This document shows positions 1-64,000 of a stretch of 64,000 nucleotides of DNA, piece after piece (position 1 is the stretch's first letter; each line of letters begins with the position of its first letter). The DNA is from Hypomesus transpacificus (lineage: Eukaryota > Chordata > Actinopteri > Osmeriformes > Osmeridae). A program made the position numbers and the translations under genes. The notes under the pieces were generated by a model. It had not been told where the DNA came from. It saw only the letters and a program-made list of their open reading frames with translations, and ran no database searches. The DNA lies in contig NC_061063.1 of the NCBI RefSeq assembly GCF_021917145.1, positions 5,905,944-5,969,943 of the forward strand. Direction: 5' to 3'.

Positions 1-73
1 GGAGGGAGGGAGGGAGGGAGGGAGGGAGGGAGGGAGGGAGGGAGGGAGGGAGGGAGGGAGGGAGGGAGGGAGG

Positions 74-114
<41 letters not shown>

Positions 115-210
115 AGGGAGGGAGGCAGGGAGGCAGGAGGGAGGCAGGCAGAGAGGGAGGGAGGCAGGGAGGCAGGGAGGCAGGAGGGAGGGAGGCAGGC
201 GGGTACACAC
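1..210. repeat. GGGA/GGCA purine-rich microsatellite
   Basis: An interrupted array of GGGA units followed by GGCA units and mixed forms. It lies in the clcn1 intron directly downstream of the exon ending at 211. On the clcn1 sense strand it reads as TCCC/TGCC repeats and begins within a few bases of the splice donor. Confidence 0.95.
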
Positions 211-3200
211 CGATGGCTTGCGGTGCGACCATGTGGCAGAAGAAGGAAGCGAACATGATGAGAATCATGGGATAGGAGACCCAGACCAGATACTGCAACA
301 GCACGTTACCTCTCAGTTCCGTGTGGATCCACTTATAGGCTAGGGGAGCAGGGGGGCAAAGGGGTGGGGGACCAAGGGCATGGAAGGAGATTAGTCATAG
401 CAGGGTCGACTCACAGTTACAAGGATGACACGGTAAAGACTACCCCTGGATGGGGTCAAAGGTTAAAGGCCAAACCGTCTAGAAAGGTGCTGGTTTGTTG
501 TCTGTGAGACACTTCATACCGTTTGACTTGCTTAAGTGCAAAATATGAAGGATTACCTTACATTGTGACCGAAGAGACCGTACTACTAAAGAGTACTGAC
601 CTGTTGTGTTAGAATGTTGGTTAGAAACATATTAGTTGTCCCCGGTCGACCAGAGAACCAATAGGAAGAGTGGTCTTTCAAAGCCCTCATGCAAATGTGA
701 TCAATAAATTGGCTGTCCAGAGGGGAATTGATGTGTTGATGCATGATGGGTATAGTAGTTTATTACCTTGAAGGCTCTTAGCACTGGCGTAGTCCATGGA
801 CCAGCTGACTAGAGCCATGCTGATGCCGAGGAGGACCAGGAAGATCCAGTCCTCACCAAGCTTGGTCACCAGGAACCTTTGCACACGCATTACACAGTCT
901 GGAAAGACCACAGGACAGAGTTTGAACGTGTTTCATGACAAGTACATTTACCGTATTTCTTCGAATGAATGCCGCCCTCGAACAAACGCCGCCCCCAAAA
1001 AATCATAAAACTGTTATTTAATTTGTTAAATTCCACCCCAGTATTTATTTCACATGTACATAACTTTCCTCACAGTTTTCTGTTTGAAAGCTAACGTGTA
1101 TGAACGTTTAGGCATGTTGCTTCAGATTTCTACACAATGTAGAACACTTGTATTTGAGACAGTTGTACTACCAACGCACACCTACTTGATAGCCAATGAG
1201 AAATTGAGTTGCCTCACTCATAGACAAACAAAGAATAGACAAGGAGGTCAGCAGTAGTAAATGAAACCTGCGTTTTTAGCTGCATGATTCATTTGTCACA
1301 ATGCCAGCAATTAAGTTGTCTATGGCTGCACTGCAGCAACAATTCCCGAAATCTCTCTTACTGATTAAACGCTGCACTAAAAATGAACGTTATTTAATAA
1401 ACGCCGCGGCTACACTTACATTTATTCATTTCGCAGATGCTTTTATCCAAAGTGAGAACTTTACAAAAAGTGCATAGGTCTATGATCAGAAACAACAAGA
1501 GCTCCAAAAACATTGCGGGTAGCCAAAACATGAGAATACTTTGTGATAAGCAAATAAGTGCCAATGGGAGGAAACACAAGAGCATTTACCTGTAGGAAAG
1601 CAAGCAACAATAATATAATTTCCAGCGAGTACAAGTAGGACACAAGACAGTCCAGACACATGCATGGTCTGGTTAAAACCCAAGTACATCTACTAACTAC
1701 TTTCCTGCACTCATATAACATGGCTGTCGCCCTCTCACTATTTGCAGCTTTTCTGACCCCTGACCTTTGCATTTTGAGTAGGAACGCCGCTTCTTTATAG
1801 AAGAGCTGTGCTCTTGATCTTTAGGCTGTCCCGCCTCTCCAGACACTGCCTCCGCATTGGAGTGGTGCTGACTCCGATGCCTCGCATGGTGGCCATGACC
1901 ATGGTGACTGTGCCCATGGTGACTGTGTCCATGATGATGGAGTCCATGGAGCTGGTGACCGTGGTGATGTTGGTGGCCGTGTTTTTTGAACTGTCTCTCT
2001 GTCAGCAGTCGGGTGGCCTCTCTCCTGCCTGACCCGCCGTGGTGCTCGTGGTACTCCCCATACAACTGAGAGGAAAGAGAACTACGTTACCCATAAAGCT
2101 GTTCAGGAGAAATAACAGTTATATGCCTACATGGAAGCCTACAAGTACAAATATATTTTGGAATGTTTTGTTTGTAAAAAAAAAAAAAAAAAAAAACAAA
2201 GAACAAAAAATAAGTTTCTCTATAAGGAGAACATAATTACGTTACCCACGTGCCTAAACAGCGGGAAATAACTTTCCATGGAGCTTGAAAGGGGGAGGGA
2301 TACGAGAACTACGTTACCCACAGGCCTTTGCTCAGGAAAAATGCCAAATGACTCAGTGATGAATCAACTTAATTGCTAAGAGTCAAAACAGACTTCTTAT
2401 ATCTTCTCTGTGAGTAAAATAAAAAAATAAGTGCACATGGACATGAGCAGATGTCCCAGAGCGTGGGAAAGTCAGGGTGTCACAGAGCAGTGGTCTGTCC
2501 TGCCCTGGCCACCACAGGAATAGACTCCTCAACTTGTTGACCTAAATCTCCCTGGAGCGGAAGCTGGGGTCTACATCTACATGAATCTGACCTGGACAGC
2601 TTCCATGGCATCTGGAAGAGAGGTTAGACCAATCTGATCCCCTTTCTCTCTTGCACAAACACACCTCACCCCGTCAGTCCACTGAGAGCCTGTCTATCTA
2701 GAACCCTACAGTAAGCCGTGACATAAGACATTCACAACATAATGAAGCATCACAAGACACCATCAATGCTGAACAAAAGACACATTTTTGTCTTTTATCA
2801 GAAAGCAAACAGCATGACTGTTACCAACACACCAGGCCAGCATCAACCCTCTACTGGAAACAAATGAATAACACCACACCCTCTAAACTTCCTACATTAG
2901 CTTGACAATTTATTTCAAATAGGTTACTGAAGTTTTGTCTCAGACTGCTAAGCTACTGTCAATCAAGTCATCGGGCTATTTGCTAGTTAGTTCATGCTAG
3001 GTCACTGCTGAAGCTACTCTGCTATGGATGACGGGCCACACCTGTTGTGATTCTCATAGAATGGTACGTTACAGGGATCCCATACCATCCTGTCACTTCT
3101 CTCTTACACAAACTCATCTGTCCATTTCAGTCATTCCCCTTTTCCCTTCCACTCCTCCTCTGTCAGTACATGTAATCCCTTGCTTTCTCCAAATCCCCCC

Positions 3201-4978
3201 CCCCAGACCCTATACACCTCACACCCCCTAAACACCTGCCTCCTCCTCTCTCGCCTTCTCTGGTCTACCTTCCCCTTCTCTCTCTCCCTCTCTCTCCCTC
3301 TATCTCTCTCTCCCTCTATCTCTCTCTCCCTCTATCTCTCCCTCTTTCTGGATGTAACTCTACCCTGGGGGTTATATTTAGAACCGGTGTGACCCAATGA
3401 TCGCCGACACACTTCTCCACACCTCTCCCCCTCTCTATCTCTCACCCTCCAGGTCTATCTCTCAATCTCTCGCAATCCTGATCTCTCTCTCGCCGTCCGT
3501 CTATCCGTCCTTGAAACTGACCATCAAGGACTTTGGGACATTACATTTGAAATGCCTGGACGAGTCACAGGAAGTAGTCACATGATTAAAATGGCCAGAA
3601 ACCTCATCCTGCATGTACCAAGGTGTGTCTATACCGATTCAAAATCAAACTCTGTATTTCTCTGGACTAGAATCTCAAATACCGGTGTCACCTCAAAGAG
3701 CATGTCTTATCTTTTTTTTCCCAACTTGTTATTAAGGAAGTTCTACTAATTTAAGTTTACATATGGATAGGCTCCTAACAAGGCATATATATATGTCCAC
3801 AGAGTTTTTCTCTATTTTGTCTGTCCTGCATGTCGCGCTCTGCCCAGTCTCACATTATGTCTGACAATCTACCTGTGGCACTGCATCTGTGTCGATCTCT
3901 CTCTGAACCTGTCTGTGGACTGTGATACTCCCAGCAGTAGTAGCTTGCTATATTAGCTACATGTGGGTGCATGTCATTGTATCAGTTTATGTAAAGTCAA
4001 ACTTAATGCATACGAAGGTCTTCTAAAATAGAGGGTATTAGACAGGCATTCCCCTGGGTCCTGTCAACATTACGCCACCCTCCTGTTGTTTACACATAAT
4101 GTATATATAGATACACACACACACATAAATACACACAAATATACCAATACAAACAAACACGCAAATACACTCACAAAGACAAGGTCTGGCTGAAAAAGTG
4201 ACACTTCTGAATATAGTGCTATGGGTGATAGTAAGTTATCACAATTCACATGGCCATCAGTACACACACACACAGTTGTTTGTAACTTTGTGACTAACAG
4301 TTACATTATGTATAATGTTTTGAATCTACTCCAGGATTAAGAAAGTAAACTAAACTGAGGTTACCACACATCCTTTACCCCCCCCCCCCCTCTCTCTACT
4401 TTGGGGTGGAAGATGAGAGGTTGTACAGGTTGTCTGACAGGTGACACAGTCAAGTGATAAAGTGGACAGGATGTGGAGAGTGGAGAGAGTTCAAATGAGA
4501 AAGACAAGGAGAGGGAAAGAAAGATAGGGAGAGAGGAAGAGAAAGAAAGAGAAACCAGGGAAGAGAGGAAACGAAAGAGACATGCAGGGAGGGAGAAAAA
4601 GAGAGAGTTACGATAAATCGTGGAAGAACCCGGTCTTCTAGACACCTGCTGCGTGACTGTGACCAGACTGCTTAACACGCAGACACACACACACACACAC
4701 ACACGCAAATGACCACACTAACTGACTGACTGCACAGTCCACAGCTGCAAAACTCGCAACGTCATTCCAGAGATGATATAGTTAATGAATTATTGGATTC
4801 ATTTTCCAATACCCTTGGGAGACAGAAAAGAAAAGCACAGCACACAACATGCACGGAGGGATGGATGAGAGGTAGAGAGAGGGAGACAGAGAGGGAGTGA
4901 GTGTGTGAGAGAGCCAGAGGCACTAACCAGGGTCTGTTGGTATCTCAGAGCCTTCCTTTGCGACGCATCTGCGGCCAT
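211..4978 (-). CDS. clcn1: Voltage-gated chloride channel 1 (ClC-1 type), 5' partial
   Basis: Muscle-type homodimeric chloride channel of the plasma membrane; ClC-1 sets resting chloride conductance in skeletal muscle. Four coding exons are visible: 4928-4978 (ATG at 4978, [17 protein letters not shown]), 1765-2065, 767-898 and 211-339; the rest lies beyond the left edge. The last two are 132 and 129 bp, the sizes I recall for human CLCN1 exons 3 and 4, and all phases close. The first membrane helix contains [11 protein letters not shown] and [20 protein letters not shown]; the SAKSLQAYKW part is CLCN1-like rather than CLCN2-like, although the N-terminal [13 protein letters not shown] resembles CLCN2. 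The second exon is 301 bp against about 121 bp in human because it carries a His-rich insert (residues about 46-85). An in-frame GTG two codons upstream of the ATG is not used here. The gene is head-to-head with styk1, 2.5 kb apart. Confidence 0.9.
949..1411. repeat. Unclassified interspersed repeat with GCCGCC motifs
   Basis: The block starts with ATGCCGCCCTCGAACAAACG near 969 and ends with AATAAACGCCGCGG near 1397-1411. Such motif pairs at the two ends suggest a non-autonomous mobile element in clcn1 intron 2. I see no coding capacity and no clean terminal inverted repeat, so the class is unknown. Confidence 0.35.
1417..1600. mobile_element. SINE/LINE-derived fragment with conserved 3'-type tail
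   Basis: The sequence contains TTACATTTATTCATTTCGCA, GATGCTTTTATCCAAAG and AAAAAGTGCATAGG. The first two match the tail type seen again at 36050-36110 in the pentraxin intron. It lies between the clcn1 exons at 767-898 and 1765-2065. A shared LINE-type tail on different bodies is typical of fish SINE families; the family assignment is inference. Confidence 0.5.
2176..2196 (+). repeat. Poly(A) run in clcn1 intron 1
   Basis: A run of 21 A residues. It may be a retroposon tail, but no element body is recognised to its left. Confidence 0.8.
3269..3350. repeat. CT/CCCT-rich microsatellite
   Basis: Interrupted (CT)n with CCCTCTAT units in clcn1 intron 1. The rest of that intron (2066-4927) holds further simple repeats, including a 13-nt poly-C at 4378-4390 and a purine-rich stretch near 4480-4610. 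No convincing exon was found in it. Confidence 0.9.
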
Positions 4979-6133
4979 TGACACACTGTCACTGACCCAA
5001 AAATAATCCCCTCCACTGGCCGAGTGTCTCCGCTACTCTCAGGCAGGGGGCGTGCAGCCCAACACTCTCTCTCTCTCTCTCTTTAATGCACATGCTTCTC
5101 TTTCACAGGTGCACTCTAGGTCCACTCTCTCATACATGCAATCTCATGCTCTCTCTCCCTCTCTTGCTCACTTTTCTTTGCTCTCTCTCTCACACACACA
5201 CACACATATTCTTACATGGTGTAAACTAGTTCTCAAAGCAGTACCCCCCCCCCCCGTCTATGGCCACACTGGGGCAGGGTGTGTTAACAAATCCATGCCT
5301 CTCTCTCTTGCCCGCCCGCCCACCCTCCCTCCCTCATCCGACGTAATCATGTTGCCCTTGGTAACCCTGTTACACTTTGATCACCTGTTAATTTGAACAG
5401 GACTACACAATAATGAGAGATAAAAGAGAGAGACAGAGAGCAGGACAACGAGGAAGAGAGGGAGGTCTGGCAATAGGGGAGGCTAGACCAGTTTAACTAA
5501 GGGTAGGTTACGTGGTGGGGGTGTGGAGATGGGCAGTGAGGGAGTCTGAAGAACAATTCGGAAACACCTATGTTGGCCTTTGAAACAAAAACTCCCTTAA
5601 GGGTGGAAGGAAGAGGTGCAGCTAAGGGTGTGGTTAACCTGGAAAACAGAGAGAGAGAGACGTGGGGAAAGTATTACAACACAGCACCAAGAGAACAAGA
5701 GAGAGGGAGAGAGATTAAAGAACAGAAACCTGACCAACGGGATAATACAACATGCTGGAGAGTCCTTCATATACGACTAAGCCAGTCTACATTAGAAGTA
5801 TGTCATAGCAAAGAGAGGAAACAACACTATGTGCCCTGATACTGCCGACTCCGCATCTGACTGATTTAGGGGCCCGGTAAGGTGACATTGCAAAATGCAG
5901 ACACTCAGTGATTTCAATGTGTCTTTATTACGTCATGCGCGTGTGAATGTCGGCGCGTGATCATGCCCAGTGCATACGACAGCACCAGTAATGCAGTTAG
6001 ACTGGTTCATCTTGTCTAGACGTGGGCAGTGTAGGTGAAATAACAGAAACCAGATGTAGGAATATGTGACAACTCAACAACAACATGCTCTGAGTAGGAG
6101 GAGTCCCACACACATCCTTTATAACTTCCCTCC

Positions 6134-6186
<53 letters not shown>

Positions 6187-7484
6187 GAAATCCCCTCTGA
6201 ACACATACGGTACCTTAAGATTACTCAGTTATGGAAGCCTGTGAGAGAAGGCCCATCCCTCTGTGATGTGACACAGAGCAGCGGAGGAGCGTGCGACAGG
6301 TGAGTTTGATTGCACCTGCCGGGGTTGGGTTTAGAGATTAACAAAAATAATGAATAGAAACATGTGAACCAAGATAGATCAGAACTTTGAGAACTTTGAG
6401 ACAGAAACAGAGATAGCTCTGTTTTGAATCTCTATTTGTAGACTTGCACAGTTGCTGTACTGTAAAAAGAAACAGACACACAAGGACGGGAAAAACAACA
6501 AGGGACATGTATCTCACATTTTCCCACTCAGAAAACAGTCAAAACAGGTTGGTCAACAGTTTGACCACTTCTACAACCGTTTTCTGGTATAATAGTCCTG
6601 GTGTTAACTCCAGGTGTTATAGTATTCCTGATAATGTGCAGTTAACCTATTCATACTTTGGAAATACTTACGTATATAAGTGGTTCTACAGTTCTTCTGT
6701 TCTCTCTCTCCATTTAAACTGTTTTCTTTACATATAGTGGTGCATTTGATAACCTATCTACCAGGAACTCTCATGAGCTTATAAATGTTCCGTATCATGG
6801 CATGGTCTCTTCCTGCTATTATATTATGGCTACCATCCCATAATATCCCTTTCCTTGTGACCTCATCTGAACCTGTGGTGTACAGATGTGTATCAATCTT
6901 CGGAAACTTCAGGGCCATAGTTCCACTGGACCACATGAGATCATGTAAATCTGTATGTTGATCGTGTTAAACAAACGCAAGCACCCGAGTCCACCTGTGA
7001 TCCATCTCAAAAGAAACGATTAAGGTTAGCTTTGTATAAAAACTAGGCCTAAATCCTAGCTATGTTGACACCAGTGTAAGACAGGCCCAGTCCTGCCCGC
7101 TTATACATTATCAGTACACATTATAAATGCCTGCCAACTCAACCGGGGTTAGTCTGACACCATGCCATCTGCATGTCATATAGTATTAGTCTCCACAGTT
7201 CAGCTGACAGTACCCAGCTTTTGGAACCCAGCTCCAGGCGTATTCCACCTCAGCCAATACATGGGATGGGACCCCTCACAGAATGCTCTCTGGGTCTGAC
7301 AGCTGGGATATGGTGACCATGGCAACCTTTGGGTGAAGAGAGAGGTGTTCGTACTGTGTGTGTAACCAGGGATGAGTGGCCCAGCGAGCAGACTTGATGC
7401 TGAGTCACTACAGCTGTGAACGTCAGGGGTTTGGAGGTGCTGCTGACCTGTACTTTCTGCTTGTGTGTGTGTGTGTTCCACAGG
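4979..7484. other. Divergent clcn1/styk1 intergenic region
   Basis: This 2.5 kb stretch lies between the clcn1 start codon (minus) and the styk1 start codon (plus). It should hold both promoters and the non-coding 5' exon or exons of styk1, because the styk1 ATG exon is preceded by a splice acceptor at 7482-7483. It includes CT/CA repeats near 5070-5210 and a (CA)n run at 6137-6183. No TATA box or clear promoter motif could be assigned. Confidence 0.5.
6137..6183. repeat. (CA)n microsatellite
   Basis: About 23 uninterrupted CA units in the clcn1/styk1 intergenic region. Confidence 0.95.
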
Positions 7485-10400
7485 ATGTCAAAGGGAGACG
7501 TAGAGTGTGTATCAGGAAACACCCTTTGTGGTGAGTGTTACTCTCCTTCTCAGTACTCGCTCTCTTAATTCTCCTTAATCCATTTCTCCCCTGATGCTTC
7601 CTCCTCCATCTCAAGTCAACCAAGCCAAGCCATGCTCAGGTACAGATGCTCTGTTTGTGTCAAACACGAGCCTGAGGCACAGAGCTCAAACCCCATGTTA
7701 ACAGAGTAGAATACATATGCCTCTGTACCAGGGTGGAGCACTTCAGACCGCCTTTTACAAACAATACCAAATTAACAGTGCTGCAGCCATTGGAGATAAG
7801 GTTAGATTATGTTGCCTCAACTAAGTCTGGACAGACGCCTTGAATACACAGATAAAAAACACATAGCAAATGGAGGACAAATCACATTTGGAAAAACATT
7901 ACACACCTGTTTGGCTTCACAAAGTAAACACCATCTGTATAGTTTGTGAATCGAGTCTATTTCATTGTTTCCACACATAAGACAAGGATCTGTTTTTAAA
8001 GGATCCGTTTCTCTCCAGCACATGTAACTCTGATCATGTCCATCTGTACATTTCACCAAACAAACTATGGGCGCTGGGCAGGATTTGCTTTCACTAGTTT
8101 CTATTGACATGCTAATTCAGTCACACTTAGTGGGAGCTAAGACTACCAGTGATGTCAATAGGCTGACCTGTGCTTTCAGTCAGTGGAATGACGAGGTATT
8201 ACATGACACTATGTGTTTTGCCATGAATGCTCTTGCCACTGTACTAGTTACTCAAGTTTACCTTCATAAGTCACTGTCTCATCTTGCAAAGGATACACAT
8301 ACCAAGTACTTAGTGAGGTATTCAAATAGGTGGGATCCAGCTATGCAGCTGGATGCAGCTATTCAGCCAGTGTCATGTACACAGACTGTGGAAACACTCA
8401 ACATTGATTCTGTCCAAACCAAGTGAAAATGCAATTTTTACGTTATCTACCACTGTAGATCCTGACACCTCTGCGACCTCAGCCTCTCTCTCTCTCCTAC
8501 TTTCTGTCTCTCTCCATCCTACCCGCTACATTTCTCTGACCGTCTTCCTTCCTCTCTCCCTCAGTGGTCCTGAATCATGAAAAGGAAGTGATTGTAGTTC
8601 CTGTTGTACTGCTTGTGATCTTCCTGATCGCTCTGTTGACCATCTTCCTGTTGAAGTTCTGCCCTGACCGCACGCCAGCCCCAACGCTTCTCCCGACCAC
8701 CACTCCACCGCAAGGAAACAGAGCGAGCAGACACAGACACACACGCAGTCAGAGACACAACCTTCGGGGCATAGATGGTGAGCATGTTATGTGTGTGTGT
8801 GTTTCAGGGTTTGAGTGTGTGTCTGCATGACATTGATTCATTATTTATAGCAGTGCTGTGTTATAAATCTACCATAGCACAGTAGGTAAGGCTGACATCT
8901 GCTCGATTTCAAGTTCAACCTCCCTTTCTCTCATTTATCTCCTTTCTTCTCTCAAATCCCTTCCTCTACGCAGCTCCAACTGAGCTCAACCCTCTAGAAC
9001 ATGAGGAGGTACCCATAACAACCCCCAGCAGGGGGCTGGCCCCGCCCACATTGTCCGCAGTACCGGAGATGGCCAGCGAGAGGCAGCCTGGTTCCTTCCA
9101 GCTGGTCACTCCTCTGCCCAGGTCATTGTTTGTGGTTCCAGGAGCCTCTGTGACTCTCTACAGGGCCAGGATGGAGAACAGGGATGTGGTTCTGCGAGTG
9201 CTGAAAGGTGACACACCATAACAGACTAAACGTTGTACTGCAGTAACTAGTAGGAAGAGGACAAGGCTTTATTTAGGATGTACAATATCTGACAATGTAT
9301 TAAGAAAACAAACCTGACAGTCTTAACCTAGTCTCAAAAGCAGAAATCCATCCAGGTAGAATCTAAGACTCTTCCCTTTCTCTTACCAGAATCAGCAGAC
9401 GCCGGTGAACGGCAGCACTTCCTGGGGTTTGCTTCCTTCCTGTCAGAGCTGGGGCCCCACCCCTTCTTGCCGGGTATGATGGGAGTTGTGTCCGTGCGGT
9501 CGCCCTTGGTTACAGTGATAGAGGAGCTGGAGCACAGAGACCTGCTGGGTTATCTCTGGAGGTGCAGACAGGTACCACAGGGTTATTTCCGCCGGGTTAC
9601 ACAGGTACTGCAGGGTTATCTCTGGAGAGAGAGACAGGTACTGCAAGGCTATCTCTGCAGGGTGAGACGGGTACTGCAGGGTTATCGCTGGAGGGTTAGA
9701 CAGGTACAGCAGAGACAGAGTGAATTGCAATATACTCCACACCATACTGCAGTCGTACATTAACTAACATACCTATTGGCCTACTTCTAGGTAATAAAAA
9801 AAACTGTTTCATTATGTCTTTTTTATTGGTAATACAGTAATAGTCTTTAGACTAAAGTATATCAATGCACCTGATACAAAAATTGGGATTAAGAAAGTAA
9901 TTAGAGTTTAAATTGTTTTTTTTTTCTTGGCAGGACCACACAGGTGAGGGCTCACCATGTGACCTCACAGAAAAACGCATCTTCACCATGGCAGGACAGG
10001 TGTCCTCTGCTCTGGTTGGTTTCGCCCTGCTTTTCTTTCTACTTCCTCTCTGTTGAGAAATCTGGATAAAAAAACTGAAAATTACTATAGCACCCATTTT
10101 CTCTCTCTCCATCATCTAATGTTATTCTCACCAAGTACAATGTCAGCTCAAGTTCACCTCTATTTCTCCACCTAGGAATATTTGCACAGCAAGAGCTGTA
10201 TCCATGGCAACTTGGGTGCCCGGAGTGTTCTGGTTGGTCAATACCTAACAGCCAAGCTCTGGGGGCTGGGCCCAGCATACAGGAGGCGGGGCCAGACGGG
10301 GACTCCATGGGAACTGGAGGACATGGAGTTGAGGAAGTGGCAGGCTCCTGAGATACTGGCCAGGAGAGACATCAATCAAAGTAGTGATATGTAAGTATCT

Positions 10401-11191
10401 ACTCTGAATGGATGGACCCCTTATGGTATTTAGATAACCAGCAAAAAAGTTAAAGTTACAGTTTGATAGTAGCATGTATTTTCAGAATACTGAATGTACA
10501 GTATAGTTACCCCAGGTGATAATCTCTCCAACAGCTGGTCCTTTGGTATACTGCTCTATGAGATGGTGACACTTGGTGAGTGTCTAATTATTCTTGATTT
10601 AACCAAACAACCAGCAATGGCTGAATTACAGTGGGGCACTTCTGTATTGTGGTTGAGCTGTTCACTTCCTCTTCCAGGTGACCCTCCCTTCCCAAATGTC
10701 CTGGCCAGTGAGCTGCTGCAGTACCTCCAGAGAGGGAACTCCCTGAAGAGGCCTGTTAGCTGTTCTAACTCACTGTGAGAGTCCCACACTAACAGAGCTT
10801 ATATAACAACATTATGTATACACATATATGTTTACGTTCAGTTATCATAAATTCATTGAAAAAGATAAATAATGCATTAGATGTGAATTATCTACTTCCC
10901 AAATGATGTTGTTTCCATGGTATTCAAAGACTGACAAAAGGAAAGCAATAAATGCGTGATTGATTAAAGATTGATCTGTAAAACATATCTTTCAGCTACT
11001 CTACGATTAAGTCCTGTGTGCAGTGGAGTCCCCAGGAGCGCCTCCCATTGGCTGGGCTGATCCGGAAGATCCAATCAGGAGAGAGAAGTGCCAATGACAG
11101 GACTGTTTTGCGGGTGCCCGAGCCCCTGGACACAGAGAAGTATCTCAGAGAAGCTGGCTACGGGGAGGCCTACAATTACGCTGTTCTCTGA
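7485..11191 (+). CDS. styk1: STYK1/NOK-type single-pass membrane pseudokinase
   Basis: Nine coding exons: 7485-7530, 8565-8777, 8974-9207, 9390-9571, 9934-10014, 10176-10390, 10535-10575, 10678-10774, 10996-11191; 434 aa against 422 in human STYK1, with all phases closing. The N-terminus (VECVSGNTLCVVLNHEKEVI) aligns with human LECSLSDKLCVI, followed by a membrane helix at about 24-46. The kinase-like domain contains CDLTEKR, SFGILLYEMVTLG and LKRPVSCSNSLYSTIKSC, all close to human STYK1. Catalytic motifs are degraded: the beta-3 lysine position reads VVLR (Arg161), the HRD position reads HGN (262-264), and the DFG position reads WGLG (281-284). Phosphotransfer is therefore unlikely; a scaffold or signalling role at membranes is inferred. 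The fourth coding exon ends inside a 33-bp tandem repeat. The ATG exon follows an acceptor, so a 5' non-coding exon must exist upstream. Confidence 0.95.
9548..9712 (+). repeat. 33-bp x5 tandem repeat spanning a styk1 exon end and its splice donor
   Basis: Units at 9548-9580, 9581-9613, 9614-9646, 9647-9679 and 9680-9712. The first 24 bases of unit 1 are coding (GYLWRCRQ) and the rest is the start of the intron. Units 2, 3 and 5 repeat CAG|GTAC at the same offset, while unit 4 reads CGG|GTAC. The period is 33 bp, so the reading frame is kept across all five units. Confidence 0.95.
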
Positions 11192-11660
11192 TTGGATGGC
11201 TGTGTGGAAGTTTCTCTGGATTGGTCAGAGGGAACTGCCAGGGTCACCTGATCTCACACTGAACGACTGAATGGCAATGACTCATGGAATTTGTCTAAAG
11301 GTCCTTCAAATGAGAAGGAGGACTGAAGTGGAAGTATACACTGTTTACAGAAATTATGTGCCTAAATAGTAATGTGCCCGAATGCGTATCCATTGTGTAT
11401 GTATACAGTATAAAATGTGTGTGTGTGTAGACAAGCAGAAAACTAAGCTCTGCAATGACAACATTTACCCCAAACCAGCTCTTCCTCTATTCTAAAAACA
11501 GACATCTGTGATGGATTGTTGACATTGCAATGAGAAACACGGAGCAAAGCCCTGGCTAACAAACTAAGATGGATGCCTTTGTCAGAACAAAGCACTTCCA
11601 ACACACCACATCTCCTTTTCAGACACATCCAAACAAATGCTAAATAAAACCAAACTATTT
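11192..11660 (+). other. styk1 3' UTR with poly(A) signal
   Basis: Non-coding sequence after the styk1 stop at 11189-11191. A consensus AATAAA lies at 11643-11648, giving a 3' UTR of about 0.45 kb. It meets the phc1 3' end about 40 bp further on. Confidence 0.6.
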
Positions 11661-11664
11661 TGCA

Positions 11665-12463
11665 ATAGGTTGTCCTATAGTTTTTTATTATATTATTGAC
11701 CTCCTGAAAACTTTGAACAGAAACAAACTAGCAGGAGTGCCTATAGGAGAGAATATCGATGACAGTTACAGTCACTGCTACAATGCGTCATGACAGGCAA
11801 CCCTGACAGAAGAACTAGTAGAAAGAACGCAGTCTGAGTTGCTAAGACTATTAGCAGCTGTTTATGCTACTCATGGTTGGCAAAGACAATAGCAGACACT
11901 GCTCTAGAAGGCTTTACCAGACAGAAGTGCTTAGAGGACTGGTTATGAAACTGGGTTCCAAAAGAACAAAACAAAACATTTCTAGTACTATTATTGGGTC
12001 ATTGCTGAAAACTACAGATAATAGATAAAAGGCCACAATGTTCACTAAGAGATAAAAACATGATAATTCTCTAGAGCGTAAACCAAGTACAGGCAGTACA
12101 GTAAAACAAGGTGCGTTTAAATAGCATAGGCAGAACATTACACTGACCGCACGACTCACACTCACACAATCACTCAGATTTCCTTTTTTCACTATGCTTA
12201 CTTGCTGTCTTTTGGAGTATATAAAATGAAACGGAACAAAACAGATACAAATGTTTGAATCTAACACTAGCGTGGTCTTTAGACGGCTACATCTTCACTT
12301 TTCCCCTCTGTTTTATGGAGGTCTTCTTTTCTGCTTGGTGTGCATCAAACTTTCACCCAGCCAATCAGAGCGCATTGTAAAGCTTTCACCTTTTTTGTGT
12401 ACCATGAGTAACCAATGGGGGCCGGGGAGCCAAATTGTGATTGGACGTGCCAGATTGGTTACG
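11665..12463 (-). other. phc1 3' UTR with poly(A) signal
   Basis: Sequence downstream (minus strand) of the phc1 stop at 12464-12466. AATAAA on the minus strand lies at 11689-11684, about 775 bp from the stop. The 3' ends of phc1 and styk1 converge and may overlap by a few tens of bases. Confidence 0.55.
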
Positions 12464-13047
12464 TCAGTCTCTCAGGGTGTTGATGTGGGCACAGATCTTG
12501 AGGGCGGGACCTAGCTTGATGTTCATGGTAGACATGAGATGCTCCTCTCGAAGTAAAAGCAGGGCCTGTCCATCAATCTCCTGGGACAGGAACTGGGCAG
12601 CAAGCTCTTCACAACCTGGAGGGAGGGAGAAAGAGAATGAGGAAAGAGGGATAAAAAAAGAGAGCAAATAATTGCATAAATGACCGAAAAAACAAATATA
12701 AATTCATCTGAACTATTCTTATTGATCCTTGTAAGGATTTTCGACCACATAAACAAACCTTGTAGAGATGATATGAATTGTGCCACTTCCTCCACACTCC
12801 ACTGGGCTGGGTTGCCGGGCAGGAAACTGGGTCCGGAGCCCTCCAACGGGAGCCCAGAGGGAGGCTGATGACAGGAGGCGGAGGAGGCGGGCGAGAGGGA
12901 CATGGGGTCATCCTCCTCGTCCTCTCCACTGGACGCCTCGTCTGAGCGACTGGACTCAGAACGACACTGGCGACAAACAGCAGCGTGTGTCAGATGCGTC
13001 TGTGTCTTTGCATGCTAACGAATCCTTTCTCGCGGTTGGTAGAGCGG

Positions 13048-13129
<82 letters not shown>

Positions 13130-16100
13130 AGAGCATCACAGTCACCTTGACAGGTATGGGTCTCCCGGCAATCTTGGCGCTTGCGATCTCTGAGCTAGTC
13201 CTCCGGGGCACCCGCCTCCTCGTGACCCCGTCCTCGTCCGATTGGCTCAGGTGACCCAGCGAGTTGCCCTGGTGATGGCCCTGGTTGCCGTGGTGATGCC
13301 CTTGGCGCATGCGGAAATGCTGGCTGCAGCTCACGTTGTACCTGGGGAACCAATACATACTGAATAAGACACATACAGTTACACAGAGCACAGAGACACC
13401 GGGCTGTACTGACAGTAACGACACACACCACTCACCCAAGGAATGAGTTAACATGTACAGTACTAATACCATTAGATTTACTCACAAAAAAACATGATGC
13501 ATGAATACAATTGTGTCTGGGTGACATTGACATGGTATGAGGGGGGAGGACTGTAGTGGGGGAGAGAGAGACTGCCGGCTGCTAACTGAGTAAGATGATG
13601 ACTGTGTACCAACATGGCTTAGTGACTGTTAGTATGTGAACAGTGACTGTAGCAGGGGTCGGACCCTACCTCTTGGCACAGGTCATGGAGCAGAACCTCT
13701 TGGTGCCTCTGAACTGGCTGGCAGGAGCAAAGCTCTTACAGTACTCACACTTCAGCACTGAGGACAGGGGAGGGGAGAGGACCGTAAAGCACATCAGAGG
13801 AGAGAGACAATTACAATTGTAGGAGGACAATAGGCCACCAAAGCATAAGTATTGTATGAACCAAAGACGGGAATCATTGTTTTTGTAATGTTGTTATCGT
13901 AGTCTGACCCTCACCTGTTGCAGGAGTAACAGTCTCTGATTGGCTTGCATCTGGATTGTCATTAGCTAAATCCTCACCAGAGGGCTCCTTTAGTGGCCCA
14001 CAAACCTGTCAATCGATCAATAAAAGCGGCATAAGGTCCAAATAAAATTAGATTTGATTAAATCTACTTCACACTACAAATCCCATAAGCACTCACTGGG
14101 AAAGGTTCAGCTCCTTCCTGGATGACGAAGCCCTCAATGAGATGTGTGAGGACGTGAGGTTTGACTACAGCCTGGGGAGGGGGGGCCCTTTCCCCCGGTC
14201 CTCCCCCCAGACGAGACACAGACTGGGCTGGAGATGGAGAGGGGGATGGAGGAAGAGGGCCCAGGCCTGAGATGGAAGACAAGAAAGCAGTGTTCAAAAA
14301 GGCATTATGTCAAATTGTAATGCATGTTTAATATAGCTTGTTTTCACCCTTCATGGTCAAATAGAAAGACACACTGAAAATGTGTTGAGATTTGAAACAT
14401 CCGTGGCAATAGTTTATCTCACCTGCTTCAACAGCAGAGGACAGGGGTGTAGGGGACTGTTCCCTCACTGGCTGAAGCTGTGGAGGGGAGGGGCCATCTT
14501 CCTCAATGGCTGCATCTGGTTCGGACTTCCTCTTCAGCGAGCCAATCACCGACTTTCCCTGGTAAATGTTGTTTCAGATAAAGAGAGTTACACAGCATTG
14601 CTTTTCTTATAGATTGTTGTCACTGAGGTGTAGAAAATATCTGGTGACTGTATGTCCTTCCCCTTGGTGACCAATAAAGTGCCCACTACTACAATTTGGG
14701 AGTGATTGGCTGGCCACATACCTGGGGGTTCTGACTGCTTGCTGCATCTCCATTGGTGGGCACAACGGTGGACACACTCCTTGACTCCTCCCTAGCCAGG
14801 GAGAGGGAGGAGCGAGATACGGAAGAAGGAGTGGAGACGGAGGACGGGGACTGTGAGGAGATGGTAGCTGTGGCTGAGGTGCAGTTCTGATTGGTATTCG
14901 GCCCTGGGCTCTGTTTGGCTTGTGGGTGCACGTGGGAGACGTGAGCCAATGGGGGGGCTTCTTGGGGTGTTTGAAGGTTCTTTAGCCCCGCCCCTCGGCC
15001 CATGACCCCTCCCTCTCTGGAGGCTAGGGAGGCTACCATGGTGAGCAGGCTGCTGGAGCTGCTGAGCACAGCCCCGTCCTGGGAGCTGGAGCTCCGGGCC
15101 TGCGCCAGGGCCAAAGCCTGGGAGTTTCCTAAGCTGCTCTGCCTGGCCCCAACGATCTGGACGGGGATATGAGGAGGAGGTTGGGTGGAGCTTGTCTGGT
15201 TGATGGAAGGGGGTGCAGGCAAGATAGGAGGAGGGTTCCTTGAAGGGAGCGGGAGAGGAAGGCGGAGCCCTTGTAAAGTTTTGGGCTGGATGGGGATTGG
15301 TCCATTCCCATGTCCTCCTGCTTTGTCTCCGGCATTGACAGAGCTCTTCTGAAGAGGCTGGACCACCAGAGTCTGAGCAGCAACGCTGGGCTTGATGGTG
15401 GCAGCCCCAACCGGATAACCGTGTGATTGGTTAGTGGCGCTGGAAGTGGGCACCAAGATGTGGGTTGCCGTGGCAGTGGAGGTTACCGTTGTAAGTGCAC
15501 GTCCCGAGGCGAAGCTAGGACCATGCAGGAGGAGCTGGGAGAGGGGGATAGACGAGCCTGAGGAGGAGGATGGGTTGCCAGATTTGAGGCTGGTGCTGGA
15601 GCTCTGGGGGTATGTTGGGATCTTGATGTGGGGCAGCTGTGGCTGGGTGGGCTTAGTGGAAGACTGAGAAGATTGGATGAGGGAGTAGGTGGCTAAAAAT
15701 AGAAGACAAAACATAAGCAAAAGAATAAAGACAGTCAAAATCAATACTTTATCAGCCCTTTCACAATAATTAGCATCTCAAAAAATTGGACAAAGAACAG
15801 ATGTTGGAGATTTTGGAGTCGGCTAGGTTAGGAGGCCAACTCCTGTTGTTCTTCACCCTACCTGAGTCCCCTCTCTCTGGGGCTTCAGTCTTCACCCCAA
15901 TCCCCCTGGCACCACGCAGGGCCAGGTTCTGCACCTGAGAGAGAAAGACAGAAAAATTTAAAGAGACAGAAGATTTTGATGGAGAGAAAAGGAAAACAAT
16001 CTTTTTTTCAACAATGATTGCATACACTTACTGAAAAAATGCACACGACCAAAGAACGATAGAGAAAAACAAACTCAGCCCACACCTGGTCACTATCTGA

Positions 16101-17307
16101 CTGGTTGCTGGAGGAAGAAGTGGGTGTCACTTCCTGTTGTTGTTGTTGCTGAGCTTGTGGTTGTTGAGTTACTGTCGCCATGGCAGCTGTTGCTGTATTA
16201 CCAGGCATGAAGATGAGCTGGGAGGACATTGGGGCCCTCAGAGACCTGTTCACCTGTCACAGAAGCAATGTATCATTAAAATAGGCACATCCAATCTGCA
16301 CAAAAAACAAAATCAGATGTTAGGATCTTTGTTAAAGCAGACAATCCCTCACTCTCAGATACATCTGTCCCTGTCCTCCGGCACTCCCACTCAGCAATAC
16401 CGATTGGCTGATGGTGGATGTTGCAGAGGAGCCTTGACCAATAGCGCGGGTGCTAGTTGTGACCCCGCCCCCAGAGGTGGTTACATTCACCTGTCAAGAA
16501 GAAACTAAATGTTAACTCTTCCAGAAGGATACAGATTGTATTTATTTATTGTGCTGATATTGTGCCTTCATTTGTTGAGAACAGTGAATGCAAGCAATCT
16601 TACAGAAGTTACAGTTGTGCTAGTGCTCTGGGATTGGCTGTTACCCGAGGGGCTGGACTGGCGACTGGCAGCAAGAGTGGCCTATGAGAGTGAGAAAACA
16701 AAAACATTTTTGAACAAAAAAAGGAACTGTCCCAAAAGATCACTACCAGCCTACCATTACACATGCCCAAAATGGTACCCACATGATCAAACATATGTGT
16801 AGATCCCAATCTTTCAGAGAGTTAGCCTATTCTTTTCTTCCTGCATGACTGTTTACCTGCTGTACAGCTGCCAGGTTCTGGAGCTGGGCACTGTTGATCT
16901 GCTGGTGCAGCATGAGCTGCTGGAAGTACTGGGCAGCGTTCGGCTGTCTCTGCAATGCCTGCAGGGCCTTCACAACATACACACCACGTTAGGGGCCAGA
17001 TAGGGAGAGAGAGAGAGAGAAACTGAGAGACAGTACGGCACGCTAATATATGAACCCTTCTAAATAGATGGGTCTGGTAGGCTTGTGACATGGTGGTGTG
17101 TAGACGTTTTGCATGATGCATGGATGACTACAGACACAGGGCGTACACATACATAAATACAGCATAAATAAATAGACAGATTCAAACCTGGACAGCTTGT
17201 CTCTCATACAGGGACATCGAGTTCATCTGAGAGGGGCGGGAGTTTGTCCCTGATGGGGCACTACCATTGGTGGAGTTCTGCTTATTCTGGTCCCCATCTG
17301 TCTCCAT
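12464..17307 (-). CDS. phc1: Polyhomeotic homolog 1, Polycomb PRC1 subunit
   Basis: Nuclear subunit of canonical PRC1; its SAM domain polymerises to cluster Polycomb complexes. Fourteen coding exons, in transcript order: 17188-17307, 16857-16967, 16604-16681, 16353-16490, 16086-16253, 15862-15934, 14722-15692, 14423-14558, 14097-14266, 13915-14005, 13670-13757, 13146-13341, 12759-12966, 12464-12615. They give 899 aa (human PHC1 is about 1004) with every phase closing. Landmarks: N-terminal SLYERQAVQALQALQRQPNA; a Q-rich run near 180-190; HD1-type KPHVLTHLIEGFVIQEGAEP (about 632-655); an FCS zinc finger CEYC...FCSMTC (about 686-716); and a C-terminal SAM domain with WSVEEVAQFISSLQG, FLSQEIDGQALLLL and MNIKLGPALKIC. 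PPPHIPVQIVGARQ also matches PHC1. After the FCS finger the fish protein has QGHHHGNQGHHQGN where human PHC1 has a basic stretch. Confidence 0.96.
13051..13133. repeat. (GA)n microsatellite in a short phc1 intron
   Basis: About 40 GA units on the plus strand, (CT)n on the phc1 sense strand. It makes up nearly half of the 179-bp intron 12967-13145 and starts about 13 bp after the splice donor. Confidence 0.95.
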
Positions 17308-18130
17308 AACTGGCAGAAATAAAGACAGCGGCTTTCAATCAAAACCTGTCTGAAAATACCTCCCCTAAAGACGTGACTATCACTCAGTGTGGGAGCACAT
17401 TATTCTTCATACCGAACACAATGATTTGCTAAGCAAGATGTCGGCTATATGCTTGGATAAGAATAATATCTGTATCAATATAGCATTCAATCACTGCCAC
17501 AACATCTTGCATACAGTGACACGAGCGTGACCAACTAATTAGACTTTGAAAAGCTTATTGCAAATGTGATCTTGAATAGGCTATTAGCATACAGAAGATA
17601 TATAGGATGCAACATACACTGCCAAAGCCAGCTATGTACAAATGCTTTATATTTGGTCGACCAAACATTTGGAATGCCAGTATGCTATCTAGGTAATAAA
17701 CGTTAGCAATAACCTATCCAATCATTTGTTGCACTGCAATTGATGTTACATTTTCAACTCGACCAGTTGCAGATAGTCCTACTCCTAACTAGTTACGAGT
17801 TAGCTTGTCAGCTTTCTAGAGCTATAAACCTAACGAAGCTAACGTTGCTAGCTAAGCTAGCAGCAAAGCACACAGTACTGCTGGACATCATCATTGTGTT
17901 CTCACCACACACCACGTATTGGCACCGACCTGCGATTGTCTCCCGACCCTGTAACTATCCGGAATAATTTCTCTTTGCAATAATTCACAGTAAAAGTAAA
18001 TCCTGTTGTTATTAGTATTTTTGCATAAATTTACAACTGCTGTGTTGTGCTGGGGTCCATCCCATTAGTCGGAATTCGTTTCCTCTCCTCGATCACTCCT
18101 GACTCGTCTCCTCCAAATATATAAATTTTC
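17308..18130 (-). promoter_or_regulatory. phc1 5' UTR and promoter region
   Basis: The phc1 start exon is preceded by an acceptor at 17311-17310, so a non-coding first exon lies upstream. A good donor (TG|GTGAGA on the minus strand) occurs at 17906/17905. A TATA-like TTTATATATTT near 18125-18115 precedes it by a suitable distance. The exon is therefore probably about 17906-18090. This is inference from splice and TATA-like motifs only. Confidence 0.35.
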
Positions 18131-18534
18131 ATGAAAATTGTTCTGCATATTCATAGTGCTTTCTTTAAAAAAAATACAGGAGATGAACGAATATATGTTC
18201 AAACTGTAAAACAACACCACAACAAAGGACGTGGAAACGGAGGTTACATAGGTGTATATCCTTGGCGGAAGTATTTGTCAGTCCAAAACCCACATCCTCG
18301 ACCACAGCCCAATCAAATGTGCGTACGCTGCAAACGCTCTGGTCAGAAAGGGGAATAAACGGTACATTCAATTATATTTCTCAGCGCGGCAGATAATATA
18401 TTTTAAATGTGGAAAACGTGAGCTATGTATCTCCTTAGAGCCTCCCACACTCTCAACTAGATAGTTAACCGCCTTACTCATCACACTCACACCCACATAC
18501 TGAGTACACAGAAGTAGGGCCTATGGTCCATTTC

Positions 18535-21262
18535 TGGATGATGATGTATATTTTATTTAACAACATTATATTTGTATATAAACACAAAGAAACAAAAACA
18601 TGTGACAGTTGAGTGGGCATCATTGCTGTTGTTCAATAAGTATGATTAAGAGAAGGAACATATTTCCTTGCCATTTTATCATACAGTAGTTAATCTACTC
18701 TACAGCATTCGGTAAAGAAAACACCATTGTCTCTCAACTTGTACTTTACTGCACCTTACTGTTCATCACATTACATCAAATGAGTTCCCTTATCACCATT
18801 GGTGGCTGACCATAGACCTTGAGTAAATGCCCTTGTTGTGGCAAAGCCTTGTGAAAGCATGTTCAAACACAGCACAAGCGAAGAACAAGCGTTGCGTGAG
18901 GCAACAAACAGAGAACAGGTGCAGCAGACAAAGGGACTGGTGCACTGGTGTACCAAAGGAAACATATACAGGTAATGAAAGGCAAGCGCACAATATGAAC
19001 ATTGAGGAGGTCAATTGGTTTGGTTTGTGAAGCAAAAACAACAGAGTTTGGCATTTGTGTCAATGAACATTAGGACAATGAGACAGGATTAAGACATTAG
19101 TTTTAACCCAAGTCTATGTCTATAAAACAATAAATAACAGTTATTGATTAAAGTAAAACTTGAGAGTTGGGACTAATCCTTGCACAGGAAAGTGGCACTG
19201 AAGAGTGCTGCTTAGGTGGGAAGAAGAGATGGGGAGAGGCAGAGTGGGGCAGGGCTAATTGGAACCACTGTTGGAATTCTCTAAGAGACTAACATGGTCA
19301 ATTGCATCCTCACCACCGTTTAAACACAAGTACTGTTAAATTGTCTTTCTGTTTGACCTACCGGCATCCTCAAGGTAAAAAAACTACAATGAGTGCACAT
19401 TCAACCATAGCAGTCAACATATAAATATTCTCTCTTAAAAATTACATATTTACAAATTAATATTTTCCTAAGGTTTGTACAGTGAGTGAATTGTCACACA
19501 TATGCATAAGTTAGCAGGGTATGGTTAGTGTAGTAGTACCACAGTCATAGTAACAGTAGGGTTAGTGTTGTTGTGGAAAAGAGAGAGATCAAAGACAATA
19601 TAGACCACTACCATCAAGGGAATGCATTTTCCCTGTGCAACACATACATATACTCACAATATACTGTATGACCAATACATAACACTGCAATGACTCTGAC
19701 TTAATTCAAAGCAAGATCAATGGTAAAAGTGCAGGGGCGATAAATTACTCCAATTAATTTACACAAGCACAAATACTTATTTAAATATATTGTGTAACAT
19801 ACTGTAGTACTCAACTGTGAAACATCAACTCTTTCAATAAAATTCTTCATGAATTAGATTCCACATAGTTTATCTTCAGACAAAGCATGACAAACTAGAA
19901 TGAGCACAAACTCGTAATTGAGTTATTTGAAAAGATTTGTGGCTCCTCATGTTTGGTCACAATGGCAGTTCACTGTAGCGTTCAAAATAAAATTCCATGA
20001 ACCAACAACAAACAAAATAAGATTCTTATGATTATTTCACCAAATCATCAAAGCATCTCCGCTCAAGAATCATCATTGCACTCCACATCCCAGCATCACT
20101 GTGACCAGCTCTAAAATCCTTTTCATGACATGACATTTCGAGTCTCCCCTTTACAAACTACCAACAGCTCTAAAATACCCATACTTTTAGATTACCATTC
20201 CTAATTTTAAAGCTATTTTGGTATGATGAGATACAATTTCCTAATAAGCTATTAGGGTTAGTGATTCTATTACTTTACTATTCTATTGTAATTCTAAACT
20301 ATACTACATTCATATTGGCGGATGGAAAAAAACACCCCCTTTAGGTAGATATTTCTCCAATTATTAATTATTAATTGATTGAGGCAGATCTTCTATCCTA
20401 AATTCATATTATTGGCAGATTATAAAAATACTCCCTTTAGGTATATTTCTCTAATTATGAATAATTCATTGCCTTACTCGTAATTGATAAAGCGCTTTTG
20501 TTCTTTTTGACCAGTGTTGGATACTGGCTTTCATAGCTCTGTCTGCTGCTGATTATAAAGACATTACATTACATCAGGGTTACAAGATGCAGCTAAAGTG
20601 CCCTAGCAGAACACGTGACTTCTATTTTTATACAATTCGAGATTCAGTTTTTTATTCAGTTTATATGATTAAGAGTGGCAATAAGCATGTATCATTTTGT
20701 ACTTTTACTGCCTTAATTACATTGGACGGGTTTGTAAAAATACTATTCCTAACAAAACTATAGTCCCCTCTCTTCTCTTCGTCAAATCCTTTTCACTTTA
20801 CAAGTTACTTTGACGTTTAAAACTAATACAGTGTGTATAACAAAAAATTAGCTGTTCTCCATTTTGACCAGGTGCGTTTTAAAATGTTAAACACTTTGGC
20901 ATAGCTGCAAAGGAGTTCAAATCATAAAAGGAAACCGGAACGGAAGGTTTAAATAAGGTAAGGTAAGGTGTAAGGTATTATAAATACCATGATCCCTTTT
21001 GAGGTAAAATTAAAAAAGTAATTAAATTAAGTTAATAAAAAGAACCCTTAAATCAGCCTATATACTGTATTGCACCAAAATGTCCGCTACAAGCGTCTCC
21101 TGATCCCCATATTGACCTTTGAGGAAATCTGTTTGTGTCGTTGCTTACAAACTCACCTCTCATTGACTTGAAGACTGAAGCTTTGATTTGTTGTTGTTAA
21201 TATCTTACCCCCCATGCTCTTTTTGACCTTGTGCCTTTTAACTCTAACCTGCAACAGGTTTC
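18535..21262 (-). other. slc2a3 3' UTR (long, AT-rich)
   Basis: About 2.7 kb of AT-rich sequence without coding potential lies between the slc2a3 stop and a minus-strand AATAAA at 18557-18552. Intermediate poly(A)-like signals exist, so shorter forms are possible. Spurious small ORFs at 18771-19063 fall inside it. Confidence 0.5.
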
Positions 21263-27175
<5,913 letters not shown>

Positions 27176-28600
27176 CTTTAGTCAATTCTGGGCGCCGGCT
27201 GGACCGAAGTGCCGCTCCCACCTGATTGAGAACCTACAAGTTCCCTCCAAAAACAGGAGTACTAAAGAAAGATCTGCGGTGGAGATAAATGTATCTCGTT
27301 AGGTACACCGAATGTCCGAAAAAGCAAGCAAATGCTGTCAGTCGCTGTCCATGGTACCCGCATGCACACAATTGTCAAACTACAGACTGCAGCTCCCCGG
27401 TCACGTTTATCTTGACAAGAAAATCAAGAACATTTTCCAACCTATTTCAGACTCAAGCTGTCGCAAATAGTCAGGTTTGCGATACTATTACTTTGTTATG
27501 AACAAGGTACATTGTTCCAAAGAGAAGGAAAGACCCTAACTCAATACATTTAACTCAAATTGGAAGTCAAATTCACCCAGTGATATCGGGCCTGGCCTGT
27601 TCTGTAGTCAAACAAGATAAAAATCCAACAATTTCGGAAACATACATTTATATTCGAGGAGTAACGTTTCTCCGCAATATCCTGCAAAGCAATCGCAGTT
27701 AAATCTATCAAGAAATTCAACGAAATTCACCTGTCGTGACTCGAAGAGATAAGCTTGTCCACCCGCCCCTTTGGTAGCACCAAATGCGAACTCAACCACT
27801 CGCAATGCCTTCCTTACAATACGTTTCATATAGTACTGGGATGCGAGGCAATCCGCACGTTTACTTTGACGAAATATACCATCAGCCTATGAAAAACGAG
27901 AACACTGCCAATACGCAACCTCCTTCGATAATCTGTGACTTTTTTTTGCAATAGACTCCGTGACATCTGCGCCGTCATGAGCAAAAGGGGTGGCCTCTCT
28001 GCATGCAATGCCGGTCCCGGAGTGGATTCAACGGACCCTCCCCATGATGCCTCGCGCTGGCGACCTTGACAATCAGCTGATGATGGATGCTGCTGATGCA
28101 AAGCTGCCTGGTACCCAAGCAACGCATCACGCGCCCTACCGATCTATTTGGACACTCTCGATAATAGGCGACCTCAATCATCCGAAAGGATGTGTATTCT
28201 GTTGTGAGGTCTTCCTTTATTAACCAGTTTGTCTAATTGTGTCATTGTGTTTCATTGCATCGAAATAATGTTGTGTATGTCATTGTAGGCTATACATGGC
28301 TTAATAGACCTTTAGTAATGATACATTTGCAATGATACGGTATCATTGATATGATGCGGCCAAAAATGCATAGCTGACATTTACAAAAGTTGCGCCAAAC
28401 AAACTGCAGTCGTCACAGGCAGACCCCCCCCCCCCCTACAAAACACTACCCCCTTCTATATTTTGACATCTGCATTTACCAGGAATTATTCATGTCATTT
28501 CCAAAATCACATGGGTAGTCGCAAAGTCAAGTCAGAACAATTAAATAATGCCAGTGTGTGTAAAACAATATTGTTCACTGTTTGAGTAATGAAAGACAAA
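27176..28600. other. slc2a3 5' UTR/promoter and spacer to cox6b
   Basis: The slc2a3 ATG at 27175 has AAAG before it and G after, a favourable context. Upstream (27176-28140) the sequence is less repetitive and somewhat GC-richer, as expected of a promoter, but no TATA box or specific site could be assigned. A poly-C run lies at about 28425-28436. No coding exon is seen. Confidence 0.35.
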
Positions 28601-28604
28601 CAAA

Positions 28605-28749
28605 GAGATACATTACAAGTAAAATATTTATTTGTCACATTTTTACAGAAACATCAGAATGCTCGACAGAAGTATTAAGATGCTGGACTGGGCATCAGGT
28701 CAGGGAAAGAGGCGAGGTCAGAAAGAGGGAGAGCGCAACTGTCTCCCCT
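28605..28749 (-). other. cox6b 3' UTR with poly(A) signal
   Basis: AATAAA on the minus strand at 28632-28627 lies about 120 bp after the cox6b stop at 28752-28750. This gives a short 3' UTR typical of a nuclear oxidative-phosphorylation gene. Confidence 0.6.
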
Positions 28750-29950
28750 TTAGATGTTTCCAGCAAAACGTCCACTATCAATCTGGTCATCCCACTTTTG
28801 CACCTATATGATAGAGAGAGAAATAAGAGGGAGAATGACGTTCTTGACTGTATATATCAAAGTAGGGGGATGACCAGTACAAAGTACATAAAGTTACTTT
28901 GATATTAGGCAGCTTTTTCAATTAGATCAACTAAGGTGAATGGAACCTTTATTATTATTCTCCGCATTCCAAACATACCCAGCTCATAGGACAGAGGCTC
29001 TTGTAGACTCTCTGGTACCAGTTGCAGGGCACTACATCCTGACCCTTGTCTGACAAAGCGTTGTTACACCTGTGGAAGTTTGAAGGAGAGAAGCAAGACG
29101 TTTGGCTTTTTGTGTGCAAAGACTGTAAATAAGGAAGTGAACAATACATTGACATCACTTATTAATGAAGTGGAAAAACCTATTCCACATATTGGTAGTA
29201 AGACAGCTGGAAAGTGACAGAAATCAATACCACTAAAACAGTTGAGCTTGGTTGATTGATTTCTGAGGCAATCAATAAGTTGTCACGACCATTGACATTA
29301 GTAATACTACATTAGCTGACATGCAAAATTAGGGCATTCAGGCATGAGAGCAAACATGCTGAATCAGTAAACTTAGTAAAAGGCAAAAAAGGAAAAGTGG
29401 ACTGAAGTCTGATGACTTGGAGCTTAATGTCAGAAGCCTCCACACAACATTTAGACTACAGTTATAACTATCAGTGCATTATGTGCACCACACACGCAAT
29501 TAAACTTTCAACAAACAAAAAATCACCCACATCCAACCCGTGTAGAATATGAACCTGTACCCTGTTTTACCTTTGCTCAAGGTTAAACCGTTTAGGTATG
29601 ATTCAGCAGAGTTGGACTGGGAACCACCCAGAGTAGCTCTACCATTAAAAAAAACATGTAGATAATGTGTCAGTGCATTCCTTCAATGCAACTGTCAGCC
29701 TGTGGGACCATGTAAAGGGGGGATAGTGCACCTTTTGATAGCTGTAGACCTGTGTGTTGGTCTGAGGATTTGTGTTCCATCTCAAATACATTTATTGTTT
29801 GTCATGCTATTTCTGAAGAGGATGGTTAATTGGTTGTTGGTTACCCAGGTAGTTCCGGAAGCAGTTTCGGGTCTGGTTGGTGTTGGGGAACCTGGCGTCA
29901 AAGGGAGCAGTCCTGTAATTCTTGATCTTCTCCTCGATCAGCTCAGACAT
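28750..29950 (-). CDS. cox6b: Cytochrome c oxidase subunit 6B
   Basis: Peripheral subunit on the intermembrane-space face of mitochondrial complex IV. Three coding exons: 29845-29950 (ATG at 29950), 28979-29079 and 28750-28803, summing to 86 aa as in human COX6B1. Sequence [30 protein letters not shown], then [30 protein letters not shown] and [17 protein letters not shown]. The twin CX9C/CX10C cysteine motif of the coiled-coil-helix fold is intact (NC...RC and PC...LC). The C-terminal FAGNI is nearer to the human COX6B2 ending (FAGKI) than to COX6B1 (FPGKI), and nearness to the CACNG cluster also recalls COX6B2; the paralog remains open. Anomaly: the length, frame and homology place the middle-exon acceptor at 29081-29080, where the bases are AA, not AG. 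The nearest AG (CACAG at about 29071-29070) would shift the frame. Confidence 0.85.
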
Positions 29951-31950
29951 GGTCACTGATATGATCTGATAATATATCAATCAATTATTATGAATGTTTG
30001 TAGTGCAAGTTATGTAGCATTACAATACTTTTTAAGTATGACACAGGTGCACATTCAGGTGTATGTTTACTTTGAGTGAGGCTATTTCACAAGGCCAGTT
30101 TGTGTTTGGCTAAAGATAGCCATCTGGGATTCACCTTGCATGACCCATACGCCTGACACTGAGAGATCCTGTCAAGTTGGTGGCACATGGCTTCACTGTG
30201 TTGATATTACTGTAACTTGTTCCTACAGTAACGGTTGTATGCAACGACAATTGTAGTGTTTGGTTCACTCCTCGTGAATGCTCAGCTATGTACAAAATGC
30301 ACGGGAGACAAGATCCGGCTAACGTATAGGTCGCCAATTTAATCTTATCTCGTCGACTTGCTACTTGTCGAGAGAAAGAAGGATATTCAACGACAGATGA
30401 AACATGACATGTCGGTCTCTAGGCAATCCAGTTTGGAATAGCGGTTCTTATCCAGCTTTCCATCTTTGCAAGCGATGAATGTTTGACTAACTACTGAAAT
30501 TAGCATTTTGAGAAGCAATACCTATGGGAGACACAATAAATGATACTGGTTAAATAGGCTTTAGTTTTGGAAAAACTGAATGGGGAGAGGTATTGTCTTG
30601 AAAATGCATATCTCGGTTGCGCAGAAAAGATGTGCCGACCTTTTTGCGTGTCCTCTGGTGGATGTATAACTGCAAAGCGTGATGGGAAGGGAGGATTTTG
30701 TTGTGGCATTTCCCCAGTGCCTTACCGCCACCTTTTGTAAATCTAATGTATGTACAACAAATGTCTGAAGAACAGCTGAACCAATGCTGTGGCAATTAAC
30801 CTAGTTACTGAAATAATATATTCACTCAATAATTGAAAAAATAATGAAACCGACACATTAAGATAGGTTCAATCCCATAGATGCCCTAATGTAGTTGTAT
30901 TAGGTGTTCTCAATAGCCTTCTCCCCAGCTTTCTCAATGCTGCCTTGCATGTAGCGAGAACAGGGGTCTTCTAGCCCACGATAAACCCACTGGGGGCTGC
31001 TCTTCAGGGTGCCGCAGCAGGAGTCTCACTGGCTCTGGATCTTTGGCTTACATCCACAAGAAGATCTTAGAAAAATGCAGCAGTCAGACTGAGGGCCTCA
31101 AATAGACGGTGGCCCCAGTTTTCAAAGGTCTCTTTAATCTATTCTTAACAATAACGGGTTCAGATATGCGATAACGTGACATGCTCACTGCTCTTGTCTT
31201 CCATTTTATAGATTAAACGAGTCATTTCCCCCCACAGAAATAAACAGTTTTGAACTCATGTTATTTTGTGCAACAATGTGTTTGGATAAATTATTCAAAA
31301 ATAAATTATTCTGAACTAAATCCAAATGGATATGTGAAATTGCATGTCTCTTCATAAACAGTGAATTACTTATAGTATATCCCATAGATGATATCTATGG
31401 TAAACCCCCACAGTCATCACCGGTGTTTTTGGTCATGGACCAACTAGCATACCCGTTTATGCGCATTCCTCCCCAGGGCAAGACTACCTTCTAGTGGTTC
31501 TTTGATGATACTGCACAGATATTGTGTGTCCAGGATTAGTTTGCGGTTTACCAGGAGAGACTATTAATTAGGGCAGGCCTGCTCTCATCTGCTGAGATTG
31601 CACAAGGCAGAGCCGAACATTCATTCATGTACCTGCTACTACGCAACAGCTTTTCATGAATGCAAAAATGAGTTAAATATATTTATCCTCAATACATGAT
31701 TGTACATGAAAATAAGATTCCCAGGCCTCACATTGTCTGGTTGAATGGTTCATAGTGAAGGTATACAGTTAAGGTTGTCACATCTTACACGGTTGTTTAA
31801 CACCTGCTTTTGTTTTAAAAATACTTTGCAACTACTTAATCTTTGACCTCTCTGGTCTACTTAACTCCATATGTTGCTAAACATTCAACTGATCCTCATT
31901 CTAACATCCCTAATAATGTCCCCCTTGTCAACAGATGGGCTTACTCAATT
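29951..31950. other. cox6b promoter side and spacer to the pentraxin gene
   Basis: The cox6b 5' UTR probably extends to about 30.3 kb. Beyond it the sequence holds no recognised gene. A short minus-strand open stretch near 30898-31030 is discussed as a finding. AT-rich sequence without structure follows. Confidence 0.4.
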
Positions 31951-34326
31951 CTGTAAGAGTTTTATTAAAAACATTGACTTATTTACAAGTATTTGACATG
32001 CTTTAGTGCATTTCTGACTCTTTCAAGTTTTAAAATTCAGCATACAATTTTGGCTTACACACAGGGAAGGGACTGTCGACCAGATAAACACACTTCAGTT
32101 AATGAAGGGAAAAGAAACAATGGTTACACCAAAGGTACTGAAAGAAAAGTAGAAGAACAAAACTACTGAATTTGTCTGAACATAGAGGTCAGATTTACAC
32201 CAAAGGCGAGATAAGCAAAAATACACTCAACAGGTATCTAACTTTTGTACAACTGTCATTAGGATGGAAACAACCATCTCTACATGTTATGGTTCCATTG
32301 TAAGCATTTTGACATTCAATTTTAAGAAGGTATTATGTTTTACATAAAAATGTAAATGAAAAGTGTCATCCATTTGGCCCACTATCAGAAGAGGAGAAAA
32401 GGAGAATTAATTTTTCAGGGCTCATCTTGGCATCCAACTCAAAGTATTTTCAGACACTACACACAGCTAATATTGTATTCCACAAAGCTCTTCCATTAAC
32501 GGTATCTTCACTAAGAAACTAGCGTGTATTGCAGATGTTTTGAATCCATTGTTTGCAGCCAGGGAACACGTCCACCCGAGAGTCTTTTAGCTATCACCAT
32601 GGCAACAACATTTTTTACTTCCATCTTCGGTGTACTGACTTTAGGATGATCGAAACAGTCCAAGCTTCATACATTGTCATGGTGGATGGGGGAGGGGGGT
32701 GAAAAGCAAAATGGAATTGACACATATAACAGGCTTAACTTTAGACAAAAAAAGCACACATTTTATATTTACATGTCCATAAAACTTATTTACATTCTTA
32801 TATTTTTAGTAAATAATCAGTGTATCTTTTGGTGTTTAGTAACCATCTTGACATGTATACAAAAATGCAATTACAATTCAAAAATATGAACAAAAATACA
32901 TCCTTCAATAGTGGAACTAATAAGTGCTTTAAAGACATTTACAGTAGCATCAAATACCAGCAAAGTGTGTGTTTCTGTGCATGTGTCCAAACAGACTTGA
33001 GTGCATGTGAGTGTGTGCATGTGATTGGTGGATTCAGTGTGTGTGTAAAGCAGGGGCAGGAGACCGACAGCACAGGAATAGTCTGGATCAAAGCTTGCCA
33101 GCTAAATCCCACCATAAGCCACCGGTTACCATGGAGAGGTCAGTATTACCCTGGACCTCCTGACAGCTAGTTATCCTGTATTTATGAGGACTGCGGCCCA
33201 CATGATGTCACACCTGACAATGTTAACCGTGCTCTTACATAAAGATACCTTCAGCCGCCATTACACTGACAGACAATCTGTCGTATTGCAACAAGAAATG
33301 ACATCTCAAAAATGACATACCCCAACATCATCTAAATGTAAAATAATAAAACACAGTATATCCATACAAAAAACAAATACAATGTTTTTTCCCCACTGTA
33401 TTTAGAAAACTGTCAGACCAAAGCACCGGCAGCTATTTGCAAAGCAACTACAAAATGACATTTGTTATGGTAACTCGGGTGAAGCATCGGCAACTTTATA
33501 AGTGTGCAGATATGTTAAGTAGAAAATAGGCCTCTAAAATGTCTGTGTGCAAAGTAGAGCAGTACTGGCCCCTGGCTCCAGGACGGACTTGGGAACTTGG
33601 AGTTCTAAAACCAACCCGTTTCTGAACAACAGCCCATCATGCTTCTGTACATAAACCCCCCCAAAAAGCCTTTCATAGTCTTCTCTCACATTCAACAGTC
33701 CAAACATTTGTAAAGTGTATTGTGTTCTTATGGTGGGTGCAGTCAAGTTAAGAGACCAGTAGTCCCCTCCAGACTGTTGTTCATTTGAACAGTATTGAAT
33801 TCTTCATCTATACCTCACCCTTACATCCCGGTGTGAAGTGTCAGCATAGCTAATGAAGAGTCTCGCTAATGCCAGGGCATAGAGGGATCCGTTTTAAGAT
33901 GGCGAATCCTCTTACCTGCCTATGGTGGCAGCAGTCTTGACAACAACATTGAACTCGGCCTTTGCTTGGTTGTTCCGCACTGCCTCTGCTGTGCTTGGCA
34001 GTAAGGGAGGAGAGGAAAGAGGGTTGAACGGAGGTAGGAGCAAGAAATGGAGAGAGGGAGGAGAACGAAGAGGAAAGGAAAGTAAAGGGAATAGCAAGAA
34101 ACCCAAACCAACTCCACGCTGCTGTTGCAGAAGGCCGGCACCTTCTCGGTTGCTAAGGGCCGGCTATCGTCCTCGCAACGGGCTGTGCAGAGCCCTTATT
34201 GGCCAACTTAGTCATCCTGTGGACGCCAGGGGACTCAGGGCAGAGGTGGGCAAAGTCAGAGTCAGTTTATGGTGGCAGTATAGGGCATCTCCAGTTCTCC
34301 CTGGTAGAATGGCAGGGTATTAGTTC
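31945..34326 (-). other. Neuronal pentraxin 3' UTR
   Basis: About 2.4 kb without coding potential after the stop at 34329-34327. AATAAA on the minus strand at 31966-31961 is the proposed main poly(A) signal. Long 3' UTRs are common in neuronal genes; the exact end is inference. Confidence 0.45.
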
Positions 34327-37300
34327 TTAGTGGCAAGGGTCAAAGGGGTACTTGGTAACCCCACCATGTAACTCCACCACAGCCTCTGTCCATGTGATGA
34401 TATCACCGGTCAGGTGACCTCCACAACTGGCCTGACTGAAGATCTCATTGTGCGTCAGAACCCGTGACCAGAATTGAAGGTCAGACATCTCTCCCACAAA
34501 GGACTGGGTAGCATCAAAGCGTCCACCCAGCGTGTCCTGTTGAACAAAAGACAGGTTTGATTTATTTACAGCAAACCTGTGAGATAAAGATTGTCATACT
34601 TTGCTTTTTACTGTGATCTGTGTACTTTCTTGAGCACCAAATATGAATGGACAATTTATTCACAAAAGTAAGTAGCAAAACAGAGATAGTTCAATGCTTT
34701 ATATGGAAATTGCTTTCCCACAATCCAAAAGGTCTTACCTGAAAATGTAAACAACCAAATCAACCTGAGTATAATTCAGTTCAAACATTGGGTGAAAATT
34801 GAGAGTGACAGTTCTGTTCTGTACCTGCTCTTGCCCGAGGATGAAGACCCCTCCAGGCTTGATGGGGTGCCAGGCTGAGAGGTTCTCCCCTGACCCCCTC
34901 TTCACCCCGTCCTGGTAGGCTTCCCACAGGCCGTCCCTCGTCGTCCAGGTGATGCACAAGTGGTGCCACTTCCCATCCGTCAGAGAGATGGGCAGCGTCA
35001 CAGCCTGCATGATAAATACATACAATTGGGCACCAGTTGCAAATCATAAGGCACAGGGGGCGTTGCTAGACATAAAGCTCATACTTGGGCTCAGACCCCT
35101 CATATTTTTTTTTCTTCCAAGTTTGCGTGGTGGCACCGTGGGTGGCGACCTCTGTTCATGTCACCCGGCCCCAGCCCCGGCCCCGGCCCCAGCCCCGGCC
35201 CCGGCCCCAGCCCCAGCCCCGGCCCCAGCCCCAGCCCCAACCCCAGCCCCAACACCAAGACCATGTGTTTCTAACTCCTGGGTCTCTCCTTTCTGCAAGA
35301 CAAGGCAGGCTAAGCTGCTTTCCTAGTCCTGTGGTCTTATTTCATTAGCGAGGATGAGGAAGCGAGGACAAGCTACTGCGTTGCAAGGCCAAGGAAGAGG
35401 TGAGAGCAGGCAGCAGCTGAACTGTGACTGTCACACAGACGCACCTAAGGAACAGGGTTTAAGTCCTTCTCTCACCCTGATTGGATGAGAGCTGGGGAGT
35501 GTCATCTGCCATGCAATGTGGCACTCTTTGTACAGACCATTGGTTTTCCATTTGTATTTGCCAATGAAATAACTGCTAAAATTGTAACAAGGCTCTGCTG
35601 TCATTTAAATAATACATCAGCACATAAAATGCTTTCAACATTGTGGGACATGCTCACTTCCCTTGCTTAGATGTATTTTACCTTGTCATTGATCAGTAGC
35701 TCCATGGGGTTGTTGCCCCATTCAATCAGCACTAGCTCGTTGGCCTGGCCAGGTACGGAGTAGGAGAAGGGTGTGCCCAGACCCGGGCCAGAGCCGCCCT
35801 TCAGCCACAGGCACACGGTCAGGGCAAATATCTCATTGAGCAGGGTCCTCTTCACCCTTCCGTACATGTAGTTGGTCCTCATGGGGAAGCCGATCTGGAA
35901 GGCGTCTGGACTCTTCGGCTTCTTGCGGCCACCTGGAGGAGCCACATCAGAGCAGAAGTGACTGGTTAGGTGGAGAAAGAGGGTGCCCAACCTGGGGATA
36001 TGGGCAGCTAATGTAGGAGATGCCCTTCCAAGATAGATAGGAAAGACACTACATTTACATTTAGTAATTTAGCAGACACTCTTATCCCGAGCGACTTACA
36101 GTAAGTACAGGGACATTCCCCCCGAGGCAAGTAAGGTGAAGTGCCTGCCCAAGGACACAACGTCATTTGGCATGGCAACCTTCAGATTACTAGCCCAATC
36201 CCCTAACCACTCAGCCATCTGACTTCTACACTACCAGCATACATACACAGCTAGTGTGGGAGAGACCCTACTAGGATAGATTGGCAGATAGTGTAGGAGA
36301 GAACTTACCAGGCTCAGTGTTCCTGTTGTGCAGGTGACTGAAGACCGTGTCCAGTTTAGCGTGGCCCACTCCCCCACGGACAGGAGGTCTGGCTGGAACA
36401 GGTTTGCTGCCATAGGGAGGTCTGGGGTGATGGTCTGTGTCACTACCATGGTGTCCACCATTGTCACGGTGATCATCGTGATGATCATCATGGTGACCAG
36501 GGCCTTGGTCACTGCCATGGTGGTCATTGTGATGGTCATCGTGGTGGCCAGGTCCTTGCTGGTTGTTGTGGTGACCGGGACCATGGTGGTCGTCACGGTG
36601 ACCAGTGGCATGGTGGTCATCGTGGTGACCAGGGCCGTGGTGATCATCATGGTGATCATTGTGGTGGTCGTCATGGTGACCAGGGCCATGGTGATCATCG
36701 TGGTGATTGTCATGACGGCTGTGGCTGCGGTCATAATGGCGGTCATAGTGTCGATCATAGTGATGGTCGTCATGGTGACTATTGTGACGATCCTGGTGGC
36801 GATCATGGTGGCGATCATGGTGTCGGTCGCCATGATGATCGTCATGATGATCGTCGTGGTGATCGTCATGATGGTCATCGTGGTGATCATCATGATGGTC
36901 ATCGTGGTGATCATCATGGTGATCATCATCGTGATCATCATGGTGGTCATCGTGATGGTCGTCATGGTGACCATTACCATGGTTGTCATGGTGATCGTCA
37001 TGGTGACCAGGGCCATGGTTTCCCCCATGGTGATTGTGTAGTTGTTCCTCCAGGGCATTAATCTTTCTCTGGAGCAGGTCCCTCAGTGAGCTGGAGTAGG
37101 AGCTAGAGGAGTTCCTGGCCTGGGGAGGGACAGAAAGAATTAAGAGAAGGCGAAAGAGAGACTCGAGAAAGGCTTGAGAATACAGTTGACTACCTTCTGA
37201 AGGTTGCAGAATTTGTGTCCCCCCCTACAATTCCAGAGAGCGAAATGGAAGACCAGGCCTAGCCATAGTGGTTAAGCATTATTACATTTAAATTTGTCCC

Positions 37301-39283
37301 CTCCCTAGCTGTCAACCTTCTTCCTCTCTTTCCTTTAATTTCAAATCCGGCTTTGCCCAGTGCCAACTAATGCCCCCGATGAATAGCTCATCAACTTGGA
37401 TTTAGCTAATTGCTTGTGAGTGTGGCTAGCACCCTTGGATGCTAGCCTGGCTACCTGTGGCGTAGACATCCTGTTAAAGGTAGGAGTGACAGAGGCAAAT
37501 CCCAGCTTTGCTGTATTTGTCTAACACCTTGGTAAGAGTGAAAAGATTTTTGGCAACACTTTCTATGAAAGAGCCTCATGTACCTGCAGTGTTTAAGTTG
37601 CAGCCAGAGTAATTCACATTCAAACGAAAGGGTGAAACACTTTGGTGACCTATATTGACAGCTAGCAACCCTTTTATTTACCCAAGATGTCAAGGTAATA
37701 CATGTTACATACATAAAATATATAATTTTACAACAAAGGAACATTTTCCAAATACTTTATCATACAGTGATTTCATTTTAATTTTAGCCCAAACATCCTG
37801 TGTTAGTTTATACACCCTCCAAATGGTTCTGCATTTTCAATTTGATTTAATCAATCAATTTTAAGACCAGTTAAGGTACTACCGGTTTTTCCATGAATGA
37901 AATAGAGACTTAGTTGTGGAAGTGCCTTCGTCATAAGCTTACTGGTAAGATTGGTTTGGTTCAGCCCCGTACTGTACATCCAGAACCAGGCATTACTGTC
38001 TTTGTGGTCTCAAGCACGCAGGTTGACTAGTCAGAACCGCCAAACGCATCATCCGCTTTCATAAACACAGTCTCTAAAGGTCATCCAGGGTTAATTAGTT
38101 AACAAACTTAGGCCGTCCTATGAAGAGGGATGTAGCAGTGGCACAACACAGATGGAGAGACAGACCGGAAGGGTGTGATGAAGAACAAGAGAGAGAATGT
38201 TATCCATTCTGCTATCCATTGTTCCTGGGAATCAAAAGAACGACAAACAGCTGGTTCGCTTCCAAGAAGAGGTTAAGCTGACGGATGAAAAGCAGGCCGT
38301 TTCCAACTGACACCACCCGACCCACAAGATTCCCTTATTAAACTTTGTTCCCATGACAAACACCACAGAACATGAGCCATGTATATATATTTCGATGGTT
38401 TCTACCAAAATGGCGGGGGGGAGTCCCTCAAAATCCATATAGATCCCAGCACGTTAGATCAATTGGCTGATGATCCTTAACCCTACTGTTCATGTGTTCC
38501 CACACTCACCTGCAAGTTCTCCAGCCTCTCCTTCAGGGTCTGGAGGGTCTTGCCTGTCTGCTCAGCAGAAAAGGCCCCATGTTTGCTACCACTGTGGGAC
38601 CCCGTCCCCCGGTGGTGTGGGTCTGGCCGGTGGCCATTATGGGGGTAGTGGGAGTCCGTGTGGTGGTCGGTGTCATGGTAGGAGTGGTGAGAGGAGCCCG
38701 GGTGGTGCGAGCTATGGTGCGACGATGGCCCATGATGGTCCTCGTGGTCGTCGTGGTGACCAACCCCGCGACCAAAGCCCTCGCAGAGAGTGAGCTTGGC
38801 CGTCAGCTCTCGGATGGTCTCCCTCTGGTCCAAAATGGTCTCCTTCTGCCGCACCAGGCTCTCCCGCAGGTGCAAGATGGTGGATTTAGCCTCGTCCGAC
38901 ATGACTCTCCGTGTGCCGCCATTAGCAGCCCCTCCCACAGGACTGTGGTGCCCGTTACTGTGGCCGTTACCATGGACGTTACTGCTGGGCCCGTGTGCTG
39001 TCCCGTGTGCTGTTCCATGTGCTGTTCCGTGTGCTGGCCCGCCCGGTGTAAAACAGCTGGGATCTGCTTCCGGTGGGATTGGGGTGCAGACAAATTTGGG
39101 GCTGATGCCGTAGTCATACTCTAACCCTGGCACACTACCTCCCACTGTAGAGAAGGACAGGAGACAGTGGAGGAGCAAAGAGAGGAATGGGAAGGAGGGG
39201 AGGATGTGCCTTGTGAACAGGCCTGTCCGGCGGGTGTATCCTGAGGACAGAGACACTTCTAATGGATGGACGGATCTCGCCAT
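34327..39283 (-). CDS. nptx1l: Neuronal pentraxin (NPTX1-like) with His/Asp-rich expansions
   Basis: Secreted synaptic pentraxin; family members cluster AMPA receptors at excitatory synapses. Five coding exons, in transcript order: 38510-39283, 36309-37119, 35682-35932, 34825-35004, 34327-34536; 741 aa against about 430 usual. The ATG at 39283 has a strong context (AAG before, G after) and is followed by a hydrophobic signal segment (FPFLSLLLHCLLSFS). Then come a conserved N-terminus (ISPKFVCTPIPPEAD), a coiled coil with QKETILDQRETIRELTAKL, a second coiled coil (SLRDLLQRKINALEEQL), and the C-terminal pentraxin domain from about 535. The pentraxin signature HLCITWTT is intact, as are INDK, GQEQDTLGGRFDATQSFVGE and calcium-site-type residues. 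The excess length is two His-rich inserts: exon 1 (about 85-130 and 170-235) and exon 2 (about 286-490). Family membership is certain; the exact paralog symbol is tentative. The middle exon has no in-frame Met, so ORF finders miss it. Confidence 0.93.
35165..35250. repeat. CCCCGG/CCCCAG hexamer array in pentraxin intron
   Basis: About 14 hexamers of CCCCGG and CCCCAG type with a few CCCCAA. On the gene's sense strand they read as GGGGCC and GGGGCT repeats. They lie in the intron between exons 35682-35932 and 34825-35004. Four-G runs spaced by two bases are a strong G-quadruplex pattern. Confidence 0.9.
36050..36224 (-). mobile_element. tRNA-derived SINE with lost box B
   Basis: On the minus strand it starts AGTCAGATGGCTGAGTGGTT, which has a good pol III box A (TGGCTGAGTGG). 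It ends in TAAGTCGCTC, GATAAGAGTGTCTGCTAAAT and a short ACTAAATGTAAATGT tail shared with LINE 3' ends. The expected box B segment (GGTTCGATTCC-like) is deleted: the text passes directly from AAGGTTGCC to ATGCCAAATGACG. It is inserted in the same orientation as the pentraxin gene, in the intron 35933-36308, and is probably transcriptionally dead. Confidence 0.75.
36421..37062 (-). repeat. Coding tandem array for HHDD-type repeats in pentraxin exon
   Basis: Within exon 36309-37119 the sense strand is built of short CACCATGACGAT-like units. The protein reads HHDDHHDD, with HHGPGHHDD spacers and RHYDRHYD and RHHDRHQDR variants. I translated all 270 codons of the exon and found no stop. Histidines number about 80 over about 205 residues. 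Confidence 0.95.
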
Positions 39284-42200
39284 CTTTGGCTGTTGCGGAA
39301 GTTTCTCTTCTCAAGGGAAAGTCCTTCTGAGTTTTACTTTGAGTGGAATGTGCACCATGAGGGCCGGTTATTTGTGGTAGATTGCAAGCCAGCGTAATGC
39401 ATGTCAATAACACTAATAATCGCCCCACTCTCCAAGACAATTCTGTTCCTCACAGACACGTAAACACAAAGGACAGTTTTACAAAGAACGCACAGAGGAC
39501 CTGTTGTCTCTGCCAAGAGCCTCAGTCATCCATCCTTGAGCTGCTTAATCAAGCTAGGCCCCTTGTCTCCATGCCAGATGGGGCCAGATGCTTCAATCAC
39601 CCTTATCTTCCTCCTCCGCTCTGGGTAGGTGGGGGGGGGGGGGGGGCACCAGCGTCAGTCTGCTTTAGGTGATTCCTGTCCCTGGGCGCTGGTCCAGTCA
39701 GTCTCCTGCAGATGTGTTGTGTGTTCCTCAGACAAAGGAATCCTTTTATCCAGGGTTTCCAACCACCCAGGAGGTCCCAAGATGATTTGACCTACCTTGG
39801 AAGACAAAGACAACACATTAAAGTACTGAAAGTTTTTGTTATTTTTATGATGATTAAAAACTAGATTGGTACAGCTCAGTGGTAAAGCTTCAAGGTCCAA
39901 ATTCGCCTTACACGTTGCTTCGGATACATTTTTGTTCTAGATTAAGACATTAGATAACCATGTTATGATTGGGCCAGACATTCTTAAGATCACCAGAGAT
40001 AGAGAACATGTTCCACAGTGTGGGCAACCGCCCACACAATGTCTCATGCCGTTACCTGTAATCATGAGTGGAAATGTGTTGACACTTCATGGTCAGTGAA
40101 TTGATCAAGGCGACTGTAATGCAGCCCAGTGAAGGGGGAGAGGGGTGTCAGCTACAGTAGCTTTATCACAAGCAACTCAACTGAAATGATTGAGTCAAGA
40201 AGTCTGGTATCTGAGAGACAGATTGATGACTTTAATTATAGTTCCAAGTTCCACAGTCTGTTGTAATATAATAACACAATCATGCAGGGGAAGGAGGAGG
40301 ATGTGTGTGAATTGGTGCAGGATTACAGCTCGTATGACCAGGGTCTCTCACAATGTGACTCTCCTGTATGAAGGCTACCATTACACAACAGATGGGTCTA
40401 AAGTAAAACTGTCACACTGTATGAGGATAGACCTTGTTACATAGAGCCAATAAAGAAAGGGTTCATTTCACCATGGTAGGGTGATGAGGGCGATGAGGAT
40501 CTAAAGAACAATAGTCCCGAGGTAAAGAAGTGAGCAGTCCCAAGGTAACTCCCGTTTTAACAGAATTCTCTCCCTCCCAAGGTTGGCAGACTAATAGGAT
40601 TTGTGGATTACTCACTGGAGGGAACTGACCAGCTAACTTCACAAAGTCAACGCCCTATCCCCCTCCCACGTGTCTGAGGGGGGAGCATCTCTCCATCTGT
40701 GAAATCACCTGGCCAATCCTTTTGCCAGCCAGCCAACCAGCCAGCCAACCAGCCAGCCAGCCCTGGACAGGCCTGTCTCTATCTGTCTTAGCTGGCTGTA
40801 TCCATGTCTCACTGCTTAAGGATATTTAGTCTTCTCAACCCGTGCCCTCTATCCTCCCTCATGTGACCAGGCTGGCAAGTTGACTGGAACAATGACGTGG
40901 TATGTTTGCTGAACGTGACTGAAGTTCACCAGTGAAACTGACTTCCGATGACATTAACAGAAGTATTAAAATTAAAGGATGATGCATGGAGGCATGCACA
41001 CACACATTCCTACGAAATGTACCAAGACATGATGACATCATGGCTAAAGGTGAGGCAAGGGTCATGACCGACGGATGCAACCTGAGCGATTAAAAAAAGT
41101 TTACTTTTAGCCCCAGGGGCAGGAAAAGCATTCTGAAGTGAAGATGAGAGGTCAGTTTACACTGTGATGACAGAACACAAACGCAAAGCTCAACCCCGTT
41201 TGTTTAATTTTTACAATAAACAAATCGGAGCATTTCCAACCAACCAAACACACTGAGAAACTATCTGCGACTGCAGCCGAGTACATACATTTCCATGATG
41301 TGCAAAACATTGTCTGCAACACCCTGATTTGACATTCAAAGTATCTCATTGACTTCTTAACTGTGTATACTGCACAATGCCCCACTTGTCTCTCACTATT
41401 GAGACCGTTAGTTGTCCTTTAAATGACAGCAGGGATTCCGTATTGCAGGGGAAGAAGGGTCTCCTAAGTACATGCCAGTGCTTAGCCGAAGACAAAGCAG
41501 GGTGGTGTGATGCATATCCACAGCAACAACCATGTGACCATCACAGGTACCCTCACACACTCTCCATCCACCAGGATCCAAACACACAGTATGTGTAGAT
41601 AAATAAGTATTTCATAAGTAATAGGCTAGGATAAGCATCTAACACTTGTGGTTGGGACCTGACTTTGTTTCTGTTCAGTTATCAGTTTAGTTGGTCTCTG
41701 TTGGCCCACGGCGATGATATCATCCCACAGGTGAAATAAAAACCCTGTTTAAACCCTGTGACACCTGATAGAGATGGTAAACACAGCCACAGAAAACGGG
41801 TTAGGCTTATCCCTAAACACCAAGCTTTTTCAGTGCAAACAAATACAATTGAATGATAAATTTACATTTCTAAATGTAACAAGTCAGACTACTTTTCAGG
41901 CGTATGAACTCAAACACCTGTACTTGTACAATTTACTCAAGTACATATATTTTGTCATAAGTTTCTCATGATGCAAACCTCAATATCTCCTCAGGACTGA
42001 CTAAACTAAATATACAGACTTAACTAATTCAAATTTACAAACACAGGACAGTAGACGTTTGAGTGTTACAAAGGAACTGAATGCGTAATAATTATTTAAA
42101 GGGAGAATGTGTTTGCTTACCTTCTTGCAAGCTTTCCCAAGATGGTTAGTCCATCGCAAACACGGATCAGATTGAAAAGGATTTACCTCAGGAAGATAAT

Positions 42201-43849
42201 CTCAACTCTGTTTCTTTCCCTCCCACTCTCTCTATCTCTCTCTCACCTTATTCTCCCCATGTTCCTCCACCCCTCCTAAAAACTCCCCCTAATTTTTTTC
42301 AACCATTTCTCCCACATCATTGGAACTTTTCTTTTGTTTCTTTGAGTTTTGTGTTTGTCTTCTATCATGACAGGACATTCTAAAATTATCACAAACACTT
42401 TGAACTGACAGAAAGTGAAGTGTAATGAAGACCTCGTCTGGCCTTTTCTAGGTGCCAGTGTTTAACAGCCCTACCTGACCCGCTCTAAACCCGGTGCCAC
42501 AGGGCTAACTTTGGACCATTCATTAAGGCTGACCTAAATTATCCCTGTTATGACATCCTAAAGTTATTCGGGTCCAATGCCATGTCTATATAAGGTTTCT
42601 ATATACGTTCCTTGGCTCTAGACATGGTTTAGGGCTTTGCATTGTCCCTGGCTTGCACCTCTTTTATTGACTTTGTCTGAACTGTAAAATGTCTGAAACG
42701 TCTGAGGATATATCTCAATGCCCGGCTCAAAATGACTGCCTAGAACCAAATGAGACAGCTCTGTCTTGTTCCCACGTTGACCTCTCCACCACCACCACCA
42801 GCACCAGCACCACCTCCCTGGACCCCACCCCCTCCCTTCCCATCCCCAGCAGTGCTGGCAGCTCGGGGAGTCACAGTGGGAGGCTTGGAGAGAGGTGATT
42901 TCCAGTGGCTGCTCTCTCTGCTGCGGGCGCTTATCTCTGCCACCCACGCAACACTTAGACACAGCACTCTGAATAACAAATGTGGATGTTTCTGGTGATG
43001 TCCTTCACTGTATATATAGGCAAGTTGGCATATCTGTTAGATGTGTAATGTAGGCACTATAGGCAATTTTAGAAGATTAAAAATATGTATTTTAGGGGGG
43101 GGGGGGTAATTCATGTTTATTGACAGTTATCGAATGTTGTATGATACATTGCAGCATCCATACCAAGTCCTCTCCAGTGTAATTATGTGTCAGGAAATGA
43201 GTTGTGGCCAGGAACATGCAGCCCTCCTCATTATGCAAAACGACACAATGAATATATTTGAATACATTTAGCCACAGGCGAATGAAAGGCCTAGCTCTTG
43301 GCTGTTGCATCCTATCATCTTTTATGCCAGCCAATCTCTTTTCAGAGGGACTTTCACACCTGCGCCAGGGCATGTCCTGTAGATTCAGCCTGACTCATCC
43401 ACAGTCAGGCCCAAGAAGGATCCAGTGAGCTGGCGTGCCTCCATGTCCGTTTGCTGGTGTGCGTTCGTTTTGTGCTACAAAATCCCATTACTGCCTGGTA
43501 GTTGGAAGGGACAGTACATCACTTGTATGGCTCATTGTTTAATCCCAGAACTAATTAAAATACTTTGTCACTGTCAGTCTCCATTTTGTGTCTCAAGTGT
43601 CTTCCCTGTCATGGACTTTCACAAGTGGAGTGAGAGAGTGAGAGAGACAAACAGAGAGTGAGAAAGAGAAAGAGAGCGAAAGAAAGAGAAAGTGTTTTTT
43701 AACATTTTAATTGGATGCAAGGGAGAGAATGTGTGTGTGTGAGATAACTGACTAAGTATGACACAGAGACAGAAAAAGAAAACTAGGCTGATGAGTAATG
43801 CTTTTTCTTTGCAGGGACACTCACATGCAAAACATTCACACACACACGC

Positions 43850-43894
<45 letters not shown>

Positions 43895-46800
43895 AACAGG
43901 TGTGACAATCCCCTTATCTCTTTTTGCGTCAGCCAGAGCTTTCATTTGATCAGAGGAAGCACAGCATTATCAGTAGCATTAGTCAGAAGCTAATACCATA
44001 CAGTAGCTTTAGTTTCAGAGCCCACTTCTTCTCTCTGCCCTGGGCAGTTCTCAAGCAGCGCCATCTGATGGAGAGCTGTCCTCATTGCACTTCACCAGCT
44101 TAATGTTCTGCTGCTGAAGGCCTTCTTGTGAACACACGCTTCCTCCGCCTTCTCCTCGTCATCTTTTCTTGTTCTCATCATGTTCTTTTTCCTCCCCTCT
44201 TTTCTTGCCGTCTTTTTTTTCCTTCACCTCCACCACAGCACCTTCTTCCAACCCTTTTCTAATTAACTCTCACATCTCCCGTTCCCCCCCTCTCTCTCGC
44301 TCTCTCACTCTCTCTCTCTCTCTCTCTATGGCGCCCCTCTCTTCCTCCCTCTCTTATCACAATGCCAGGCACATCTGACTGCAGTATTCTCACACAGACG
44401 AAGGAAATAGTGTACAGAGAGCCAGAGTGGTCCCAGTCAGACGCAACAACCCTATCAGGTATACTGACCAAAGATCGTTTTAATAGCACTGTGTGGATTT
44501 CTTTCACTAACTTCATGATCTACGATGTGAATCATGTTTCATTTGAGGTTATGTAGGATAACAATCCTCATAAAGATTTGTTTCTGTCAGTCAACCAATC
44601 GTAGTGCTGTATGGAAGGCAGGTCTCTCTATGACATCATCTGATAGATGTGCTCATGAGGCAGCACCAGCCCGCTATGTACTTTCTGTGTAAGTGTGAGA
44701 CATACTATCTGGACTCCATGTCTGCCCCTGGTTACACTCGTCCTTTTACTGAAAGAAGGAGGGGGGGGGGCTTGAAGGGGTGGGGGGCCTCAACCTTTGG
44801 CTTTTTGTAAAAACATGCTGACCGGAAAGATGGCACGCAGCTCAGTGATTTCAACGCTTTTTGGTCTCATACATGAACCAGTGTGGCATGTTTTTTGTTT
44901 TGTTTTGAGTGATCTCTGTATGTCCCAGGAAGAGGCCTCTATGCATGTCAGGGGTGGACATAACTTACATTTTGCATAACAGCGTCTTATGGTGGCTTTA
45001 AATAACGGAGTGTTAGTGTTGCCTAGCCAGATTAGGGAATTTAAAGCTAGCTCGAGGGTATTATGTAACAGCCTAGTCTCTTAGCTTCTCTGCACACATA
45101 GTAAACAAAGACCTAGGTGTTTGCAATATCTAACGGACAGCCAAATCAGCGCCGGATAAACTATGGCATTGCATGTGTCAGCAGGGGATTCAACTTGCTT
45201 TTGGAGATGGCATGGTCTGACCCTGACTTAAATCTGTGCCAGTGTCGACACCCAGTCCCCTTCAGAAGGTGCTGAACCACAACCTGCCTCAATCTACAGG
45301 ACATCCCAGGATACCACAAGAATTCACCCCCAACCGCTTCCCAGGGTGCACTGCACAGCAAGACTCTGGCCCTCAGGGGGCTTTTTTAATGTCATTAACA
45401 GGTGGTGGTCAAAAATAGCCAGACGGGACACACACAGACCCCCCACCCCCTAGCCCCAACACATACACACAAACACACATATTCACATTTCTGAATACAT
45501 TTTCACACAGCCACATAAACATACAAACCCATTTATCACAAACATATGCTCAATCACTCACTCATTCACTCACTCACTCACTCACTCACTCACTCACTCA
45601 CTCACTCACTCACTCACTCACTCACTGACTCTCACTCTCACTCATTCTCTCACACTTGATCACTATGTGACAAACAGAAAGAGCAGAGCATTTTGGCCCC
45701 CTCCCCTTTCCCCTCCCCTTCTCTCCCCTCCTCTCTTCCTCTGCACCCACCCCACCCTCTTTCACTCGACCTCTCTCTCCCTCCCTTCGCCTCACCCTCT
45801 TTCACTCCGAACTGAGCCACACACACACAAAACAGGTCAGCAACTTGTTAATATCATTGTTGTGATTTGTGCCGTGGCCATGATGAGTTAAGTAAGGCAC
45901 CACCACTGGCAGAAACCAGCTTTGTGTCCACATTTGGCATGATTTACAATCTGGAAAAATAAATAGATTGTTCTTATCTTTTTATTGTGGCAGCGAAAGT
46001 CACTGTTGGGATATTTGTATTTCTTGCTGAAGCCTATAGCTTCTTATTATCTTCCTGCTTGTAAACCGTGGCTGTAAATATATTTGTCAACATTTTGGAG
46101 CGAAGTAGCTGTGTTTGATGTCCCTGGGGTTGGAGAGAAAAATACTGAGACGGTTTGTGTGTGTGATTTCTCAGGACTGATTGCAGGTTGCAACCACTGT
46201 CATTTCAATCTGCATGCGCCAGAGCTTCTTTTGTCACTTGAGATTTTTTATAAATAACAAGGACACGGTAAATCTACCATCCTGTGCACTCTTTTTTACT
46301 CTGAACAATCACTTTGGGGTTAACAGTAAAACATTCAAACTGTAAAAATAAATGTTAGTCTTGTTTTGCTGTACATCTTGGCCTATACTTACATGCTCGA
46401 TATTGGATGGTTGCTTCATCCGTGAAGTGTGTTTTGTCTAATCATGCCTATCAATTTCCAAAACGCTACTATTGTCATAGTGTGAATTTAAACAGATATT
46501 AAATCTAGCAGCCAGTCTGTGTGGATGTGTGAGCTGTGCATCTTTATCTTCAAAGAGCTTCTTAAGGATAGGAAAAGTGTTCAGCTGACTGTCAGCTGTT
46601 CACTCACAGTTCTTCAATAATAACAATAGATTTCGGACTATTTATGAATGACCGTTCCTCTGATCTCCCTGATCACCACTGTAATTAGTTTTTCTCTCTC
46701 TCTTCCCTCTTCTTCCCTTTTCTCCCAGAATTGCCACATCACTCTACACATCCTCTCTCCTGCTTCCCTTGAATAGTTTTATTTGATATTTTTACAAAAT

Positions 46801-47332
46801 ATGTAAATGTAAAAGAAATGACAAATGTTTTCGACTTGTATTCGTTTTTTCCAAACCACCTGCTGTTTGTAATTGACAGCTAATCGTTTTCCCCCCCTTC
46901 TATTTTCAATTTGTGCATGCTAATCCCAGGCATAGATTGTCTATTTCTTCAGTTTTCTTCATGAACTGAGTCATCTTCTACCCCCCCACTTCCTTCTTAG
47001 TCCCATACCCTCTGTTCTTCCACTCCTCCCACTCTCTTCCTATCCTCTTTATCTCCCTTTCCCCCTGCAGCATCAATCTCTCCTTTCCCCTGTCCCTATC
47101 AACATCTGCCTTGCCTGTGCCTGACATTCTTTTATCTGTCTTACATCCCCTTGTATCTCTCTTCTCTCCTGTGTCCATGCTCACATGCACATACTAAGAC
47201 AGTATATGTAATAGTCCAGTCCAGAATACTGTACTTAATTTTTTGAATATTATTTACTATACATTATACAGTACAAAATCATCAACTTAACACACACAAA
47301 CACACAGGTGTATCTGTCCCAACAAGTCCTTC
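39284..47332. other. 8-kb divergent intergenic region between the pentraxin and cacng6
   Basis: Both flanking genes start at the edges and point outward. The pentraxin promoter and 5' UTR lie at the left end (about 39284-39500), and the cacng6 5' UTR at the right end. Simple repeats include poly-G at 39631-39646, CCAGCCAA units near 40725-40760, a CAC-rich block near 42780-42810, (CA)n at about 43840-43891 and (CTCA)n at 45556-45630. I found no coding exon, tRNA or recognisable mobile element. Any enhancers cannot be told from sequence alone. Confidence 0.45.
45556..45630. repeat. (CTCA)n tetranucleotide microsatellite
   Basis: About 18 CTCA units, mildly interrupted, upstream of cacng6. Confidence 0.95.
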
Positions 47333-49776
47333 ATGTGGTCCACCTTCTTCATTCAAGATGAGGATGGAAGGCCAGCGGGCTCAGCTGGGAGCGGGACTGC
47401 TGGAGGGGTGGCTGGAATGTCCGGTTTTGGGGGTGGGCGCAAAGGAGTTGGGGCTAAGCGCCGGGCCAGAGCAACAGCATCATCAGGCACAGGCGGGATG
47501 AGCGAAAACCAGGAGGGGAAGATCAAGCTGGCGTTCTTCCTGGCGATCGTGGGTGTGATTTTGAGTGTGCTGGGTGTGGGCACAGAGTTCTGGGTGGAAC
47601 TATCGCCGTCGAAGAGTTTCTATGGCAACCAGACATGTTTGACGGCCCATTTTGGACTGTGGAAGTGCTGCTCCAGGACCCTGTGGGTGGCCGACATAGA
47701 CCCAGAGAGGGAGAGCTGCGGTCCAGCTGACCTGCCTGGAGGTGGGCTGTGCCTGGGCCAGGGGGGGTTGGGGTGGGGGGTGGGGGTTCTGGTTCTCCAG
47801 TCTAAACACTATGCAACACCTATAGATGGATTGTAGCTTTCACACCTTAATTTCACTTTGCTTGTTGGTCCAAACATATTCACAGACAGCCATGTTGGCA
47901 TACTAGTCATGTAGTGCTGCTGTGTACAAAGGTCCGTTACCTCTCCTCAGCTTGGAGAGGGCAGACAGGCAGTGGAGAGGAGTGTCACATGTCTCTATCT
48001 TGTATATATGTCTGAGTGGATCACATGATTACTCAGACCTAATAGGCAGGGAAGGACCTTATATTGACCTTGGGATTGTCATTGACGTGCATGACTGATC
48101 GTGTTTGATGCAGGGTAATTAAAGTGTGCAGTCGCTGTATTTCAAAGAGTTCTTTCCTGCAAGCGAATGTGATCACAGCTCTGACATCAGACTCAATCAA
48201 TGTCTTGTTTTATTCCATTCATATTTCTCGTTGCATCGCTTTGTCTCTCTAATATTTCTGTTTTTCTTTTTCCTCTCTATCTTCCTCTTTTCTCACTCCT
48301 GTCGTATGAAGAGTCAAACTGCAGCTACTTCAAGTTCTTTACTACTGGAGAGAGTAAGATGCTTTTTCAGAAGACAATGGTGAAAAGTGAGTCACACTGT
48401 CCTTTGGCCTTTCACTTTCATTGTCCAACACACACTCACACACACTCACACACACACACACATTCACACACACAACACACACACACGCATGCAAGCAAGA
48501 AGACAAGCTGGTACACAGACACAACATTCTCTTTATCTCCTTATTTCTGTTCCATGTGTTCTTGTCACTGACAGTAGTCTCTCCTCTCCAGATCTGAACA
48601 TTGCGGCAGCCATGTTGTCCATGTTCAGCCTCTTCCTCATGGTCATGGGGTCAGTCTGCGTTACCATGGCTCTCAGCAAGGGGGTCCAGTTCTTCCTGAA
48701 ACCCGCTTCCTTCTGCTTTGTCCTGTCAGGTTAGTGACAGCTTGTTTGGGTTGAAGTATTCATGTCACCAAAACAGTCCAGAGGTCAAAGGTCAGCAAAT
48801 AACTGTGTGTGTTTTGTGTGTGTGCAAGCGTGTGGTGAGACAGAGAGACATACAGCAAAATAAGAGAATGAGAGAGAGTGAGATAGAAAGTGCGAGCTGA
48901 AGAGGACCAATGAGTGACTGCGTGACCTACGTGTGCGCAAACATAAATACATCATGCAAACCACCCGACCACCATTCCTCATCCTGTCCATTCCCTTTAC
49001 ACACTCATTCACTCATTTACTCATTCACGCATTCACTCATTCAGCAGTCTCTCAGGATGGAGGAGTCACCTTACTGGGACACATAACAGTCGAGGTGAAG
49101 GAAACTAGGATCATTAGACACTTCTGGCTTGCCTCCAGGACTGCCACAGACTCTTGGGGGGGACTTACAGTTATATGTGCTCCTGGACTGCAAGGGATGG
49201 GCCCTACCAACAGGAAAGGTCACATGGTCATCCCTGACACTCCAATCACACAGTACCTCCCCATAAAGACCTCCACTTCTCACACCCGCATGTCCTCACC
49301 CTGTTCCTAGTGTTTTACCCTTCTGTCCTTCTTTAGTTCTTTATCTTGCTGAACCTCATGAACCCTCCCCTCCTTTCCACCCCCTCTCCCCACTCTCCCT
49401 CTCTCCCTTCCCCTCCCCCCCTAGCCTTCCCTCCTTCCAGTCACACTGGTATTCAATTAATTCATCTTCTATCAGCACTTCCCTTCTTTTTGATCCCTTT
49501 CTCTCACCATCTTTCCTCTTTCCCCTTGATCCCATATCCTGTCTCTTCCTCTCAGGCATCCTGGTGTTCCTGTCTCTCATAGTCTTCCATCAGTCCGTTC
49601 TTTCTTTCCTGGCCAGCGACCATACTGTGCCCCTGCACCACGAGCTGTCCTGGTCAGTGTCTTCTATGGGCTGTGCTGGAGCCATCCTCATCCTGGGAGG
49701 AGCCCTCTTTCTGCTCCTGGCCCTGCCCTACAGCCCCTGGCAGAGATGTCTGCCTCACCAGGACAGCAACAGCTAG
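47333..49776 (+). CDS. cacng6: Calcium-channel auxiliary subunit gamma-6
   Basis: Four-helix membrane protein of the claudin/PMP22 superfamily; gamma-6 modulates voltage-gated calcium channels in muscle and heart. Four coding exons: 47333-47741, 48312-48386, 48592-48729, 49556-49776; 280 aa (human 260), phases closing. It starts MWSTFFIQDED like human CACNG6 (MMWSNFFLQEEN), followed by a fish-specific Gly/Ala/Ser-rich cytoplasmic stretch (about 13-60). Then come GKIKLAFFLAIVGV with VGTEFWVEL (helix 1), the family motif GLWKCC, NCSYFKFFTTGES, NLNIAAAM...MALSKGVQFFL (helices 2-3), and a last helix near GAILILGGALFLLLALP. No PDZ ligand is present at the C-terminus, as expected for gamma-1/gamma-6. 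The second exon acceptor lies in a weak tract (TATGAAG|AGTCA) but matches the human junction PGE|ANCTYF. Confidence 0.94.
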
Positions 49777-50538
49777 TGGCCGTGAGGAAGTATTGCAATT
49801 GAATAACATATTTTTTTATTCTGTGACACAGTATACACAGGATTACTAACTTGTCCTGAATTTTGTTAATTAAGGATGGGTTTTGTACTGCGTCAGTTCA
49901 TGCGTCGGGACCAGACATGGGTTAAAATAGCTAGTGCAACACATTATTTGGATGAACTTCAATTACCTTCCTAGGAAAAATCTATTAAAAGTGGTTCCAA
50001 GGATAGTATTTAGTATAGTACGCACTATCAACTGACCTATTCTGATGGCATGCAACTGACTTAGTTTAGGGTCATGGATGATTGCTGTAGGAATTTGTCA
50101 AATCTAAGTTAGAACTTCTGTAGAAGAGGCACCCTCAATTAAAAATGTTACCTTTGTGCCAGATGTCTGACATCTGCCACAATAAAACCAATTTCTGTCT
50201 AACTCCCCCCCCCCCCCCCCTATTGCAATTACACATCTTTTTTTCTGCTGTTACACAGTACACATAGGATTACTAACTTGTCCTGAATGTTGTTTGTTTT
50301 TTAGGGATGGGTTTTTGTACTGCGTCAGTTCATGCGTATGGACCAGACTTGGGTTAAAATAGCTAGCGCAACACACTATTTGGATGAACTTCAATTACCT
50401 TCCTAGGCAAAATCTATTAAAAGTGGTTCCAAGGATGGTATTTAGTATAGTAGAAATTGTAGAAGTGGAAAAAAATGCTACCTCTCAGCCAAATTTCTGT
50501 TTTCTGGCAAAATAAAACCAATATCTGTCTAACTATTT

Positions 50539-50586
<48 letters not shown>
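49777..50586 (+). other. cacng6 3' UTR containing a tandem duplication
   Basis: After the stop at 49774-49776 the region is made of two direct copies: 49791-50220 and 50221-50586. Both start TATTGCAATT, share ATTACTAACTTGTCCTGAAT and TTATTTGGATGAACTTCAAT type blocks, and end in AATAAAACCAAT, TCTGTCTAACT and a poly-C run. AATAAA lies at 50181-50186 and 50511-50516. The second copy lacks an internal segment of about 105 bp that copy 1 has at about 50022-50126. Confidence 0.85.
50540..50586 (+). repeat. Poly-C run of 47 nt
   Basis: An uninterrupted run of 47 C residues at the end of the second 3' UTR copy. The first copy ends in a 16-nt poly-C at 50205-50220. Confidence 0.95.
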
Positions 50587-51339
50587 ACCCTACACACACA
50601 CACACCTGACACTCCAGGCAGACTCAAGCTCAAACGAAGGGTAAGGTTCAGCTAGTATTGGCACCCAGGTTTGGTAGGGACACTGATACGGCTAGCTGAG
50701 CAGACAGACTGATGCTAACTGAGTGCAGATGCTGACTCTAGAGTGTTGGCTACTAGCGCTAATGTTCCTTCTAACATCACATGTGAAGACTTTAGTTCTG
50801 TCAGCTTCCCAAGCATGAAATTCAAAATGTATGCAAAATAGTTGCTGAACTTTTTATTTATTTGTGCTTATTTACTATTGTTGTGATCAATCTATCAGTC
50901 TTATGAAATGAAGTTTATAACACTGACAATTCATGGTCTTGTAAATATAATTTTTGTGTTTAACTACAACCCAGATACCATAAGTGACCTAATGTACACG
51001 TTCAGGAGATTCCACCAATGAAATGGGACACAATAAAGCAGTGTACCTTTTGAAAGAAATCTAAACCTCATTGTGGAACTGATATTTTCAGTGTGCACCT
51101 GTATAAATGCAAACTGTTGTGCTCTTTCAATTTTTAAAGGGTAACTTATCATTATTATTGACGTGATATTTTATTATGAAATGTGAATATAAGATATTCC
51201 TCTCCTGCACCTTTCTCCTTATCTTGTCTTTTATCATCCTCCATCTCTCCCACAATGTGAAGAAACACATAATCTGTTTCACCTTCTTGACCTCCATCCA
51301 ATCTCTCCCTTTATGGTGCACTCCCCCTCCCTCTCTTTT

Positions 51340-51399
<60 letters not shown>

Positions 51400-51909
51400 A
51401 CATGTTGGCAACATTCTCCTCTATATTTAGGCCATGACAAATCTATCTGAAAGGAATAAGCAACACAAACCTGGATTCAAGCTGGTTTCCCAAACACATA
51501 CAATATAATATAATGCACATGATCACAGATAGACTCACACATGTACAACCTATGGTAATAATGTCAATCTTGACAGGGAAAGATTTGAGCTCTGACTATG
51601 TTTTATTGTCTTGACCAGGAGTCCATATTTTGGAGAGCCATTAAAGTGAGTTGCCTGACTCTCTGACATTCTGTCCAGCTGGAGTCACTCAGTCCTGTAT
51701 TAAATATCTCTATAAATCTATATACATCCCCACACACACACCTTTACACACGCACACACCCGCACCACGTACTATGAGTACATATTGTGTCACTCCAGCT
51801 CGATCTGGTGGTTGACTGGGCTGAAAGCCAGGCCCCCTGGGTGGAAACCTCTGGTGTGTCAACCCCTGTCCTCATTCTGTACCCACCCATACATATACAC
51901 ATAGCCCCC

Positions 51910-51942
<33 letters not shown>

Positions 51943-53180
51943 GTCCAGTTTGGATGCAGACGAAACACGAAGCTCTGTCGCCAGATACTGGACACCCAGC
52001 CCACTCTGTATATTTAGCTGTCTAATCGTTTTGAAATGGACACGCTCAGTTTTGTGTGTTCAAGTGTGTATGTGAATGGGCATCTCAAACGTGTGTGTGT
52101 GTGTGTGTATGAGAAAATGGCTGTTAGAGCATCTAAGATACGTGTCTGTATGTGTGTGTGGCTCGGCGTAGATCAGACGTAATAGGAGGAAAGGGCCCCT
52201 TCTGACATTACCAAAATACAAGAGGCCTGACCCTACCACCTCATAACTCACCTTGTTGTCATGGCACCCTGGGTCAGCAGCTGTCCCCATCCCCTCATGT
52301 CACAGTCTCTTCCTGTCCGGTTCCCCCATTCCCAAGCCATCTGAACTACCTCCCTTCTGGGGTGTTTATCGGGACAGGGAGACTCTGCAGCACCTAGACC
52401 CCTCCACAGAGAGCTAGCTAATTAAAACTCCAAACTCAATCACACATCACGCTAAATCCAGGTTGGCTCGACCTTCGCCTCAGACCTCTTCCTGCAGACG
52501 AGCTTTAATGAGATGAGAGGCTTCCACATTTCCCCTGGGTTCAGAGTGGCCCTGTCCTCTGCACATTCTCCCAGTGGAGGGGAGATTTGGGCTTATTAAG
52601 ATGTTATTGTCTTAATTACTGGATCTATATGGTGTTCTGGAACTTGTGGTGTCAAGGAACCCTGTAGGGTTCTGTTCCCTTCCTTGTCTGCTAGTGCAGG
52701 TTCCTCCTGAGCTTAACATCCCAAGACGAACGACTGTGAACTCTGACCTACTGTTCACTCAAAAGATTTTTTAGGAGGGAAAGAAAAAGACAGAAAGCAA
52801 TTAGAATCTGTTTGACGTCTATAAGGTTCTGTTTAGAACATTTAGGATTCCAAGCAACACCTGAAAATGTTTCTATATTCTCTGCTCTATATTCTGTAGC
52901 AACCTTAGTTCAAGTGTCCCACAATACACTGCTACTGGCCCATCACTCGAGACCATCAGGAGAATGGAAATAGCTTTGAAATTGGAAATAGCTATTTTTA
53001 ATTACATAATCACTTGGCAGGGGGTTAAAAGCCGATGTTGGCTTGTCCCAGTTATGTCAACTGTAATCGGGTTGCTACTACAAATAAAGTTTGAGATTAC
53101 CCACCCACCCAAATGTACTCTGTCACAATTCTGTATGCCCTGTGCAAGTGTTTAATGACACAGTCAAAACAAAGTATTTT
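50587..53180. other. Spacer between cacng6 and cacng8 3' ends
   Basis: Tail-to-tail spacer without recognisable genes. It contains (CT)n at 51343-51398 and CA-rich runs near 51912-51941 and 52085-52110. I see no exon or mobile element. Confidence 0.5.
51343..51398. repeat. (CT)n microsatellite
   Basis: About 27 CT units in the cacng6/cacng8 spacer. Confidence 0.95.
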
Positions 53181-53184
53181 CATA

Positions 53185-54509
53185 TATAATCATCTTTATT
53201 TCTTATATTTATTGTTCTTCTCTCAGTGAGGTTCAGAATATTGTATTGCTTCCCCATTGTAAATGTGGTCGTCTCCCGTGAGAAACAGCGTGGAGACATG
53301 GGGTGAGTGTCAGGATCCGTCTGCTCTCAGAGGTTGACAGGCTCACTCAGCCCTCCCTGCCCACACTAACGGTACGCAGTACGAACCGGAAACAATGACA
53401 TTAAGGATACCTACTTATACCATCACGAAAATAAATGGATTTATATAAATTCTATCGTCTAATACACTAGTGGTCAGAAACCATAGAAAACACTGAGTAG
53501 GCTACGTTGGTTATATCAATCAAATCAATAGCCAACAAAAAGTAAATGGGTGATAACAGTATGTAATAATATTAATAATATGTATATTCAACATCACACT
53601 CACATTGGTGCACATGCTTTTGACATGATACCATTAGATTTGGAGTGAACAAAAACAATTGAAATCCTCAACTTCAAAGGAATAGAAAAATACAAAAAAT
53701 CATATTTCTAAAATGTACAAATTTTACCCTGCAATAACGTTTACTACAATAAGTTAAAAACAACAGCAACGTTGGTAATAGTCAAGAGAAAGTTACAATC
53801 TTGTGTAACCGATGATCAAGCACTCGGAATGAAAGACAACCCAAAGATCACCATCACAGACATTATGTTTGTTTGAAAAATAATCTAATACTCAATAATA
53901 TTGTTAATTATACATTTATTATTCTAGTCTGTAGAATAGGATAAATAGAGTAAAATAGAGATGGATCGAGAGAGAGAGGCTTGCACTTCACACTACTTCC
54001 ACCTTCCCCCCCATCCCCTCATCCCCTCCTCCCCTCATCCCCTCATCCCCTCATCCCCTCATTCCCTCATTCCCTCCAAGACCACTTTACCTACTCTACA
54101 GCCCTTTTTGGTAACACTTTACAGAACTAATCGTACAGCCTTCAGCAAGATGGATGTCAGAAGCAGTCATAACAACAAAAGCATTACATAGGCAGATACT
54201 GTACATCACTAATATGGCATTTAACTGTGTAGGAGATAGCTATGGCTACTAGCTAACTAGCTAATTGGTTAAATAGGTAACTAAGTAACTAGGCACTGAA
54301 AGCCATAGTGCGGGTCATGACCAGGTTAAGGCAGTTGTCATGAGCATACACTAGTTGTTATGACTGCTTGTATCACCGTATTAAATCGTTATGGCAGCAG
54401 TACGAAGCACAATGCGATTAGCTGTTAAGTGTTAGCTTTAGCTCAGCATGCCACCATGTCGGCCTTTCTCCTCCTCCTCTTCCCCCTCCACACTCTCTCT
54501 ATCCGAGGT
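53185..54509 (-). other. cacng8 3' UTR
   Basis: About 1.3 kb between the cacng8 stop (54512-54510) and a minus-strand AATAAA at 53200-53195. It includes a CCCCTCAT minisatellite at about 54010-54075. Confidence 0.5.
54010..54075. repeat. CCCCTCAT octamer minisatellite
   Basis: About eight CCCCTCAT/TCCCTCAT units in tandem within the proposed cacng8 3' UTR. Confidence 0.85.
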
Positions 54510-56922
54510 TCACACTGGCGTGGTTCTCCTGTTCAACGTGTCAGAGTTGCTATCTCTGTCACGCTTGGCCGTCAACCTATCGAGCGTGGCCATGCCTCTG
54601 TCACGCTCCATGGTGGCGGTGGGCGGCTGAGAGGGGGCGGGGCCTGAGGAGGTTGAGGTATTCAGCGGCGCGGCAGACACAGGTGCATTCTGGGCCGAGG
54701 CAGCAAGGTTGGACTTGGAGAGGGACGGCAGGGTGCCGCTCATAATCACTCCTCCTCCACTGTCCGCGCCACCATCTTTTGGGAAGTAGTTGTGCAACTG
54801 GTAGAGCGTGGCCCGATCCACCGTCCCGTACAGAGGGGGACCTCCTCCTCCCAGACTCCCCAGCTTGGAGTCCCTGGTCAGCGTGTACATGGAGATATCC
54901 CCCCCTCCTCCGCCGCTGGTGTGGTGGGGGTTGGGCAGGGTGGCCACGGAGAACGGCGGGGCAGAGGGCGGCAGGGTGAAGCTCTTGGCGCCCCCTACGG
55001 GCGAGGCGTCGCACGAGCGGGGCGGGTCGGTGGAGTGTGAACTAGAGCCAGAACGCCGGCGGAAACGGTAGCTGGGGAGGCGGAGCATGGCGTGAGTGGT
55101 GGTCTTGAAGAGGTCGGTACGAGAGCGACAGCGCAGCTCCTTGTTCTTCTCAATATAGATGTTCACGGCGAGAACGCCCACCATCTCAGCCAGGATGAAG
55201 GACAAGCCGCCAAAGTAGAAAGACCAGCCGTAAGAGTAGTGCCACTTCTTATCCTCGTCCTTCTTAGGGGAGATGTCGCTTAGTGCGGCCGAGATGTACA
55301 CAATCACACCGATGATGTTACTTAGACCTGGAGGGGGCCGGGAGGGAGGGGAAGGTAATTAAAAAGGCAGAGGTAAAGAGACAACAGTGGGTGAGATGGT
55401 GATTCTATCAAAGGATGACGAATAAAGGAATAAGGAGTTCAAGAGCTTGAGGGGAGGTAGAGCTTTGGCTGTAGCTTACATATAAAAGCGGAACAAGTAT
55501 AAGAGGATGAAAAAAGCACACTGTCCGGAAGGAGACCAGACTAGTACCTGCTGCCACGAACAGGATTCCCCCGCCCAAAATGATGTTCCTCTTGCTTTTA
55601 TAGAAGCTGCTGGAAGCAACACACACCCCGCCCAGCAAGAGCAGGATGGCACTCAGGATGGGGAAGATGCTAGAGGCCCGAACTACGCCTGAACAGAAAA
55701 AGAAGAAGTTAAATACAACTGAGTTGCAGGTAGACATGTTAAGTGATCTCTTTGACTCTTCTATGAAAGGGACCTTGCTTTGATACTCTATAAAACGTCT
55801 CAAGATGCTCTGCAGTTCTTTCCTTGAAATGTCAACTAAGATTCAAGAGATTCCTGAAATACTGTATGTAAAAGTGACCCTCGTTAGACTGGCTACAAGC
55901 ACAGTCGTCCCATTTAGAAAACTGTGGCATTTTATATAGCAGTTATCTATGGCCACCCTTGATACATATCTACCTATGACCTTGTCTATATGAATATATC
56001 CTGTACAATTTCAAATGTAATCATGATACATGAAATCTCATACTGAGTAAACAGACAGACACTGTATCAAAGGGATTGTCTTACATGGCCAGGATGTGGT
56101 ATACATGGCCTGAAGCAGAAATAATCAGTAGGAAAATTACATCTGAACAAGTCTGAAGTGGATGACACATAGCACATTGCATAAATGCATTGTCAACTCT
56201 TAGCTCTCATAAATTATTCCGGCCCTCTCATGGGCAAGACATGACAAGAGGCGCTTGATCACAAACCATCGCAAGTACAACTGGTTCCTCTCTCTCTGTC
56301 AAAATGGTGTCTAAGACATTTTCAAGCCCCATGCCAAGATGCAGTCATGTTTTTTTTCTGAGGGTTTGTTTCCACAGCTCTGTTGAAAGGAGCACGGTGC
56401 GGCCGCCCCCAGACTCCTCACCCAGCATGCACCTGGCCCTTCAATGTTCCTCTTCAGCCTTCGCACTTCAATCCAAAATCAGTGGTGTTGACAATCGCCC
56501 ACCTCCCCTCATCCCTCCATCTCTCCATCCCCCTCTTTTCTGTGTCTCTGTCCCTCCATCTCATTATCATTCCTCTCCTAGTCTGCCCTAAACTCAGTGA
56601 TTTTTTATTTTTGTTTTACGTAACATTTATTTTACCAGCAGGGTACTTCTGCTCATCTTTCTCTTTTATATCTCCCTCTGTTCCCCTCTACCTCCATCCC
56701 TCTCTCCTTCCATCCCTCTCCATCCCTCTCTCTCATAATCTCTCTCCCCCCTCTCTCAATCCTTCTCACCCTCCATCCCTCTCTCCCATCCTCCCTTCCA
56801 CCCCGCTCTCCCTCCGTCCCTCTTTCCTTCACTCACGCAGCAGGTACTCAGCAGCATCCTGGTCGTAGTCTGCATCATCAGGGAAGTGATTGATCTGAGA
56901 GCACACTCCGCTTTTCAGCCCT

Positions 56923-56960
<38 letters not shown>

Positions 56961-57963
56961 GAAAAGGAGGGACAGAAGGATGGAGACAGAAGAGGGGGGG
57001 AGACAGAGAGAAGGGTGGATGGGAGGATGGAGAACGAGTGCCACGATTTAGTTTGTTGGGGGGGGGGGGGGGTATCACAGAGACAGAGAGCCCAATTCAA
57101 TGAAGTTGGTTTGAACAGTTCTAGCATACTGCCACCATGTCATTACAGTAAAACCTGCCGTTGAGGAAAAAGCCATTTTCTGTCTCTGGGAGACAACAGC
57201 AGCATCAACACAGCAACAATCATGTTCTGTGGCACACCATAATCATGGGTTAGCTTGCTGAGCCAGCACCTGTCTAAAACACTGCATTATATAAAATGGC
57301 GGTACGTCTGTGTGTGTGTGTGTGTGTGTCTGTGTGTGTGTGTGCGTGCGTGCATGTATGTGTGTGTGGTGTCCCTTGTTGAAGCTGTCTGCCTCTTTTT
57401 CAGGTGGGCAAATGTAAAAGCAATGCGGACTGACTCATCTCTCTCCTCTCTGTCCTCCCTGACATTACCCAAGGTGTCCTACTGAACGCAACCTGGCACA
57501 CAGAAACAGTGTCATGGCTCGGCAGCTGCGGCAAGCAGCGCTGTCCTCTCTGATGTGTCTCCGTGTGTGATTGTGTTTGTGCGTCTGAGGCGTTCATGCT
57601 CAAGTAGCTCATCAAGCGTCGTCCGAATACTCACGCGGGATGACGCACGCATGTAGACATGTAGGTACTCGCACTCGCACACACAAAGATACACACTCGC
57701 ACACACTCCACCATCGCCGGTGTCTGTTCTCACGAACCTTCCAGGCAGCAGATCCTCCAGAGGCCAGAGTGGGTGAGCGCGCCGGGGTCTTTCTTGTCCT
57801 TGTTGTTGGGGTCTTCCTGAGACGAGTTGGCCGTGCTGTTGCAGATGAAAGCCCGGGCATAGAGCCAGTAGTCGGTGCCGATGGCCACGGTCATCAGGGC
57901 GAAGGCTGCGAAGGCCCCCATGGTGGTGAGCAGAACCTGGATCCCCCGCTCGCACCACACCAT
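54510..57963 (-). CDS. cacng8: TARP gamma-8 (AMPA-receptor regulatory subunit)
   Basis: Type I TARP: a four-helix membrane protein that traffics and gates AMPA receptors at synapses and binds PSD-95. Four coding exons, in transcript order: 57738-57963 (ATG at 57963), 56837-56920, 55548-55688, 54510-55327; 422 aa, all phases closing, with the 84-bp and 141-bp middle exons typical of the family. Helix 1 [21 protein letters not shown]-glycosylation site NST; motif [43 protein letters not shown] (helix 2); [20 protein letters not shown] (helix 3); [20 protein letters not shown] (helix 4). The tail carries a basic [15 protein letters not shown] and SCDASP, an ISMYTLTRD motif, and ends RRTTPV, a class I PDZ ligand. 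The long Gly/Ser/Pro-rich tail and [11 protein letters not shown] favour gamma-8 over gamma-4. The second-exon acceptor is preceded by a CT microsatellite. Confidence 0.94.
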
Positions 57964-58844
57964 GGCTGGGGGGAGGGGAGGAGGCGAGAGGAGGAGGAAG
58001 TACCAAACAAGTGAGGGGGTGGGGGGGGGGGGGGTTTAGGGAGCTGCCACTGCATGACAGAGGCCGGATGCTGGAGTTTGGAAAACATGAAAAGCTGGCA
58101 TCCGGAGTGAATGAAAACTGCTAGGTCTACTGGTTGTTTCCAAGGCAACAGCAGTACCAGGATGCTCTGTTCCTGAGGCGTTGCTATGCTGACCCAGTCT
58201 TGACCTGGGTCTCTAGAACAACCTGGAGAGAAGTCACACCCCACATAGGGAAGGACTCCTACTGTAGAAGATGTCCTTAGTGTTTACAACCATGAACATG
58301 TACAGCACCAGAGTCCAAAGTACAGTGTGGGATCAAAAGCTTAGCTACCACAACAGGAATCGACAACCATTATTTTCAAGGCTCAGAGGCACATCCGTTT
58401 AAGCATGCCTATGTTTAAGTGTGTTTGTATGGTTAGTTACTTTTTGTTGTATTATTGTGTGTGTGTGTGTGCATTTCATGCTTGTGCATGTGTTTGTGAG
58501 TGTGTGTATGCGTGCGTGTGTGGTGTTCATTACCTGGGGGCATGTGTCTGCCTTTCGCCTCCATGCCTTTCGTCTGTAGCTAGCTGTTCCTCGTCAGTGG
58601 AGAAAGTGGTGGGGTCCCCTCTCTCCAAACTGCATCCATCGACTGGCTCTCTCCCTATGTCTCTCTCTCTCTCTCTCCCTATATCTCTCTTTCCTTCCTC
58701 ACTTCTCTTCACCCTTAATTCGTATGCCTTCTCTCTCTCTCTTCACCCTCGGTCTCTCTGCCAGGTCCCTGGGTGAGTGAGGTGCCGCTAGCTGTCGTCC
58801 TTCTCAGAGGATAACCATAGCTGTCCTGCAGGGTAAGAGGGAGG

Positions 58845-58848
<4 letters not shown>

Positions 58849-58926
<78 letters not shown>
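58849..58926. repeat. (GA)n microsatellite
   Basis: About 38 GA units, CT on the cacng8 sense strand, in the proposed 5' UTR intron. Confidence 0.95.
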
Positions 58927-58931
<5 letters not shown>

Positions 58932-59380
58932 AAGGGGAAGGAAGACAGAGACAGAGTCAGGTGGTAATGTAGGATCTTACCTTAAAAACCTGACAACCAA
59001 AACAATATTAATCAACTATTCAGTCCAACAGATTCTTCATGACAGGTCCAAAGAAAAGAAATCAGAATGCTGGTTCTACATTTCCCAGAGAGGGAGAGAA
59101 TGAAAGAGAGATGGAGCAACAGAGAGAAAGAGAGAGACATATAAAGCAATAGAGAACGGGAGGAGAGAGAGAGCGAGAGAGCGTGTTCTATTCCATTGCC
59201 ATGGCAACAGTGAATTCCAAAGTCTAGGACTGAACAGGGTGAGTGAGAAGAGTGTGTGGTGAAGGGGGGGGGGGGGGAGGGGGGAGGGGGGAGAGAAACA
59301 GCTGAGAGGATTTTAAAGAGATTAAACAGCATTTAAATATATTGATGCTTTGGACCCCACCATTACTGTGTAAAGACATG

Positions 59381-59384
<4 letters not shown>

Positions 59385-59473
<89 letters not shown>
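59385..59473. repeat. (AT)n microsatellite
   Basis: About 44 uninterrupted AT units. Such runs are fully self-complementary and can extrude as a cruciform. Confidence 0.97.
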
Positions 59474-59476
<3 letters not shown>

Positions 59477-60540
59477 GTTGTGGATTATTCAAAACCTTTC
59501 ACAACACAGTAAAGGTGCACAGCTATTTAATTCTAGGTGACAATGAGAATGGTGGTGGTGATGATGATCCATATAAATCTAGACCTGGTCTCCAGGAATA
59601 ATCATGAAACCACTGTCAAGTTTTCCCAGCTGCACACAGCAGCAACGTAAGGGCAACGTAACTGTGTTAGCTGGGATGCCTCACACTAGTTCGACTCACT
59701 CAGTTCAGTGAAACAGTAGAGGAATTATGCAGACCGTATTGTAGTGTGACCATGAACACATGAATGATTAAACAGACATGTCTTAGTTCCTAGAGAGAGA
59801 AATGTGCATTAATTCTGCTGCATGAATATGATAGAACATTTTGAACACACTTCTCTAGGTACAGCCCAGGGTATGTACACGGCATTCTAATGGGGCACCT
59901 CTGGGAGGGATACACTACCTCAACGATAGACACAGCCCCGAGCGTCTTTATGCGCTGGTAACATGTCATGGGAAGAAAGACTGTTATATACTGTGAATGG
60001 GGGATTCATATGTATCTTAAACTCTATGCCGTATAAAACACCACGAAACACCCCTACCACCTGTGTGATGATTGTCGTGCTGGGAAATAGGATTATACAA
60101 ATGTGAAAGGCGTACTAATTTGACCCGAAGATGCACAAAAAAGATTGTGATGTTTCGCGTCCGTGTCACTCAGAAAGCTATAGTTAATTGTGAAATAGGC
60201 CTAACTGCTCTATTTGGTCATTTTTTGCAGACAGTAATAACATATAACACTAATAGAAATCGACGTCATTTTAAAATAAATCAATAATTGACAAACAGAA
60301 TACTAATTGTGTGTAGGCTATCTAGTTCTGGAAACAATAATTAGTAATTGGAGAAGACAGCTGCCAGATCCAATCGGATTAGCCTAATCACAGTATCAGA
60401 AGGTTGTTAATGAATCAAAACCTTACCGTGAATATGTGAACTTCTGCATCTGTGTCTGTGGATGGACACCACAAGGAAAGAGACGGAACTGTGAGAACAT
60501 CAGATAATTGCAAGAATGAACGTCGACCGACGCTGAGCGG

Positions 60541-63500
60541 AGGAGGGGGGAAGAGGTCTTGAACCTCGTAGGAAAAATGTTTTTCTGTTATTCTTTAGAT
60601 AATTGGACCGCTTTCAGATATATTATTCAATCGAACAAACTGATCGTGATGGATAACACGTAAATAATTCTTCTGCAATGAAGTCCCAAATGTTAATCCG
60701 TCAGGTGGTTTTGCCAGTTTATGTTCTTAATTTCTGGGTTGTATCTGGTTAGACGCTGTGTAGTAAACCTTATAGTTCATATGAAACGATATGTAGTGAG
60801 ATGGATAGATAGTTTTGTCCTTTACAGCTTTGTTGTGCTATGACTCACAGGAGAGGAATATTGATTGCACAATTGCCTGTTGAATTTTGCATTACCTCTG
60901 TTGGTAATCCAAGATGACACACACATACAGTGCCCTGTCCACCCTCCCTGCACTCACAGCGTCTAACACAAGCACAGACACAAATGCACGCACACACACT
61001 CACACACACACACACACACATATATACTCACAGCTTGAAAAGTAACAGAATGTCCTACAGAGGTTTGGTTTCCACGACAAACATTCTTCAATTTACTTTA
61101 ATGGTATCAGGAGTGTGTGTGTGTGTTTGTGTGTGCAGCACATACTACAAACAAAAAGCCACCTGCACCTATTTCACCTCTATTTATTTAATAGTTGTAG
61201 ACTATGACATGGAAGTCAGCCACCCCACAAACAGATTCCCACACAGTGATATTCCCATCTCCCCAAACACTCTATCTCGGGTGTCAACAATCAATTTCTA
61301 CCAGTGCAACAAAATTAATACATTAATTAAAATAAAATAAAACATTAAAACATGATCATTATTATTCCATTGTAGCAGCACTGATGTTACAATTTACAAT
61401 AATAATTAAACAATAATAACAATATAATTGTTCTCAGTTACTGCTGTTAGGCACAGTTCCCTTACGTAAATACACTCCAAGAACAAATGGTTGTTAGCGA
61501 GAGACTTTACAGAACAAGAAAGAATGAGGGAAGACAGCAGGGAGGAGTGAGAGAAGAGGGGAGGAAGTGAGAGAAGAGGGGAGGAGTGAGAGAGGAGGGG
61601 AGGAAGTAGAAGAGACAGGTAGGGCATGTCTGTCTGTGTTCCTTTAATGAGGATGAGAGGAGGGACAAAGCAAGACAAATGATCAATACTATTCAGTAGG
61701 AGGATCTCGGGGTGAGCAGACCAGACGGAGCATGGACATGTAGTAAAGGCAATTAAAAAAGAGGCAGATCAATATCGATAGTTAATCTTAATACATATAG
61801 AGACAGGATATATCTCCTCTCTCCCTTCCTTTCTGTCTTTCTCTCTTTCTCAGCGACGTCAAATCTAATGGTCCTGAACTTCAGAAGCATTCCCAGTCCA
61901 GCCCTGGCTAGAGAAAACAGCCAGGGCACAACAAATACTTTCACAGGGACCTGAAGCGACTTCCGCTCACTGGGCAAACTAATGTTTAAATAAAAACTAC
62001 CATTAGCTATTATTTCCAATATTCCCTCCTTCGCTGTCTCTCTTTCTCATCACCCTGCTCACCAAATCATATAGGCTTATCAAATAGGCTTGTATCTTAC
62101 ATAATGTTCGTAATAAAACTACAATGCTACTCTATTCTAATCTATTTATGGTTATACAAGGAATTACAAATATCTGTTCTATAGTTCTCTTAATACTCTT
62201 TCCAGCAGGAACCTGCCCTGGTCTTTGATAATAATGATAATCATCATAGTAATAATAATAATAATAAGTTTAACGCATTCATATATTTACTCTATGTTCT
62301 ATATAGTCTAGACTGTACACTTCTGTCCTGGGTCCTCAAACAATGAAACATAGACTTACATTTATCACATGAATGTGCAAAAAGAAATATGTTCCCAGGT
62401 CTACAGTTTTCCACATGTATTTCTGCACTATATGTAACTGTAAAGCAAAGGGCTACAGTGGAGTCAGTTATGTTTATCCAGACCTCAAAAGGTGAAGAAC
62501 CTGTTTCTAAGGCAGGGAAATGTATATGGAACTTTTCAATTTCCACATTAAAAAAATAATATGTACATGTATAAAACTCTAATTACATATGAGATGAATA
62601 ATGCAGTAAGTCAGACAGTTAAAACAATAATATCTTTATCATGTTCAGATTTGTAGCAATTGTTGTGGTTCTAAGAGGGTACATGATAGTTTCTTCCTAA
62701 GGTGCTACCTGGTCCTCTCTAGTCACGTCCACTTGAGGGCGCTAGAGAAAACCTCCCATTAACAGTACAATCGCATCATGAACATGGAGGCCTATCTTGC
62801 AGTCATGTCCAATGAGAAACATTTTCTAAAACACCTTGACATTGGTGTTCTCATGTTAAATCTCTGTGCTTTACAACCCAATGTCATCATTCTTTTAGCC
62901 TTGTGTCTGTCTTTATTCATTTAGGCTGCAGTAGTTGTATATGTCATGTTTCATAGTACTTTACAGTATTGTCGTTTTCAGAGACGTAAATAAACATGAT
63001 AATGGCCACAATATTTCATTTTACCGTCTACTGTTGGAATAGTGGTGGTAGTAACTGAAGGCCAAGCAGTCTTTTTACAGCTGGGTTGTATTGATTGCGC
63101 ATTGAGTGGAAAGTTGGCTGTAAAGTTTACACAAAAACGTGGGAGTTGGATGTAAACATGTACAGCAGTGGGTAGTCTGCATACATACATTACAACATGA
63201 ACACACACACACCCACACACAGATCACAGATAGTTGGACAGTCCATAATACAAAGTAAACATTTCCAAAAATCACTCCTCTCTTGTGCCAATCAGTGACT
63301 TCATAGATGCTCAACTATCAAAAAACATTCATCAGACTACTGTAACTATAACCTTGACCCTAACCAGAGCTAAATGTTGCACATCCCCGAAGGTGGAGCT
63401 GATTGTATGTTGATAGTTACTGCACGCAGAACCGCTGTTGATCACGGCTCTTTCCAAATAAAGTGTCCACCCCTTGCCAACCACCCCTGCTAAGTGGCAG

Positions 63501-64000
63501 AATCAGATTTTTGGTAATGATAGGATCTAAACATACCCTTAGCGCTACACATCCATGTTGCTGCTAAAAACAGCAGTGTGCTACATTTATAAAGAAGAAG
63601 GCTCAAGCTAACGAGAGAATTGACGTTCAAAACAGGATATGTCTCGTATGATCTGTTACTGTAGCACTGATTCTATGTCATAAAGTGACCATTTTCATAT
63701 TTAACACTTGAAAATATCCTTAAGAGATGCAAATTGTCTATTGAAAGTTTGCTACGATGTTTTCTTTTTTTCTTTTTTTTCGACGTCAACAGCATGTAAA
63801 CAGAAATTGAGAATGCCAAGGTTTTGGTGTTTGCTTCCAGAGTGAGGTTCTGTAGCCTGTGAGCTGGTACCGTGTTCATGGTTGTTTTGATGCTACAGCA
63901 GAGCAGTGCTCTAGTATGGTTCTGTATGTACAGTTGTAGAAGGCTCAGCCACACGTGCTCTTACAGCAAGGTCTGGTCCAACAGCCTGTGTCTGCACTTT
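60541..64000. other. Right-end region, no coding exon seen
   Basis: The left part should contain the cacng8 promoter. From about 61.3 kb the sequence is AT-rich with several minus-strand AATAAA signals (for example 62917-62912). This would suit a long 3' UTR of a further minus-strand gene beyond the edge, possibly another CACNG gene as in the human cluster, but nothing in the sequence proves it. CA repeats lie near 60985-61020. Confidence 0.3.

Follow-up and report, generated by a model that had tools for sequence, protein, structure and literature searches.

Coding exon 4 of the styk1 gene of this fish ends in a tandem repeat that carries its splice donor several times into the intron, always in frame. 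Is this a device for alternative splicing, or a minisatellite that happens to have grown from an exon end? The gene lies in a stretch of 64,000 nucleotides (hereafter, the window), which matches once in a genome assembly of 437 Mb. The styk1 model has nine coding exons with GT-AG borders and gives a complete product of 434 amino acids, assigned to the protein kinase family Pfam PF07714 (E 3.1e-44). The alignment of the product to ABL1 covers the exon 4 stretch, the catalytic loop reads HGN and the activation loop GLG. Human STYK1 is described as a pseudokinase with GLG and the catalytic loop HKD in the accessible part of PMC13259870.

TRF placed the array at 9542-9712 (74% matches, 4% indels). 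It is a minisatellite in the sense of head-to-tail units of about 10-60 bp with copies alike, with a period of 33, 5.2 copies and a score of 171; an alternative fit had a period of 66 and a score of 208. Read without gaps, it consists of five 33-bp units at 9539-9703, of which unit 1 covers the final 11 codons of exon 4 and the other four are intronic (Table 1). Both readings confirm the five consecutive units that the earlier note had described across the exon end; its register, 9548-9712, describes this array with an offset of 9 bases from the 9539 reading. The GTs at 9572, 9605, 9638, 9671 and 9704 were all found as claimed, with CAG/GTA at four of the five unit boundaries and CGG/GTA at one (9671). 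The later donors are indeed in frame and stop-free, with the peptides as given in that note, and reading through the array the frame stays open until a stop at +190. To compare the donors, the 33 GTs from 9480 to 9932 were scored by a vertebrate weight matrix (PWM) and by pairing energy to the U1 5' end.

Table 1. Features around the border of exon 4 and intron 4 of styk1 (positions in the window; a slash marks a splice border)
Feature	Position	Strand	Sequence	Remarks
Coding exon 4	9390..9571	+	ends in RDLLGYLWRCRQ/	Spliced model; phase 0; paralogue exon stops at the same codon
Unit 1, exonic, probably the ancestral copy	9539..9571	+	DLLGYLWRCRQ	25/33 bases equal to the paralogue exon end, vs 14-20 for units 2-5
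Intron 4, standard model	9572..9933	+		
Unit 2, intronic copy	9572..9604	+	VPQGYFRRVTQ	Opened by donor 1, CAG/GTACCA
Unit 3	9605..9637	+	VLQGYLWRERQ	Opened by donor 2, CAG/GTACTG
Unit 4	9638..9670	+	VLQGYLCRVRR	Opened by donor 3, CAG/GTACTG
Top-scoring donor-like site of intron 4	9659..9667	+	AGG/GTGAGA	GT at 9662, in unit 4; PWM 4.4, U1 -9.0 kcal/mol; best of 33 GTs by both scores
Unit 5	9671..9703	+	VLQGYRWRVRQ	Opened by donor 4, CGG/GTACTG
Shortened unit 6, without 18 bp	9704..9718	+		Opened by donor 5, CAG/GTACAG; addition to the earlier note
Coding exon 5	9934..10014	+	starts with DHTGEGSPCDLTEKR	Spliced model; acceptor TTTTTTTCTTGGCAG/

The array donors are chimeric: CAG/GTA is followed by bases resembling the exonic CTG, and the consensus at +4 to +6 (AGT) is absent from all five. 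With only three intron bases copied and exonic sequence behind GTA, each boundary regains the exonic half of the donor plus GTA and loses +4 to +6. The predicted RNA structure across the array was no better than that of shuffled sequences (z 0.71).

A second styk1 gene was found on another contig (G000:C2, L022). There, exon 4 stops at the same codon (DLLSFLWRCRQ/), the intron has the same position and phase, and the donor CAG/gtaaga scores high (PWM 7.0, U1 duplex -11.0). No array was found at the end of this exon 4 or in its intron. The last 33 exonic bases of the paralogue share 25 with unit 1, and 14, 19, 19 and 20 with units 2 to 5. Because the paralogue shares exon end and intron position with styk1 and has a strong donor without an array, unit 1 and the donor at 9572 are most likely ancestral and the remaining units most likely copies. 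With such a first unit in the exon and donor-bearing copies behind it (one paralogue compared), the array has the make-up of a tandem duplication of an exon-intron junction. It is not a gain of an intron, which would be absent from relatives, since the paralogue has its intron at the same place and phase. The paralogue carries a repeat of another kind in its apparent exon 3 (L022:3825-3968), with a 24-bp unit in six copies (95% matches), between the membrane segment and the kinase domain.

The account that we favour, with a probability of about 0.68, is that the styk1 array is an old, diverged and probably neutral intronic minisatellite born from the end of exon 4, with 9572 as the main donor and a minor isoform from 9662 possible. 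A piece made up of the final ten codons of exon 4 plus the three intron bases next to them (CAG/GTA) would have undergone repeated tandem duplication, most likely once the two styk1 genes of this fish had separated. The donor at 9572 most likely still is the main one, as it yields the conserved protein; the remainder of the array would be spliced out with the intron. The array donors and the open frame would be by-products of copying an in-frame piece, the length of which is by chance a multiple of three. A stronger in-frame cryptic donor in unit 4, at 9662, may yield a minor isoform with 30 additional residues.

Some properties of the units themselves count against neutrality. The array is old, with 20 to 29 of 33 bases shared between pairs of units (61-88%), yet units 2-5 all measure 33 bp and are stop-free. 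These four units show 16 differences from their own consensus, 3 of them at the first, 5 at the second and 8 at the third codon position (third-position excess, P 0.13). Seven of the 16 are synonymous and nine nonsynonymous (P 0.095 against random substitution), a lean that also speaks against the neutral account. The CAGGTA core is hit by one of the 16 differences (sparing, P 0.18), and units 2-5 would be stop-free by chance with P 0.33. In general, the tests of coding constraint all lean the coding way and none is significant (P 0.09-0.33).

Donor strength is the next point to weigh. The donor at 9572 (PWM -0.4, U1 duplex -7.1 kcal/mol) has the lowest PWM among the eight donors of styk1, which again counts against the neutral account; its U1 pairing is mid-range, better than that of four of the seven others. 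The later donors at 9605, 9638, 9671 and 9704 have PWM values of 0.0, 0.0, -2.3 and 0.3 and U1 energies of -7.1, -7.1, -6.4 and -7.1. The site at 9662, missing from the donor list of the earlier note, reaches the 99.1st percentile of PWM among the + strand GTs of the window. It is in phase and stop-free, and its use would add 90 nt (30 aa) adjoining helix αD. By these scores, an alternative isoform would most plausibly come from 9662, which is likelier than the four later GTAC donors if any alternative is used.

One could go further and suppose that 9662 is the main or a frequent donor, so that exon 4 ends 90 nt later and VPQGYFRRVTQVLQGYLWRERQVLQGYLCR is added after helix alphaD. We consider this unlikely, even with 9662 ahead of donor 1 by both scores and an extension that is open and in phase. 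A period of 11 residues preserves helical phase, and a single-sequence AlphaFold2 model of exon 4 plus array fits it, predicting one helix for residues 63-113 at low overall confidence (mean pLDDT 62; ten-residue blocks between 64 and 94 over residues 61-120); however, single-sequence models of this kind are biased to helices. Moreover, the paralogue lacks the insert, and 0.9% of the + strand GTs in the window score as high as 9662, so that a site this strong would be expected, by our estimate, among the 23 intron GTs besides donor 1 in about one-fifth of introns of this size. PDGFR/FGFR-type receptor tyrosine kinases carry an insert between helices alphaD and alphaE, and the putative extra residues of styk1 would enter at this position.

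A bolder version, which we regard as doubtful to a greater degree, is a live splice cassette tunable by copy number. In it, 9662 and some of the repeat donors would add 11-44 residues, extending helix alphaD of the pseudokinase by three turns per unit, and the repeat number, differing between fish, would set the length of the protein insert via splicing.

Then, we evaluated how frequently exon ends are caught in tandem arrays elsewhere in this genome. TRF was run on the window and on 20 arbitrary samples of 10 kb each (264 kb in total, including 1,818 bases N). It reported 58 arrays with a period of 20-60 and no fewer than 2.5 copies, or about 220 per Mb; the samples account for 53 of the 58. 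The surroundings were read for three of the 53 sample arrays, chosen from those with AGGT or ACCT in their units, and in two of the three the array starts at an exon end. In the first (L038:7050-7249; G000:C6:2007050-2007249), the exon aligns ungapped to monocarboxylate transporter 10 (MCT10) through its last codon (E 7.8e-20), and the array has 6.4 copies of 31 bp with six CAG/GTAAGA 31 bp apart (TRF, 100% matches). In the second (L027:9003-9106; G000:C3), a Rab10-like exon end and its donor are copied in three units of 35 bp (TRF, 100% matches); the exons, joined by hand, align ungapped over the junction (E 1.1e-17), and read-through into the intron stops at +37. According to protein alignment and frame, it is the foremost of the similar donors that gives the full protein in both genes, and by this parallel 9572 is likely to be the main donor of styk1. 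No gene was recognised around the third inspected array, in L040. This array (L040:9606-9955) has 11.6 copies of a 30-bp unit, a multiple of three, and is open in three of six frames. In the window, at 36533-37006, neighbouring arrays of 27, 48 and 51 bp are built on a TGGTGATCATCA-like 12-mer, and each of the 48- and 51-bp arrays is open in four frames.

Furthermore, a genome-wide search for pairs of the donor word CAGGTAAG separated by 15-45 bases gave 469 matches. The 100 matches listed represent 29 places, all on contigs C1 to C7, and 22 of these places were inspected. Among the matches listed, six of the 22 places have an array beginning at the end of an exon that has some support for a protein family: MCT10-like, Rab10-like, two USP-like, syntaxin-like and ZNF512-like. 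One USP-like gene was scanned (UCH, E 4.1e-5, 0.1 bit below the cut-off) and the second is near-identical to it by eye; the syntaxin-like place has a SNARE domain at 35.2 bits (cut-off 26.8), and the ZNF512-like support is weak (16.4 bits, cut-off 27). Two more places (L057 and L061) have the appearance of exon ends from open frame and copy structure alone, and the remaining 14 of the 22, among the matches listed, have no clear exon assignment or do not look exonic. The second copy matches 16 to 40 exonic bases in seven of the eight exon-end places, and only 5 in the syntaxin-like one. In the USP-like genes (L049 and L050; G000:C2:10.54-10.59 Mb), exon end and donor lie in a 40-bp tandem duplication; three more places nearby have almost the same 40-bp word, which suggests copies of the USP-like gene that inherited the duplication. 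A rule that the last copy always loses GT, as in the styk1, MCT10-like and Rab10-like arrays, was dropped, as L058 and L048 have a donor-like CAGGTAA past the last full copy.

The frame of these arrays bears directly on styk1. In seven of the eight exon-end places, among the matches listed, none of the later copies of the donor lies in frame and is also free of stops; the spacings are 31, 35, 38, 40 (twice), 46 and 49 bp (MCT10-like 31, Rab10-like 35, USP-like 40 and ZNF512-like 46 bp). Thus, an open frame is not a rule of the donor-copying class. As none of these units is a multiple of three, the 33-bp unit of styk1 can be put down to chance, at about one in three, and its frame is probably luck. 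The exception is the syntaxin-like place (L056:1-701; - strand of G000:C4:7307900-7308600), where later donors are in frame and open at +33 and +42, the latter a strong CAG/GTAAGC after the SNARE-domain exon and a candidate copy. This place counts against the neutral account.

We also considered whether duplication is targeted to donors, an idea prompted by the two extra donor arrays in 200 kb of samples and by 469 tandem pairs of CAGGTAAG against 83 of GAATGGAC. Three control words of the same base composition as the donor word were compared with it. Genome-wide, the tandem share is 469/14,515 (3.2%) for CAGGTAAG, 83/10,748 (0.8%) for GAATGGAC, 911/14,831 (6.1%) for GACAGTAG and 783/25,870 (3.0%) for GATGACAG. 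On contigs C1 to C3, for which the listings are complete, separate places number 16 for CAGGTAAG, 3 for GAATGGAC and 27 for GACAGTAG. Within the 20 samples, 6 of the 10 sites of CAGGTAAG are in tandem, and these six belong to the MCT10-like and Rab10-like arrays; 1,119 other words of the same composition are so at 82/5,467 sites, and words that contain all four bases, simple ones excluded, at 3,165/95,625. An acceptor-like word had 338 tandem pairs (96 + 242) and 146 backwards; having no single-site count, it was left out of the comparison. Compared to GAATGGAC alone, donors look enriched, and this excess, with the 6 of 10 sample sites, counts against the neutral account. However, targeting was rejected in view of the two further controls (911 and 783 pairs): genome-wide, the donor word is within the control range, and the donor-copying arrays look like duplications that happen to cross exon ends in a minisatellite-rich genome.

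The earlier note had offered two readings, and it is the minisatellite grown from an exon end that is borne out, by the paralogue without an array and by similar arrays at other exons. The other, a graded device under selection in which 9572, 9605, 9638, 9671 and 9704 are used in turn to add 0, 11, 22, 33 or 44 residues, fares poorly, and we hold it to be very improbable. The U1 energies of 9605, 9638 and 9704 equal that of donor 1 (-7.1; 9671, -6.4), all donors are in phase and open, and there is the slight synonymous lean. Nevertheless, no constraint is significant, the later GTAC donors are as weak as the first, all five being weak by weight matrix, most other exon-end arrays break the frame with units that are not multiples of three, and the donor word shows no excess in tandem repeats over the three controls together. 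Least probable of all is that an extended exon was used at the birth of the array and later shed as the original donor at its 3' end decayed, leaving the weak first donor. The original donor would have been intact when the array arose and, since GTA is all that the copies have of the intron, its +4 to +6 bases would be expected downstream of the last copy; there, after the shortened copy ending at 9718, AGTGAAT now stands and no donor. Against this, the introns of styk1 and the paralogue show no likeness by eye (unaligned), so that the original donor is unrecognisable.

Coming back to the minisatellite account, its principle has precedents. Zhuo and colleagues, in PNAS in 2007, reportedly traced introns and alternative splice sites to tandem arrays. 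As far as the accessible part of Genome Biol 2009 10:R137 (PMC2812944) goes, a tandem repeat near an exon border can carry or activate splice sites, and the repeats are kept in the exon or removed as intron. The styk1 array is alike in having splice sites in a repeat near an exon border, but it starts at a donor that was already there, in an intron that the paralogue has at the same position, and its copies are added on the intron side, with no intron made and with candidate donors only. In the accessible parts of PMC3443670, PMC4974935 and PMC2891723, duplicating a piece with AG/GT gives extra splice sites, and a potato case crosses the exon-intron border as styk1 does; the difference is that in styk1 the old acceptor and the old intron remain and there is no new intron. 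A duplication that is a multiple of three permits differential splice patterns, according to the same part of PMC2891723. Arrays of precisely this kind, an existing donor multiplied on the intron side, were the subject of no paper that we found in a search that had most subscription journals outside it. The principle of duplicated splice sites is already known; styk1 differs from it in that an existing donor is multiplied intron-side and no intron is gained.

Splice donors are duplicated like other sequence in this minisatellite-rich genome, so RNA evidence is needed before an in-frame donor repeat is taken for design. If the tunable cassette were true, repeat copy number would set the length of a protein insert. 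Such arrays let the long-standing question of spliceosome choice between similar donors be studied in natural cases, and the MCT10-like array, with six CAG/GTAAGA of which only the first gives the full protein by frame, is a natural experiment in donor choice.
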